A DNA stretch of 64,000 bases from Candidatus Synechococcus calcipolaris G9 (GTDB lineage Bacteria; Cyanobacteriota; Cyanobacteriia; Thermosynechococcales; Thermosynechococcaceae): the NCBI RefSeq assembly GCF_029582805.1, contig NZ_JAKKUT010000002.1, positions 372,001 to 436,000 of the forward strand, in the 5' to 3' direction. Numbering within the stretch: the stretch's first letter is position 1; every line of letters begins with the position of its first letter. Of this stretch, positions 1-64,000 are shown in pieces. The position numbers were made by a program, and so were the translations under genes. The notes under the pieces were generated by a model that worked only from the letters and a program-made list of their open reading frames with translations, did not search any database and was not told where the DNA came from.

Positions 1-101
1 AGTTCCACTGGACGAACAAAACCCTTAGCACCCTGGGTTGAGCCCGTCGGTTTTTGCATTTCAGGTACGTAGGTATCAGATTTTTTAGGAGGTGATTCCA
101 T
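1..101 (-). CDS. Start of an unidentified gene, cut by the window edge
   Basis: An open reading frame begins with ATG at 101 and runs off the left edge still open. It gives about 33 residues, beginning MESPPKKSDTYVPEM and later reading QKPTGSTQGAKGFVRP. The visible part is polar and rich in Pro, Lys and Gly, like a flexible cytoplasmic N-terminus. It lies 133 bp downstream of mutS on the same strand. I do not recognise the family. The clear start and unbroken frame are the only support. Confidence 0.4.
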   Translation of the reverse strand, partial: MESPPKKSDTYVPEMQKPTGSTQGAKGFVRPVE

Positions 102-234
102 AGATCGGTATGAATTATGTCTTTATTTTAAGGATGGAGAAGCGATCGCAAGGTCTTGTCGTGTTTTTAACAAGTTATTTTTCCAGTGTACACAGCTATT
201 GCTAAACGAGGTATCCCAAATGACGCAGTTTTGC

Positions 235-2865
235 TTAAAAGTTTAGTTCTCCTTGGGCTATTTTACTGGAATCAGCCGGGCTGTCTACGGTAGCGTTTAT
301 TGTAGATTTGGGCGTACTTTTGCGTAAGCCAACGGCAATCTTACTATGTTTCTCAATTTGGGCCATCACCTGCCGGGCCCGTTGGATCACCTCTGCCGGT
401 AAACCCGCTAGACGACCGGCTTCAATACCATAGGAGCGATCGGCTCCCCCGGGCTGGACTTGGTGTAGAAAAATAATCTCATCCGGTAGTTCTTTGACCA
501 CGACTTGGTAATTGGCCACGTTGGTTAAAATCATCGCCAGTTCATTGAGTTCATGGTAGTGGGTAGCAAAAATGGTGCGGGCCCTGAGGGTGACCGCTAG
601 GTATTCGGCCACGGCCCAGGCGATCGCCAGGCCATCAAAGGTGGCGGTGCCCCGGCCAATTTCGTCCAGTAAAACCAGGGAGCGATCGCTGGCATGGTTC
701 AAAATGTTGGCGGTTTCATTCATTTCCACCATAAATGTGGATTGGCCGGTCGCTAAATCATCTACGGCTCCCACACGGGTAAAAATGCGATCGCACAGGG
801 CCATCTGGGCCCCTTGGGCCGGTACAAAACTCCCCATCTGGGCCAGGAGTTGGATCAGACCCACTTGGCGCAGATAACAACTTTTACCACTGGCATTGGG
901 GCCGGTCAAAATCATTAAATCCGCCAGACCCCCTAGATGGGTATCATTGGGGACAAAAAAGCCCACGGGCAAGGATTGCTCCACCACGGGATGGCGACCC
1001 TGGTGAACGTGAATCTGGCGATCCTCGGATAAGGCCGGACAGACATAACCCTGATAGATAGCCACCTCCGCCAACCCCAAGAGTACATCCACTGCGGCTA
1101 CGGCCGCCGCCACCTCCCGAATCACACTGGCCTGCTCGGCCACCTGTTGGCGTAACTCTAGGAAAATTTCGTACTCTAGTTGATACAACGCCGTTTGGGC
1201 AGAGAATAGCCGGGCTTCCCGTTCCTTCAGTTCGGTGGTAATGTAGCGTTCTTCATTGGTGAGGGTTTGCTTCCGCAGATAATCCTCCGGCAGGTTTTGG
1301 GCCTTGGCCCGAGACACACTGATATAGTAGCCAGCGACTTTGGTAAAGCCCACCTTGAGGGTCGAAATCCCGGTGCGTTGCCGTTCCTGGGTCTCCAAAT
1401 TTAGAAACCACTGTTGATCCTGCTCCAACTGTTGTCGCTGTTGATCCAGTTCCGGGGAGGCCCCCGGGCGAATCATCCCCCCTTCCATCAGTGCCATGGG
1501 TGGGGATTCAACGAGGGCGGCGTAGAGCCGCTCACCTAAGTGATCCAGGGCGGGGGGCACGGTAGCCAGGGTTTGGAAAAAGGGGGATGTGGTTCCCACC
1601 ACAGCGGTACTTAAATCCAACAGGGTGCGAAAGGAATCCCGTAGTGCGGCCAGATCTCGGGCATTGGCCGATCCGGAGCCGGCCCGGCCCGCTAATCGCT
1701 CTAGATCATAAACATTCTGGAGATGGCGATTTAAGACCTGTCGCAGTTGGGGTTGATCCATCAGTTCTTGGATGGCCCCCTGCCTGGCTTGAATTTCTCC
1801 TAGATCTAACAGGGGTTGAAGTAGCCACCGACGCAGAAGTCGCCCCCCCATTGCTGTGACGGTGCGATCGATAGCCCACAGGAGGGAACCATGGTAGCTC
1901 CCTTCCCGGGATGTTTGGGTTAATTCAAGATTGCGGCGGGTTGAGGAATCTAAGAAAAGGTAATGGCTGAGGTGATAGGTACTCAGGGGTTGTAGGGGAA
2001 TGGTTTGTTCCCGGTGGGTTTCTTCCAGATAGGTGAGGAGGCCACCAGCAGCGCGGGTAGCTAAATGGAGTGTTTCACAGCCTAGCCCCTCCAAGGAGCG
2101 GAGCTTAAAGGTTTGGAGAAGACGTTGGCGGGCCTCACTCTGGCTAAAATCCGCCGGCGATCTCAGCGTGTAGCAAAATTGGCTCGGTAATCCCTGGGGC
2201 AGAATATCTCCCCCCTCCCCAGGACGCAAGAGTCGATTGGGATCGGGAGCGTCACTGGGAAATAAAATCTCTGAGGGTTGGAGGCGGGTTAACTCCGGGG
2301 CCAGCTGATCGCGATCGCTCCCTTGGCTGGCCCGAAATTCCCCGGTGGAGACATCCGCATAGGCTAATCCCCAATGGGTTCCGGCAATCACAACCGCCGC
2401 GAGAAAATTATTCCGGCGGGGCTGCAACATTTCCGCATCTAAGACGGTTCCAGGGGTAAAAACTCGCGTTACTTCCCGCTTCACTAATCCCTGGGCCTGG
2501 GCCGGATCCTCCACCTGATCGCAGATGGCAATGGCATAGCCCTTTTCGACGAGGGAGCGACAGTACCGCTCTAGGGCATGGTGAGGCACACCGGCCATGG
2601 CCACTCGTCCCACATCCTTGCCCCCTTCCTTCCCCGTGAGAACCAGTTCTAATTCGCGGGCGATCGTGCAGGCATCCTGAAAAAAGGTTTCGTAAAAGTC
2701 ACCTACTCGATAGAGCAATAGGGTATGGGGATGCTGATCCTTGATGTCGGCATAATGCTGCAACATCGGTGTCAATTGCTGGCGATCGATCTCATCGTGG
2801 CGGATCTGTAGACCGGGATTACGCCCCAAGCGGAGGGGCAGTTCATGGGTATCATTTGTTTTCAT
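235..2865 (-). CDS. mutS: DNA mismatch repair protein MutS
   Basis: This is an 876-residue MutS, close to the usual bacterial length of about 850-880. MutS binds mismatches and small loops as a dimer and uses ATP to recruit MutL. The mismatch-reading motif lies in GDFYETFF near residue 57. The C-terminal ABC-type ATPase shows Walker [10 protein letters not shown] and the Walker B/signature region [12 protein letters not shown]. The start codon overlaps the clpB stop as ATGA, so the two genes are probably translationally coupled. Gene and frame are intact. Identification rests on the motifs and full-length collinearity. Confidence 0.97.
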
Positions 2866-5504
2866 TGATGCTCAAATACGAGTCGGCCATCCTGACAATT
2901 GACCTGAATCGTATCTCCGGGAATAAACACTTCTTCCAGAATTTTGACCGCCAGGGGATTTTCAACTTCCCGTTGGATGGCTCGTTTTAGGGGCCGGGCA
3001 CCATAGACCGGATCATACCCTGCACTCACAATATGCTCTAGGGCTTCTGGACTCATGGCCAGGGCAATTTTCTGATCCGCCAGTAATCCTTCCACCCGTC
3101 TCAATTGAATCAAGACAATGCGAGCGAGTTCCTCTTTGTTGAGGGAGTGGAATAAAATTAAATCATCAATGCGATTTAGAAATTCTGGGCGAAAATGTTT
3201 CTGTAGGGTCGTCATCACCCGTTTACGCATATCATCATAGCGGCTGTCATCTCCACCCAGATCTAAAATAAACTCACTGCCAATATTACTGGTCATGACA
3301 ATGACGGTGTTGCGAAAATCAATGGCCCGTCCTTGGGAATCCGTTATCCGGCCATCGTCTAGGACTTGCAACAGGACATTAAATACCTCAGGATGGGCCT
3401 TCTCTACCTCGTCAAATAACACCACGGAGTAGGGCCGCCGCCGCACCGCCTCCGTTAACTGGCCGCCACTATCAAACCCCACATAGCCCGGCGGAGCCCC
3501 AATCATCCGGGAAATGGCGTGTTTTTCCATGTACTCGGACATATCAATTCGCACCAGGGCCGCGTCATCATCAAAGAGACATTCGGCCAAGGCCCGCGCC
3601 AGTTCGGTTTTTCCTACCCCTGTGGGGCCCATAAACAAAAAAGAGCCAATGGGACGACTGGGATCCTTCATGCCTGCCCGGGCCCGGCGAATGGCGGCGG
3701 CGACACTAGTCACTGCATCTTTTTGGCCAATCACCCGCTGGTGCAGATACTCTTCCAGTTGTAAAAGTTTTTGCCGCTCTGACTCTAGGAGTCGTTGGAG
3801 GGGGATACCGGTCCATTTGGCGATAATTTCAGCAATATCCGCTTCCGTGACCTGATCCCTTAAAAAGGTGGTTCCTTCGGTTTGAATTTCTAGGAGGGTT
3901 GCCTCCGTTGCCTCTAGCTCTCGCTGAAGGGTTTCCAGGCGGCCATACTTGAGTTGGGCGGCTTTATTGAGGTTATAGTCCCGTTCGGCTTGCTCAATTT
4001 GCAGTTTGACCTGATCTTCTTCTTCCTTTAAGGCATTAATTCGCTCTAGGGTATCTTTTTCCCTTTGCCATTGGCTCTCCATGTGATCTTTGCGGGGCTG
4101 AAGCTCGTTAATTTCTGCTTCAATGCGCTCCAAACGTTCCCAACTGGTGGCATAGGCGTTTTCCCGTCCGGGAATGGGGGATTTACTTAATCGTAGACTT
4201 TCTTCCTGTTTCAGGGAGAGTTTTTCCATTTCCAATTGAATGAGTCGCCGCTCGATTCCTTCTAGTTCAGAGGGTTTGGAGGTGATTTCCATTTTTAACT
4301 TGGCTGCGGCTTCATCCACCAAATCAATGGCTTTATCGGGCAAAAAGCGATCGGCTAGGTAGCGATCGGAGAGAACGGCTGCCGCCACTAGGGCCGAGTC
4401 GGTAATTTTGACATTGTGGTGAATTTCGTAGCGATCCTTGAGACCGCGCAAAATGGAAATGGTATCGTCCACGGTGGGTTGGCCAATATAGACCTGCTGA
4501 AAACGACGCTCTAGGGCCGCATCTTTTTCAATGTGTTTGCGGTACTCGTCCAGGGTAGTAGCCCCAATACAGCGGAGTTCCCCCCGGGCCAGCATGGGTT
4601 TGAGCAAGTTGCCCGCGTCCATACTGGAGTTTTGATTGGCTCCGGCCCCGACAACGGTGTGTAATTCGTCAATAAATAAAACAATCTGGCCGTCGGAATG
4701 GGTGACTTCGTGCAATACGGCCTTGAGGCGATCCTCAAAGTCACCGCGGAATTTGGCTCCGGCCACTAAGCTACCCATATCTAGGGAAATGAGTTGGCGA
4801 TTTTTTAGGGATTCGGGGACATCCCCATTGATAATGCGTTGGGCTAACCCCTCGGCGATCGCCGTTTTACCTACCCCCGGTTCGCCAATGAGCACCGGAT
4901 TATTTTTGGTGCGCCGTGAGAGGACTTGAATCACCCGACGAATTTCTTCATCCCGGCCAATCACCGGATCCAGTTTGCCTTTTTCCGCCTGTTCCGTTAG
5001 ATCGCGGCCATATTTGCTCAGGGCATCGTAGCGATTTTCGGGATTTTGATCCGAAACTTTTTGGGCCCCGCGAATGGCAACAATGGCCTCCTCTAGGTGG
5101 GGCCGATCTAAACCGATCGCTCGGGAGAGTTTTTGACCAATGCGGCGATCGCCCGTAAACGCCAATAGAATATGCTCAACGGAAATATAGCCATCTTCGC
5201 GCCCTTGGCGTGCTTTTTCGGCATCATCCATGAGCAGATCCAGACTGCGGCCAAGATACAGCTCTGTCCCCCCCGGAACTCGAGGCTGCTGTTTGGCAAA
5301 ATCCACTAATCGCTTTAGGAAGGCAGCTTCATCAATCTCTGCCCGTTCTAAAATTTGTGATGCTAGCCCCTCCTGTTGCAAGAGGGCAACCATTAAATGT
5401 TCAACTTCTAAATACTGGCTGCGAAACTCGCGGGCCACATCCTGAGACTTAACAATGGCTTCCCAGGCCTTATCAGTAAATTTGGCTGGGTCAGTGGGTT
5501 GCAT
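2862..5504 (-). CDS. clpB: ATP-dependent disaggregase ClpB
   Basis: This 880-residue Hsp100 chaperone works with DnaK to pull apart aggregated proteins in the cytosol. It has the Clp N-terminal repeat domain (about 1-150), AAA+ domain 1 with Walker [14 protein letters not shown], the long coiled-coil middle domain (about 410-530, Glu/Lys/Leu rich), and AAA+ domain 2 with Walker [12 protein letters not shown]. The middle domain marks it as ClpB rather than ClpA or ClpC. Cyanobacteria often carry two ClpB paralogues, and sequence reading alone cannot say which this is. It is followed by mutS with a 4-bp overlap. No CIRCE heat-shock operator was recognised upstream. Confidence 0.96.
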
Positions 5505-5602
5505 GGCAAAAAACTACGGCTAAACGATGAAGAGTCCTAACAAAGGCATCAAGCTGATTATAGCGATGGACAGACAAGGGACGGAGAAATCAGACCAGGA
5601 TT

Positions 5603-6289
5603 TTAGGCTGGGTAACGCTGACGCAGAATCAATTCGGCAATTTCTAAATCCGCTGGGGTGGTAATTTTTAGGTTGGTGTCTTCCCCGGGAACAATGTGCA
5701 CCGGTAGCTCAAATCGCTCAAAGAGGGCCGCATCATCCGTCACCTGCCAATGGTGTTCCTGGGCAATCCCATGACATTCCTTCAGTTTGTGTACCGGAAA
5801 TCCTTGGGGTGTTTGGGCGGCCCAAAGGGTCGCGCGATCGGGGGTTCCCGCCACCAGTCCCCCTTGATTCACGATTTTTATCGTATCTTTGACGGGGACA
5901 GCGGCAATGAGACCGGCATCGTTGTTGAGGGCTTGGGCACAGCGATCAAGAAGCTCAGGAGTTGCCAAACAACGGGCACCATCGTGAATTAAGACGCGAT
6001 CGGCATCGGCGGGCAATGCCTTGAGACCATTGTGAACGGATTCTTGACGGGTAGCACCACCGGCAATAAATTCCACGGGTTTTGTCAATTGGAGTTGGGG
6101 GATTACCTCCTGCCAAGTGGGAAAATCAATCTGCTGACCAATAATTCCAATCCAAGAAATCTCTTGGGCTGCTTGAGCCGCCAAAATAGTCCAAGCGAGG
6201 AGGGGACGACCAAGGGCCTGCAACCGCAATTTATTACAATCGCTGCCCATTCTCTTGCCCATACCCGCCGCCGGAATGAGTAAATGCAT
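5603..6289 (-). CDS. ispD: 2-C-methyl-D-erythritol 4-phosphate cytidylyltransferase
   Basis: IspD joins CTP to MEP in the methylerythritol phosphate route to isoprenoids, which feeds chlorophyll, carotenoid and quinone side chains. The protein is 228 residues, the family's usual size. The N-terminal nucleotide-binding loop reads IPAAGMGKRMG. The middle motif VLIHDGARCLATPELL and the later VTDDAALFERF are typical of IspD. IspF of the same pathway lies about 5 kb away as a separate enzyme, so this is not the fused IspDF form. It lies 98 bp upstream of clpB on the same strand. Confidence 0.95.
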   Translation of the reverse strand: MHLLIPAAGMGKRMGSDCNKLRLQALGRPLLAWTILAAQAAQEISWIGIIGQQIDFPTWQEVIPQLQLTKPVEFIAGGATRQESVHNGLKALPADADRVLIHDGARCLATPELLDRCAQALNNDAGLIAAVPVKDTIKIVNQGGLVAGTPDRATLWAAQTPQGFPVHKLKECHGIAQEHHWQVTDDAALFERFELPVHIVPGEDTNLKITTPADLEIAELILRQRYPA

Positions 6290-6331
6290 GATTACGAGGG
6301 TTTGGTGAATATATTTTTACACAAATTATAC

Positions 6332-6347
6332 GTTACTCCGTTACTCC
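6332..6347 (+). repeat. Tandem 8-bp repeat GTTACTCC in the ispD upstream region
   Basis: GTTACTCC occurs twice without a gap, 43 bp before the ispD start codon. The 205-bp space separates ispD (minus) from the small plus-strand gene at 6495, so both promoters must lie here. The rest is A/T rich with no clear hairpin. The repeat could be a half-site pair for a regulator or chance slippage. Confidence 0.4.
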
Positions 6348-6494
6348 GGTCATGGGGTAATTCTAGGGCGGATTGCCAATGCGCCAACACCAGCAAAAAT
6401 AAATGTGTAAATTTTTTCAAGAAAGATTGGTATATGTGTACCTTAAGACGCTAAAATCTGTAAGTGAGCTTGGTTCAGTTGTTACTTACTTCCT

Positions 6495-6815
6495 ATGGCG
6501 GATATTGAGGATCATATTGCTGGCAACTGGAGTGAAGACGCGATCTTGCCCCAGCCCCTTGGCCAACGCAACCGACTTGAGCGACTTCATCACTTGATTC
6601 AAACGTTTCGCATTGCCGATGAATTAGCCGCAGCAGGCTACTTGATTTCCAGCAGTGAGTTAGCGGAATTAATGACGATCAATGCCAGTGCTGTGACAAG
6701 TCGCGGAGAAACTTGGGTCTGGCGTAATTGGGTGGTTTCCAGGGTGCGTCGTGAGGGTAATCAAATTCTCTGGCAACTTGAACGCATTGAAGAAACCACT
6801 TCTAAATCTCTCTAG
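6495..6815 (+). CDS. Small conserved-type hypothetical protein
   Basis: This 106-residue protein starts at ATG 6495. The middle segment, FRIADELAAAGYLISSSELAELM, followed by INASAVTSRGETWVWRNW, has the rhythm of a helix-turn-helix or winged-helix fold. A basic stretch VSRVRREGNQILWQLERI closes it. I recognise no named family. A DNA-binding or adaptor role is only an inference from the helix pattern. Its last four bases overlap the end of the convergent pentapeptide-repeat gene, so the two transcripts are antisense at their 3' ends. Confidence 0.6.
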   Translation: MADIEDHIAGNWSEDAILPQPLGQRNRLERLHHLIQTFRIADELAAAGYLISSSELAELMTINASAVTSRGETWVWRNWVVSRVRREGNQILWQLERIEETTSKSL

Positions 6816-7366
6816 CGAGGCGGCCGTGGGAAAATGGCTGGGCCACCATTGGGTAGGGTTGCCCCGGTAAAATTTTCCACCTTGGCGAGGCGATCTCGCC
6901 CGCCTAATATCCCATCTAGGAGATTAACACTGGTTAAAATAGCCTGATCAAGGCGCGTCATAACTAGACTGGCATTGCTTAGATTAGCTCCGGTTAAGTT
7001 GGCACGGGTTAAATCCGCACTATTTAAGATTGCCCCAGTTAAATTGGCTCCCATGAGGTTTGCACCCCGCAGGTTCGCCCCATTCAGGTTGGCCCCACTC
7101 ATATCCGCGCCCCTTAAATTTCTGCCCCGGAGATTGGCATAGCTTAGATCACAGTTGGGACAGTTACCGGTTTGGCGGAGTTGGTAAAGATCCTCAAGTT
7201 TGGCCGCTACAGCCGGAGCGATCGCCCCCGTTGCCAAAATGCCTAAAAGTGTTGTGCTAGAGATCAGCCACTGTCGAAAACGGGAGGACAGGGGAGACTG
7301 CCACTGTGCCATAGGAGTACTCATGGAATAGATGGGATTGCTTAATGCCCTGACTTCTTCAACCAT
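6812..7366 (-). CDS. Exported or membrane-anchored pentapeptide-repeat protein
   Basis: The protein has up to 184 residues. A hydrophobic segment ([20 protein letters not shown], about residues 33-52) ending before AVAA looks like a signal peptide or anchor. It is followed by a run of A(N/D)LXX pentapeptides from about residue 79 to 138, such as [18 protein letters not shown]. Such repeats form a right-handed square beta-helix. A CPNC pair precedes the repeats. The start is uncertain: ATG 7366, or ATG 7324 (MSTPMAQ), which would give a more usual signal peptide length. Cyanobacteria have many such proteins, several in the thylakoid lumen, but no specific function can be assigned. Confidence 0.85.
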
Positions 7367-7537
7367 ACCATTGTCTCACTCGGTAGGTGAGCTTGATCAA
7401 ACAGATTGGCCACGCAAATTTCTGGAGTGGGCACAACAATACTTTACCAAACTGCCGGCTAAAGACTCAAATTATCGGCAGCAGATACCATTGAACTGAT
7501 TACCAGCAGCTTTCAACCGTCCGCTGTATTTGAATTG
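7367..7537 (+). other. Gap with possible frameshifted coding remnant
   Basis: No intact gene is seen. On the plus strand one frame reads GELDQTDWPRKFLEWAQQYF and stops at 7497. The neighbouring frame then reads DTIELITSSFQPSAVFELLG to a stop at about 7555. Both look protein-like in composition, which would fit a gene tail broken by a single frameshift, but no homologue is recognised and the evidence is weak. Confidence 0.2.
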
Positions 7538-7753
7538 TTAGGCTCCGCGCGTTGATGCTTGAAAATCTACAATCTTGGAGCACAAACTGCTTACTGATTC
7601 TTGATCAAAAAGTTGGTCTTTGAGTTTTAAGTAGTCTCCTTTGCCGATATTGCACGCTGCCCAAAACCGAGCAACAGTAGACGGTTCCATGTTAGATGAC
7701 AGAATTTGAAATCCTCCTTGTAAAACCTGTTGCTCATTTTTAACTTGGATCAT
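7538..7753 (-). CDS. Small protein paired with a PIN-domain gene, possible antitoxin
   Basis: This 71-residue protein begins MIQVKNEQQVL and includes ARFWAACNIGKGDYLKLKDQ, followed by SLCSKIVDFQ near the end. Its ATG lies inside the last codons of the upstream PIN-domain frame, a 14-bp overlap (7740-7753) typical of co-translated toxin-antitoxin partners. In many cyanobacteria small proteins of this kind follow a PIN nuclease gene. That makes an antitoxin-like role plausible, here in toxin-first order. The PIN partner is now interrupted, so the gene may be an orphan. Identification is by context, not by a diagnostic motif. Confidence 0.5.
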   Translation of the reverse strand: MIQVKNEQQVLQGGFQILSSNMEPSTVARFWAACNIGKGDYLKLKDQLFDQESVSSLCSKIVDFQASTRGA

Positions 7754-7890
7754 CGCTACTCATCTCCAAAATAAAATGGGTTGGATTCATAACTTTCATC
7801 GTTAGCTTTGAACAACGATTGATCAAACGCTTATCACAGGTAATGAAATAATCACTGTTAACTGCTTCAGCACACGCAACTGACCATGTC
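7740..7890 (-). pseudogene. PIN-domain protein (VapC-like), C-terminal fragment cut by the IS
   Basis: The frame upstream of the 71-residue gene reads TWSVACAEAVNSDYFITCDK, then RLINRCSKLTMKVMNPTHFI, and ends SSDDPS at 7740. The pattern ACAEA..SDYFITCDKRL..R is typical of the C-terminal half of PIN ribonucleases; the Asp in TCDKRL is in the usual place for a metal-binding acidic residue. The frame has no start and stops abruptly at 7890, exactly where the insertion sequence begins. If the IS and one GTC are removed, the frame continues into 8830-8900 (FEQYCDPVTLT) and then meets a TGA. The original gene was therefore also damaged upstream, or the upstream part is unrelated. Confidence 0.6.
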
Positions 7891-7911
7891 TGGAAAAAGT
7901 GGACAGTGAAA

Positions 7912-8487
7912 TTAAGCGGAAATGGGTGAAATTAGGGAGCGGTAATACTGATCCTCAAATTGAGCAGGGGATAGAAAACCGAGAGTGGAATGAAGGCGTT
8001 TACGGTTGTAGAAGACTTCAATCCATTCAACAATGGTCGTCCTGGCAATCGCCCGGTTTGGAAACACCGTGGGGTGAATCAGCTCGGTTTTTATCGTGCC
8101 GAAAAAGCGTTCAGCGACCGCATTATCCCAGCAGTTGCCCCGACGGCTCATACTACAGGCTATATTAGCTTGCCTTAGTGCCTGTTGATAGTCGTGACTG
8201 GCATATTGTGCCCCCCGGTCTGAGTGAAATAATAAACCAGCGCTTGACGGTTTCCGGTGTCCCAAGGCGGCAGACAACGCGGTCAAAACCAGTTCGGTGC
8301 GCAAATGCTCGGCAATACTTGCTGAATCTGTTGAATCATTTGGCTCAATGTCTCATTCTCCTTACCTCGGGGTGATAATGGTCGGTTGCACCAGGCATAA
8401 TAGCCACTTCTCGATTGCTTTAAGACCTGGCACATCAGGCTGATGGGAAAATGTGCCTTCTGGGCATCGATTAGCTCATAGGGTCTG
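7912..8487 (-). pseudogene. IS3-family transposase OrfB, internal deletion and frameshift
   Basis: The N-terminal piece (8487 down to a TGA at 8283) reads YELIDAQKAHFPISLMCQVL and LKQSRSGYYAWCNRPLSP, the standard OrfB beginning. The C-terminal piece, in another frame (about 8313 to 7912), reads EHLRTELVLTAL, then FHSDRGAQYAS, RRGNCWDNAVAERFFGTIK and FYNRKRLHSTLGFLSP, the end of the DDE integrase core. The junction is near 8305-8330. About 110 residues, including the first catalytic Asp, are absent. The remaining catalytic Asp (HSDRG) and Glu (AERFFG) are visible. The protein cannot be functional. Confidence 0.9.
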
Positions 8488-8779
8488 AACTTTCCCGTGC
8501 AAAGAAGGCTGCGGCTTTTTTTAGGAAATCACGCTCCATCTCGACCCGCTTCAAGTCTTTGCGTAATGCCGTCAGTTCCGCCCGTTCCTGCGTCGTCAAT
8601 GCTCCTTGGTTGCCACCACCCTGGTCAATGGTTGCTTGTTTGACCCATTGGCGTAGGGCACTTTCTGTCAATCCCATTTCCTGGGCCACTTGGCTGATCG
8701 GCTTCCCTGACTGTTGCACAATTGCCACAGCCTGAGCTTTTTGTTCGGCAGTAAATGTTCGTCTTGGTTTTTGGCTCAT
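8471..8779 (-). CDS. IS3-family transposase OrfA (helix-turn-helix)
   Basis: OrfA binds the terminal repeats and is normally joined to OrfB by programmed -1 frameshifting. The start at ATG 8779 (MSQKPRRTFTAEQKAQAV) is chosen because AAGGAG lies 9 bases upstream. In-frame ATGs at 8797 and 8821 are alternatives. The helix-turn-helix segment reads ISQVAQEMGLTESALRQWVK, and a leucine-zipper-like helix LRKDLKRVEMERDFLKKA follows. A run of seven A residues followed by G (8522-8516 on the minus strand) inside the FLKKAA codons is the expected slippery site before OrfB. Since OrfB is broken, OrfA alone has no transposition activity. Confidence 0.85.
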   Translation of the reverse strand: MSQKPRRTFTAEQKAQAVAIVQQSGKPISQVAQEMGLTESALRQWVKQATIDQGGGNQGALTTQERAELTALRKDLKRVEMERDFLKKAAAFFARESSDPMS

Positions 8780-8856
8780 TTGGACATTCTCCTTCATTGG
8801 CGACTCTTGGAGTTTGTCCACTTTTTTCAGTCAGGGTCACAGGGTCACAATATTGT

Positions 8857-8904
8857 TCAAAGACGGTACACGCTATAGCGTCCACCTGGAGCAGTTCGAG
8901 GCAT
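8857..8904 (-). pseudogene. Possible remnant of a REP-associated (Y1) transposase start
   Basis: From ATG 8904 the minus strand reads MPRTAPGGRYSVYRL and then a TGA. RAYT/IS200-like Y1 transposases commonly begin MPR..(A)PGG..YHV..R, so this looks like the first 15 codons of such a gene. Nothing after it continues the family. It overlaps, in a different frame, the proposed upstream part of the PIN gene, so only one reading may be real. Confidence 0.3.
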
Positions 8905-9008
8905 GAAATATATGGAGTGCCTCAAGGGCACCGCGATATCGCGGCTCCAAGGGTCAAACTTCAAGAGATTGGCAACCACTACGGCTTTAGGGCTTGAGTT
9001 GAATACTG

Positions 9009-9096
9009 ACTCAAGCAAGCTAAAGATGCTTTAGGCTGGGCAGACTTTCCCATCCCATCTGGGCACGCTGGGGCAATTGACACCGACGATGAATGA
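9009..9096 (+). pseudogene. Possible C-terminal scrap of a DDE transposase
   Basis: One plus-strand frame reads LKQAKDALGWADFPIPSGHA and then AIDTDDE before a TGA. A string like LKQ.K..LGWADFR is common near the end of IS701/IS4-type transposases in cyanobacteria. It is preceded by an in-frame stop and has no start, so at most it is a relic. Similarity is by eye over about 15 residues only. Confidence 0.3.
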
Positions 9097-9186
9097 GTTT
9101 TGTGCTCCTTGTGTATCAGTTGAACCTGCAACTAATCTTTTTGTCCGCATAAAGTGACCAAGGAGCCATGCTAAAGACATGGCCGC

Positions 9187-9215
9187 AAAAAAGGAGTAAC
9201 CCTAGAGCTACTCCT
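9187..9215 (-). terminator. Rho-independent terminator of the secreted repeat gene
   Basis: Read on the minus strand, AGGAGTA (9215-9209) and TACTCCT (9198-9192) form a 7-bp stem around a 10-base loop, followed at once by a T run (9192-9187). It lies 33 bp downstream of the stop codon at 9248, as expected for a terminator of that gene. Confidence 0.8.
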
Positions 9216-9247
9216 CGAATAAACCCATGTTCTAGTTCACAAATCCC

Positions 9248-9613
9248 TTAACGGTTAATGGTACGGGTCGTTGTCCGCTCAGTGGTTTGAGAGTTGCCAT
9301 TAGGGCCAGTGCGGGTAGTCGTTTGCTGGCCATTGCCCCAAGTTCGTTCAATGGTTTGGGTATTGCCATTGGGGCCGGTGCGGGTGGTGGTTTGGTAGCC
9401 TGGCCCACCAGTACGAGTAGTTGTTTGAGAGTTGCCATTAGGGCCAGTGCGGGTAGTCGTTTGCTGGCCATTGCCCCAAGTTCGCTCAGTGGTTTGGGTA
9501 TTGCCATTGGGGCCGGTGCGGGTAGTCCTTTGTTGGGCATAGCTGAGTTCCGTAACCCCTAGCACCGCCGTACTCACAATTAGGGGTAGAACTACTAGAA
9601 AACGATGACGCAT
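9248..9613 (-). CDS. Small secreted Thr/Gly/Asn-rich repeat protein
   Basis: This 121-residue protein has a clear Sec signal peptide (MRHRFLVVLPLIVSTAVLGV, cleavage likely after SYA). The mature part is made only of repeats such as TTTRTGPNGNSQ and ERTWGNGQQ. The composition is polar, basic and free of Cys, like a surface or periplasmic low-complexity protein. I do not recognise a function. AGGAG about 7 bases before the ATG supports the start, and a good terminator follows at 9187-9215, so it is probably a single-gene transcript. The 5' end has a decayed duplicate about 195 bp upstream. Confidence 0.75.
   Translation of the reverse strand: MRHRFLVVLPLIVSTAVLGVTELSYAQQRTTRTGPNGNTQTTERTWGNGQQTTTRTGPNGNSQTTTRTGGPGYQTTTRTGPNGNTQTIERTWGNGQQTTTRTGPNGNSQTTERTTTRTINR
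9285..9535. repeat. Two tandem copies of a 138-bp unit inside the secreted repeat gene
   Basis: The block beginning at 9285 (gtttgagagttgccattagg) recurs at 9423 with few changes over at least 110 bp, giving a 138-bp (46-residue) period. Shorter 12-18 residue sub-repeats lie inside each unit. The frame is kept, so the gene grew by in-frame duplication. Confidence 0.8.
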
Positions 9614-9910
9614 TTTAGTCTCCTAAAAAATTGGTTAACGTGAGTTCGGGATAAGAGAGGGGTCGAACAGATAGGCTGAACGTGCTGAATTCTCATCCCT
9701 TTGCTTGGCCTAGGCTCAGATTAGACTAACTTGAGCATAATTGAGTTCCGCACCCTCTAGCACCGCCGTACTCATAACTAAGGGTAGCACTAGAAAGCAA
9801 TGACGCATTTTAATCTCCTAAAAAATTTTGTTAACGTGAGTTCGGGATTAAGAGATGGGTCGAACAGATAGGCTGAAAGTACTGAATTTTCCCCCCTCTT
9901 CTTGGCCATT
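9541..9910. repeat. Duplicated 5' region, about 170 bp, spaced about 195 bp
   Basis: About 170 bp starting at 9541 (signal-peptide codons, ribosome-binding site and upstream region) is repeated starting at about 9738. Shared strings include agcaccgccgtactca, gatgacgcatttta/caatgacgcatttta, ttaacgtgagttcggga and gtcgaacagataggctgaa. The duplicate lies upstream of the intact gene in the same orientation. From about 9911 to 10097 nothing is recognised. Confidence 0.85.
9716..9808 (-). pseudogene. Decayed copy of the secreted repeat gene: signal peptide only
   Basis: ATG 9808 opens a 30-codon frame, MRHCFLVLPLVMSTAVLEGA followed by ELNYAQVSLI, ending in TGA at 9716. It parallels the first residues of the intact protein (MRHRFLVVLPLIVSTAVLGV) but lacks the repeats. 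It keeps an AGGAG-type ribosome-binding site and the duplicated upstream region. It is best read as a truncated duplicate. Expression of a 30-residue peptide cannot be excluded. Confidence 0.7.
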
Positions 9911-10097
9911 TCTCAAATTGAGCACTCTCATCACCGTTCCCCGATCAACTGCTTAGTGAACATCGTCTGTGGGCTAATTGCCTATACGCACCAACCGCAG
10001 AAGCCCTCCATTGCGATTGATCACAATTTGCTCACAGTTTCTTAACCGAACCCACGTTAGTCTAGGATCGTATTTTGATGGCAATAATCTCTGTGAC

Positions 10098-10865
10098 TTA
10101 AATTTGCTCTGGATCAATGCCCTGGGAGCGTAGATAGGCCGCAAGGCGATCTGCTCGTTGTGTTTCTTGTTCTGCCCGTAAGGCTTCTTGTTCGGCTCGT
10201 TGAGTCTCTTGCTGTGCCCGCAAGGCTTCTTGTTCAGCCCGCTGTGTTTCTTGTTGCGCCCGGAAGGCTTCCTGTTCAGCCCGCTGCTGGGCTTCTTTTA
10301 TCTGTTGAGCTAATTCAATCGTTGTCAGAAATCGCCGCCCATCGGGATAGTACACTTCTAGATCGTCTTCCCCTAGGACAAATTCAATCCCTAGGCGAGG
10401 ACTACGCCAGTGATCTATCATCTCAACGGTATCTAGCCCTTGGGGAGTTCTCACCAGTATGCTCAATTCCTGGAGATCGGGATCGTAGATGTAATATTCC
10501 TCTACGCCGTGGCGATCGTAGAACTGTAGCTTTTTCACCATTTCCGTCAGTCGATTCCCAGGGGAGAGAATTTCAAACACTACCTGGGGGGTAATGCCCG
10601 CTTCTAGCCATTGTTGATAGGAGCCGCGATCGCCCTTGGGACGACCAAAAATCACCATCACGTCTGGGGCAACTCGTATATCGGGACGACCTTCTACTGG
10701 ATACCAGAGTAAGTCTCCAGCTACAAAAACGTTCGGATCATTGGCAAAAAGACATTCTAGGTTTTCTTTGAGTAAAACGATCCAGCGAAACTGGCGGGTA
10801 TTGTCAGCCATGGGTTGACCATCACTGTCGGGATAGTGGATCGTGGGTTCAACGGAAAGAGCCAT
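10098..10865 (-). CDS. Uma2/DUF820 family protein with expanded coiled-coil tail
   Basis: This 255-residue protein belongs to the PD-(D/E)XK-like Uma2 family, abundant in cyanobacteria and of poorly known function. Typical strings are PDIRVAPDVMVIFG, QVVFEILSPGNR, KLQFYDRHGVEEYYIYDPD and the tail RADRLAAYLRSQGIDPEQI. Residues about 190-235 hold three 14-residue Glu/Gln/Arg/Ala repeats (RAEQEALRAQQETQ type), predicted to be a coiled coil. A near-identical gene lies at 50274-50936 in opposite orientation but has only one short repeat there. GGGAGG upstream of the ATG is shared by both copies. Confidence 0.88.
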   Translation of the reverse strand: MALSVEPTIHYPDSDGQPMADNTRQFRWIVLLKENLECLFANDPNVFVAGDLLWYPVEGRPDIRVAPDVMVIFGRPKGDRGSYQQWLEAGITPQVVFEILSPGNRLTEMVKKLQFYDRHGVEEYYIYDPDLQELSILVRTPQGLDTVEMIDHWRSPRLGIEFVLGEDDLEVYYPDGRRFLTTIELAQQIKEAQQRAEQEAFRAQQETQRAEQEALRAQQETQRAEQEALRAEQETQRADRLAAYLRSQGIDPEQI

Positions 10866-10921
10866 CCGCCTTCCTCCCTAACTATGTCTTGATTGTAATA
10901 GCCTGTAATCAACTCTAGGAA

Positions 10922-10942
10922 TTAAATTTGCTTTGGATCAAT
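10922..10942 (-). repeat. Remnant 3' end of a further Uma2 copy
   Basis: TTAAATTTGCTTTGGATCAAT matches the last codons plus stop of the Uma2 gene (10098-10118) at 20 of 21 bases. On the minus strand it spells IDPKQI and a stop, immediately after the ispF stop codon. No other part of a Uma2 gene accompanies it. Confidence 0.6.
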
Positions 10943-11424
10943 TAATCCTTGACCAATAATGTCACTGCATAGGCGGCAATACCCTCTTCCCGGCCTACGG
11001 GGCCGAGCTTTTCATTGGTGGTGGCCTTAATACTCACTTGATCCGCGGCAATTTTTAGGGTTCCTGCTAGACGATCGCCCATGGTACCTAAGTAGGGTTT
11101 GAGTTTGGGCCGCTCTGCCACAATCACTGAATCAATATTGCCCACCTGCCAACCGCGATCGCGAATTAAGGCTGCGACCTGTTCCAGCAAGACTAAACTA
11201 TCCGCACCGGCCCACTGGGGATCCGTAGGCGGAAAATAATGACCAATATCCCCTAAATTCAAGGCCCCAAGTAGGGCATCCATAATCGCATGGGTCAAAA
11301 CATCCGCATCACTATGGCCCAATAGACCCAGATCGTGATCCAGGCGAACCCCCCCTAGAATTAAGGGGCGATCGCGCACCAGTTGATGAATATCGTAACC
11401 ATTGCCAATCCGAATTTGCGTCAT
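10942..11424 (-). CDS. ispF: 2-C-methyl-D-erythritol 2,4-cyclodiphosphate synthase
   Basis: IspF cyclises CDP-ME 2-phosphate to MEcPP, releasing CMP, in the MEP isoprenoid pathway. The protein is 160 residues and works as a homotrimer in this family. The zinc site appears in NGYDIHQL (Asp and His) and the active-site loop in [20 protein letters not shown]. The segment [19 protein letters not shown] is also diagnostic. It is the last gene of a tight minus-strand group, sqdB-aat-ispF, with gaps of 8-9 bp. Confidence 0.97.
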
Positions 11425-11432
11425 GGTTATTG

Positions 11433-12098
11433 TTAGCTCGATGGTGGTTGGAAAAAGGGGGAAAAAGGCGCATCATCTGTAAACCGGCTGGGGGAGCGCA
11501 GGCCTTGGCGTAACTGGTTGTGGTAGTTGGGTTTGGAAATAAAATCTGCACCGAAACGAACGAGATGGGAATTAACCATCTGGACATCAAAACTCGTAAA
11601 TTGCCGCGATCGCAAATGCTCGACTAACTTAACTAGGGCCACCTTCGAGCCGTTAGGAATGTGATAGAACATGGATTCACCAATAAAGACACCGCCAATG
11701 GCAATCCCTAACAGTCCCCCCGCCAATTGCTCCCCCTGCCAAGTCTCAAAACTATGGGCCCAACCCGCTTGATGCAGTTGCCAATAAACCTCCATGAGTG
11801 GCAAGGAAATCCAGGTACTCTCCCGATTGGCGTAGGCACAGCCCTCCATAACTCCAATAAAATCCCGATTAATGGCCACTTGAAACTGGTTTTGATTGAG
11901 GACTCGCCGCAGCGATCGCGGATAACAAAATCGCTCATCCAGGGGCATCATTGTGGGCAATGCACTACTATACCAGGACAATTGGCTTTCATCGTCCCCA
12001 TCGGCCATCAGAAAAAAGCCCTGGGCATAATGGTGAAGGATCCCTTTAATTCCTATGTTGGGATTAAACCCGGCATAAAAGTTAAAGGGGCAAAACAT
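11433..12098 (-). CDS. aat: Leucyl/phenylalanyl-tRNA-protein transferase
   Basis: This enzyme adds Leu or Phe from aminoacyl-tRNA to the N-terminus of proteins with basic ends, marking them for ClpS/ClpP degradation. The 221-residue protein shows [53 protein letters not shown] and [10 protein letters not shown], the family core in order. The N-terminus ([12 protein letters not shown]) lacks the longer leader of E. coli Aat. It lies 9 bp after sqdB and 8 bp before ispF, so it is probably co-transcribed with them. Confidence 0.9.
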
Positions 12099-12107
12099 GA
12101 CATTATC

Positions 12108-13313
<1,206 letters not shown>

Positions 13314-13427
13314 CTAGCTACCACGTTACCAGTAAGGGTGTCACTCATTAAAACTTAGTCGGTAGAAAATGTGCATTTTTTATTTTTTATACTTAATGCT
13401 CACATGTCTACAGGAATCTACCCTAAT

Positions 13428-13775
13428 TCACACCTTAGGGGTCGATTTGACCTTAAAGGCCAGACCACAGCCACAGGTTTGCTGGGCATGGGGATTATGA
13501 AAGCGAAAGGCCCCACCCATTAAGTCTTCGATATAGTCGAGCTTGAGACCCCGTAGCAGGGATAATTGGGCCGTTGGTAGGGCGATCGCCCAGCCTTGGC
13601 TCTCCACCATGGTTTCTGTGCCAGTCAAATGACTAACAAACCCCAGGGCATAACTGTAATCACCACAGGTACTTGGCTCTAGGTTGATGTGGAGAATGGC
13701 AGATTTTTGACCCGTGGCATCTTGGGCCTGAAGACGTTGCAATTCTTGGGCTGCCGCTGGGGTAAGGTCAATCAT
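13428..13775 (-). CDS. A-type iron-sulfur carrier (HesB/IscA/SufA family)
   Basis: The 115-residue protein carries or hands on Fe-S clusters. The three conserved Cys of A-type carriers appear: one in PSTCGDYSY (about residue 37) and two in QQTCGCGLAF near the C-terminus. The family pattern is C, about 60-65 residues, then CGC. The central segment LDYIEDLMGGAFRFHNPHA also matches. I cannot say from sequence alone whether it is the IscA or SufA paralogue. It stands alone between sqdB and a secreted protein gene. Confidence 0.9.
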   Translation of the reverse strand: MIDLTPAAAQELQRLQAQDATGQKSAILHINLEPSTCGDYSYALGFVSHLTGTETMVESQGWAIALPTAQLSLLRGLKLDYIEDLMGGAFRFHNPHAQQTCGCGLAFKVKSTPKV

Positions 13776-13814
13776 GGTGGACTCAGAAATGTTTATTTAC
13801 CGGGGAAATGTTGT

Positions 13815-15545
13815 TTATCGGGGTTGCCAAAAAATACCAATACCGTTGCTGACGCGGGTGGTGGTTACCGAATGGCGATCCAGGAGTTGTCCCCCCATAT
13901 ACATAGCCGTGGAACTTCCCCCATCTAAATTCAGGGCATTCACCAGGCCCATTTGCCGCAGAATTTGAGTCCATTCCGCCAGGGTGGGGCCCGGGCCACC
14001 GACGCGATTGTGGGTTGTCACCAATAAAATCGTACCATTCCCTAATTGGCCGATGGCACTACGGGGAGCGGCCTGGGTTGCTAGTCCACCCCCAAACTGT
14101 TCAGCGGCAGCATTTAGAACCACCTGACCCCGATCAATCAATAGGGGCCCCGCCCCAGCAATATAGGGAAAGGCGTTAAATTCCGGTGGATTTGCAGTTG
14201 TTTGAATTTGCACCGTGGCTCCATTGGCAAAGGCACCTAGGACTGAGTTGTAGCTGCGGGCCACTAAAAGCAGACCATCCTGGGGAATGGCTAGGGTTTG
14301 GGGGCGTTGACTACTCACCGCTTGCTGACCCATGACCCGATTATTGCGTACCGTAATCACGGTTTCATTTCCCGTTTGCGGGCTGTAGCTGGGGCCCCAG
14401 GCAGGAGTATAGAGGGCTAAACCCGCTTGGAGGTAGCCGCTATTGAACGTGACAATGGGATAGGAACCGGTGGGTGTGGATACGGTTTGTTGCAAGAAAA
14501 GTCGCCCGACCCGGGTTTGACCCTGATCATTCCAGGCGATCGCCCCCCGGTTGAGGATCGGCCCAGAAATCCAATTGCCCTGATCCCGAATGGCACCCAA
14601 GGGCATCTGGCGATCGCGGTTAAAAAAGCCAGCATTGATCACCGCCGCACTCTGCCAGCGTTGGGCCATATCCGCCAAGGAACTAATCCCCACCAAGGTG
14701 GTTGGGCTAAACCAAATGGGTCGGAGGGACAACCCCGGTTGCTGCGGATTGACCGCTAAAACACTCACCGGAAATTGACGGGGGCCAAGGGTCACGGTTT
14801 GCTCTTGCCAACGCAGGCCGGGGGCCCACGTAATACTCCGATTTGCTGGGGCATCATTGCGAAAATCCACCACGAGGCGAGGCGGATCTGCGAGCATGGT
14901 GACATCGGGGCGGGTTGTCCCCGGAATATCTCGCTCGATCACGGTACGATTCGTGGCTGTAGAAATTTTGGTGTTAGGAAGGGCCGTTAAGCTACCGCTG
15001 GCTTCAATGGTGAGGCCAAATTGACGGGGGGTGGTACTGGTGCGACTAAAGGTTAAACGGCTAATGTGCCACGGCGTAGCCCGATCCAGATCAAAGACCC
15101 AGCGATCGCCCCAGGGTTGTCGGCCCTGTCGCCACCCTAAAATTCGTGCTGGTGGCGGCGTAATGCGCAGGGTTTGTCCCTGGTGGTTCACCTGCCATTG
15201 CTGACTTTGAATTAAATCACTCACATCCAAATAGCGGTACATGCCATTGGAACTAAATCGAGTCGCTAAGGTTAGGGGTTGATCCTTGAACCAAAGCACA
15301 GGCTGTTGATTAGGGTCATTGGTGTCTTGGAGCAATACCCCAAAACGAGTTGCCAGTCCGCCATCACTAATGCCGGTGACGGTTTGCCCTTGGTTATTCG
15401 TCCATTGGCTCCAGGCAATCCCATAATCGCGGCCATTCAGGTTAATTTGATTTCCCTGGCGAGTCTGGGCCACCCCGGCCATTCCCTGGAAAAGAACCAA
15501 ACCCACCGTCAGAATGCTAGACACCCATGGTCGAAAAAAGATCAT
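13815..15545 (-). CDS. Secreted phosphodiester glycosidase-like (NAGPA domain) protein
   Basis: This 576-residue protein has an N-terminal signal peptide (ILTVGLVLFQGMAGVAQ). Residues about 30-130 resemble copper-amine-oxidase-N-like and AMIN-type beta domains. The C-terminal half (about 290-575) is a NAGPA/phosphodiester glycosidase domain, with VINAGFFNRDRQMPLG, AGAGPLLIDRG, PRSAIGQLGNGTILLVTTHN and ALNLDGGSSTAMYMGG. The family acts on sugar phosphodiesters, and in cyanobacteria it is a common periplasmic or outer-surface protein of unknown substrate. A role in cell-wall polysaccharide turnover is an inference. Confidence 0.88.
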   Translation of the reverse strand: MIFFRPWVSSILTVGLVLFQGMAGVAQTRQGNQINLNGRDYGIAWSQWTNNQGQTVTGISDGGLATRFGVLLQDTNDPNQQPVLWFKDQPLTLATRFSSNGMYRYLDVSDLIQSQQWQVNHQGQTLRITPPPARILGWRQGRQPWGDRWVFDLDRATPWHISRLTFSRTSTTPRQFGLTIEASGSLTALPNTKISTATNRTVIERDIPGTTRPDVTMLADPPRLVVDFRNDAPANRSITWAPGLRWQEQTVTLGPRQFPVSVLAVNPQQPGLSLRPIWFSPTTLVGISSLADMAQRWQSAAVINAGFFNRDRQMPLGAIRDQGNWISGPILNRGAIAWNDQGQTRVGRLFLQQTVSTPTGSYPIVTFNSGYLQAGLALYTPAWGPSYSPQTGNETVITVRNNRVMGQQAVSSQRPQTLAIPQDGLLLVARSYNSVLGAFANGATVQIQTTANPPEFNAFPYIAGAGPLLIDRGQVVLNAAAEQFGGGLATQAAPRSAIGQLGNGTILLVTTHNRVGGPGPTLAEWTQILRQMGLVNALNLDGGSSTAMYMGGQLLDRHSVTTTRVSNGIGIFWQPR

Positions 15546-15593
15546 GACAACCCTAATTACTTAACTAAACCATTAACTCATCATTAACTAAAA

Positions 15594-16667
15594 CTAATGA
15601 TCAATTTTAGGCCCGTAGAGTTCCATCACCCGATGAAGGGATAGGCGGGATTGGGCCGATAGAGTTAAGGGGGATAGATGACCCGCTTGGAGATGATCGG
15701 TGGCCGCACAACCAATCATGGCAGCATTATCGGTACATAACCTCAGGGGCGGGAAAATTAGGCGAATTCCCAGGGGTTCGGCGGCCCGTTGTAGGCTCTG
15801 GCGTAAACCACTGTTGGCAGCGACTCCGCCACCAATGGCCAGGGTGGAAAAATGATGATCCACCGCCGCAGCGATCGCCCGTTTGGTTAGGGCTTTGGCG
15901 ACAACGGCCTGAAAACTAGCGGCAATATCGGCCACAGGAAGCTCTCCCTCTAGTTTGAGTTTGGCAACTAAGCGAGTGACGGCGGTTTTGAGACCACTGA
16001 AACTAGAATCGTAGGGATGGATTTTTCCCCCTGGCAATGTAATCGAACCCTCCGGTAGGGGAAAAGCCTGGGGATTACCGGTTTGGGCCAGGCGATCGAT
16101 TAAGGGCCCCCCCGGATAGCCCAACCCCAATAGTCGCGCTACCTTATCAAAGGCTTCCCCCGCCGCATCATCCCGGGTTTGTCCCAAAATCTCGTAGTTA
16201 CCGCAGCCGAGAACAGCAATGAGACTGGTGTGACCACCGGAGACTAGCAGACAGAGAAAGGGTGGCTGTAATCCCGGCTCTGCTAAGTAGGAGGCGTAAA
16301 TATGACCTTCCAGGTGGTGGATCCCCAACAGGGGCTTGCCATGGATCAGGGCCAGGGTTTTTGCAGCCATCACCCCCACCAGCAGCGATCCAACCAATCC
16401 AGGAGCACAGGTGACGGCAATGCCATCAATGGCTGACCAATCTAGGTTTGCTTCCCCTAGGGCCGCAGTGATGACAGGGTTGATCGTTTCTAGGTGCTGC
16501 CGCGCCGCCACCTCTGGAACCACACCACCGTAGGGACGGTGGGCCGCAATTTGGGAGGCGACAATGTTACTTAAAATTTGGCGATCGCACACTACAGCAG
16601 CAGCGGTTTCATCGCAACTGGTTTCAATAGCTAGAACGGTTTTTGGAGGCGTTGCAGATTCACCCAT
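15594..16667 (-). CDS. tsaD: tRNA N6-adenosine threonylcarbamoyltransferase
   Basis: TsaD transfers threonylcarbamoyl to A37 of tRNAs that read ANN codons, with TsaB and TsaE. The 357-residue protein has the ASKHA fold. The start [20 protein letters not shown] fits the family, whose hallmark is [14 protein letters not shown]. The metal-binding HHLEGH (in [12 protein letters not shown]) and the loops SGGHTSL and [15 protein letters not shown] are present. It is transcribed away from cysH, sharing a 114-bp divergent promoter region. Confidence 0.97.
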
Positions 16668-16760
16668 AATGGATAGTCTAGCAATCGAGGGTCAAACCCC
16701 ACATAAACCCAATTCCGCCCGGAAGTTATTTTTGCTCCACGGTCTTTGATAAGATCAAAG

Positions 16761-16773
16761 GTGTTGTAAACAC
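16761..16773. promoter_or_regulatory. Short palindrome before cysH
   Basis: GTGTT-GTA-AACAC is a perfect 5-bp inverted repeat lying 8 bp upstream of the cysH start, in the tsaD/cysH divergent region. It could be an operator, but it is short and could be chance. Confidence 0.3.
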
Positions 16774-16781
16774 TGATCCCC

Positions 16782-17501
16782 ATGTCTTCAGCGGTTGAAT
16801 CCCCCACATTTGATCTAGCAGCCCTCAACCACGAATTTGAAGGTGCCGAGCCACGGGCTGTTTTAGCCTGGGCCGTCGAGCATATTCCCCAGGGGCTTGT
16901 GCAAACCAGTGCCTTTAATGTGGATGATTTGCTGATTACGGATCTACTCTATCGAGATTTGCAGCCGGCGATCCCGGTTCCCGTTATTTTTCTGGATACC
17001 CTCTACCATTTTCCAGAAACCCTGGTTCTGGTGGAGCAGGCCAAGGAACACTACAACATGAATCTCCAAGTTTATAAAATGCCCGATATTGATAGCCGCG
17101 AAGCCTTTGTAGCTCACTATGGCGAAGCCCTTTGGGATACCAATGTGGAGCAATTTCACCATGTCACCAAAATTGAACCCCTGATGCGGGGCCTGGCAGA
17201 ACTGAATACGGTGGCCTGGATTACGGGGCGGCGACGGGATCAGGCGGTGACTCGCGCAGAAATGCCCTACTTTGAACTGGATAAACTGGGGCGGCTGAAA
17301 ATCAATCCCCTCGCGGCCTGGACCCGGAAGCAAACCTGGGCCTATGTGGCTGAACACAGCATGATCTATAATCCCCTCCACGATCGCGGCTATGCCAGTA
17401 TTGGGGATGAACCCTTGACAACGCCTGTGGGCGAAGGGGAAGACGAGCGGGCCGGCCGCTGGCGGGGGAGTGGTAAAACCGAGTGCGGCATTCACATCTA
17501 G
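16782..17501 (+). CDS. cysH: Phosphoadenylyl-sulfate (PAPS) reductase, thioredoxin type
   Basis: CysH reduces PAPS to sulfite with thioredoxin, feeding sulfite reductase. The 239-residue protein has the PP-loop-like nucleotide site (QTSAFNVDDLLITDLL), FLDTLYHFPETL, the central TGRRRDQAVTRAEMPYFELD and the C-terminal active Cys in SGKTECGIHI. The Cys pairs that bind a 4Fe-4S cluster in APS reductases are missing: the usual CC position reads FHHVTKIEPL. This therefore points to the PAPS-specific, cluster-free type. Sulfite reductase is encoded about 35 kb away in the window. Confidence 0.95.
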   Translation: MSSAVESPTFDLAALNHEFEGAEPRAVLAWAVEHIPQGLVQTSAFNVDDLLITDLLYRDLQPAIPVPVIFLDTLYHFPETLVLVEQAKEHYNMNLQVYKMPDIDSREAFVAHYGEALWDTNVEQFHHVTKIEPLMRGLAELNTVAWITGRRRDQAVTRAEMPYFELDKLGRLKINPLAAWTRKQTWAYVAEHSMIYNPLHDRGYASIGDEPLTTPVGEGEDERAGRWRGSGKTECGIHI

Positions 17502-17567
17502 CATTTGAGAGTTTTTTGTTTCCCGCCTAACCCGTTCACTGCTCATTGAATCCCCCATGGAACACCC

Positions 17568-18440
17568 ATGTATTTTCAAGATGTCATTGCCACGCTGCAA
17601 CAGTTCTGGAGTCAGCAGGGCTGCTTAATTGTCCAGCCCTACGATATTGAAAAGGGGGCCGGTACCAAAAGTCCCCATACCTTTTTGCGGGCCTTGGGGC
17701 CCGAACCCTGGGCCGTAGCCTACGTTGAACCCTGTCGCCGTCCTGGGGATGGCCGCTATGGCGAAAATCCCAATCGCTATCAGTACTACTACCAGTACCA
17801 GGTCTTAATTAAACCATCTCCAGATAATATTCAAGATGTGTATCTAGCGTCCCTGGTGGCCCTAGGCATTCGTCCAGAGGAGCATGATATTCGCTTTGTG
17901 GAAGATAACTGGGAAGATGCGGCGGTGGGGGCCTGGGGGGTGGGCTGGGAAGTCTGGCTCGATGGTATGGAAGTGACCCAGTTTACCTATTTTCAGCAGT
18001 GTGGCGGTTTAGATTGTCGGCCGGTGTCCATTGAAATGACCTACGGGTTAGAGCGATTGACCATGTATTTGCAAGGGGTAGATGCGATCGCCAAAATTGT
18101 CTGGAATGAGCGGTTGACCTACGGCGATGTGCATTTACAGGGGGAAATCGAACAGTCTACCTACAATTTTGAGGCTTCGGATCCAGAGCGGCTCTTTAGT
18201 TTATTTAGTCTCTATCAACAGGAGGCAGAACAACTCCTAGAACGGGGTCTTGTCCTGCCGAGTTTGGATTACGTCTTAAAATGCTCCCACAGCTTTAATT
18301 TACTGGATGCCCGGGGGGTAATCTCCGTGGCGGAGCGAACGCGCTATATTGGCCGCATTCGGGGTTTGGCGCGGCAAGTGGCCCAACTGTACGTGCAACA
18401 GCGTCAGACCTTAGGATTTCCGTTACAACCGACCTCTTAG
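17568..18440 (+). CDS. glyQ: Glycine-tRNA ligase alpha subunit
   Basis: GlyQ is the small subunit of the alpha2beta2 glycyl-tRNA synthetase and holds the glycine-activating class II core. The 290-residue protein has the usual length. Class II motifs are seen in [40 protein letters not shown] and [13 protein letters not shown]. The beta subunit gene (glyS) is not in this window. It lies 66 bp after cysH. The next gene starts 12 bp after its stop. Confidence 0.97.
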
Positions 18441-18452
18441 CCCCTCTTGCCT

Positions 18453-20975
18453 ATGCTATCGGACAATCCCCAGGAACGAGTGATTTGGCTGCGGGAGCGG
18501 ACGGCCTTGGGCAATTTACCGGAACCGGCCCTGCGGGCGATCTCCGCCGAACTCACCCCTAAACCCTTGGTGGAAAATGACCCTCTCCTAGAGATGGGGG
18601 AACTCCCCACGGCCATTTATCTCCTGGAATCGGGGTATCTAAATGCCATGGATGGAACTGGGCTGCACAGCTATTGTTTCTTACCGGGCAGTGCCATTGG
18701 CTTAGGGGAAGTGCTGCTGAACCAAGGGTCAGCCCTAGTGGTCAAGGCCAGCAGTTCCGGTCAAGTTTGGGCCGTGCCCGCATCCCTGATTAAAACCCTG
18801 GCCCAATCCTATCCCGAACTCTCCCAAACCCTGGTGCAGCAGTTAGCCCAATCGGTGTCCCAGTTAACGTCCCAATTAACCATTGAGCAGGAACGCCAGG
18901 AGAACCTGCGCCCCTATCTCGTTCCCCGGGCCAAACGGGGCATTATTGGTAAAAGTCGCTATGCGGTGCGGCTGCGTCAACAGATCAAGGATGCCGCCAA
19001 AACCGATGGCACAATCGTGATTTTTGGGGAACCGGGGTTAGAAAAAGATAATATGGCCGCTCTGATCCATTTTGGCTCTAGCCGTCGTCGTCAGCCGATG
19101 ATTGCCATTGATTGCAGCAAAATGCAGGAAAGCGGCGCGGAACTCTTTGGCCGACAGGGGGGGAAACCGGGCCTCTTGGAATGGGTGGGGCAGGGCACGG
19201 TGCTATTGAATAATGCCCAGGATCTGCCGGAAAATCTGTGGCCGCAAGTTCAAACCCTGGTTAGTGAAAAAACATTTCTGGCCGTGGGGGTCAGTGAACC
19301 CAACCCACCCCGGAAAACCTGTCAGGCACGAATTTTAATTACCGCAGAGAAAGTGCTTCCCCAACTAGAGGGGCCCCTGGCGATGACGATCAAAGTGCCT
19401 CCTTTGCGGGTGCGAAAAACGGATTTGCAAAGTCATGGGGAATACTACATTAGTTTGATCTGCCGGGCCCGTTCCTGTCCCCGCTTAACTTTAACGCCAG
19501 AGGCGGTGCGACGGCTGCAAAGCTATGATTTTCCGGGAAATTTACGGGAGCTAGAGGCCCTAGTGGAGCGAGCGATCGCCCAGCGGGGAGAAGCAACGGA
19601 ACTCACCGAAGAAGTTTTTTGGGCAGCGGAAACAAAAAAACGCCGCTTTCGGGTCAATCTCCTGAATATGTACCCCCAGTTTCGCTATTTTCTCAAAAGT
19701 CCCTGGTGGCCGACCCGGATTAACTATGGCCTGGTGTTGTGGTTGTTTGCGGTGGTGGTGGCAATACTCTTCATTGGCCCCCAACAACGGCCCGATAATG
19801 TCGCCCTTAATCTCTTTTGGTGTTGGTGGTGGCCCCTCATCCTCTTAGGATTTCCCTTTGTGGGGCGGCTCTGGTGTGCGGTGTGTCCCTTTATGATCTA
19901 CGGCGAAGTCGTCCAGAAACTCTCCCTGTGGCTAGTGCCGCGATCGCTGAAGGGGTGGCCACGCCAACAGGCGGAAACCTGGGGGGGCTGGTTCCTATTT
20001 GGCTTGTTTGCCCTCATTTACCTGTGGGAAGAACTGTGGGATCTGCCCAATACCGCCTATCTGTCCAGTTGGCTGCTGCTATTAATTACGGGTGGGGCCG
20101 TGATCTGCTCCCTGATTTTTGAACGTCGCTTTTGGTGCCGCTATCTCTGCCCCATTGGTGGCATGAATGGGCTATTTGCCAAATTGGCGATGACGGAACT
20201 GCGGGCGGAGCAGGGAACCTGTTCGGCGGAATGTACCACCTATCAATGCTATAAGGGTGGCCCCGCCAAGGGGGAAGGGTTAGAAACCAATGGCTGTCCT
20301 CTCTATTCCCATCCGGCCCAACTGGCGGACAACCGGGACTGTGTGTTGTGTATGACCTGCCTCAAGGCCTGTCCCCATCGCTCCGTGGAAATTAATTTGC
20401 GGCCCCCCGGCATTGAACTTTGGACGACCCACATTCCCCGCAGCTATGAAGTGGCGTTGCTCCTGTTGCTTTTAGGGGGGGTTTTCCTGCATCGCTTGCC
20501 GGAACTGAATGCTCGCCTCGATATCAATTTGCACCTGGATGCCTTTTGGCCCCATGCCGGGGTTTCCCTGGCGGTGTTGGTGATTGCGGGGATGATTCCC
20601 CTGATCTCTGGGGCGATCGCCCGTGAACTGTCCCCTAGTCTCAAATCCCGTTCCTTTTTAGAGTTAATGTACGGCTTTTTACCCCTCGTCTGGGCCGGTA
20701 ATTTAGCCCATTACATTCCTATGGGGTTGGGGGAAGCGGGGCGACTTTTACCCGTGACCTGGGCAACCTTGGGGTTCCATGGCGAAGGTTTACCCATTTT
20801 AGTGGCCCATCCGGCGGTGATTGCCTTTTTACAGGGGGTAACACTGATTCTGGGATTAGGACTCAGTATGGTTTTGACCCATAAAATTGGCCGTCAATCT
20901 CTCCTTAAACTTTGGCCCTACCACACCGGGGCGATCGCCCTGATGGTGGGCTGTTGGTGGCTCATGTTAGCCTAG
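18453..20975 (+). CDS. cNMP-binding / degenerate sigma54-type AAA+ / membrane polyferredoxin fusion
   Basis: An 840-residue three-part protein (start ATG 18453; a TTG two codons earlier is possible). Residues about 1-150 resemble a CRP-type cNMP-binding domain (AIYLLESGYLNA, SAIGLGEVLLNQG). Residues about 165-400 resemble the sigma54-activator AAA+ domain (GTIVIFGEPGLEKDN, PPLRVRKTDL, YDFPGNLRELEALVERA). Its Walker A lacks the normal GxGK order, the Walker B DE is replaced by NN in GTVLLNNAQDL, and the GAFTGA loop is absent. After residue 420 come several membrane helices with NapH/NosR-type cysteine motifs (CAVCPF, CRYLCPIGG, CVLCMTCLKACPH) for 4Fe-4S clusters. Cyanobacteria lack sigma54, so a redox sensor or electron-transfer role is likelier than activation. 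The partner is unknown. Confidence 0.85.
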   Translation: MLSDNPQERVIWLRERTALGNLPEPALRAISAELTPKPLVENDPLLEMGELPTAIYLLESGYLNAMDGTGLHSYCFLPGSAIGLGEVLLNQGSALVVKASSSGQVWAVPASLIKTLAQSYPELSQTLVQQLAQSVSQLTSQLTIEQERQENLRPYLVPRAKRGIIGKSRYAVRLRQQIKDAAKTDGTIVIFGEPGLEKDNMAALIHFGSSRRRQPMIAIDCSKMQESGAELFGRQGGKPGLLEWVGQGTVLLNNAQDLPENLWPQVQTLVSEKTFLAVGVSEPNPPRKTCQARILITAEKVLPQLEGPLAMTIKVPPLRVRKTDLQSHGEYYISLICRARSCPRLTLTPEAVRRLQSYDFPGNLRELEALVERAIAQRGEATELTEEVFWAAETKKRRFRVNLLNMYPQFRYFLKSPWWPTRINYGLVLWLFAVVVAILFIGPQQRPDNVALNLFWCWWWPLILLGFPFVGRLWCAVCPFMIYGEVVQKLSLWLVPRSLKGWPRQQAETWGGWFLFGLFALIYLWEELWDLPNTAYLSSWLLLLITGGAVICSLIFERRFWCRYLCPIGGMNGLFAKLAMTELRAEQGTCSAECTTYQCYKGGPAKGEGLETNGCPLYSHPAQLADNRDCVLCMTCLKACPHRSVEINLRPPGIELWTTHIPRSYEVALLLLLLGGVFLHRLPELNARLDINLHLDAFWPHAGVSLAVLVIAGMIPLISGAIARELSPSLKSRSFLELMYGFLPLVWAGNLAHYIPMGLGEAGRLLPVTWATLGFHGEGLPILVAHPAVIAFLQGVTLILGLGLSMVLTHKIGRQSLLKLWPYHTGAIALMVGCWWLMLA

Positions 20976-21002
20976 AGAAAGAAAAATTAAACCCAGGGAT
21001 TC

Positions 21003-21503
21003 ATGACCATTTTTGAAGGCACATTTCAGCTTGGCGGCCATCCCCACTTTGCCATTGTTATTTCCCGCTTTAACGATCTCATTAGCACCAAACTCCTAGA
21101 GGGCTGCCAAGATTGCCTCCGCCGCCATGGGATTGATCCTACCCCTGATGGCCCACAGGTGGACTATGCCTGGGTTCCTGGGAGTTTTGAAGTGCCCTTG
21201 GTGGCCGGTCAGTTGGCCGCTAGTGGTCGCTATGCGGCGGTTATTTGTCTGGGGGCGGTGATTCGGGGCCAGACGCCCCATTTTGACTACGTGGCCGCCG
21301 AAGTCACCAAGGGCATTGCCTCCGCCTCAATGCAAACGGGAGTCCCCATTGTCTACGGCATTTTGACGGCGGATACGATGCAGCAGGCCCTAGAGCGGGC
21401 CGGTATTAAAAGTAATAAGGGCTGGGACTACGCCCTCAATGCCATCGAAATGGCCAGCCTGATGGAGAAACTGCACCAAGCTAAACCGTTGCCGAAATCG
21501 TAA
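21003..21503 (+). CDS. ribH: 6,7-dimethyl-8-ribityllumazine synthase
   Basis: RibH condenses the ribityl-uracil with 3,4-dihydroxybutanone phosphate to lumazine, the penultimate riboflavin step. The 166-residue protein shows [43 protein letters not shown] and [20 protein letters not shown], all family hallmarks with the catalytic His in PHFDYV. It starts 27 bp after the polyferredoxin fusion gene, on the same strand. Confidence 0.97.
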
Positions 21504-21509
21504 TTCTGC

Positions 21510-22223
21510 CTAGGCGATCGCCCGTCGGTATCGCTCCTCGACGATGGGCCAATTCACCACATTCCACCAGGCCTGTAGGTAGTCATCCCGGCGATTACGG
21601 TAGGTGAGGTAGTAGGCGTGTTCCCATAAATCGTTGCCCAGCAGGGGAATGGCACCATCCATTAAGGGGGAATCCTGGTTTGGGGTAGTGAGAATTGCTA
21701 ACTGCTTTGCCGGAGTCACCACAAGCCAAACCCAACCACTGCCAAATTGCCCTAATCCGGCCCCGTTAAACTGCCCTTGAAAGTCCTGAAAACTAGAAAA
21801 AGTCTCGGCGATCGCCCCCCCTAATTCCTGGGAGGGTTCACCGCCACCCTGGGGACTCATACTCTGCCAAAAGAGACTATGATTGGCGTGGCCGCCACCA
21901 TTATTCCGCACGGTTTGGCGAATTGAACTGGGTAAATAGGAAATTTTTGCCATCAAGTCTTCAATGGCTAGGTTCTGCCACTGGCGGTATTCTGATAGGG
22001 CGCGATTTAGTTTTTTGACGTAGCCAGCATGGTGTTTATCATGGTGAAACCGCATTGTCTCGCCATCAATATAGGGTTCTAGGGCATCGTAGTCGTAGGG
22101 CAGGGGCGGTAATTCGTAGGAGCCGCTGGCCGGTTCAGCAGCAACGGGACGGCTACCCAACCCCCAACTGAGGGTCGTAATGCCCAAAAGAGCTAAGGTG
22201 CGGCGACGAGTCAGCAAAACCAT
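21510..22223 (-). CDS. sodA: Exported superoxide dismutase, Mn-type
   Basis: The enzyme dismutates superoxide. The 237-residue precursor starts with a twin-arginine-type signal (LTRRRTLALLGITTLSWGLG, likely cut after VAA), so it acts outside the cytoplasm or in the thylakoid lumen. Metal ligands are visible: His in MRFHHDKHH, His in GGHANHSLFW, and Asp and His in NDLWEHAYYL. GGHANHSLFW and SPQGGGEP favour manganese over iron, but metal use needs testing. The gene ends 6 bp from the ribH stop in convergent orientation. Confidence 0.92.
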   Translation of the reverse strand: MVLLTRRRTLALLGITTLSWGLGSRPVAAEPASGSYELPPLPYDYDALEPYIDGETMRFHHDKHHAGYVKKLNRALSEYRQWQNLAIEDLMAKISYLPSSIRQTVRNNGGGHANHSLFWQSMSPQGGGEPSQELGGAIAETFSSFQDFQGQFNGAGLGQFGSGWVWLVVTPAKQLAILTTPNQDSPLMDGAIPLLGNDLWEHAYYLTYRNRRDDYLQAWWNVVNWPIVEERYRRAIA

Positions 22224-22290
22224 AGTGACAACCTGGGGACGGAACGCTTAGGATCTTAACGTTGAACCCAATCCTCTCACCACCATCCCC

Positions 22291-23730
22291 ATGACCCACC
22301 CCAATCCCTTTCTTGCCCTAGACTACGAACCCGCCGTTCAATCTCTGGGGGAAGCCTATGCCGATGAGGTGGTGGCCGCCGAATTTCCCCAGCACCTTCT
22401 CCGCTTTCGCAATGATGACCTCCTGCCCCAGATTGGCCTCAACCCCTCGGATGTGGCAGATGGGGATTTTATTCAGGCCTTTGGTAAATTTGAACAGCGG
22501 ATGCCCCTATTGGCCCTGCGCTACCACGGTTATCAGTTTGGCGAATACAATCCTCGCCTGGGGGATGGCCGCGGCTTTCTCTATGGTCAGGTGTGGGGAA
22601 CCGATGGGGAACTGTACGACTTTGGCACGAAGGGATCGGGGACAACCCCCTACTCCCGGGGTGGGGATGGGCGATTGACCTTAAAGGGGGGCGTGCGGGA
22701 AGTATTGGCCGCAGAAATGTTACATCGCATGGGGGTGCGAACCTCGCGGTGCTTAAGTTTGATTGAAACGGGGGAAGAGTTATGGCGCGGGGATGAACCG
22801 TCACCCACTCGATCCTCGGTGATGATTCGCTTTAGCCGCTCCCATATTCGCTTTGGTACCTTTGAGCGATTAAATGCCATTGGTCGCCCCGATTTGATCG
22901 GGCCCTTACTGGATCATGTGATTCATTATTACTATGGTGATTTGGTGGCGATTGCTGATAAAAAAGAACGCTATTTACAGTTTTACGATCGCCTTGTTCA
23001 ACGCACCGTAGACTTAGTCGCCCAATGGACCGCCGCTGGCTTTTGCCATGCCGTTTTGAATACCGATAATATGTCGATTACTGGGGAAAGTTTTGATTAC
23101 GGCCCCTATGCCTTTATTCCCACCTATGATGCTGGTTTTACCGCTGCCTATTTTGATTACTACGGCCGCTATAGTTACGGCAACCAACCGGGGATTTGTG
23201 AGTGGAATTTAGAAATGTTGCAGCGACCCCTAGCGGAAGTCATGCCCCTAGAGGGGATGCAGGCCATTTTGAAAAATTTTGGCGATCGCTTTCACCGATC
23301 CTACGCCCAACGGATGCTAGAGAAATTGGGTTTTCCCCATCTCGCCCCAGAACAGGGCATTAATCTCGTGCGCCTAACGGTGGATTTTCTATTACAAACC
23401 CAGGTGAGTTATCCTGGCTTTTTTGGGGAACTCCGCCGCCAGTTTTCGCCCCTCTGGTTAACGGACGTGGGCCATATTTTTAGGGATACCGCCTTCTTCA
23501 CGCCAGAGCAACAAACCGCCCTTCTGCCCTGGAAACAGGCCTATTATCAATGCCTACAATCCCTAAGCAATAATTCCGATAACGGCGATCGCACCGTTAC
23601 CCATACCCTGAAAACCTATAACCCCTTTGTTGTGATCCTCCGCCCAGAAATTGAGGCGGTCTGGGAGGAGATTACCCATAATGATAACTGGCACCCTTTC
23701 CAGAACTTGCTCGATAAAATTAAAGCCTAG
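22291..23730 (+). CDS. selO: Protein adenylyltransferase SelO (YdiU)
   Basis: SelO is a pseudokinase that transfers AMP to Ser, Thr or Tyr of proteins and is linked to redox homeostasis. The 479-residue protein has the family core: [59 protein letters not shown], and [20 protein letters not shown] with the catalytic and metal residues. The bacterial SelO has no selenocysteine, and none is needed here. It is transcribed divergently from sodA with 67 bp between starts. Confidence 0.93.
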
Positions 23731-23789
23731 AATTCGGGGGCATCCCATTAAATAAATCTTTTCATTTTTTCTTGATCTATGGGGCTGAT

Positions 23790-24233
23790 CTATGGGTCTA
23801 TGTCTGACAGTTGTACGCTCTCTATGGAGTAATCTGCCCCCTCTAGCATTACGGTGGTAATGACCGCGTAGGCATCAACCCAGGCTTGCTTTACCTCTGG
23901 AGTCCACGCTTCACCGGCTAGGTTGGCCAGGGTTTTGAGCAGAGAACTACCCACCATGGGGTAATGCTTGGGTAGCACACCATAGCTGACATGGCGAGTG
24001 CCCAATCCGCGCAGCGCATTAGTTAATTGCTCACTATCGCGGAGATTGGCTACCACAAATTTTAGAGATTTCAAGAGGTGATCCCCCTGTTGATCCATAG
24101 CGGTGTTGGCAAACAAGGGCCGAACTTCGGGGTAGTCGGCAAAAAGATGGCCATAGAAGGCAGCTGGAAAATCCTGATTGGAATCTTGAACAAGCTGAAA
24201 ACTCGTCTGTAGCACTTCAATATTTAGAGTCAA
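23790..24233 (-). CDS. Single-domain globin
   Basis: This 147-residue haem protein resembles the globin part of flavohaemoglobins or Vitreoscilla haemoglobin. Visible features are AAFYGHLFADYPEVRPLF (helix B with Tyr B10), AMDQQGDHLLKSLKFVV (helix E with Gln at the usual E7 position) and GTRHVSYGVLPKHYPMVG (proximal His in RHVSYGV). There is no reductase domain, so it needs a separate electron donor. Likely roles are oxygen binding or nitric oxide removal, which is inference from the family. Two palindromic repeats lie 58-103 bp upstream. Confidence 0.88.
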   Translation of the reverse strand: MTLNIEVLQTSFQLVQDSNQDFPAAFYGHLFADYPEVRPLFANTAMDQQGDHLLKSLKFVVANLRDSEQLTNALRGLGTRHVSYGVLPKHYPMVGSSLLKTLANLAGEAWTPEVKQAWVDAYAVITTVMLEGADYSIESVQLSDIDP

Positions 24234-24290
24234 TGTTAAACCTGGAATTTAATAAGGGTGTTCTGTTAAATCACTGGCTTAGTTCACTGT

Positions 24291-24336
24291 CAATACATCC
24301 AATGTATTGCGTCAATATATCATATCCAATATATTT
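24291..24336. promoter_or_regulatory. Two operator-like palindromes upstream of the globin gene
   Basis: CAATACAT-CCA-ATGTATTG (24291-24309) is a perfect 8-bp inverted repeat. It is followed by CAATATAT-(8 bases)-ATATATTT (24313-24336), which matches at 7 of 8 positions. The two units also resemble each other directly (CAATAYAT...CCAATRTATT). They lie 58-103 bp upstream of the globin ATG, in the 131-bp space after the response-regulator gene. A dimeric repressor or activator site is likely. Confidence 0.6.
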
Positions 24337-24364
24337 CGTGGGATATACCCGCTTGAATTAGATT

Positions 24365-25027
24365 TCAATTAGATTCGGAACTGGGGGATAGGAGGTGTTG
24401 CTCGATCGCCAGGCGGACTAACTCGGCTCGATTATGGGCCTGGGCTTTTTGGAGTAAATTGCTCACATATTTTTCAATGGTACGGGCACTCAGATGGAGG
24501 CGATCGCCAATTTGGGCATTGGAGAGGCCCTCTGCCAAAAGATTGAGAACCTGCCGTTCCCGTTCTGTTAATTCCAGGGCTGGATAATCCGTAGACACCG
24601 TACTAGGATGCTCCTGGGGACGTTGATGCCATTGGGACTGTTGGGACTGAATGAGTTGGGAACGCTCCAATAAATTACGGACGACCGCCGCCAACTCTTC
24701 CAAATGAAAGGGCTTGGATAAATAACTATCGGCCCCCATTTGATAGGCCTGAATCCGTTCTTCCACTTGGGTGCGGGCCGTTAAATAAATCACGGGTAAC
24801 AGGCGCAGGGCCGGTTGCTGTCGCACTTGACGGACGAGCTCAAAGCCATTCATCTGGGGCATGGCAATATCCGTCACCAGTAAATGGGGCTGATAGCGAC
24901 GAATCATCTCTAGGGCCTCCGAACCATCCGCAGCCGTCAGGCAAAAATAGCCCATGGATTCTAGGTAGCCACTGACAGATAAACGAATGCCCGGCTCATC
25001 ATCCGCAATGAGTAATGTCAAGGCCAT
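24365..25027 (-). CDS. Two-component response regulator, NarL/LuxR type
   Basis: The 220-residue protein has a receiver domain (about 1-120), with acidic residues in LIADDEP, the phospho-acceptor Asp in LLVTDIAMPQMNGFEL (about residue 53), conserved Thr in IYLTART, and Lys in YLSKPFHLEEL. After a Gln/Ser linker, residues about 145-215 form a LuxR helix-turn-helix (LTERERQVLNLLAEGLSNAQ). It resembles cyanobacterial and plastid Ycf29-like regulators, but that assignment is not certain. No histidine kinase gene is adjacent. The start is 7 bp after the amidohydrolase gene, so they are probably co-transcribed. Confidence 0.9.
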   Translation of the reverse strand: MALTLLIADDEPGIRLSVSGYLESMGYFCLTAADGSEALEMIRRYQPHLLVTDIAMPQMNGFELVRQVRQQPALRLLPVIYLTARTQVEERIQAYQMGADSYLSKPFHLEELAAVVRNLLERSQLIQSQQSQWHQRPQEHPSTVSTDYPALELTERERQVLNLLAEGLSNAQIGDRLHLSARTIEKYVSNLLQKAQAHNRAELVRLAIEQHLLSPSSESN

Positions 25028-25034
25028 GGCTGGC

Positions 25035-26243
25035 TTACGCCTCTCCTAAACCACAAAATCGCTCTACACAACGGATAAATAATTCAACGCCAATCCCTAG
25101 GGCCGTTTCGTCGAAGTCAAAGCGGGGATGATGGTGGGGAAAGTCCATGCCCAGATTACTATTGGCGGATCCCAGAAAAAAATAACATCCCGGTACAGCC
25201 TGTAAGAAAAAGGACATATCCTCCGCCGCCATGGTTTGGCAGTGGGGAGTGACTCCGGCGGGTAGTTCCATCACTGTTTCCGCAACGGATTGCACTAAAT
25301 TGGCCATTTTGACATCATTCACCGTTGCAGGATACAGGCGCGTATAGTTGAATTTGTACCGTGCCCCATGGCTTTGGCAGACCCCGGCAATGACCTGTTC
25401 AATCCGGGTGGGTAGCCATTCCCCCAAGTCTGGATTGAAGTATCGTACCGTTCCACAGAGATTGGCCGTATCCGCAATCACGTTTTTGGCCGTACCCGCA
25501 TGAACCGAACCAATGGAAATAACGGCGGTTTCTAGGGGGTCAACATTACGGGAAACAATGGTGTGCAGGGCCGTGATCACCTGGGCAGTGACTAAGACCG
25601 TATCAATGGTGTGCTGGGGTAGGGCACCATGGCCCCCTTTGCCAATAATTTGACATTCAAAGAACTCGGCGGCAGCCATCATCGGGCCACTGCGAACCCC
25701 CACCGTTCCCAAGGGCAAAAAGTTCCATAGGTGTAGGCCAATGATGCCATCTACCTTGGGGGCATCCAGAACCCCCGCCTCAATCATCGGTTTGGCTCCT
25801 CCAGGCCCTTCCTCGGCGGGTTGGAAAATAATTTTAATGGTTCCGGCAAAATTGCGATGTTCCGATAAATATTTGGCAGTGCCTAGGGCGATCGCCGTAT
25901 GACCATCATGGCCACAGGCGTGCATCACCCCCTCGTGTTGGGAGCGGTAGGGGACTTGATTTTCCTCGGTGACGGGTAGGGCATCCATATCGGCGCGAAT
26001 CCCTAGAACCGGCCCTGGGCGATCGCCGGGAATAATGGCCACAATTCCGGTTTGCGCCACGCCAGAACGATGGGAAATGCCCCACTGGGTCAACTTTTGA
26101 CTCACAAATTCCGCAGTGAGATGTTCCCGAAAACCTAATTCGGGGCGTTGGTGGAGATGCCGCCGCCATTGCACCAGATCTGCTTGTAGGGCTTGAACGG
26201 CAGGTCGGAGCCGACAGGTTAGCTCAGGTAAATTAAAGGGCAT
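25035..26243 (-). CDS. M20-family amidohydrolase (N-acyl-amino-acid or IAA-conjugate hydrolase type)
   Basis: The 402-residue metal-dependent hydrolase removes acyl groups from N-acyl amino acids or related amides. It shows the family order: HQRPELGFREHLTAEFV, GIRADMDALPVTEEN, HACGHDGHTAIALG (metal ligands), QPAEEGPGGAKPMIEAG (metal-binding Glu pair) and MAAEDMSFFLQAVPGCYFFL. The exact substrate cannot be read from sequence. Length is usual. It precedes the LuxR-type regulator with a 7-bp gap. Confidence 0.92.
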   Translation of the reverse strand: MPFNLPELTCRLRPAVQALQADLVQWRRHLHQRPELGFREHLTAEFVSQKLTQWGISHRSGVAQTGIVAIIPGDRPGPVLGIRADMDALPVTEENQVPYRSQHEGVMHACGHDGHTAIALGTAKYLSEHRNFAGTIKIIFQPAEEGPGGAKPMIEAGVLDAPKVDGIIGLHLWNFLPLGTVGVRSGPMMAAAEFFECQIIGKGGHGALPQHTIDTVLVTAQVITALHTIVSRNVDPLETAVISIGSVHAGTAKNVIADTANLCGTVRYFNPDLGEWLPTRIEQVIAGVCQSHGARYKFNYTRLYPATVNDVKMANLVQSVAETVMELPAGVTPHCQTMAAEDMSFFLQAVPGCYFFLGSANSNLGMDFPHHHPRFDFDETALGIGVELFIRCVERFCGLGEA

Positions 26244-26306
26244 TGATTTTTGCGGGGTGATTCCTCTCTAGGCTAACCTGTTCCCTGGGTAGATTCAAGA
26301 TCGACC

Positions 26307-28133
26307 CTAGGAATTGTTGATAGCCTTGGCTTTCGCTGTATCCTTGGATTTCATGGATTTACCGGCGGGGGCAATATGGAGTTCCTTTAATTGCTGGGCA
26401 TCCACGGAGGCAGGGGCACCAGTCAATAGACAGCGGGCCTGCTGGGTTTTCGGGAAGGCAATGGTATCCCGAATCGACTCTTCTCCGGCCAGGAGCATAA
26501 CCAGGCGATCTAGGCCGTAGGCAATGCCCCCATGGGGCGGGGTGCCGTACTCAAAGGCCTCCAGTAAAAAACCAAATTTATCTTGGGCCTGATCGGATTC
26601 AAGGCCAATGGTTTCAAAGACCTGCCGCTGAATATCCGGCTGATGGATCCGCAGGCTGCCTCCCCCCACTTCATAGCCGTTATACACTAGGTCGTAGGCT
26701 TGGGCCCGCGCCGTTTTTAGATCCCCTAGGTCATTGGGATGGGGGGCCGTAAAGGGGTGGTGCAGAGCTTCTAGGCGTTTTTCATTGCTATTCCACTCAA
26801 ACATAGGAAAATCCACAATCCAGACTAGATTGAGTTTGTCCGAATCAATTAAATTAAATTCTTTACCAATCACCTGGCGGAGGCGATCCAGGGTTTTATT
26901 GACCGTTGCTGTTTCCCCGGCCCCAAAGAGGAGGAGATGGCCGGGTTTCGCGCCAGTTCGCTCCAGAAGAGTTGCTTTTTGCTCTGGGCTAAGGTTATCT
27001 TTAATGGCTCCAATGGTATCGATTTCGCCCTTTTCCCGGACTCGGATGTAGGCTAACCCCTTTGCTCCAGCGGTGGTTGCTTCCTGGAAGAGGTCTCCGC
27101 CGGGCTTAATCCGCACATTGGAAATGCGATCATTGCCGTCCGGGATGGGCAAAATTTTCACCGTGCCACCACTGGCGATCGCTCCGGTAAAGACCTTAAA
27201 ACCGCAATCCTTCAGCAGATCCGATACATCCACTAATTCCAAACCAAAGCGGGTATCCGGTTTATCCGTACCATAGCGATCCAGAGCCTGGGCGTAGGTG
27301 AGGCGGGGGAAGGGTCGGGGCAACGTAATCCCCTTCACATCTTGAAAGACTTGGGCCATGAGGGCCTCATTTAAGCCGAGGATCTCCTCCTGATCCATAA
27401 AGCTCATTTCCATATCCAGTTGGGTAAATTCCGGTTGGCGATCGGCCCGCAGGTCTTCATCGCGAAAACAACGGGCAATTTGATAGTAGCGATCGCACCC
27501 CGCCACCATGAGCAGTTGCTTAAACAGTTGGGGGGATTGGGGCAAGGCAAACCATTCCCCTGGATTGACCCGACTCGGCACTAAATAATCCCTGGCTCCC
27601 TCTGGGGTTGAGCGGGTCAGGATTGGGGTTTCCACCTCCATGAAGTCAGCCTGATCCTCCAGAAATCGCCGCAGCGATCGCACCACCTGATGGCGGAGGC
27701 GGAGGTTATGGGCCATCCGCTCCCGGCGCAGATCTAAGTAGCGAAACCGCAGCCGTAGTTCTTCCCGCACTGTCTCTGGTTCTGCCGTGGAAATGGGAAA
27801 GGGCAACTGCTGATGCACCCCATTCAACACCTCGATCTGCTCGGCATAAATCTCAATTTCCCCCGTGGCCAACTTGGGATTGAGGGAGTCCTGGGGGCGT
27901 TGACTCACCTTGCCGGTAATTTTCACCACATACTCACTTCTGAGCCGCTCCGCCTGGTCATAGGACGCGGGAGTACGCTGCGGATCACTGACAATTTGAA
28001 CAATGCCTCGGCGATCGCGCAGATCAATGAAAATGACCCCACCGTGATCCCGTCGGCGATCGACCCAACCACAGAGGCTAACGGTCTGACCCAGATCGGC
28101 TAAACTGACTTCGCCGCAGTAATGCGTCCGCAT
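26307..28133 (-). CDS. aspS: Aspartate-tRNA ligase
   Basis: This class II synthetase charges tRNA-Asp; in organisms lacking AsnRS it may also mischarge tRNA-Asn. The 608-residue bacterial-type protein has an OB-fold anticodon domain (about 1-110), class II motif 2 within [19 protein letters not shown], the bacterial GAD insert (about 290-420), and motif 3 [19 protein letters not shown]. The C-terminal tail is rich in Lys ([13 protein letters not shown]). It faces away from the PAP operon across a 584-bp spacer. Confidence 0.97.
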
Positions 28134-28717
28134 AGGAGATATAACGTCAATAAATAAATAACACTAAAGCCTTACCATTGTAGCGGCACAGTTCCCAGGA
28201 TTTGACATCAAGCATGAAAGTTGGCGATCGCCCCAATGAGTCATCACCCTAGCAAACGTCCTGGAAAAGTTCATTAATATAGATGAAAACTTCGATTAAG
28301 AAACACTACGAAAATGCTACAAAATTTAATATTTTCAATTCTCTAGAAATCACCCTAATCCGTGCAAATACCGAGGTTAACCATCGATTTAGTCACTAGG
28401 ATTAAGGAATAGTAACGCAATTACTACATTCAGTAACGTTTTAGTGCTTTTGACCGGGGTGATCGGCAATGATAAAGGAATAGATGGAATTCTAAGGTTC
28501 AAGGAATGGGCTTGTCTGCTGTTTAAGCCAATCTAGTTAAGTCAATCTAGAGTTGGGACAGTCTTTGCCAGTTTGTAACTAATTGTCACAGATACCATGT
28601 CAGAAAACAGAGATTACGAGCTGCCCTGAAAATTTCCAATTTGTTTCTGATTTAACAAAAGCTCTATGGCTTATTTTCTAAATTTACCCCTGAGTTCAGT
28701 ATGAGTGGAGTACCCTA
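28134..28717 (+). promoter_or_regulatory. Long upstream region of the PAP-type operon
   Basis: This 584-bp A/T-rich stretch has no credible coding frame. It separates aspS (minus) from the operon beginning at 28718 and must contain both promoters. Features seen are an HLR1-like site at 28572-28589, a palindrome AGTAA-CGCAA-TTACT at 28411-28425 and a nearby direct repeat AGTAACG at 28432. The length suggests a long leader or multiple control sites. A small RNA cannot be excluded. Confidence 0.55.
28572..28589 (-). promoter_or_regulatory. HLR1-like site (RpaB target) upstream of the PAP-type operon
   Basis: The minus strand reads GTGACAAT-TA-GTTACAAA. The HLR1 consensus is two (G/T)TTACA(T/A)(T/A) repeats spaced by 2 bases. 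Here the second repeat is perfect and the first has one mismatch. It is 129 bp before the first start codon. RpaB binds HLR1 to control high-light genes in cyanobacteria, which would suit an operon for photosystem II assembly. Confidence 0.5.
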
Positions 28718-29458
28718 ATGACCGTCGCAACATCTCGTCCCGCTGTTAAAACCCCCGGTGGCGATCGCCACGCCCTTGAGCATATCCTGCGCCAAAAGTA
28801 TCCCCAACGGCATCACCACTACTCCCTATGGGATTTCTTCAACTTTGACAGTGACAAAGGAACCTACACCGACTGGAACAAGGCCCGGAGCGTGTTTGTC
28901 ACCGAAGACTTTATTATTGGCTTAATTGAAGGTCTAGAAGAAGAAGTGGGCCCCGCCTCCGGTGTGGTCATGTACAAAATTGGCGAAGAATGGGGTCGTC
29001 GGGATGCGGAGTTTTTCCAAAAATGGTTTCCCCAGGAATACGGCTATGAGCAGGGCATTCGCCAAATGCGCTTACCCTACGTTCTCGAAGCCTGGTGGTG
29101 GCCCTGTACCTCCCAGGGATGGGGGAACTGGGAAGTAGACCTGAGTGAGCAAAAACATGGGTTTATGTTCATCAACATTTTTGACTCAGTGGTAGCCCGT
29201 ACCCTAGGGGATGTGGGGCGGCCCGTCTGTCACCTCTACGCTGGTTTGTTTGCGGGCTTTTTCACTGGCCTCGTCCAAAAGAATCTGAGTTGCATTGAAA
29301 TTCAGTGCTATGCCATGGGAGAAACCTACTGTAAGTTCCTCCTGGGTAAACAGGATCGGATTGATGCCGCATCCTTCTGGCAAAACGAAGGGGCCACCGC
29401 CCGGGATATTGAAAAACGGCTCCGCAGTGGGGATTTCATCAATGAAAAACGGAAGTAA
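28718..29458 (+). CDS. V4R-domain protein, Slr0144-type, PSII assembly operon
   Basis: The 246-residue protein matches the first gene of the slr0144-slr0152 (photosystem II assembly proficiency, PAP) operon of Synechocystis. It contains a V4R domain (about 90-225), an alpha/beta fold shared with bacteriochlorophyll-synthesis and small-ligand proteins, ending in SCIEIQCYAMGETYCKFLLG. The N-terminal LRQKYPQRHHHYSLWDFFNF and WWWPCTSQGWGNWEVDLSEQ are aromatic-rich. Its exact role is not established; mutants of the operon in Synechocystis assemble PSII less well. The stop overlaps the next gene by 17 bp. Confidence 0.85.
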   Translation: MTVATSRPAVKTPGGDRHALEHILRQKYPQRHHHYSLWDFFNFDSDKGTYTDWNKARSVFVTEDFIIGLIEGLEEEVGPASGVVMYKIGEEWGRRDAEFFQKWFPQEYGYEQGIRQMRLPYVLEAWWWPCTSQGWGNWEVDLSEQKHGFMFINIFDSVVARTLGDVGRPVCHLYAGLFAGFFTGLVQKNLSCIEIQCYAMGETYCKFLLGKQDRIDAASFWQNEGATARDIEKRLRSGDFINEKRK

Positions 29459-30020
29459 TTGGCAACTCCAACCCGTTGGCCAGTTCTTTGAAGAGTTAAA
29501 TTGGCTGGGACTGATCCAGTCGGTGACTCCCCATCAACCGGCGGCTATGACCGTCAACTGGCGATCGCTGGCGGTGGATGAATTTTTGCAACAGGTGAAC
29601 TGGGATGGAATTGCCCGTCCGGCCCTATCGGCCCACACCGCCGTTCCCATTCCCGATTCCTGGGCCCTGTATTCCGTTACCGACTTTTTTGAGGGGGTGA
29701 ACTGGCAAGGTCTACAGGTGATTCTGCCCCCAACGGCTGCGGTCCCCGAACCCGAATCTGCTGCGGCCCCACCGATTCCCCTGACCTGGAAATCCTGGCC
29801 CGTGGAGTCCTTCTTTGATCGACTTAACTGGAACGGTGACATTACAGGGATTGTGCCCTTGGGGGAAACCACATCCCTATGGCGATTGTCAGTGACGGAT
29901 TTTTCCCGAGGCATTGTTTGGGAAGGCCGCCGGGCGATCGCCCACGTAGAAGCCCCCCCGGAACAGCCCACCCCAGCGGATGACACCCTGACCCTGACGG
30001 ATCTATCGGGATTGTTTTAA
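29442..30020 (+). CDS. Slr0145-like protein with five F-F-x3-N-W-x-G motif repeats
   Basis: The 192-residue protein starts at ATG 29442, inside the end of the Slr0144-type gene, indicating coupled translation. It carries five spaced copies of a motif: VGQFFEELNWLGL, VDEFLQQVNWDGI, VTDFFEGVNWQGL, VESFFDRLNWNGD and VTDFSRGIVWEGR. The linkers between them are rich in Pro and Ala. There is no signal peptide and no Cys. Position and order match slr0145, but the motif array is described here from sequence. It looks like a set of short docking helices for one kind of partner. That function is inference. Confidence 0.75.
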   Translation: MKNGSNWQLQPVGQFFEELNWLGLIQSVTPHQPAAMTVNWRSLAVDEFLQQVNWDGIARPALSAHTAVPIPDSWALYSVTDFFEGVNWQGLQVILPPTAAVPEPESAAAPPIPLTWKSWPVESFFDRLNWNGDITGIVPLGETTSLWRLSVTDFSRGIVWEGRRAIAHVEAPPEQPTPADDTLTLTDLSGLF

Positions 30021-30079
30021 TTGTTTTGCAACGTTTTGCCACTATATATCCTTGACCTTCCTATCTTGAGGAGACCTCC

Positions 30080-30562
30080 ATGCACCCTGATTTAAGTAAT
30101 CTTTTCTACAAAGCCGAAGATCATTACCTGAGCAATGTGGACATAAAAGTCTTTCGCCACCATGCGGAATCCCTGCAACAGCGACTCGCCACCTACGAAC
30201 TCCTCCGCGATCGCGAGTTAGAAATTTTCCAGCCCGTGGCCGATCGCTTCCAAAAAAACCATCCCATTGAAAATCCAGTGGTTCTAGAGCAAGTAATCAA
30301 ACAGGGGATTACCCTGCTCCGCTATGCCGCCATGGCCATGCTGCTCAACAATCCAGAATTTTTACAACATCGGGTTTTAGAATGGCTCACCGAAAAAGTC
30401 AATGCCCACCAGACCCAAGCCCTGATCACAGATTTACACGAATTGCTCCAGGCACGTCTGAAGGAACTACTCACGGATAAAGAACTGGACTTGATTCTGC
30501 CCCTCCTCGATCAGAGTCAGGCCACCTTGGTCGGTGTGCAACCCTTGGTGTCCGTCCAGTAG
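30080..30562 (+). CDS. Slr0146-like protein of the PAP-type operon
   Basis: A 160-residue, mostly helical, soluble protein (MHPDLSNLFYKAEDHYLSN, VFRHHAESLQQRLATYELLR, AAMAMLLNNPEFLQHRVLEW). An AGGAGA ribosome-binding site lies 6-7 bases before the ATG. Its place between the Slr0145- and V4R-type genes matches slr0146 of Synechocystis. The helical pattern with conserved Tyr/Arg faces resembles a phycobilisome- or allophycocyanin-like helical bundle only loosely, so no function is assigned beyond the operon link to PSII assembly. Confidence 0.7.
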   Translation: MHPDLSNLFYKAEDHYLSNVDIKVFRHHAESLQQRLATYELLRDRELEIFQPVADRFQKNHPIENPVVLEQVIKQGITLLRYAAMAMLLNNPEFLQHRVLEWLTEKVNAHQTQALITDLHELLQARLKELLTDKELDLILPLLDQSQATLVGVQPLVSVQ

Positions 30563-30625
30563 TTTCCCTCAACCCTATTGCCCTCGATCTTATTTACAAA
30601 CGTGCCTATCCCTTAGGAGTAATGT

Positions 30626-31303
30626 ATGATTTCCGTTGCTGATCTCATTAAAGAGCCGGTCTTACCCGGTAACTACTTTGCCTTTGATGCCTATGTCCAG
30701 GGGGACTTTGAAACGGGTCTGCTGGAAAACCGCCAAGGCTCCCGTTTAGTTGCTCTCCCCGACGTACTACTGGAATCCATTTATGCGGGTTTGGATCAAG
30801 AAGTGGGGCAAGCCACCGGCATTGTCCTATTTAACTGTGGTCGCTGGTGGGGAAAAAACTTTTATCGTCGTTTTGTCCAGGAAGTGAGCGACTATTACCA
30901 ACGGCCCCTGGCGGAAATGGAAATGGTTGAATTTTTGCAATGCTTCAAGGAATGCTGGAAGACCCACGGTTGGGGTACAGTGGATCTAGACATTAACTAT
31001 TATCAGCAGGGCTTTTTGGTCGTCAACACCTGGCAGTCTGCCTTTGCCGCCGCCGCTCCCCAAGGTACGGGTCAACCCCAGTGCTATGCTGAAGCCGGGA
31101 TTCTAGAGTCCTTCTTTGGCCAACTCACGGGTCGGGATTTACACTGTGTTCAAACGGCCTGTGAGTCCCTAGGGGCCAAGTCCAACACCTTTGTCCTTGG
31201 CTTGCGCGATCGCGTGGAAGCGGCAAAAGCTTGGCAACAGGAAGGTCAGGATCACGACACCATTATGGAACGGCTCTGTAATGCCCAACCCCCTGCCAAG
31301 TAA
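30626..31303 (+). CDS. Second V4R-domain protein, Slr0147-type
   Basis: The 225-residue paralogue of the operon's first gene has the V4R features GLDQEVGQATGIVLFNCGRW, FLQCFKECWKTHGWGTVDLD, and the C-terminal DLHCVQTACESLGAKSNTFV. The N-terminus (MISVADLIKEPVLPGNYFAF) differs from the Slr0144-type protein. Two V4R proteins in one operon suggest a heterodimer or two steps with a related ligand. A role in pigment handling is an inference from the domain's link to tetrapyrrole proteins. An AGGAG site precedes the ATG. Confidence 0.82.
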   Translation: MISVADLIKEPVLPGNYFAFDAYVQGDFETGLLENRQGSRLVALPDVLLESIYAGLDQEVGQATGIVLFNCGRWWGKNFYRRFVQEVSDYYQRPLAEMEMVEFLQCFKECWKTHGWGTVDLDINYYQQGFLVVNTWQSAFAAAAPQGTGQPQCYAEAGILESFFGQLTGRDLHCVQTACESLGAKSNTFVLGLRDRVEAAKAWQQEGQDHDTIMERLCNAQPPAK

Positions 31304-31335
31304 ACCATAGGATTCAAACAAGGAGTGATGTCATC

Positions 31336-31818
31336 GTGGCTAAAGTCGTCAAATTGGAACCCATTTCCCGGGAAGCAACCATTAATACCAATGACAACCT
31401 ACTTTCAGCCCTCCTTGACACTGAACTCCATGTCTTAAAAGAGTGTGGTGGCCGGGGATTATGTGCCACCTGCCACGTCTATATCACCGAAGGGATGGAG
31501 AGCCTATCCCCCATCAGCAAACGGGAACAGCGCACCCTAGAGGTAATTACCACCTGTAATGCCAACTCCCGTCTTGCCTGCCAGGCGCGGGTCATGGGGA
31601 CTGGAGTGGTGGTTGAACTACCGTCGGGGATGTATGTCAATGCCGTGGATGACATTGAGTCCCTGATTGGCCGGCGGGCAGAGCAAAATATTCTCCATCC
31701 CCTAGACGGTCGTATTTTAGTGGAAGAGGGGAAACTGATCACCCGCAGTATGATTACCCAGCTTCAGGATACCCAGGCTCAGGCAGGGGAATACTTGGCC
31801 AATACCACTGAGGCCTAG
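31336..31818 (+). CDS. 2Fe-2S ferredoxin, Slr0148-type
   Basis: The 160-residue protein starts with GTG at 31336, with AGGAG 10 bases upstream. The N-terminal about 95 residues are a 2Fe-2S ferredoxin: CGGRGLCATC gives C-x5-C-x2-C, with the fourth ligand likely in SRLACQARV. The C-terminal about 65 residues (DDIESLIGRRAEQNILHPLD) are an extension seen in Slr0148-like proteins. It probably supplies or senses electrons in the thylakoid context of the operon. The Synechocystis operon has two ferredoxin genes (slr0148 and slr0150); here only one is present. Confidence 0.85.
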   Translation: MAKVVKLEPISREATINTNDNLLSALLDTELHVLKECGGRGLCATCHVYITEGMESLSPISKREQRTLEVITTCNANSRLACQARVMGTGVVVELPSGMYVNAVDDIESLIGRRAEQNILHPLDGRILVEEGKLITRSMITQLQDTQAQAGEYLANTTEA

Positions 31819-31895
31819 GCAGACTCTAACCTCACAACCTGCACCAACCTGCACCAAAATATTGAGATTTAAGAATTTTTAGGGAGATTGTTATT

Positions 31896-32729
31896 ATGCA
31901 TGAACTAGAACTACTGGATGACAGCAATGCTGACGTTCCCAATCATAGCGAGAGTAAACCCGCAAAATCCACTTCCAGCGGCGGCCTAGAACCCCTAGAA
32001 TTGGCAGCCACGGTCATTGCCCTGGGAACCTCTGTGGCGGCGGCGGTGACGCAGCAGGTTTTGCTCAGTGCGATCGCCACCATTCCCCTTTCGGCAGCGG
32101 TGGGTTTGAATCTTCTTAGTCGGCGACGGTTGGCGGCTCTATTAAGCCAAAACCATGATCAGGCGATCGCGGCATTAATGGAGAGTCAAGCTGTACAGCA
32201 GTCCAAACTCGCGGGATTAATGCTCAACCTCACGGAAACCCAGGATCAAGTGCTGGACATCCAGGGACAGGTCTCAGAATTAAACCGGGGGACTCGGGAT
32301 CTCCACGACTACACCCGGATTTTAGATACGGAGCAGAAGCAAATTGAAGAAGTCTTAGGCTGTCTGCGGGAAATTGAGAAAAGTACCCAGGTGATCCAGT
32401 CGGATCCCAGCCATGCCAAGGCCTACTACAATCGCGGCCTCACCCATCAACGCCTAGGGGATGCGGAAGCCTCCGTTGTGGACTACACCGAAGCCATTCG
32501 GGTGAATGATTCCTACGCCAAGGCCTTCCATAATCGGGGCGTGGCCCGCTCAACCATCGGCGATCGCAAGGGAGCCGTAGAAGATTTACGGGTAGCCGCT
32601 AAGCTGTTCTTTGACCAAGGGGATATTGGTAGCTATCAACGGGCCCGGGATTTAGCCAAGCGCATCCACGAATTGGGCGGTGGCGATGCCAATCAAAAAG
32701 AAGTTCCTCTGGAACTGCTCTTTTCCTAG
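31896..32729 (+). CDS. Membrane-anchored TPR protein, Slr0151-type
   Basis: The 277-residue protein has an acidic N-terminus, then hydrophobic stretches (LAATVIALGTSVAAAVTQQV and LLSAIATIPLSAAVGLNLL, about residues 36-83) likely to be membrane helices, a coiled-coil-like helix (about 90-160), and two TPR units (AKAYYNRGLTHQRLGDAEAS and AKAFHNRGVARSTIGDRKGA). In Synechocystis, Slr0151 helps PSII assembly and repair and binds CP43 and D1; this is transferred by position and architecture. AGGGAG lies 11 bases before the ATG. slr0149 and slr0150 equivalents are absent between this gene and the ferredoxin gene. Confidence 0.8.
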   Translation: MHELELLDDSNADVPNHSESKPAKSTSSGGLEPLELAATVIALGTSVAAAVTQQVLLSAIATIPLSAAVGLNLLSRRRLAALLSQNHDQAIAALMESQAVQQSKLAGLMLNLTETQDQVLDIQGQVSELNRGTRDLHDYTRILDTEQKQIEEVLGCLREIEKSTQVIQSDPSHAKAYYNRGLTHQRLGDAEASVVDYTEAIRVNDSYAKAFHNRGVARSTIGDRKGAVEDLRVAAKLFFDQGDIGSYQRARDLAKRIHELGGGDANQKEVPLELLFS

Positions 32730-32826
32730 GGGGTGTGTTAAGCTCAGATTCCCTCGATTAAATTAATCTTTAATCCTTTCTGTTCCTCTCCTTTGCGCGA
32801 GTTGAGTTCAAGTGAGCTAGCTTTAT

Positions 32827-34620
32827 TTGCCGGTCTATCGTTACACCTCTCGTTATCGCCTGATCGATCTGGCGGGGCAGGGCCAGTACGGCCATGTCTA
32901 CGTTGCCGTGAATCGACAGACCAGTCAGATTGTTGCCTTTAAGGTTCTCAATCCCCAGTTGTTACCCACTCGCGGCTTTTTACGGGAGTTAAATTTTCTG
33001 CTCACCCTCCACCATCCCCATGTGGTGAGCTGTGATTCCATTGACTACCTCAGCGATCGCCGCACCGGAAAATCTAAAGAACGTCACCGCTGTTTGGTGA
33101 TGGATTACTGTGTGGGTGGAAATCTGCGGGCCCTACTGGAGCAGGAGGGGGTATTGCCCCTACGCCTCGCGCTCCAATTCACCCTGGATATTTTGTCTGC
33201 CCTAGACTACGCCCACCAGCGTGGCATTATCCACTGTGATCTCAAGCCAGAAAATATTTTATTGCAGCCTACAGCCCAGGGGTGGCAAGCCCAGGTGTCT
33301 GATTTTGGCGTTGCTCGTCTCATTGAAGATAAGGACAGTTCTGGACACACCGGCTCTCCCGCCTACATGGCCCCGGAACGATTTTATGGCCAGGCGATTC
33401 CCGTCTCGGATCTCTATGCCGTAGGGATTTTACTCTATGAAATGGTGATTGGCAGCCGTCCCTTTTCCGGTACACCGGCAGAGTTGATGTCGGCCCATAT
33501 TAGTAAGCCCTTTAAGATGCCCAGTGCCCTGCCCATCCTGCTCAAATCGCTCTTGAACAAGGCCCTTGATAAGTTACCCCAACGTCGCTTCCAGAGTGCG
33601 GCAGCCATGGCAAAGCCAGTGGAACTCCTTTTGGATATTATCCAGGCGGATCCGCAATACGTTGATCAAAACCATCTTCTCCTGTATGAACCCCAATGGC
33701 ATTGGCCCGAAAGCTGGTTTCCCGTAGGAGACATCACCTTATCGGCAGCGGTGACACTGTTAACCCAGAACAGGGAATGGGTGTATGGGGCCCTGGGCGA
33801 TCGCCTATGGGCCTGGCGGAGTAATCGGGATGATTCTATTTCCAGCCGCGAATGGCAATTACCGGGGGAGATCATTCACCTCTGTGCTGGGACCATGGGC
33901 TGTTGGCTCACGATTAATACCAGTCCTGTTCAACTCTGTTGGCTAGACGAGGGCTTAATTCCCCTCCCCAATGTCCTGCGTCCCCCCCAGAACACCCATG
34001 TGGCCATTGATCTTAGTGGTTACTGGTGTATTCAGGCCCACCAGGAAAACGATACCGTGGCTCTCAATCTCCAGTCCCTTGGGGGAAACTATGCCACCCA
34101 CCTCAACCTTGACCTTGCCCCTGGGGAAATTCTGACAACGGCGATTGCTCTGAATCAACGCTATGGGTTGGTCGTCACCCGCCATCCACCCCCCCTTGCC
34201 ACCGGATTATATTTATTTAACCGCAAGGGGCAAAAGATTCTTGATACCCGTTTGCCCTTTGGCCTGTGCGGCTTGACCCCTGCTATTGCCAACCCCTGGA
34301 CACTCTTTGCCTGGGAAGATCGGGCAACGCCCATTTTATTAATTCTCTATTTGCGGCCCTGGCGTATTCAGCGGATCGCCCTTAACTTTAGACCGGAGCA
34401 TATTTGTCCAACCCCTTGGGGCTGCATTGTTGCCAACGACCATCGCATCACCTTACTTACGACCAATGGGGAAATTATCGGTGGGCTAAATGCCATTGAT
34501 CCCATCCTGGGAATTGCCTTCAGCGGCGATCGCCAGTTGTGGCTAATGACCCAGGGAAACCCAGATATTCATCTCCAATGGCTAGATATTACTGACCTGA
34601 ATCTAGATTTTATTTTCTAG
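32827..34620 (+). CDS. spkG: Ser/Thr protein kinase with C-terminal propeller-like region, SpkG-type
   Basis: The 597-residue protein ends the PAP-type operon, matching slr0152 (spkG). The kinase domain (about 8-270) shows the Gly loop LAGQGQYGHVYV, Lys in IVAFKVL, catalytic HCDLKPENIL, DFGVARL and YMAPERF. The catalytic loop has HCD rather than HRD. The C-terminal 300 residues are beta-rich with repeated W and short sheet segments, like a WD- or propeller-type sensor, but no clear repeat unit was counted. Translation must begin at TTG 32827 or nearby, because an in-frame TAG lies 9 bases upstream and there is no ATG before the kinase core. Confidence 0.85.
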   Translation: MPVYRYTSRYRLIDLAGQGQYGHVYVAVNRQTSQIVAFKVLNPQLLPTRGFLRELNFLLTLHHPHVVSCDSIDYLSDRRTGKSKERHRCLVMDYCVGGNLRALLEQEGVLPLRLALQFTLDILSALDYAHQRGIIHCDLKPENILLQPTAQGWQAQVSDFGVARLIEDKDSSGHTGSPAYMAPERFYGQAIPVSDLYAVGILLYEMVIGSRPFSGTPAELMSAHISKPFKMPSALPILLKSLLNKALDKLPQRRFQSAAAMAKPVELLLDIIQADPQYVDQNHLLLYEPQWHWPESWFPVGDITLSAAVTLLTQNREWVYGALGDRLWAWRSNRDDSISSREWQLPGEIIHLCAGTMGCWLTINTSPVQLCWLDEGLIPLPNVLRPPQNTHVAIDLSGYWCIQAHQENDTVALNLQSLGGNYATHLNLDLAPGEILTTAIALNQRYGLVVTRHPPPLATGLYLFNRKGQKILDTRLPFGLCGLTPAIANPWTLFAWEDRATPILLILYLRPWRIQRIALNFRPEHICPTPWGCIVANDHRITLLTTNGEIIGGLNAIDPILGIAFSGDRQLWLMTQGNPDIHLQWLDITDLNLDFIF

Positions 34621-34636
34621 TAAGTATTTTAGTCAA

Positions 34637-35356
34637 TTATTGACCGTTACCATTTTGTTCATTTTTGCGACGTGGCTGGTTATGTTGTTTGCCTTCCCCC
34701 GCTTCACTGGCCTGAATCACCCGCTTCTTGACTGGCGTTGCTGGATTTCCCACATAAATCGTCATTGCCTCTAGGGAGCGCAGAGCCACACTACCTAAAC
34801 TTAAAATAGCCCCCTGGCCAACCGTTACCCCCGGGCCGACGATCGCCCGGGCTGCTACCCAACTTTCCGATTCCAGGACAATGGGCCCCAATCGCAACGA
34901 AAAATGGGGATCCGACCAATCATGATTGCCGGTGCAAAGGTAGGCATTCTGGGAAATACAGACGTGATCACCAATGGTTACAGCGGCAATATTATCAATC
35001 CAAACCTGTTCCCCTAACCAGCAATGATCTCCCACCGTCAACCGCCAGGGAAATTTCACCTGTAGGCCGGGCTTAATCCGTACCCCTTGCCCTAGTTTTG
35101 CCCCAAACCAGCGAAGAATCTGTACCTTCAGCCCTGAAAAAGGAAGGAGAGAACTTTTAATCACGGGAGAGCCGATGTAATACCAGAGCAATTGTTGCCA
35201 CAGGGGTGCCCCAGGCCCATAGTCGCCTAGGCTGTATTGGTCTAAATGAACACCCGATTCTAGGCTGGGGGAAACTGGGGAATGGAGCATATCAACCGGC
35301 CGACATTCCTGAGAATCCATCGATTGCAAAAAATTAAAAGGGGGTTCCAGTGTCAT
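34637..35356 (-). CDS. Hexapeptide acetyltransferase (WcaF/HpsU-like)
   Basis: The protein has 239 residues from ATG 35356, chosen over an upstream start at 35470 that would overlap the divergent glycosyltransferase gene. The left-handed beta-helix is visible as hexapeptide turns: GQGVRIKPGLQVKFPWRLTV, GDHCWLGEQVWIDNIAAVTI, GDHVCISQNAYLCTGNHDWS and WVAARAIVGPGVTVGQGAIL. It resembles WcaF-type transferases that add acetyl groups to exopolysaccharide sugars; cyanobacterial versions are annotated as hormogonium-polysaccharide acetyltransferase HpsU. The neighbouring glycosyltransferase supports a polysaccharide role. A Gln/Asn/Lys-rich C-terminal tail is present. Confidence 0.85.
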   Translation of the reverse strand: MTLEPPFNFLQSMDSQECRPVDMLHSPVSPSLESGVHLDQYSLGDYGPGAPLWQQLLWYYIGSPVIKSSLLPFSGLKVQILRWFGAKLGQGVRIKPGLQVKFPWRLTVGDHCWLGEQVWIDNIAAVTIGDHVCISQNAYLCTGNHDWSDPHFSLRLGPIVLESESWVAARAIVGPGVTVGQGAILSLGSVALRSLEAMTIYVGNPATPVKKRVIQASEAGEGKQHNQPRRKNEQNGNGQ

Positions 35357-35449
35357 CGAAAAACTATTCCTAGGACTTGTAAAATCATATAGCAGTTTCT
35401 TTTTCAGGGAATCATACTCTGAAATAGATGTATAGCAAACAGGTGCCAG

Positions 35450-36706
35450 TTGATTAACCCTCCCCCACAACCTGAGCTAGGTATAAACTTTAGTGTGGCA
35501 CTCTTGGGTGCTCGCTTGGACTATGCCGTACCTCGTATTCTCTATCACCAGGGGCAATTAGCGCGACTATTCACGGATTTTTGTGGCAATAAGGGACTCT
35601 TGAAGGCAGCCCATGGGATCCCCTATCTGAAACACCATCCTGCCCTCGCCCGGTTACGGAGTCGCATAGTCCCAGATATTCCCGGCGATCGCATCGAGCA
35701 TTTTCCCAAATTTGGCCTAGAGTACGCCCAACGGCTGCGTCGCGTCACAACTATCTCCGAGAAGATGCAGACCTACCTCTGGAGTAGTCAAACTTTTTGT
35801 GAACTCATTCTCAAGCGAGGAATCTCCAGCCCAGGCTTATACGTCTATAATTCGGCGGGACTGGAACTGTTAGAGTGGTCGCGCGGGCAAGCGGGTCATA
35901 TCACGGTTCTCGAACAAACAATTGCCCCCAAATACCTGCACATGGAACTCTTTGATGAAGAGTGGCAACGACACCCTGATTGGGAGCCACGGGAATTAAA
36001 TTGTGCCGCTAGTGTGGCCTATGCAGAGCGGGAAGCCGCTGAATGGCAGTTAGCCGATCGCATTCTCTGTGGCTCTGAATTTGTGCGCCAGGGGATGATA
36101 GACTCCGGTGTGCCGGGCGATCGCATTAAGGTGGTTCCCTACGGCATTGATCCACGTTTCCGCTTACCGCCGCGAGAGGCCCATGATGGCCCCCTGCGGG
36201 TTCTCACCATTGGCACCGTGGGACTTCGTAAAGGGAGTCCCTACGTATTGGCTGCCGCCAAGGCCCTAAAAGGTCTAGCCACCTTTCGTCTGATTGGGCC
36301 AATCCAGGCCTCTAGCTCCGCCCAACAAGCCCTAGACCATGCCCTCGAGTTAGTGGGGCCTGTCCCCCGCCAGAATATTTTGGAGCACTATGCCTGGGCT
36401 GATGTCTTTTTACTGCCTTCCATTTGTGAAGGCTCGGCGGCGGTCACCTATGAAGCCCTGGCCTGTAGCTTACCCGTCATTACCACCCCTAACACCGGTT
36501 CCATCGTTGAAGATGGCATGAGTGGATATATTCTGCCGATTCGGGATGTGGATGGATTAGTGGAGCGAATTGAGTTTTTGGCCCGCCATCCAGAGGAGCG
36601 GCAAAGGTTAGCCCTGAATGCCCAACGACAGTCAGAACTGGGGACATGGCAGAGCTATCAACAGCGATTACTAGCGGCCCTAACGGGAATTTCCGGGGCA
36701 AGTTGA
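35450..36706 (+). CDS. Glycosyltransferase family 4 protein
   Basis: This 418-residue GT-B enzyme probably transfers a sugar to a surface polysaccharide. The C-terminal donor domain shows VLTIGTVGLRKGSPYVLAAA, YAWADVFLLPSICEGSAAVT and YEALACSLPVITTPNTGSIV, with the E-x7-E-like region around CEGSAAVTYEA. The N-terminal half is the acceptor domain with SEFVRQGMIDSGVPGDRIKV. The start is uncertain: TTG 35450 or GTG 35492 (VALLGARLDYAVPR); no early ATG exists. It is divergent from the acetyltransferase gene, so both may serve one exopolysaccharide. Confidence 0.85.
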   Translation: MINPPPQPELGINFSVALLGARLDYAVPRILYHQGQLARLFTDFCGNKGLLKAAHGIPYLKHHPALARLRSRIVPDIPGDRIEHFPKFGLEYAQRLRRVTTISEKMQTYLWSSQTFCELILKRGISSPGLYVYNSAGLELLEWSRGQAGHITVLEQTIAPKYLHMELFDEEWQRHPDWEPRELNCAASVAYAEREAAEWQLADRILCGSEFVRQGMIDSGVPGDRIKVVPYGIDPRFRLPPREAHDGPLRVLTIGTVGLRKGSPYVLAAAKALKGLATFRLIGPIQASSSAQQALDHALELVGPVPRQNILEHYAWADVFLLPSICEGSAAVTYEALACSLPVITTPNTGSIVEDGMSGYILPIRDVDGLVERIEFLARHPEERQRLALNAQRQSELGTWQSYQQRLLAALTGISGAS

Positions 36707-36751
36707 TCTTAATTAAATCAAATTACCCCCCAAGGTTATGGGTTATAGAGC

Positions 36752-38503
36752 CTAGGACACTAGGGATGCCGTACTCCGTCGTCGCCGCAGAGAATTGCTG
36801 GCCACTGGGGGCGCGGCAACCTCAACGGGTTGGAGCATCAGCAATAGGGTCGTATTCCCTTGGAGTTCCCGCCGCAGGAGTCGGGCCAATTCTCGCTCTA
36901 GATGGACTTTGAAGCCATCCCAGTCCACATTGCCATTACGGGCATAATCACCCCAGCGATCGCTGAGGGCAGAGGCAATGGTTGAATGAATCCAGGCTTG
37001 CCAAGCTTTGGGTTCCGTGGGGGTAACCACTCCCCGTAAATGGACATCCGGCGAAGATTGCAAGGTACCGTCACTGCCGATCGCCACCGCAATGATCATC
37101 ATGCCGTCTTCCGCCAACTGTTGACGCTCTTGGAGAACATGGGCCTTGACCAGTCCCCCCCGATCCATCAGTTCAATCCCCGCAGGAACCTTATCGGTCA
37201 CCCGGATGGACTCTTGGGTTAACTCCACCACATCCCCATTGTTAATAATCACCATATTTTCAGCGGGGATCCCCATACTCTGGGCCGTTTGGGAATGGCG
37301 CACCAGCATCCGGTGTTCCCCATGGACGGGCAGGAAGAATTTGGGGCGAGTCAGGGCCAGCATCAGTTTTTGATCTTCTTGGCAGCCGTGGCCCGATACG
37401 TGGATCCCCTTATCCCGGCCGTAGATGACCGTTGCTCCCTGCATCATCAGGCGATCGATGGTATTCACGACGGCAATGGTATTTCCGGGAATGGGATGGG
37501 CAGAAAGAATGACTGTATCCGTGGGCCGAATTTTAATTTTGTTATGCTCTCCCTTGGAAATACGGGTCAGGGCCGCTAGGGGTTCCCCCTGGGAGCCAGT
37601 GGTTAAGTACATCACCTGGTTATCGGGATACTTATGCACCACATGGAGCGGCTCAAACAATTTATCGGGACATTTGATATATCCCAGTTCCCGGGCATGG
37701 GCAATGACATTGAGCATGGAGCGGCCCACCACCGACACCACCCGGTTATGTTTTTGGGCCAGTTCTAGGGCCATATTCAGGCGATGCACCGAGGAGGCAA
37801 AGGTGGTAAAAATAATCCGGCCTTCGGCCTGGCTAAAGGCCCGATCCAGATTGGGGAACACCGATCGCTCTGACGGCGTAGACCCAGGCACTTCTGAATT
37901 GGTGGAGTCGCTAATTAAACACAGCACACCTTTCTCGCCATGCTCAGCGAGTTTTTGAAAATCAAAGTATTCCCCATCCACGGGGGTATGATCCACCTTA
38001 AAGTCGCCGGTGTGGATCACCACTCCCAAGGGTGTATGGATGGCGACGGAGCAACTATCGGCAATGGAGTGGGTATTGCGAATATATTCAACTAGGAAAT
38101 TTTTACCCAGCCGTACCATATCGCGGGGGCGGACACTGCGTAATTCGGTGCGATCGCTCACCCCCGCTTCATCCAATTTGCCCCGCAAAAGAGCCATCGC
38201 TAGGCGAGGCCCATAAATAACCGGAATATCAAACTGTTTGAGGTGAAAGGCAATGCCACCAATGTGATCCTCATGGCCGTGGGTGACAATCATCCCCTTA
38301 ATTTTGTCGCGGTTTTGCCGCAGGTAGGTCATATCCGGTAGGACAATATTCACCCCATGCATTCCATCCGTCGGGAAGGCGAGGCCGGCATCTAGGAGAA
38401 TAATTTCATCACCGTACTCAAAGACACAGGTGTTTTTACCAATTTCGTGGAGTCCGCCCAAGGGAATAATTTTCAGGGCTGAAGTGGATGTATTTTGACT
38501 CAT
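36752..38503 (-). CDS. rnj: Ribonuclease J
   Basis: RNase J is a metallo-beta-lactamase ribonuclease with endo- and 5'-exonuclease action in mRNA decay and rRNA processing. The 583-residue protein shows the zinc-binding VTHGHEDHIGGIAFHLKQF, the fold's VIHTGDFKVDHTPVDG, SDSTNSEVPGSTPSERSV in the beta-CASP part, and LPVHGEHRMLVRHSQTAQS. The C-terminus ends in a short basic segment (SLRRRRSTASLVS). It is the last gene of the minus-strand block and follows dapA by 150 bp. Confidence 0.95.
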   Translation of the reverse strand: MSQNTSTSALKIIPLGGLHEIGKNTCVFEYGDEIILLDAGLAFPTDGMHGVNIVLPDMTYLRQNRDKIKGMIVTHGHEDHIGGIAFHLKQFDIPVIYGPRLAMALLRGKLDEAGVSDRTELRSVRPRDMVRLGKNFLVEYIRNTHSIADSCSVAIHTPLGVVIHTGDFKVDHTPVDGEYFDFQKLAEHGEKGVLCLISDSTNSEVPGSTPSERSVFPNLDRAFSQAEGRIIFTTFASSVHRLNMALELAQKHNRVVSVVGRSMLNVIAHARELGYIKCPDKLFEPLHVVHKYPDNQVMYLTTGSQGEPLAALTRISKGEHNKIKIRPTDTVILSAHPIPGNTIAVVNTIDRLMMQGATVIYGRDKGIHVSGHGCQEDQKLMLALTRPKFFLPVHGEHRMLVRHSQTAQSMGIPAENMVIINNGDVVELTQESIRVTDKVPAGIELMDRGGLVKAHVLQERQQLAEDGMMIIAVAIGSDGTLQSSPDVHLRGVVTPTEPKAWQAWIHSTIASALSDRWGDYARNGNVDWDGFKVHLERELARLLRRELQGNTTLLLMLQPVEVAAPPVASNSLRRRRSTASLVS

Positions 38504-38653
38504 AGGTCTCCTTTTGTTTCAAGAAAAATAAAAAAATCAAAAAAATTAACAGCTACCGTCCCAAGGTCAATCTGATCCAAGTTGACTCTGATCTAATTTG
38601 ACTGGGGGATGGAGAGGATGGGGCGCGGCAGGACAAATGGGTCTCAAATGGGC

Positions 38654-39538
38654 CTAGAGAAGACCTAGGGGCTTCATGGCGGCGGCAAGCTGATGGCAAA
38701 TCTCTGGAGTTGCCGCTGTTAGGGGAAGTCGGGGAGTACCAACGGGCCAACCTTGTAGGTTTAGGGCCGCTTTCACAGGAATGGGATTGGTGGTCACAAA
38801 CAGAACCTTAAACAGATCAAAGAGCTTGAGGTGGAGGTGGGTCGCTTTGGCGACATCTCCCTGACAAAATGCCCGAATCATTTGCTGTAGCTCATCTCCG
38901 ACTAAATGACTGGCCACACTGACTACACCATAGCCACCAACCGCTAACAAAGACAAGGTGAGGGAATCATCACCAGAATAAATCCGAAAGGTTTCGGGTA
39001 GCCCTTGGCGTAAGGCACTGACCTGATCTAGTTGACCACTGGCTTCTTTAATGGCAACGATATTTCCATACTCGGCTAGGCGGAACACGATTTCGGTTGA
39101 CAGGTTTTGGCCGGTACGACCCGGTATGTTGTAGAGCATTAGGGGGAAGGATGGCACGGCGGCGGCGATCGCCCGAAAATGCTGGTATAGGCCCTCTTGG
39201 GGGGGCTTATTATAGTACGGAACCACCAAAAGTGAGCCATCAAGGCCCATCTCGGCAGCTTTTACCGTGGCGTGAATGGCTTCTTGGGTTGAGTTAGAGC
39301 CAGTTCCTGCTATTACCTTAGCACGACCGGCAACGGCCTGATGCACCACTTGAAACAGTTGAAACTCTTCATCCCATGTCAGAGTTGGAGATTCCCCAGT
39401 TGTACCGCAGATCACCAAAGCATCTGAGCCATGATCCACCAGATGGAGGGCCAGTTTTGCGGCCAGGTCATAGTCCACAGCCCCCTCCCCATTAAAGGGG
39501 GTAATCATGGCGGTAATGACTCTACCAAAATCAGTCAC
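38654..39538 (-). CDS. dapA: 4-hydroxy-tetrahydrodipicolinate synthase
   Basis: DapA condenses pyruvate with aspartate semialdehyde in lysine and diaminopimelate synthesis. The 294-residue TIM-barrel protein shows [52 protein letters not shown] (catalytic Tyr) and [10 protein letters not shown] with the Schiff-base Lys. It lies 1 bp after the hypothetical membrane gene and upstream of rnj, an order common in cyanobacteria. Confidence 0.96.
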
Positions 39539-39539
39539 G

Positions 39540-40064
39540 TTAGCTTTTCCCCCTCGGCTCTCCCGCAGATGATTCTTGCAGCTTTTGCCGCAGATTTTTA
39601 ATGGTATTGGCGCGACTAAAGAGGGTCAGCTTCCCTGGCTCTGATTCTAAAATAATGGGGCCACTAAACAGATTGCCCAAAAATGACCGCCGGTAGATGT
39701 CAATATTATCTTCCGTTTCCGCTACATGATATCCCATGGTCGTTAGGGTCTCTTGCAAGCCTGATAGAACCTTGGCCTGGGTTTTGGGGTTAGGGCGATC
39801 GCCCAGCTTCAGGGAAAAGGAGACGGTGTGGTTAAAGTAGGCGGCAATAATCCCCGTGAGAACCCCCACCAATAGACCCCAGCGATAGGGAATGGGGGTT
39901 AATAAACTTAGGTGAAGAATTTTACTCACCGCAAAGGTGGCGATCGCCGTGGCACAGGTAAAGTAATAAATAAAAACCACCTTCACATCCAGCCCTTCAA
40001 TTCTGGAAGCGGTTGGCTCTGGGTGCTCTTGGGTTTCTTTGGGGGAAGGGTTTGACTTGGCCAT
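39540..40064 (-). CDS. Two-helix membrane protein of unknown function
   Basis: The protein has 174 residues from ATG 40064; an ATG two codons upstream is an alternative. It has an N-terminal polar region, two membrane helices ([20 protein letters not shown] and [19 protein letters not shown]) and a cytoplasmic alpha/beta tail ([20 protein letters not shown]) with a hydrophobic segment [20 protein letters not shown]. The arrangement is common in cyanobacterial conserved proteins, but I cannot name it. It sits between proC and dapA in the minus-strand block and is probably co-transcribed with dapA. Confidence 0.75.
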
Positions 40065-40127
40065 CAACACCGACTCTAGGGATAATAATTGAATCTAGAA
40101 ATAATAATTGATACGTATCATGTCATT

Positions 40128-40925
40128 TTAGCCTAGCTCACGGGCCCGATCCTTGGCTGCCATTACTGCCGCCATTATTGTACCCCGTACCCCTCCAGAC
40201 TCTAACACCCTCAACCCTGCAATGGTGGTTCCGGCGGGACTGGCTACCTGATCCTTCAGTTGCCCCGGATGTAAATTCTTTTCCTGTAACAGAGCAATGG
40301 TTCCGGTGACGGTTCCATAGGCTAATTGGCGAGCTAAATTCCGAGGTAAACCTGCGGCTACCCCCCCATCGGCGAGGGCCTCTAGGAACAGGGCAACAAA
40401 GGCTGGCCCCGAACCCGACAAAGCCGTCACTCCATCCATCTGGGCTTCATCCACTTCAACGACATCGCCCACCGCCTGGAAAAATTCCTGCACATCCTGG
40501 AGATCGCCCGCAGAGGCCCCTAGGCCGGTTGCAATGGCAATCATCCCCGCACCCACCTGGGCAGGGGTATTGGGCATGATCCGAAAAACCGCACGGCGGG
40601 GAAATAGAGACTGCAAGGACTCTAGGGTAATACCCGTCATAATCGACAGGAGACGACCCGGCGAATCCTGGGCCGTTGTTCCTTGCAACTCTGCCCAAAT
40701 ATCCGGGTAAACCTGGGGCTTTACAGCTAATAAAACCGTTTCAGCGATCGCCACCGCCGCATTATTTGGGGCAATCCTGATGCCATAGGTTTGGTGGAGG
40801 TATTGGCCACGAGCTTCAGAGCGTACCGTCACCGAAACATTTTCAGGATGGAATCGTCCCTGGGTCAATAAGCGACTGAGAATAGCCTCAGCCATGACCC
40901 CACAGCCAATAATTCCTAGGCGCAC
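40128..40925 (-). CDS. proC: Pyrroline-5-carboxylate reductase
   Basis: ProC makes proline from pyrroline-5-carboxylate with NAD(P)H. The 265-residue protein has a Rossmann start (MRLGIIGCGVMAEAILSRLL), VLLAVKPQVYPDIWAEL, FRIMPNTPAQVGAGMIAI and the C-terminal ALSGSGPAFVALFLEALADG plus HPGQLKDQVASPAGTTIAGL. Length and motifs are typical. It follows sepF by 21 bp, as in the conserved yggS-sepF-proC order of many cyanobacteria. Confidence 0.96.
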   Translation of the reverse strand: MRLGIIGCGVMAEAILSRLLTQGRFHPENVSVTVRSEARGQYLHQTYGIRIAPNNAAVAIAETVLLAVKPQVYPDIWAELQGTTAQDSPGRLLSIMTGITLESLQSLFPRRAVFRIMPNTPAQVGAGMIAIATGLGASAGDLQDVQEFFQAVGDVVEVDEAQMDGVTALSGSGPAFVALFLEALADGGVAAGLPRNLARQLAYGTVTGTIALLQEKNLHPGQLKDQVASPAGTTIAGLRVLESGGVRGTIMAAVMAAKDRARELG

Positions 40926-40946
40926 GTCATTAATCTGATGGGGATA

Positions 40947-41564
40947 TTACTGGGCCAGGCGTTGAGCCGGGTCCATTCCCCAAGTCGGAGCAGGAGAGGG
41001 GACAGCGGCGATGGGAGGATGGGGAATTTCATGGGCTCCACCCACTTGGGTACTCACTTGCACACAGTTGGGAGTAAAAAGAAAGATACTCTCGCCAATG
41101 CGCTCTTGATGACCATCAATGGTGAAGGTTGCTCCCGCCACAAAATCCACCGATCGCTGGGCCTGCTCCGCATCCATGAGGGTTAGATTCAGAACAACGG
41201 ACTTCCGCTCCTTCAGCGACTGAATCACATTGGGCATTTCATCAAAGCTACGGGGTTGCATGACGATGACTTCGGCAACGGCTCCCCACCAGCGACCGGC
41301 ATTGGGCATACCAATGACATTCCCACTCGGGGCAGATTCAGGGGCAAAGGACGTAGACCCAGAGGGCCCCGTATAGGCGGAGGAACTTGTTTCCCCGTGG
41401 GTATAGGCTCCGGTCTGGGGGCCCGTATTCCCATCCTGCTCTATGGTTGAAGTATTGAAGGAAGAGTAACTAGAGGTGTCCCCCTCTTGGTGGGAATAGT
41501 ATTCATAGTCACTCTCACTTTGCTCTGGGGTGAACCCCATCATGTCACGCAACTTACCCAACAT
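40947..41564 (-). CDS. sepF: Cell division protein SepF (Cdv2)
   Basis: SepF links FtsZ to the membrane and shapes the septum; the cyanobacterial form is called Cdv2. The 205-residue protein starts with the amphipathic helix region [11 protein letters not shown], then a long Ser/Thr/Gly-rich linker (about 20-90), then the SepF core: [40 protein letters not shown] and [21 protein letters not shown] 323-bp A/T-rich upstream region separates it from yggS. Confidence 0.95.
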
Positions 41565-41887
41565 AATTGCTCACTGTTGCTCCGATGAAGGTTTATATCT
41601 CAATGCACTAAAAATAACCTGCGTCACCCAATAAACTAGCAACATAGTGTGAGTCTTTGGAGATGAAAACTTCATCTTTGACCAACTCGCTATTCTTTCC
41701 TGATAGATTATCTGGTCAATAGAGCCAACCAATGGCTGGATCTACTTCCCAAGAGAAATCCCCGTAGAAAAACGCAGGCAATTCAAGTGTGTATTATACA
41801 TGAGCCATCTAGGGATGCATAATATTGGTCAATAATTCCTGATTTGTATAACTTGATCCGACCGAACGTACCTAAAAACTTAGGCGA
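41565..41887. other. Non-coding spacer before sepF
   Basis: There is no credible frame in 323 bp. The segment is A/T rich and holds a near-palindromic stretch TTTGGAGATGAAAACTTCATC (GATGAAAACTTCATC at about 41661-41675). It probably holds the sepF promoter. No tRNA or known riboswitch was recognised. Confidence 0.5.
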
Positions 41888-42616
41888 TCAGAGGGAATCT
41901 ACCCCCAGAGGACGAGAACCAAAAATTAAGGTTCCCACGCGAATCATCGTTGCTCCTGCCTCGATTGCAAGGGAATAGTCCCCTGACATACCCATGGATA
42001 ACTCCCGAAAGCTCAAGCGTTGCCAAGGTTGTTTTTCTAGCCCTAGGGCTAAATCATGAAGATTTGTAAATGTTGTTTGTTGATCCTGCACTGTTAGGCC
42101 CTGGGGTAGGATTGTCATCAAACCACGAATGGACAAATTCCCTAGTTGATCCAGGTGGGGTAAGTCTGCTTCTAGATCGGGCCACTGCCAGCCAAATTTA
42201 TTTCCATCGGGACGTAGCTTAACCTGAAGTAAAACCTGGGGTCGAGGAAAGTCCGAGCTGGGGGAGCGATCGCCCACCAACCCATTTAACCGCTGGGCTA
42301 GTTTAAGGCTGTCCAGGGAATGGATCCAGTCAAAGATCTCTAGGGCTAAACGGGCCTTATTGGTTTGCAAATGGCCAATCAAATGCCAGGTAATATCGGG
42401 CAAGTCCGCCAACTGGGATTGCTTGTGGGCAGCCTCCTGAACCCGACTTTCACCAAAATCACGAATACCCGCCCCATAGGCCCGGCGCATAGCCTCTGGA
42501 GGCATAAACTTACTCACCGCAATGATCCGCACGGACGGAGGTAAGCTTTGGCGGAGGGCCTGGATGCGATCCTCTAGATTGAGATGATGGGAGGGATCAA
42601 CCGTTGATATACCCAC
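41888..42616 (-). CDS. PLP homeostasis protein (YggS/PROSC family)
   Basis: This 242-residue single-domain alanine-racemase-fold protein binds pyridoxal phosphate and buffers it. The PLP Lys lies in RIIAVSKFMPPEAMRRAY. HLIGHLQTNKARLALEIFDW, GLMTILPQGL and RELSMGMSGDYSLAIEAGAT are family motifs. It lies 39 bp downstream of infB and begins the yggS-sepF-proC order. Confidence 0.94.
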   Translation of the reverse strand: MGISTVDPSHHLNLEDRIQALRQSLPPSVRIIAVSKFMPPEAMRRAYGAGIRDFGESRVQEAAHKQSQLADLPDITWHLIGHLQTNKARLALEIFDWIHSLDSLKLAQRLNGLVGDRSPSSDFPRPQVLLQVKLRPDGNKFGWQWPDLEADLPHLDQLGNLSIRGLMTILPQGLTVQDQQTTFTNLHDLALGLEKQPWQRLSFRELSMGMSGDYSLAIEAGATMIRVGTLIFGSRPLGVDSL

Positions 42617-42655
42617 GACTATCCTAGTCCTACCCTAATTCCTATTGCCAACGGT

Positions 42656-45600
42656 TTACTTTTGAGAGCTGCTGCTGGGATTGAGGGTGCGGCGTTTAGC
42701 GACGGTTTGGAAGGCAGAAATAAGATCGCCTTCCTGCCACCCTTGGAAATCATCCATGCGAATGCCACATTCGTAGCCTGCGGCCACTTCCTTCACATCG
42801 TCTTTAATCCGTTTCAGGGAACTTAAGACCCCGGTATAGACGACCTGATTTTTCCGCAGGATGCGTACCTTACAGTTCCGCACCAGTTTACCGGATTGGA
42901 CATAGCAGCCAGCCACACTTCCTTTGCTGAGGGGGAAGACGGCCCGAACTTCCGCTTGGCCAATATCTTCCTCCACCAGCTCTGGCTCGAGCAGGCCTTC
43001 CATGGCCCCTTCCAAATCGTCTAAAAGCTTGTAGATGATATTGTATTCCCGCACATCCACGTTGTTTTGATCCGCCGCTTGGCGAGACCCCGTGGCTAGG
43101 GTGGTATTAAAGCCAATAATCACCGCACTACTGGCAGCGGCTAGATCCACATCGGTTTCGGTGATTTCACCGGGAGCCGCCAGCAAAATTCGCAGTTGGA
43201 CTTGATCCTGGGGCAGTTGGTTTAGGGAGGCCAAAATGGCTTCCAGAGAACCCTGCACATCGGCCTTGATCACCAGATTCAGTTCCTTGAGTTCCCCTTC
43301 TCGGGCCTGATCGGATAGGGAAGTGAGGGACACCCGACGGGAGGTGAGGGCTTGGGTAAGGCGGGATTCCCGTTGCTCCATCGCCCGTTGATCGGCGGTT
43401 GCCCGGCCAACTTTTTCATCGATGAAGACTTCAAAGTCGTCTCCGGCTGCGGGTACATCGGATAGACCGAGAACTTCTACGGCAAAGGAGGGGGCTGCTT
43501 GTTTAACCTGTTCACCGCGATCGTCAATCATGGCCCGAACGCGACCAAAGGAGGAACCGGCAACGAGAACATCACCGATCTGTAGGGTACCGTTTTGAAC
43601 GAGCAGAGTGGCGACGGGGCCCCGGGCTTTATCTAAATGGGCTTCAATGACCGTTCCCTTGGCGGCGCGATCGGGGTTAGCGTAGAGGTCTTCTACCTCA
43701 GACACCAGCAGGATCATCTCTAGCAAGGTATCTAGGTTTTGCTGCTCTAGGGCACTCACGGGAACCATAATCGTGTCACCGCCCCACTCTTCGGGGACGA
43801 GGGCAAATTCCGTAAGCTCCTGCTTGACCCGATCCGGCTGGGCAGATTCTTTATCGATTTTGTTGATGGCCACAATAATGGGAACTTCAGCGGCCTTGGC
43901 GTGGCTAATGGCTTCAATGGTTTGGGGTTGAACGCCATCATCGGCAGCAACGACCAAAATCGCAATGTCTGTCACCCTGGCACCTCTGGCCCGCATGGCG
44001 GTAAAGGCTTCGTGTCCGGGGGTATCTAGGAAAACAACCTGGTGGTTTTCGCCATTGTGCTCGACATCAACGTGGTAGGCACCAATATGCTGGGTAATTC
44101 CTCCGGCTTCCCCTTGGGCTACCTTGGCGTTACGAATCGCATCTAAAAGACTGGTTTTACCGTGATCGACGTGGCCCATAATCGTAACCACGGGGGGACG
44201 ACGCTGGAGATGCTCTAGGTCACTGGATGCCAGCATTTCCGTCACTTTTCGCGCAGCGGATTCTTGGGTAGTGGTTTCCACGAGAATACCCAGTTCATCG
44301 GCAACCAGTTGGGCGGTTTCCAGATCAAGGGTTTGGTTGATGGTGGCGGCAATGCCCTTAAAGAAGAGAACTTTAATGACTTCCGATTCGGCAACCACCA
44401 GTTTGGCTGCCAGCTCTTGTACGGAGAGGCTCCCATCGAGGGTGATCATCTCTGGGGATGTGGGGGCGACTTCTTCGGTGCGGCGATCGCGGCCGCGGGA
44501 TGACCTTTTCTCTGAGCTTTTTTCTGGCTTGGAGACTGCCGTGACGGGTCGGGGTGCCCGCTGGGTTTTGGCTTTGGGTGGCCGTTGCAGGGATTGACTA
44601 ACATCAATGGCGACATCCCCCACTCCTGCCAGCTTGGAGCTTAGTTCGAGATCATCGTCATCCTCGACCGCCGTTTCCCGTCGCTTGTTGCGGGGATTGA
44701 CTTTGCTGACCTTAACTTCTTCTTCCTCTTGGGCACTTTTGCCGCGATTACGCCGCCCCCGGGTGGACAGTACACGATTGACGGATTCGTCTTGGAGGAC
44801 TTCAATGGCATCCCCATCGGCACCTGGTTTTGTGCGAGCAGCAGGGCGATCTGCTTCCGGTGGTTTAGTCGGCGGCGGCTGTAATTCTGGTAGACGAGGT
44901 TTGGGTAGGGGCTTGACTGCCCCCGATTCTGGTTTACTCGGACGACTGGGAGGACGGACAATTTCGATGCGATCCTGGCTATGGACGGGGCCACGATTTG
45001 CTTCGGCGGCTACTTTTTTCGGCGGTGGCACCGATGAGGTGGGTTTTTGGGGTCGGGTGGGGGGGCCAGCTAAGGTGGGCTTTTTCTGGGGAGGTTCCGG
45101 GGGACGGGTTTCTTCAATGGGTGCAGAATCTACCTTATTGGTTTTGTTCGTATTGGTTTTATCTGTTGTCTGGGAGCGATCCGCCGCTTTGGTTCTCTCT
45201 GGCCCAGGGGTAGGTAGGGCTGGGGGGGCAATTAGGGTTGGTGGCGTGGCTTCTATTTCCTTTTTTGATTCTTTTTCTGACGTTGCCGCCGTTTCAGGAC
45301 TAGCTTCTGGGGACTGAGGTGCAGGGCTGGCGGTGGCTTGGCGACTGGGGGGTTGTTGTAGGGATGGTGCAGATTCGGGGGAGTCTGGTAATTCTGATGA
45401 CTCGGATTTCTGCCGCTTGCCGGAACCGGCCCGAGATTGGGTATGGATAGCTACAATTTGCTGACCCTTTTTCCCTGACTTGACCGGAGGGGCAGGTTTA
45501 TTGCGTTGGGGGGGCTGGGGGGATTTCGGATCTTTCACAGGCTGATAGGTCTGGGCAGATTGACGAATACGCTCGGCATCATCATCAGATATGGTACTGC

Positions 45601-45709
45601 TGTGACTTTTGTAGGCGACCCCTAGTTGTTCACAGATGGCTAATAAATCCCTGTTATCTAAACTTAGTTCTTTTGAGAGATCATAAATTCTAACTTTACC
45701 GCTACTCAT
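42656..45709 (-). CDS. infB: Translation initiation factor IF-2
   Basis: IF-2 is the GTPase that brings initiator tRNA to the ribosome. It has 1017 residues from ATG 45709 ([18 protein letters not shown]); in-frame ATGs at 45715 and 45736 are alternatives. The N-domain is followed by a very long Pro/Lys/Ser-rich linker (about 50-420), usual in cyanobacteria. GTPase motifs are [15 protein letters not shown] (G1), [11 protein letters not shown] (G3) and INKIDKE (G4). C-terminal domains include [20 protein letters not shown]. It is not next to nusA here; rimM is upstream, 192 bp away. Confidence 0.96.
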
Positions 45710-45901
45710 GCTCATTCCTATCAGCTTTGGCTCCAAATCCCCGTGGGGATAATCAATTTATGGGGTAATTTAACTAACACCAGTTGGGTTGTTGGGGTTA
45801 GATTTAGGTGGACTGTACGGGTGATTTTGCCCCGGATTCAGGTGGCTCCTTAGAAGCTATTATCAACGATTTTGGGGTTACGTTGACCTGAGAGTTTTAG
45901 A

Positions 45902-46492
45902 TTAATCCTTGGGCAATAGACCTAAGGGTGGGGTGACTTCAATCCATCCTTGTTGCAGATCAATTGAGGGAACAATGGCGGGTACTAAGGGAATCAGTAC
46001 CGTTTGCCCAGGATTTTGTTTGAGTTCCACCTCCAATAGATCATTGCCCGCAGGAACTAAGCCAACCACTGTCCCAATAAGGGAGCGATCCTGAGCTAAG
46101 TAAACCTCTAATCCAATCAAGTCTAACAGATGAAATTCCCCTTCTGCTAGGGGGGGGCGATCGCTGGCAAGGACAAGTAACTCGTGGCCCCGTAGATGTT
46201 CGGCAGCGGTGCGATCGCCAATTTGGGCCAAATGAATCACGTAGAGTCCCTGGCCCGGCAGATAGCGGCCGTGGGTCAGATCCACAGATTGGGGTTCCTG
46301 TTGGCTAAAAGTCTGCTGGGGCGATCGCAGCCAGCGGGGGCCAGGCTCTAAAAAACGTTGGGGAAAATCAGACTCGGGTAGAACCCGCAGATCTCCCTGT
46401 AACCCTTGGGGAGCAACAATTTTGCCAACCACTAACCAATCTTCTGCCTGGGGGCGATCGCTGGTTTTAGCAGAGATTTTCACCCTAGCCAT
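45902..46492 (-). CDS. rimM: Ribosome maturation factor RimM
   Basis: RimM helps assemble the head of the 30S subunit with ribosomal protein S19. The 196-residue protein begins at ATG 46492 ([15 protein letters not shown]). It shows [20 protein letters not shown] in the N-terminal beta-barrel and [20 protein letters not shown] near the PRC-barrel end. The frame is open to 46660, but that part overlaps cobH and is not typical, so the shorter start is preferred. Its ATG lies 8 bases inside the cobH end (ATGGCTAG), suggesting coupled translation. Confidence 0.9.
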
Positions 46493-47105
46493 GCCCCGCT
46501 TCTTGACCATAGGCAGACCAAGCCAGTTCAATGAGTCCATTGATGATCGCTGCCGCCACGGCAACTCCGCCCTTTGTGCCCTTAATAAAAATATGGGGCA
46601 CCCAGGATTGCTGAAGCCGATCCAGTCCTTGGGGAAGAAAACTGGGGGAGGTATCCACAATGAGGGCGGGTTTAATATCTTCAGACTCCACCAAACTTAA
46701 CAATGGCAAAATACTGGATTGGGAACCGCCAATAATGAAAATAGCGGTGGGATGGCGACGGGCCAGGGTTTCCACCCCAAAGGCGGCCCGTGATTTTTCC
46801 TTTTGGGGACGGGTAAAGGTTTCTAGACCGCAGTAGATGGGGTTAGCAAAGGTAACTTGGGTTTGGGGCAAAATTCCCACCTGTACCATGGGGACATCCA
46901 CAACAATGGGGGTATGGGCAGCCAGGGCAGCAACGGCAGATTCTAGGGCTTGTTCTGAGTAGACGAGGAGATTGAGGTAGTCAAAATCTCCTGTCGTATA
47001 AATGACCCGCCGAAGAATTTCCCGTTCAGCAGAGGTTAACGGATGATCGGTCAATTGCTGATCAACTAGGTGCAAATTAGCAACATCACTGCTATGCCAT
47101 TCCAT
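46485..47105 (-). CDS. cobH: Precorrin-8X methylmutase (CobH/CbiC)
   Basis: CobH moves the methyl group from C-11 to C-12 to form hydrogenobyrinate in cobalamin synthesis. The 206-residue protein has [20 protein letters not shown] near the start (TTGD-D motif with the catalytic His normally at the following block), [36 protein letters not shown] and [20 protein letters not shown]. No other cobalamin genes are adjacent. It overlaps rimM by 8 bp, so a housekeeping translation factor shares its message. Confidence 0.93.
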
Positions 47106-47229
47106 TGGGCAAAACCGATTGAGTAGGTAGGCACAATTTTATCAGAATGAGCTGGAATCCCCCAGTGGTTATAATCGTCCTTGGGAAGGGGCGAAAATCA
47201 TAGCGTTCAAACATTAGCATTCAAAAATC

Positions 47230-47565
47230 ATGGCGTTCTCTGCCAAATCTCTGATTATCTTGGCGATCCTGGGGATAGGACATCTGCCGGTGGCGGCCAG
47301 TCCAGGGGCCTATCGGGTCTGTCGGATTTTTAATGGACAGCAGACGACCTGTGGCGGTTGGTTTACGGGGGAAGCCGTACTCTGGCACCAAAATGCCTAT
47401 CGGGTCTGTCGGATTTTTAATGGTCAAAAAACCACCTGTGGCGGTTGGTTTACAGGGGAAACCATACTCTGGCATCAAAATGCCTATCGGATCTGTCGGA
47501 TTTTTAATGGTCAAAAAACCACCTGTGGCGGTTGGTTTAGCGGTGAGGGGGTAGAATGGCAATAA
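47230..47565 (+). CDS. Small secreted protein of three cysteine repeats
   Basis: This 111-residue protein has a Sec signal peptide (SLIILAILGIGHLPVAA, likely cut before SPGAY). The mature part is three nearly identical 29-residue units of the form AYRVCRIFNGQKTTCGGWFT + GEAVLWHQN. Each unit has two Cys separated by nine residues, so one disulfide per unit is plausible. I know no named family. A small, stable beta-hairpin repeat outside the membrane would fit. Its stop codon lies 1 bp from the dnaE-N stop on the other strand, so no terminator space exists. Confidence 0.75.
   Translation: MAFSAKSLIILAILGIGHLPVAASPGAYRVCRIFNGQQTTCGGWFTGEAVLWHQNAYRVCRIFNGQKTTCGGWFTGETILWHQNAYRICRIFNGQKTTCGGWFSGEGVEWQ
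47308..47562 (+). repeat. Three tandem 87-bp coding repeats
   Basis: Units start at 47308, 47395 and 47482 (the last is 81 bp). Each begins gcctatcgg(g/a)tctgtcgg. Units 2 and 3 are nearly identical, and unit 1 differs at a few bases. Low divergence indicates recent duplication or ongoing conversion. Confidence 0.9.
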
Positions 47566-47566
47566 T

Positions 47567-50167
47567 TTAGCGATTGACTTCGGCAAATATTGGCCGTTGA
47601 ATCCCATCCGGTATTCGGTAAAGTTCCCCTCCTTGCTGGTAGATCTCATCAATGGGTTGCATTTTCCCATGGGTTGTCATGAAGCGGTGATCGGCGGTGG
47701 CCTGAATGATGCTGCCATCTTCTAGGGTATACTCAAAAACCTCCTGCCAAGCTCGACGGTGCCACTGGGCAATGGGTTGGGTGTAAATATGGCCCTGGCG
47801 ATCGCAACTATAGACCTGGCAATGGATTTGCTCATCGACAATTTTACCGAGGGGGAGGGGGCCATACTCCAGGGTCAACACCAGGGTATCCCCACTCAGA
47901 CAGTATTCGGCAAACATCACCATTTGGTTAAATAATTCCTGGGCAACTTTGGCGGGAACCCCATTTTTAGCGGAACCATCAATGAAGATTTGCTCATGCT
48001 TTTTCATTTCATCCACTTTCTTTTTCCCCATGGCCCGCCGTAGCAGATCCGCCTGCCCTAGGGAGTACCCAGCTAAATCCTGGGCCATACGCATGATTTG
48101 CTCTTGATAACAAAGGACTCCGTAAGTTTCCTGTAAAATTGGTCGAAGTAATTCGTGCTGATAATCAATCCGCTCTCGCCCATGCTTACGATTAATGAAT
48201 TTGGGGATGAGACCCGCATCCAAGGGGCCGGGGCGGTAGAGAGCCAGAACCGAAGAAATGTCCTCTAGATTGGAGGGTTTGAGTTCGCGGACAATTTGCC
48301 GCATCCCGGAGGACTCTAGCTGAAATATCCCCTCTAATTTGCCCTCTGCCAAGATATTGTAGGTCTTAGGGTCATCCATGGGTAAGCCATCTACGTCCAG
48401 ATCAAGACCCTGGGATTTTTTGACTAAATCTCGGGTGCGCTGAATCATGGTGAGATTTTTTAAGCCCAAGAAGTCCATTTTCAGTAGCCCCAGAGATTCA
48501 AGGTCTTCCATGAAATATTGGGTAATCACGGAACCATCGTTGTTTCGCTGTAGGGGGACAATTTCATCAAGGGGTTCGGAGGCAATTACAACTCCTGCGG
48601 CGTGGACACCATAGGTTTTGTTCGTGCCCTCAATTCGCATAGCCATATCAATCCAGTGGCGAACTTGGGGATCGGTATCGTATTTTTCCTTAAATTCTGG
48701 GGCCGGGGTGTCCTCGGAAATCATTACTTTAAGTTTGGTGGGTTTGCCCCGGATAATGGGGATCAATTTGGCCATGCGATCGGCATCGCCGTAGGGAATA
48801 TTCAAGACTCGGGCCACATCCTTGAGTACGGCCTTTGAGGTCATGCGGTTAAAGGTAATAATTTGGGCGACCCGATCGCTGCCATATTTTTGGGTGACGT
48901 ATTCAATGACTTCATCCCGCCGTTCAATGCAAAAATCCGTATCAATATCCGGCATGGATTTCCGTTCGGGATTCAAAAACCGTTCAAAAAGTAACCCATG
49001 GTGTACCGGATCAATATTGGTAATCCCTAGGGCGTAGGCAACCAAGGAACCGGCTGCTGATCCGCGCCCGGGCCCCACGGGAATATCATGATCGCGGGCA
49101 TATTTGATGTAATCCCAGACAACTAAAAAGTATGTGGAAAATCCCATTTCCTGGAGCATGGTAAGTTCATACTCAAGCCGCTGGGCATAGGTGGGATTAA
49201 TTTCGCTGCGATCGCCCAGACGAAGTCGATCCATGAGGCCATTCCAGGCCACCTGATCGAGGTAGGTATCAGGGGTATGCTCTGGTGGAACAGGGTAATC
49301 TGGGCTTTGGGGATCTCGGAAAATATTATAGGCTTCAACTTTTTCGGCGACTTCTAGGGTGTTGGAGATCGCCTGATCAATGATCTCCTGGGGCAAATGA
49401 TCCCGAAATAACTGGGCCATTTCTGCGGAGGATTTGAGGTATTCTGTGCCGCTATAGCGAAGGCGTTTATCTTCAGTAATTAGCTTACCAGTTTGAATAC
49501 ATAACAGGGCATCATGGGCTTCAACATCATAACAGGAAATAAAATGGGAATCATTGGTGGCAATGAGCTTAATATTGAGTTCTTGACTAATGCGAACTAA
49601 TTCCACATTGACCACTCGATCTTCCTGGGAACCGTGATCCTGAATCTCTAGATAAAAATCATCGCCGAATCGTTCCTGATACCATTGGGCGACCCGCCGT
49701 GCCACCTCTGGTTTCCCGTGCAAAATAGCTTGGGGAATCTCTCCACCTAAACAGGCACTCGTCACAATTAACCCCTGACGATATTGCTCTAGATAGTCTT
49801 TACTAATACAGGGACGAGAAAATATTCCTTTGCCCTGCATTCCCTGAAGATGGGAGAGGGAGGTTAACTTAGCTAGATTTTTATAACCCTGCTTATTTTT
49901 GGCTAATACCACCTGATGAAAGCGGGGACGGCGTTCCTGTTTGGTAATATCCCCATTGATCACATACATTTCATTGCCGACAATGGGCTTGAGGGGCTTA
50001 CCACGGCAGAGCTTCATTAATTCTACGGCTCCGTACATGACCCCATGATCCGTTAGGGCGATCGCGGGCATTCCTAGCTCCATAGCCTGTTTAACCAATT
50101 CCGGTAATTGACTTGCCCCATCTAGGAGGCTGTAGTCGCTATGGATATGAAGACCAACAAAAGACAT
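47567..50167 (-). CDS. dnaE-N: DNA polymerase III alpha subunit, N-terminal half, with split intein N-part
   Basis: The replicative polymerase is made in two pieces joined by protein trans-splicing. This gene gives 866 residues: about 755 of DnaE and 111 of intein. The start ATG 50167 ([20 protein letters not shown]) is chosen because a GTG 17 codons upstream adds a non-family leader. The PHP domain has [11 protein letters not shown] and [10 protein letters not shown]. The polymerase core has [17 protein letters not shown] and [16 protein letters not shown] (catalytic Asp). The C-half gene is not in the window. Confidence 0.97.
47570..47902 (-). other. Split intein N-fragment (DnaE family)
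   Basis: After the extein MFAEY the sequence begins with the catalytic Cys ([20 protein letters not shown]) and contains block B with [16 protein letters not shown] (T-x-x-H). It ends at the stop codon without the C-terminal His-Asn, as expected for the N-part. It parallels the Npu and Ssp DnaE split inteins over its length, about 111 residues compared with about 102 for the Npu N-part, with a slightly longer tail ([12 protein letters not shown]). Confidence 0.96.
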
Positions 50168-50273
50168 AGGGCGATCGCCATGGTGGGTAAGCATTAAGAC
50201 TAATCTACCTTGACACACCCCCCCTTAAACTGTGCGGTAAACTAAAAAACATCGCACCTAGGGAGGAAGGCGG

Positions 50274-50936
50274 ATGGCTCTTTCCGTTGAACCCACGATC
50301 CACTATCCCGACAGTGATGGTCAACCCATGGCTGATAATACCCGTCAATTCCGTTGGATCGTTTTACTCAAAGAAAACCTAGAATGTCTTTTTGCCAATG
50401 ATCCGAACGTTTTTGTCGCTGGAGACTTACTCTGGTATCCAGTGGAAGGTCGTCCCGATATACGAGTTGCCCCAGATGTGATGGTCATTTTTGGTCGTCC
50501 CAAGGGCGATCGCGGCTCCTATCAACAATGGCTAGAAGCGGGCATTACCCCCCAGGTCGTGTTTGAAATTCTCTCCCCTGGGAATCGACTGACGGAAATG
50601 GTGAAAAAGCTACAGTTCTACGATCGCCACGGCGTAGAGGAATATTACATCTACGATCCCGATCGCCAGGAATTGAGTATCCTGGTGAGAAATTCCCAGG
50701 GATTGGATGCCGTTGAAATGATAGATCACTGGCGTAGTCCTCGCCTAGGGATTGAATTTGTCCTAGGAGAAGACGAGCTAGAGGTGTACTATCCCGATGG
50801 ACGGCGATTTCTGACCACGGTTGAATTGGCTCAACGAATGGAGGAAGCCCAGCAGCGGGCACAACAAGAAGCACAACGGGCCGATCGCCTAGCGGCCTAT
50901 CTACGCTCCCAAGGCATTGATCCAGAGCAAATTTAA
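50274..50936 (+). CDS. Uma2/DUF820 family protein, second near-identical copy
   Basis: This 220-residue copy of the gene at 10098-10865 lies in the opposite orientation. The first about 190 residues differ at only a few positions (for example RQELSILVRNSQGLDA against LQELSILVRTPQGLDT). The tail lacks the three 14-residue repeats and reads AQQRAQQEAQRADRLAAYLR. Nucleotide similarity starts at the shared ribosome-binding site agggaggaaggcgg and ends at the stop. It is divergent from dnaE-N. Confidence 0.88.
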   Translation: MALSVEPTIHYPDSDGQPMADNTRQFRWIVLLKENLECLFANDPNVFVAGDLLWYPVEGRPDIRVAPDVMVIFGRPKGDRGSYQQWLEAGITPQVVFEILSPGNRLTEMVKKLQFYDRHGVEEYYIYDPDRQELSILVRNSQGLDAVEMIDHWRSPRLGIEFVLGEDELEVYYPDGRRFLTTVELAQRMEEAQQRAQQEAQRADRLAAYLRSQGIDPEQI

Positions 50937-51004
50937 GATCATGGTTTGAGTATCCACGATGCTTCAACAAATATAGGGGGTTTACTCATTTCCTAAGTGA
51001 TATC

Positions 51005-52027
51005 CTAGGTGAGATTGAGATGCGCAGAATCTCTAATGGCCTGATCGAGAAGGGATAGGCCCGCATCCAGGGTTTCAATGCGACAGAGCTGGCTCCGTAA
51101 CCCCGCAGCGGATTGAAATCCCTTGGCATACCAGGTTAAATGTTTGCGGGCCTGGCGAATACCACGATCGCCCTTGTATTCCCAAAGGGCAATGAGATGA
51201 TCTCTGGCACAGGTGAGGCGATCGCTGATCGTGGGTTTGGGGCGCATCACCCCGGTTTTGAGAAAGTGATCAATTTCTCCCACTAGAAAGGGATAGCCCA
51301 TGGTTCCCCGGGAACACATCACCCCATCCGCGCCAGTTTGTTCTAGGCATTGCACCGCTGCTTCCACGGAAAAAATATCCCCATTGGCAATTACGGGAAT
51401 GGTGAGAATATCTTTGACTTTGGCGATCCAATCCCAGCGGGCTGTGCCATTAAATCCCTGGGCACGGGTACGACCGTGAATCGTAATCATTGCTGCACCG
51501 GCGGCCTCCATGGCCTGGGCAAACTCGAGAATATTAATGTCCTGATCATTCCAGCCGAGGCGAGTTTTCACCGTCACCGGAACCTCAACTGCTTCAGCCA
51601 CACGGGATACGATCGCTGCGGCCACATCGGGTTGGCGCAGTAATGAAGAACCACCCCCGTTTTTAGTAATTTTATTGACCGGGCAGCCCATATTAATGTC
51701 AATGGTATCCGCTCCCTCGGAAACCGCCTTTTGGGCCGCTTCCGCTAAAAAATCTGGCCGACAGTCAAATAACTGAATACTAATGGGATGTTCATTCTCA
51801 TCCACTTCCATCAGCCGGGGCATTTCCTTGACGTAGTGCAGGCCCGTAGCACTCACCATTTCGGTGTACATCATTGATTCCGGGGCATAGCGACGCACCA
51901 AGCGACGAAACACCAGATCCGTTACACCAGCTAGGGGGGACTGAAGGACGCGGCTATTCACCCTGACGTTGCCAATGTTCAAAGGGGTAGCAAGACGGGC
52001 CTGCAAATCAGGGGAAAGTTGAATCAT
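51005..52027 (-). CDS. tRNA-dihydrouridine synthase (Dus family)
   Basis: This FMN enzyme reduces uridines in the tRNA D-loop. The 340-residue TIM-barrel protein shows VLQSPLAGVTDLVFRRLVRR, INMGCPVNKITKNGGGSSLL with the catalytic Cys, VTVKTRLGWNDQDINILEFA, ITIHGRTRAQGFNG and GADGVMCSRGTMGYPFL. It resembles DusB types, but the position specificity is uncertain. A 39-bp gap separates it from sir upstream on the same strand. Confidence 0.92.
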   Translation of the reverse strand: MIQLSPDLQARLATPLNIGNVRVNSRVLQSPLAGVTDLVFRRLVRRYAPESMMYTEMVSATGLHYVKEMPRLMEVDENEHPISIQLFDCRPDFLAEAAQKAVSEGADTIDINMGCPVNKITKNGGGSSLLRQPDVAAAIVSRVAEAVEVPVTVKTRLGWNDQDINILEFAQAMEAAGAAMITIHGRTRAQGFNGTARWDWIAKVKDILTIPVIANGDIFSVEAAVQCLEQTGADGVMCSRGTMGYPFLVGEIDHFLKTGVMRPKPTISDRLTCARDHLIALWEYKGDRGIRQARKHLTWYAKGFQSAAGLRSQLCRIETLDAGLSLLDQAIRDSAHLNLT

Positions 52028-52066
52028 CTTTATTTTTGGGTATCAAATAGATCATGGATTAACCCA

Positions 52067-54007
52067 TTAAGGATGGTCTAGGTAGGCAGCGATCGCCGCC
52101 CGAGTCACCGCTGCTAAGGATTCTCCCCGCGCTTCAGCCAGGGTCTTAAGCTGTTGGTACTGATCATCGCGAATATCAATTCGATACCGCTTGGCCCGTC
52201 CTTTAGTGCCTTTAGCCTTAGTGCCCTTAGACTGGTATTGACTGGTAAAGGTTCGTAAAGCATCAAAGCCCACCCGATGGCAAAAATCTCCAAAACTTTC
52301 CGGGCGATCGCCCTTTGCGCCAACCTCTCGTTTGTCTTTATAGAAAACCAATAGGGGTTCCAGGACTGCCTCTAGCTGATCAATGGGCAACTGCTCCATG
52401 TAGACTTCGGCCAAGCGGGTCTGATCGGGACTGCCCCCCAACCAGGTTTGATAGGTATTGGGTTTAATGCCGACAAATCCCAATTCCGCCAAGTAGGGAC
52501 GAGCGCAACCGTTGGGGCAGCCGGTCATCCGCACTACAAAATGCTCATGCTTGAGGCCCACTCGATCAATGAGGGCGCGGAGCCGGCCCAAAATACTGGG
52601 AATGATCCGCTCTGACTCCGTAATCGCCAACCCACAGGTGGGCAAAGCCGGGCAGGCCATGGCATAGCGTTCCAGGGGATCAATGGCCTCTGGGGCAATC
52701 ACACCATACTGATCCAACAAGACCTGGATCACTGCCTGCTGATCCGGGGAAATATCGCAGAGGAGAACATTTTGGTTGGGAGTCACCCGCAGGGGCAGGT
52801 TAAAATCACTGACCAGTTTATAGAGCAGGCTTTTCAGGCGCAGTTCCTTGGTGTCCTGCACCCGACCATTGGCAATGGCGAGGCCATAGAAAAATTTTCC
52901 ATCCCCCTGGGGATGCCAACCGAGAAAATCCTGGTATTTGAAGAGCGGTAAGGGACGGAAGGGGGCAATGGCCTTGCCGAAATACGCTTCTACCTTCGCC
53001 TTGAACTTAGCAACACCCCAATCATGGATCAGGTACTTGAGACGGGCATGACGACGCACCTGGCGATCGCCGTAGTCCCGCTGGGTGGCAACAATGGCCT
53101 TCACCAGATCGTAGACATCGGCAGCGGCCACGTAACCAATGGCATCGGCCATGCGGGCAAAGGTTTCTTCCTTGTTGTGGGTACGCCCGAGGCCACCACC
53201 GGCAAAAATATTAAATCCCTGGAGTTTGCCCCGATCATTGGTGATCACCACCAGGGTGAGATCCTGAGAAAACAAATCAACGGAATTATCCCCCGGTACG
53301 GTGACACAGCACTTAAATTTCCGGGGCATATAGCGATCGCCATAGATCGGCTCTTCATTCTGGTGGATCAGCGTACCCGTGCCATTTTTGAGGCGGGCCG
53401 CCTTCACCTCGGGATGCTCCTCGGCGGAGATCACCTTCTCACCATCTAACCAAATCTCGTAGTAGGCTCCGGTCTGGGGGGTGAGCAAGTCCGCCAGGCG
53501 ATGGGCATAGTCGTAGGCAATATCGTATTCTGGGCGATTGTGAAAGGGGGCCGGGGGGGCCATGACATTCCGGTTCAGATCGCCGCAGGCCCCTAGGGTG
53601 GAACCCATACTGCGGACAATGGCCGCGATCGCTGCCTTGAGATTTTTTTTGAGAATGCCGTGGAGTTGGAACCCTTGGCGAGTGGTAGCCCGCAACGTGC
53701 CATTGCCATACTCGTTGGCAATATTATCGAGGGTCAAATACAACTCTGGAGGAATATACCCCGCCGGCGATCGGGTGCGGAGCATAAATTGAAAGTCCTT
53801 CTCCTGGCCCTTGATGCGATTATCGCGGTTGTCCTGCTGGTAAGAACCGTGAAACTTGAGAATTTGGATTCCGTCTTCACTAAAGCGATTGGTAGGCTGC
53901 AACAATTCCGTGGCAACCGGTTCCCGCAGATGGTGACTGCGCTGCTTCAGAGCTTCAAGTTTCGAGAGTTTCAGGTCCTTGGGGGCAGAGGGGGGGGAAG
54001 CAACCAT
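52067..54007 (-). CDS. sir: Ferredoxin-sulfite reductase with C-terminal ribbon-helix-helix-like tail
   Basis: Sir reduces sulfite to sulfide with six electrons from ferredoxin. The 646-residue protein has the two halves of the SiR repeat and the four cluster/siroheme Cys in [11 protein letters not shown] and [19 protein letters not shown]. Sulfite-binding basic residues appear near [13 protein letters not shown]. After the catalytic part, residues about 600-646 hold a Lys/Gly/Thr-rich linker ([15 protein letters not shown]) and then [37 protein letters not shown] (read in two blocks), resembling a ribbon-helix-helix DNA-binding motif. No neighbouring sulfur gene shares its strand closely. 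Confidence 0.93.
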
Positions 54008-54161
54008 AGTTTAATTGTGTTCGTGGCAGGAAGGATCAATCACTCCTTGGGATCTATGCCCATGGATCATCCAAAATGGAATCATCCAAAATGGCCAGTA
54101 AATCGGTCGGAAAAGCGATCAAACCCCATTGTAGACAACTTTCAACCCATTTAGTAGGGAT

Positions 54162-54386
54162 TTAGTAGGGTGGCCCACCCTTAGATGTATATTCCTGTTG
54201 CCAACACCGTTCTAAATAAGCATTACGGTATAGCCGCCAAAACCGCTGGGGGTTCAGGGCAAACCCAGGTTCAAGAAGACGCTGGGTGAGGTACTGCCAA
54301 AGGGGAAACTTCGGCTTGCGAGACCGAGGAGTCATAATCATGTCAGTGAGGGAGGACAGTTCAGTAATGGAAGCTACCTTCATCAT
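54162..54386 (-). CDS. Small basic hypothetical protein
   Basis: This 74-residue protein begins MMKVASITELSSLTDMIM. The rest is basic and aromatic (KPKFPLWQYLTQRLLEPGF, RFWRLYRNAYLERCWQQEY). It looks like a real short soluble protein of the kind conserved in cyanobacteria, but I cannot name it. It lies 154 bp upstream of sir on the same strand and could share its transcript. Confidence 0.55.
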   Translation of the reverse strand: MMKVASITELSSLTDMIMTPRSRKPKFPLWQYLTQRLLEPGFALNPQRFWRLYRNAYLERCWQQEYTSKGGPPY

Positions 54387-54467
54387 AGGACAGCCATTTT
54401 GCCTGGGCCAGGCTGATCCATTTTTCTTAACCTTTCTCTTGCAAAAATTTTGTCTATTGGGTTAAGA

Positions 54468-54485
54468 TGTTGCAATTTCGCAACA
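54468..54485. promoter_or_regulatory. Palindrome in the accD upstream region
   Basis: TGTTGC-AATTTC-GCAACA is a perfect 6-bp inverted repeat about 110 bp before the accD start, in the 209-bp space between accD and the small minus-strand gene. No T run follows, so a protein-binding site is likelier than a terminator. No known regulator consensus is matched. Confidence 0.4.
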
Positions 54486-54595
54486 AAGTGGGAAGATAAG
54501 TAATTATTCTTAAGGTTTTAGGATTCTGAGGAACATTGCACGCGAAATACATAAAACTCTATCCCCGCTAACATTGGATAAAGGACGAACATTAT

Positions 54596-55516
54596 ATGTC
54601 TTTATTTGACTGGTTTGCTAATCGTCGTAAAGAAACTGCTATTGCTCCAGCCCAGCAGGAGCGGGAAATTGCCGATGGACTCTGGACCAAGTGTGAATCC
54701 TGCGGCGTGATGACCTACACCAAAGATCTTTACAGCCATCAATTGGTTTGTCCTGAGTGTGGCCACCACCACCGAGTCGGTAGTCATGAACGGATTCAGC
54801 AACTCATTGACCCCCACACCTGGTCTCCCCTAGATGAGCATCTGGTGAGTTGTGACCCCCTGCAATTTAAGGATCGTAAGCCCTACAGCGATCGCCTACG
54901 GGAATACCAGGATAAAACAGGCTTAAAGGATGCCGTCCAAACCGGTCTAGGGAAATTGGCCAACCAACCCGTCGCCCTAGGGGTGATGGATTTCACCTTT
55001 ATGGGGGGGAGTATGGGATCCGTGGTGGGGGAAAAAATCACCCGCCTGATTGAACGGGCCACCTGGGAAAATTTGCCCCTCGTGCTGGTGTGTGCCTCTG
55101 GGGGGGCGCGGATGCAGGAGGGAATGCTAAGCCTGGTGCAAATGGCCAAAACCTCGGCGGCCCTAGAGCGGCATCGGGAATCCGGTTTACTCTATATCCC
55201 CGTCTTGACCCATCCCACCACCGGCGGTGTCACGGCTAGCTTTGCCATGCTCGGAGATATTATTATTGCTGAACCCAAGGCAACGATTGCCTTCGCCGGA
55301 CGGCGTGTGATTGAGCAGACCCTGCGGGAAAAATTACCTGATGATTTCCAGACGGCGGAATTTGTGCTTCATTGTGGTTTTGTGGATATGATTATCCCGC
55401 GCACTGAGCTAAAAGAATCCCTCGCCCGTTTGATCCGCCTGCACCACCCTAGCGATCGCCCCCGGCCTGGCCGGCCGACTTTGCCATCCCGCCCCCTGGC
55501 AACCGTTGCTGATTAG
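54596..55516 (+). CDS. accD: Acetyl-CoA carboxylase carboxyltransferase beta subunit
   Basis: AccD with AccA forms the carboxyltransferase that makes malonyl-CoA for fatty acids. The 306-residue protein has a zinc ribbon ([20 protein letters not shown] then [12 protein letters not shown]-x2-C-x15-C-x2-C) and the crotonase-like core with [33 protein letters not shown] and [20 protein letters not shown]. Length is typical. A terminator follows at 55523-55543. Confidence 0.97.
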
Positions 55517-55522
55517 GGAAGG

Positions 55523-55543
55523 GGTTAGCCTAACCGATTTTTT
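55523..55543 (+). terminator. Rho-independent terminator after accD
   Basis: GGTTA-GCC-TAACC forms a short perfect stem 7 bp after the stop codon and is followed by GA and six T residues. Stem strength is modest, but position and T run are as expected. Confidence 0.65.
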
Positions 55544-55696
55544 ATCAAACGATTTCTTGAATAGAAATGTAACAATTCTGAGGGCGGTATTGGGTTAATT
55601 CTTCCAAGGCTGCCTCAATTGCGCTAGCATAGAATCCTAAAATTATCAAAGTCGGCTACGGACAAATTTAACAAGATTTAATGTTTCGAGTTGTGC

Positions 55697-58600
55697 ATGA
55701 TTCCCGGTCAATTTGAACATTACACCGAACTTTTAGCAAATTATACCGATGATTTAATTTGTATCCATGAGGCCGATGGCACCTACCTCTACCTCACCCC
55801 TTCCAGTGAATCCCTTTTGGGGTACCGCCCTGAAGAACTGGTTGGCAAAAGTCCCTACGCCCTATTTCATCCCGATGATTCGGAAAAAGTACGAACCGGT
55901 GCTCATCAGCTTTCCTTGCAGGGCGTAACCGATTTAACCATTACCTACCGCATCCGCAAAAAAAACGGTTCCTACATCTGGTTTGAAACCCTGACCCATC
56001 CCATTGCCGATGAACGCCATGAGGTCATGTTTCTGATTACCACCTCTCGGGATATTACCCAGCGCAAGCAGGTGGAGGGCCAACTCCAGGCCAGTCAGGA
56101 ATTACTGGAAGCCTTCTTTAGTCAGTCCCTAGATGGCTGTTTCTTTATGATGCTGGATCGTCCCATCAATTGGGATAACCATATTGATAAAGATGCGATC
56201 CTAAACTATGTCTTTGAGCATCAGCGGATTACCCGGGTGAATCAAGCCCTAGCCAAGCAGCATCGCTTACCCCGGGAAGAACTCCTGGGCCTAACTCCCC
56301 TGGATTGTTTTGCTGACGATTTAGGAAAGGCGCGACAATTTTGGCGGGCCCTCTTTGATCTGGGCACACTTTATACGGAGCTAGAGTTAAAGCGGCGGGA
56401 TGGGAGTTCCTTTTGGATTGAAGGGAACTATGTCTGTCTCTACGATGATCAGGGATGTATCCGGGGTCATTTTGCGGTACAGCGGGACATTACCGATCGC
56501 CGCCGGATGCAGGGACAACTCGAGCAAAAAAACCAGGAATTAGAGCTATTTTTCAACTCATCCCTCGACCTGTTTACGATCGCTGACACCGAGGGCTATT
56601 TTCATCGCCTCAACCAAGAGTGGGAAAATGTTCTCGGCTATGGTTTGGCAGAGCTAACGGGTGTCAGATTTCTTGATTTTGTTCATCCTGAGGATATTGA
56701 TCAAACAGAAGCGGCCATAGCAACGCTCAAGGAGAATAGCCCCATTCTGAACTTTAGCAATCGCTATCGCTGTAAGGATGGGAGTTATCGCTGGTTGGAA
56801 TGGCGATCGTTTCCCTTTCAAGGTTTAATTTACGCCTCTGCCCGAGATATTACAGATCAACGGAACTTTGCGCTCCGGCTAGAGACGGCCTATCGGCAAA
56901 CCAGCGAAATCCTAGAGAGTATGTCTGACAGCTTTTTTGCGGTTGATGCTGATTTTCACATTACCTATGCTAATCAACATTTTTGCGATACCTTCGCCCT
57001 AGAGAAAACGGACGTACTCGATCAAAATCTCTGGGATATATTCCCTGGCGCGGTGGGAACCATTTTTGAAGAACAGATCCAACGGGCCCTAAGGGAACAG
57101 ACGAGCGTTAAATTTGAGGCTCTTTACTCGCCCTTGGAGCGGTGGTTTAGCGTTCAAATCTATACGACACCCACCGGCCTGGCGATCTTTTTTCAAGATG
57201 TCAGCGATCGCATCAATGCCAATTTAGCCCTAGAGCGGCGCAATCAACAGGCCGAACTCCTCCTCAACCTAACCCTAGCCATTCGTCAGTCCCTCGACCT
57301 GGATGAAGTCCTGCAAACCACCCTGGATGAAATTCGCCATTTACTGGGTATCGATCGCACGATTATTTATAAATTCAATCCCGATTGGTCAGGTATTATC
57401 GCCAAGGAATCCGTAAGCCAGCATAAATTTTTACTCCTAGGGCAAGTTTTTAATGATCCCTGCTTTGGGGCGAACTACATTGAACCCTATTGCCAGGGCT
57501 GGGTTGTCGCCATTGATGATATTTATACCGCTGAGATGACCGCCTGCTACCGAGAATTTTTGGAGTCTATTCAGGTACGGGCTAACTTAGTGGTCCCGGT
57601 CATTCAGGGCGATCGCCTATGGGGGTTACTCCTGTGTCAGCATTGCACTGGGCCCCGCCCCTGGTCACAGGATGAAATCGAACTCCTGCGCCAATTGGGG
57701 GAACAACTGGGCATTGCCATTCAGCGGGCCGAGTTAGTTACTGCCCTCAACCAGGAAAAAGAACGCTATCGTCGCGTACTTGAAGCCCAAACCGAACTCC
57801 TGTATCGTTGTCGTCCCGATGGTGTGTTGACCTTTGCCAATCCGGCATTCTTCCGTTATGTGGGTTGCCAAAATGACACCTGTGAAATCGGTCATGCCTT
57901 TGAGCATCCCTTTGATCAAGTGGATCGAGATCGCTTTGCCCATCACCTCCAAGCCCTAACGATAGAGCATCCCATTCGTACCATTGAATGCAGTGTCACC
58001 TTAGCCAATGGCAGCCACCAATGGTATGAATGGACTAATCGAGCCATTTTTGATCCCCAAGGCAACTGCGTGGAGTATCAATGCCTGGGTCGAGATATTA
58101 CAAAGCAAAAAATCATTGAAGAGCGGCTGATCCATGATGCCCTCCACGATGGTTTGACGGGCCTGCCCAATCGAGTGTTGCTCACCGATCGCCTGATTCA
58201 GTGTTGGCAGCGGTATCAACGGCATCAGCGGCAAGAATTCCAACCGTCCTCAAACAAAATTGATTTACCCCCCTATGGCGATCGGTTTGCCATTATTTTC
58301 ATTGACATCGATCGCTTTAAGCGGGTGAATGATAGCTTAGGGCATCAGGCCGGTGATCAGGTTCTTGCCACCCTGGCCCAACGGATGGAAACGGCCCTGA
58401 GAGCGGGGGATACCCTGGCCCACCTCAGTGGTGATGAATTTGTCATGCTTTGCGAAGAAATCAATGATCCCCAGGAGATAGATCGCCTCGTCGAGAACCT
58501 AGAACAGGCAATCCGGCAGCCCATTCATATCAATAGTCATACCCTGACCCTGAGTGCAAGTCTGGGGGTTGCCTTTAGTGGGAAACAGTACACTCAAGCA

Positions 58601-59497
58601 GAGCACCTGCTACGGGATGCGGATATTGCCATGTATCAAGCCAAGAAAAATGGCCGGGGCAAAGCCATTGTGTTTACCCCCGATATGCACCATTACGCCC
58701 AAGCGGTCTTGAGTTTAGAAAGTGACCTGCAACGGGCGATCGCCCAAACCACAGATTTAGTAACACCAGCGGATGAACTCCAAATTTATTTTCAACCCAT
58801 TGTTCGCCTAGCAACGGGTCGCATCCAAGGCTTTGAGGCCCTCAGTCGCTGGTTTCATCCTGAGCAGGGGGAAATTTCTCCCGGTGACTTTATTGAACTG
58901 GCGGAACAAACGGGGCTGATCATTCCCCTGGGTAAAGCCATTCTTCGCCGTGCGTTGCATTTATTTGCCCAATGGTCAAAATCCCAGGCGAACGGGCAAA
59001 CCTATTCCATCAGTATTAATATTTCCCCCCAGCAGTTGACTGAACCTAGCTTTGTCAATGAAGTGGCGGCGGCCCTATCTGACACAGATATGCCCTCCAG
59101 TTGTCTCCACCTAGAAATTACCGAAACCACGATGATCCATAACTTGGATGTCACCTTGCGAGTCGCCCAACAATTGCAGAACTTGGGAGTTGGCCTCAAT
59201 ATTGATGATTTTGGCATTGGCTACTCCTCCCTGAGTCGGATCCATAGCTTACCCATTAATGCCCTCAAGATCGATCGCTCCTTTGTTTTGGGTTTAGGGG
59301 AGCATCAACCCAGTGCCGATATTGTGGCCGCAATTATTGCCCTTGGCCATAGCTTAAAACTGGAGATTATTGCTGAAGGCGTAGAAACCCTGGGCCAATG
59401 CCAGCATTTACAGGAGCTAGGCTGCACCTATGGCCAGGGATATTTCTTTTATCGCCCCGTACCCCTTGAGCAAATCCATACCCAGGAAAGAGTCTAG
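55697..59497 (+). CDS. PAS/cyanobacteriochrome GAF/GGDEF/EAL protein: predicted light-controlled c-di-GMP enzyme
   Basis: The protein has 1266 residues from ATG 55697 (MIPGQFEHYTELL); a TTG two codons earlier is possible. There are four PAS domains (about 8-500), a GAF domain (about 520-690), another PAS (about 695-815), GGDEF (about 825-1000) and EAL (about 1010-1260). The GAF has the DXCF motif of cyanobacteriochromes, DPCF (C589), and the canonical second Cys in TACYREFLESIQVRANLVVP (C617), so it probably binds phycoviolobilin or phycocyanobilin. GGDEF reads SGDEF (911-915) with an RxxD inhibitory site (RAGD) 5 residues before. EAL (from 1047), EITET, DDFGIGYSSL and KIDRSF are intact. Both synthesis and breakdown of c-di-GMP are therefore possible. 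Confidence 0.88.
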   Translation: MIPGQFEHYTELLANYTDDLICIHEADGTYLYLTPSSESLLGYRPEELVGKSPYALFHPDDSEKVRTGAHQLSLQGVTDLTITYRIRKKNGSYIWFETLTHPIADERHEVMFLITTSRDITQRKQVEGQLQASQELLEAFFSQSLDGCFFMMLDRPINWDNHIDKDAILNYVFEHQRITRVNQALAKQHRLPREELLGLTPLDCFADDLGKARQFWRALFDLGTLYTELELKRRDGSSFWIEGNYVCLYDDQGCIRGHFAVQRDITDRRRMQGQLEQKNQELELFFNSSLDLFTIADTEGYFHRLNQEWENVLGYGLAELTGVRFLDFVHPEDIDQTEAAIATLKENSPILNFSNRYRCKDGSYRWLEWRSFPFQGLIYASARDITDQRNFALRLETAYRQTSEILESMSDSFFAVDADFHITYANQHFCDTFALEKTDVLDQNLWDIFPGAVGTIFEEQIQRALREQTSVKFEALYSPLERWFSVQIYTTPTGLAIFFQDVSDRINANLALERRNQQAELLLNLTLAIRQSLDLDEVLQTTLDEIRHLLGIDRTIIYKFNPDWSGIIAKESVSQHKFLLLGQVFNDPCFGANYIEPYCQGWVVAIDDIYTAEMTACYREFLESIQVRANLVVPVIQGDRLWGLLLCQHCTGPRPWSQDEIELLRQLGEQLGIAIQRAELVTALNQEKERYRRVLEAQTELLYRCRPDGVLTFANPAFFRYVGCQNDTCEIGHAFEHPFDQVDRDRFAHHLQALTIEHPIRTIECSVTLANGSHQWYEWTNRAIFDPQGNCVEYQCLGRDITKQKIIEERLIHDALHDGLTGLPNRVLLTDRLIQCWQRYQRHQRQEFQPSSNKIDLPPYGDRFAIIFIDIDRFKRVNDSLGHQAGDQVLATLAQRMETALRAGDTLAHLSGDEFVMLCEEINDPQEIDRLVENLEQAIRQPIHINSHTLTLSASLGVAFSGKQYTQAEHLLRDADIAMYQAKKNGRGKAIVFTPDMHHYAQAVLSLESDLQRAIAQTTDLVTPADELQIYFQPIVRLATGRIQGFEALSRWFHPEQGEISPGDFIELAEQTGLIIPLGKAILRRALHLFAQWSKSQANGQTYSISINISPQQLTEPSFVNEVAAALSDTDMPSSCLHLEITETTMIHNLDVTLRVAQQLQNLGVGLNIDDFGIGYSSLSRIHSLPINALKIDRSFVLGLGEHQPSADIVAAIIALGHSLKLEIIAEGVETLGQCQHLQELGCTYGQGYFFYRPVPLEQIHTQERV

Positions 59498-59633
59498 TCA
59501 TCTGGCTCTTATTGCGAAAATTTTTGGGTATGTTTTTCCTGCCAATGGATGTATAGCTGGTGTGTTGGCTCTCGCCCCCAGCTAGGGGTTCCACCCCTGC
59601 ACCCCGTCCTAACCTAGGTGACGATAGCTATAC

Positions 59634-60812
59634 TTAACGGCTGGCTTGGGCCGGTAGGGGGCCAGGTTGGACACCGACACTCAGGGTTTGACCACTCCGG
59701 CGAATTTCCAGTTGCATGGTGTCACCCACATTGGTGTTCTCAACCATTTGTTGGACTTGCTCAGCTTTGGCGATCTCCCGGCCGTCGATCTTTTTGATCA
59801 CATCCCCCGGTTGCAACCCCGAACGGGCAGCGGGAGAGTTGGGCACAATTTGGAAAATGAGGACACCGGAGTCTTCCTGTATCCGCAGGGTATTGTTGGG
59901 ATTACTATTTAAGCGTTGCCGCACCTCTGGGGTTAGGTTCGCCATGCGAATACCCAAGAAGGGGTGATCTACACGGCCGTGGGCAATCAGTTCATTGGCG
60001 ATACGCTGGGCGGTTTTAATGGGAATAGCAAAGCCTAGACCCTGGGCCCCACCAATAATTGCCGTATTCATACCAATGACTTCTCCCCGCTGATTGAGCA
60101 AGGGGCCGCCGGAATTTCCGGGGTTAATGGCGGCATCGGTTTGGATAAAGCCCACCCGCTTGTCGGGAACCCCCACATCACCACTGGAACGCCCCGTGGC
60201 ACTAATAATGCCCGCCGTCACCGTGTTATCTAAGCCCAAGGGATTGCCAATGGCGATCGCCCATTCTCCAGGGCGGAGGCGATCGGAATCTCCCATACGC
60301 ACAATCGGTAAATTAGCCGCATCAATCTTAACGACGGCCACATCTGTCACCGTATCTTGACCCATCACCCGACCTTCGTAGTTGCGACCATCCTTGAGGG
60401 TCACGGTAACGCGATTGGCTCCATCAATGACATGGGCATTGGTCAAAATGACCCCATCGGCACTGATAATAAAACCGGATCCCTGGCCCCGTTCTTCCCG
60501 AGTACGGGGGGGGGTGGGTAGGGCCTGACCAAAAAATTCTTGAAAGAAGGGATCATTAAAAACGGCGGGGACACGGGTTTGCACCGTCCGGGATGAATCA
60601 ATCCGCACCACCGCCGGGCCCACTTGCTCCACGGCTTGGGCAATAAAATTAATGTCCCCACTGGGGATGGGGGCGGGTAGCTGGGCAACGGTAGAGGCGG
60701 AAAAAAGATTGCCCGTAGGAACAAATTGACCAGCAAACAGGGTTGCGGCCGCTCCTAAGGTCATCAGAGACAGGTAAGTGACTGATTTACGCACGTTTTG
60801 AGGGGCTGCCAT
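59634..60812 (-). CDS. HtrA/Deg-type serine protease
   Basis: This 392-residue trypsin-like protease with one PDZ domain removes damaged proteins outside the cytoplasm. The N-terminal hydrophobic stretch ([20 protein letters not shown]) is a signal or anchor. The catalytic triad is seen as His in LTNAHVIDG, Asp in [11 protein letters not shown] and Ser in [12 protein letters not shown]. The PDZ domain covers about 290-380 ([20 protein letters not shown]). Cyanobacteria have HtrA, HhoA and HhoB; the length is closest to HhoA/HhoB, but the paralogue is not settled. Confidence 0.94.
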
Positions 60813-60956
60813 AATCGATCGCTGTGTAGTGAATAATATTTAGGACAACGTAAGCTAATGAATGTAAGCCAATGTTAGATCGCTAACTAAGCTAACTAAA
60901 AGGATAGACTAATTATTCAGGCAAGAAGTTCCTGATTCCCTCAGGCTAGCATATCC

Positions 60957-63602
60957 CTAATTAATGGGATTGACAATTTGAACGGTTTCAGAATCAACGG
61001 CTTCAGGGGTTGGGGTTGCTAAATCTAGGCCCGTGCGGCAAACAGCGCCTAAACTCAGATCCAGTCCGGTGATAGCTTCTAGCATGAGCACCACGTGTTC
61101 GGGGCGGAGAAAGGTGCCATCATTGCGACATTGGCCGCGATAGCTCACTTTTAATTGGGGATCCGTTGCCATGAGATTTAAGTCCAACAGGCGATCGCGC
61201 AGGTTGATTCGTTTGGTTTTACCGGACTTGGTTATGGTCTCATGGTCAAACTGGCGGAGATTGAGAACCTCTTGTATCCAGCGTTGCCAATTATCCCCAT
61301 CGCCGGAATGGGACGTGTTGAGGGTTAGCTCGTAGGTGGCTGTTTCTAGGGCTTGGGTAGCGGCGGGATCTTTCAGGGGAATTTCGGCAATGCGATAGAG
61401 GGGAATCTCTGGGGGGAGTTGGGCCCGCAGGCGATCGCCAAAATCTTCGAGGTCAAGGGCTTGGTGCAGTTCAAAATCCACAATTTCGCCCCGACTGGTC
61501 ATCCCTAGGGGAAGGGCACTGGCCGGAGAAATCCGCGGACCGGGATGAAAGCCGCCGGTAAAGGCAATGGGTAAACTGGCGCGGCGCAAGGCCCGATCAA
61601 ATAGACGCACCAGATCTAAGTGGCTAATCAGGGCCAGGGAATCCAATTTGCCAAACCACACCCGTAATCGTTGTACCCGCTCTTGGGGGGGCCGATGTTC
61701 GCCGACAAATGCGGGAATGGGTTGGGGTGGGACAACAACATTATGACCAAAATTCTGACCGCATACGCCACAGTGGGAACAACCGTCAAAGGAGCAATCG
61801 GGAACGGTGGCGGCCTCTAGGGCCCGGGCTAGGTCTTCTTTTAACCAGGTTTTACTAATGCCGGTGTCTAGGTGATCCCAGGGGAGGAGCGCATCCAAGC
61901 TGGTGGGGTCTTCTGGGGATGGACTGGCAAAAACATTCCATTCCCCTGCTTCCACCTGCCGATATTTCCAGGTGAGGCCCGCCTCGGAGATCGCCTCTGT
62001 CCAGGCTCCGTAGGCCCGATCCAGGCTTTCCCACCAAGAATCTTCCCGCGCCCCCAGTTCCCAGGCCCGTTGAATCACCTTGCCTAAACGGCGATCGCCC
62101 CGACCGACAAAATCCTCCATGGCGGAGATGCGCACATCGGTGAAGTTAGTCTTCAAGCCTTTGATGGTTCTAAATTCTGCCTTGAGGAGAGCCTGTTTCC
62201 GTTCCAGTTCACTGGTGGAGACCGAATGCCACTGGAAGGGGGTATGGGGCTTGGGCGTAAAGTTAGAAATGGTCACATTAAAGTTCATGGGCTTACGACC
62301 CTTGACCCAGCATTCCCGCTTCAGCCAGCGAATCGTTTCCGCAATTCCCAGGACATCCCCATCGGTTTCACCGGGTAAGCCAATCATAAAATAGAGCTTG
62401 ATTTTGTTCCAACCCTGGTCGTAGGCGGTTTTTACCCCCCGCAACAGTTCGTCATTGGTTAGCCCCTTGTTGATAATATCCCGCAATCGCTGTGTGCCTG
62501 CTTCCGGGGCAAAGGTGAGACCTGCTTGCCGGGTTCCCCCCAGAATATGGGCAATATTTTCATCGAAGCGATCCACCCGCTGACTGGGTAAGGACAGGGA
62601 AATATTTTCATCTTTGAGGCGGTTTTTAATTTCCATGCCCACCGCCGGCAAGGCCAAGTAGTCGGAGCAACTCAAGGACAGTAGGGAAAACTCGTTATAG
62701 CCCGTAGCCCGCATTCCGGTTTCAATGGCATCGATCACTTGGTCTGGATCCACATCTCGGGCCGGTCGGGTGAGCATTCCTGGCTGACAAAAACGACAGC
62801 CCCGCGTACAGCCTCGGCGAATTTCCACCGTCAGGCGATCGTGCACCGTTTGGATGTAGGGTACTAAACCAATGGCATAGCTGGGCATGGGGGGGGACAC
62901 CCGGCGTAATATCCGTGGCGGAACATCGGATACTAAAGGATGCACCGAACCATCGGCGGCCATCTCGTAAAACTGGGGCACATACACCCCCGGTACTTGG
63001 GCTAAATCCAGGAGTAAGTCCCGCCGACTTAACCCCGCCGCTTTCCCCTGCTCTAGGACGAGGCCAATTTCTGGCAGGAGTTCTTCCCCATCCCCTAGGG
63101 CAATGAAGTCAAAGAAATCCGCATAGGGTTCAGGGTTGGATGTGGCGGTTTGGCCTCCCGCAAAAATGAGGGGAATGTCATTTATAGAAGTATTTTGCCG
63201 TTCTTGCCAAGTGAGGGGAATTTGAGCCAGATCCAGCATGGCCAGGATATTTGTGGCTCCCAATTCGTAGCTGAGACTAAAGCCAAGGATGTCAAACTCC
63301 CTGAGGCTACGTTTTGACTCTACGGCAAAGAGGGGGGTGTGGGTCTGTTGTAGTTTTTCAGCCAGATCCCTTGCGGGTAAGTAGGCGCGATCGCACAGTT
63401 GGCGAGGCTGGGCATTCAAAATGTTGTAAAGAATGATATGCCCTAGATTTGAGGCTCCCACTTCGTAGACCTCTGGGTAGGTCAACACCCAGCGCACGTC
63501 CGCCGAATCCCAAGGCTTGTGCACAGCCCCTAATTCATTGCCCAGGTATCGGGCCGGTTTATTAATATCTGGAGTCAGTAATGATTCAATGGCAACGGTC
63601 AA
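60957..63602 (-). CDS. TIGR03960-type B12-binding-like radical SAM protein with DUF2344
   Basis: This 881-residue two-part protein is frequent in bacteria, including cyanobacteria. The N-terminal B12-binding-like region is followed by a radical SAM core with the cluster motif RRGCTRGCRFCQPGMLTRPA (C-x3-C-x2-C) at about residue 270. Residues about 600-640 hold a second Cys cluster (CSFDGCSHCGVCGQNFGHN). The C-terminal DUF2344-like part (about 650-850) includes LRVWFGKLDSLALISHLDLV and RISPASALPLGMTSRGEIVD. The reaction is not known; tRNA or rRNA modification has been suggested for relatives. The start is taken at the first ATG. Confidence 0.9.
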   Translation of the reverse strand: MTVAIESLLTPDINKPARYLGNELGAVHKPWDSADVRWVLTYPEVYEVGASNLGHIILYNILNAQPRQLCDRAYLPARDLAEKLQQTHTPLFAVESKRSLREFDILGFSLSYELGATNILAMLDLAQIPLTWQERQNTSINDIPLIFAGGQTATSNPEPYADFFDFIALGDGEELLPEIGLVLEQGKAAGLSRRDLLLDLAQVPGVYVPQFYEMAADGSVHPLVSDVPPRILRRVSPPMPSYAIGLVPYIQTVHDRLTVEIRRGCTRGCRFCQPGMLTRPARDVDPDQVIDAIETGMRATGYNEFSLLSLSCSDYLALPAVGMEIKNRLKDENISLSLPSQRVDRFDENIAHILGGTRQAGLTFAPEAGTQRLRDIINKGLTNDELLRGVKTAYDQGWNKIKLYFMIGLPGETDGDVLGIAETIRWLKRECWVKGRKPMNFNVTISNFTPKPHTPFQWHSVSTSELERKQALLKAEFRTIKGLKTNFTDVRISAMEDFVGRGDRRLGKVIQRAWELGAREDSWWESLDRAYGAWTEAISEAGLTWKYRQVEAGEWNVFASPSPEDPTSLDALLPWDHLDTGISKTWLKEDLARALEAATVPDCSFDGCSHCGVCGQNFGHNVVVPPQPIPAFVGEHRPPQERVQRLRVWFGKLDSLALISHLDLVRLFDRALRRASLPIAFTGGFHPGPRISPASALPLGMTSRGEIVDFELHQALDLEDFGDRLRAQLPPEIPLYRIAEIPLKDPAATQALETATYELTLNTSHSGDGDNWQRWIQEVLNLRQFDHETITKSGKTKRINLRDRLLDLNLMATDPQLKVSYRGQCRNDGTFLRPEHVVLMLEAITGLDLSLGAVCRTGLDLATPTPEAVDSETVQIVNPIN

Positions 63603-64000
63603 GGTCTCAGATCCCCCTTAGCGACATTAGCCTTGCCCCGCCACAGATGTATAGTTCCAGTACCGCCTCAGTCGAACTTGCAACCGTGAGAGCCACAGCC
63701 AAAATAACTTGACGCAGTTTAACCCCTTGCTTAACACAGTCTAATACGGGCGACACTCGTTGATCCTTATCAAAACTTTGCGAAAGAGTAAATCAAAACC
63801 TTTGAGTACATCGTTAAGAAACTTGACATCAAAGCACAGAAACGCACAAAAGCGGTGATCCTATGACCTTTATCACAACGGATGGGATTGGCCTAGGGCT
63901 ATAGTAAGTATAGTATAAAAATTTTCTCTAGATGAAATGCTTATATTGTGTGCTTTTGCGCTAAATACTAAATTATTGTGTGTTTTTGCACTGAATCGAG
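63603..64000. other. Non-coding right end
   Basis: There is no credible gene in 398 bp. The segment is the upstream region of the radical SAM gene. A plus-strand -10-like box (TATAGTATAAAA, about 63908-63920) suggests a promoter for a gene beyond the window. The end holds the repeat listed separately. No tRNA cloverleaf or riboswitch was recognised. Confidence 0.5.
63945..63996 (+). repeat. 22-bp direct repeat with 30-bp period at the window edge
   Basis: ATTGTGTGCTTTTGCGCTAA (63945) recurs as ATTGTGTGTTTTTGCACTGA (63975), matching at 17 of 20 bases. The spacing is 30 bp with 8 bases between units. The repeat may continue past 64000. Two units are too few to call a CRISPR or any class of array. 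Confidence 0.5.

Follow-up and report, generated by a model that had tools for sequence, protein, structure and literature searches.

Our analysis of the window, a 64,000-nucleotide stretch of the Candidatus Synechococcus calcipolaris G9 genome, confirmed an intact open reading frame (ORF) of 1266 amino acids at 55697-59497 (+), running from an ATG at 55697 to a stop codon that ends at 59497. Two codons 5' of this ATG there is a TTG, but the alignment of the orthologs begins at the ATG. Pfam detected five PAS stretches, one GAF, one GGDEF and one EAL domain in the 1266-residue protein, all scoring far over the cut-off, in the order PAS x4 - GAF - PAS - GGDEF - EAL, and a search of the whole protein against NCBIfam returned no equivalog above its cut-off.

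Domain organization and conserved motifs

The first four PAS domains occupy about residues 8-506 (55718-57214) and the GAF domain about residues 522-678 (57260-57730; Pfam GAF match at 534-675), with all features of the protein lying on the + strand. An earlier note on this DNA had placed GAF, GGDEF and EAL domains behind four PAS domains, and Pfam agrees on the four PAS N-terminal to the GAF; overlooked in that count, however, was a fifth PAS in the interval between the GAF and GGDEF domains (about residues 690-800; 57764-58096), which Pfam recognized here and which is also present in SesC ortholog L012, likewise with five PAS stretches.

The GAF domain contains two cysteines at positions of interest, C589 within a DPCF motif (residues 587-590; 57455-57466) and C617 within ACYREF, followed directly by Tyr618 (57545-57550) and then by QVRANLVVP. 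In cyanobacteriochromes a cysteine of the C617 type is named canonical and one of the C589 type the second Cys; both residues had been picked out correctly as the dual-Cys positions, but the label of second Cys, previously given to C617, belongs to C589. A phmmer comparison with the solved TePixJ structures 3vv4, 4fof and 2m7u aligned C589 and C617 exactly with both chromophore cysteines (E about 1e-15 for a 72-residue core, 1e-27 to 1e-28 for the domain), and the alignment with TePixJ and Ses GAF domains that the earlier note had proposed put the two residues at the chromophore positions. The canonical cysteine lies 28 residues after the second one, a spacing equal to that of SesA (499/527), and the SesC orthologs share both cysteines together with the DXCF-family motifs around them. 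Since both cysteines align with the bilin cysteines of TePixJ, the domain can be identified from its sequence as a DXCF cyanobacteriochrome GAF, in agreement with its matches to cyanobacteriochromes in the PDB and its position in the GAF tree described below. TePixJ (PDB 3vv4, 4fof, 4glq, 2m7u) shares the DXCF GAF fold and both chromophore cysteines, but differs in its Cys-His pair and its methyl-accepting chemotaxis output.

The output domains retain the motifs of both enzyme classes. The GGDEF domain (residues 815-988; 58139-58660) includes the sequence RAGD-TLAHL-SGDEF, with the RxxD inhibitory site at R902-x-x-D905 and SGDEF at 911; an RxxD site has also been reported in SesC (PMC5871770). 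The EAL domain (residues 1025-1254; 58769-59458), supported by Pfam and by alignment, has EAL at 1047 and all of IDDFG, LEITETT, ALKIDRSF and AEGVET, and the usual E, N, E, DD, K, E and Q residues involved in catalysis, metal binding and substrate binding are intact. The SGDEF, RxxD and EAL motifs noticed at first reading were thus all seen again, together with a Thr to Ile replacement in loop 6.

Orthology with SesC

The reference set comprised seven Thermosynechococcus-type genomes of one genus, each of 2.4-2.8 Mb, and a whole-protein search recovered a collinear full-length ortholog at 58-60% identity in every one of them. A search of contigs added three Thermosynechococcus metagenome-assembled genomes as true orthologs (56% identity over residues 1-690), and two distant PAS matches from Bacteroidota. 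The reverse search returned the 55697-59497 locus at 1629 bits, with the next match at 408, making the pair reciprocal best hits. In a tree of 84 DXCF GAF domains, the GAF of this protein grouped with SesC GAFs at a support of 100/97, and the SesA-like, SesB-like and PixJ-like GAFs of the same genome each joined their own counterparts; one neighbor in this tree, L090, is a histidine kinase and not a SesC.

The 2,593,857-bp Thermosynechococcus genome allowed these proteins to be compared with published loci. Its SesC ortholog lies at 929,128 (+), in the interval 929-933 kb, and about 11 kb later, at about 944-946 kb, comes an ORF with CBS-PAS-GAF-GGDEF layout. The same genome has a GAF of PixJ type on the minus strand at 570 kb, and at 2.08 Mb on the plus strand it encodes a GAF-GGDEF-EAL protein. 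These positions fit the numbering tlr0911 (SesC), tlr0924 (SesA), tll0569 (PixJ) and tlr1999 (SesB). With a GTG taken as start codon, the CBS-PAS-GAF-GGDEF ORF places its DXCF cysteine at position 499 and its canonical cysteine at 527, position 499 being the one published for the DXCF cysteine of Tlr0924 (PMC4067208); tlr0911 is sesC, whose ORF is able to lose 3.4 kb (PMC9090330). The nucleotide pattern TGYTTY-N51-GAYNNN-N21-TGYYAY missed SesB of this genome, which the protein search recovered.

The reciprocal best hit and the tree support of 100/97 therefore identify the protein as SesC in a sister genus, and its motifs, Pfam domains and full-length alignment are those of an ortholog of sesC (tlr0911) itself. 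The core of the first proposal, that a dual-Cys GAF sensing blue and green light is joined to GGDEF and EAL domains as in the Ses proteins, is well supported, and the assignment to SesC makes it stronger than it was first put. The same proposal held that the protein has more PAS input than the Ses proteins, which is wrong with respect to SesC: the four N-terminal PAS align without gaps with the Thermosynechococcus orthologs, save for a small gap in one (L015), and SesC has the fifth PAS as well, so that additional PAS input was ruled out by an identical set of five. A more distant relative in another genus (L016) has a longer N-terminal part.

The protein shares with SesC (Tlr0911) the succession of four PAS, DXCF GAF, PAS, GGDEF and EAL, both cysteines, SGDEF and all EAL catalytic residues. 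SesA (Tlr0924) resembles it in its DXCF GAF, Cys-Tyr pair and GGDEF output, but has N-terminal CBS and PAS domains and lacks an EAL, and is represented in this genome by a separate ortholog (L030). Similarly, SesB (Tlr1999) combines a DXCF GAF, which is Cys-Tyr in the 2,593,857-bp genome, with GGDEF and EAL domains, but lacks the PAS array and has its own ortholog here (L028).

A conserved gene neighborhood, which would be a supporting and not a defining feature of orthology, was also sought but is absent: accD and an HtrA-like protease gene flank the locus here, versus other genes in Thermosynechococcus. Elsewhere in the window, 47567-50218 (-) encodes the N-terminal part of DNA polymerase III alpha, ending in an intein-like segment after ...MFAEYC that resembles the split DnaE inteins known from cyanobacteria; in a Pfam search of this product, polymerase domains alone were matched and no intein model scored.

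Departures from SesC and their possible effects

Besides its distinct neighborhood, the protein differs from Tlr0911 in having Cys-Tyr, Trp602 and Ile1174 where SesC has Cys-His, Arg and the loop 6 Thr, and in a 16-residue insertion near residues 845-862 of the GGDEF domain that is absent from SesC orthologs. Three of these features, I1174, Trp602 and the insertion, depart from all SesC orthologs and, like the unshared neighborhood, weigh against the assignment to SesC.

The Cys-Tyr pair was ruled out as a rare variant. Of 291 cyanobacterial genomes, 98 contained a pattern of DXCF, Asp-Ile and Cys-Tyr at the observed spacing (a hand count gave 133 matches) and 213 contained DXCF with Cys-His, and reversed-pattern controls gave zero matches in the 291 genomes; the initial remark that most family members have His therefore holds to the extent that Tyr is less common, but not as an indication of rarity. 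By tree and alignment, the Cys-Tyr pair is also that of SesA and SesB in the 2,593,857-bp Thermosynechococcus genome. In the genome of Synechococcus calcipolaris, the PixJ-like chemotaxis protein (C5:157730-158833; L031, L032) has two similar tandem DXCF GAFs, both Cys-Tyr, versus one PixJ-type GAF match per Thermosynechococcus genome in a pattern search.

It is possible, but unlikely, that Tyr618, Trp602 or both shift the colors, the balance of phycocyanobilin (PCB) and phycoviolobilin (PVB), or the dark reversion relative to Thermosynechococcus SesC. Both residues are near the bilin cysteines in sequence and differ from Thermosynechococcus SesC; Trp602 (57500-57502) stands where other SesC orthologs, and most DXCF GAFs, have Arg, and Trp was found at this position in 8 of the 84 sampled GAFs, seven of the eight with Cys-Tyr, although close relatives account for four of the eight. 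However, Tlr0924 (SesA), itself a Cys-Tyr protein, has been shown to switch between blue and green with a mixture of PCB and PVB as chromophore (PMC4067208), and Tyr is thus compatible with the standard photocycle. As SesA and SesB both carry this widespread pair and SesA switches between blue and green, Tyr alone defines no new color pair; the role of Cys-Tyr as a new color tuner is weakened, and the earlier suggestion that it may tune the color pair is left unsupported. Nor does the protein stand apart at the site known to tune the D ring (Leu527 of TePixJ; PMC7504144), where it shares Leu with nearly all GAFs compared.

A second and less probable alternative is a SesC ortholog biased to one activity, in which I1174 would weaken the phosphodiesterase and light would mainly control c-di-GMP synthesis. 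Loop 6 reads DDFGIGYSS, and its Ile at residue 1174 (59216-59218, codon ATT) is shared by no other SesC ortholog examined, all of the others having Thr; across 34 loop 6 sequences of the retrieved loci, the site was Thr in 31, Met in two and Ile in this protein alone. In active EAL domains the loop is DFG(T/A)GYSS, and its glycines and phenylalanine are reported to position it (PMC2994820). These glycines and this phenylalanine are retained here, however, every direct metal, substrate and catalytic residue is intact, and Met is tolerated at this site in two other proteins here, which may or may not be active. The combination of both effects, a re-tuned SesC in which Tyr618 and Trp602 alter the photocycle and the Thr to Ile change reduces phosphodiesterase activity, which would leave the protein in this genus mainly a light-gated cyclase, appears very unlikely. 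A GAF without bilin, with the response passing through the PAS domains only, is hardly credible despite the five PAS domains of the protein, given the conservation of both cysteines and the DXCF-family motifs across orthologs and the presence of a bilin reductase in the genome.

Partner genes and proposed light response

The Synechococcus calcipolaris genome also encodes SesA-like, SesB-like and PixJ-like proteins, a ferredoxin-dependent bilin reductase and three PilZ-bearing proteins (C2:1394630, C2:98978 and C2:212242; L128-L130). The genome thus has the components of the system described in Thermosynechococcus. On our reading of their sequences, the three PilZ proteins are cellulose-synthase-like and candidate c-di-GMP effectors.

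A SesC ortholog that responds to color much as SesC does is, in our view, very probably the explanation that accounts jointly for these observations. The GAF domain would bind a PCB-derived bilin via C617, and C589 would attach reversibly to C10 of the bilin, giving blue-absorbing and green-absorbing states. SesC is bifunctional, with c-di-GMP synthesis increased in blue light and degradation increased in green light (PMC9090330, PMC5871770). The orthology and the conserved motifs make it most likely that the 55697-59497 protein has this same color dependence. Together with the SesA-like and SesB-like proteins, it would set the c-di-GMP level by light color, and by analogy with SesC this level would in turn tune phototaxis driven by type IV pili as well as aggregation, the latter via the cellulose-synthase-like enzymes with PilZ domains.

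Finding SesC in a genus other than Thermosynechococcus leaves the understanding of the system unchanged. The color-sensing c-di-GMP set of SesA, SesB and SesC, as studied in Thermosynechococcus, nevertheless extends to a sister genus within the same family, and its presence there opens the system to comparative tests.
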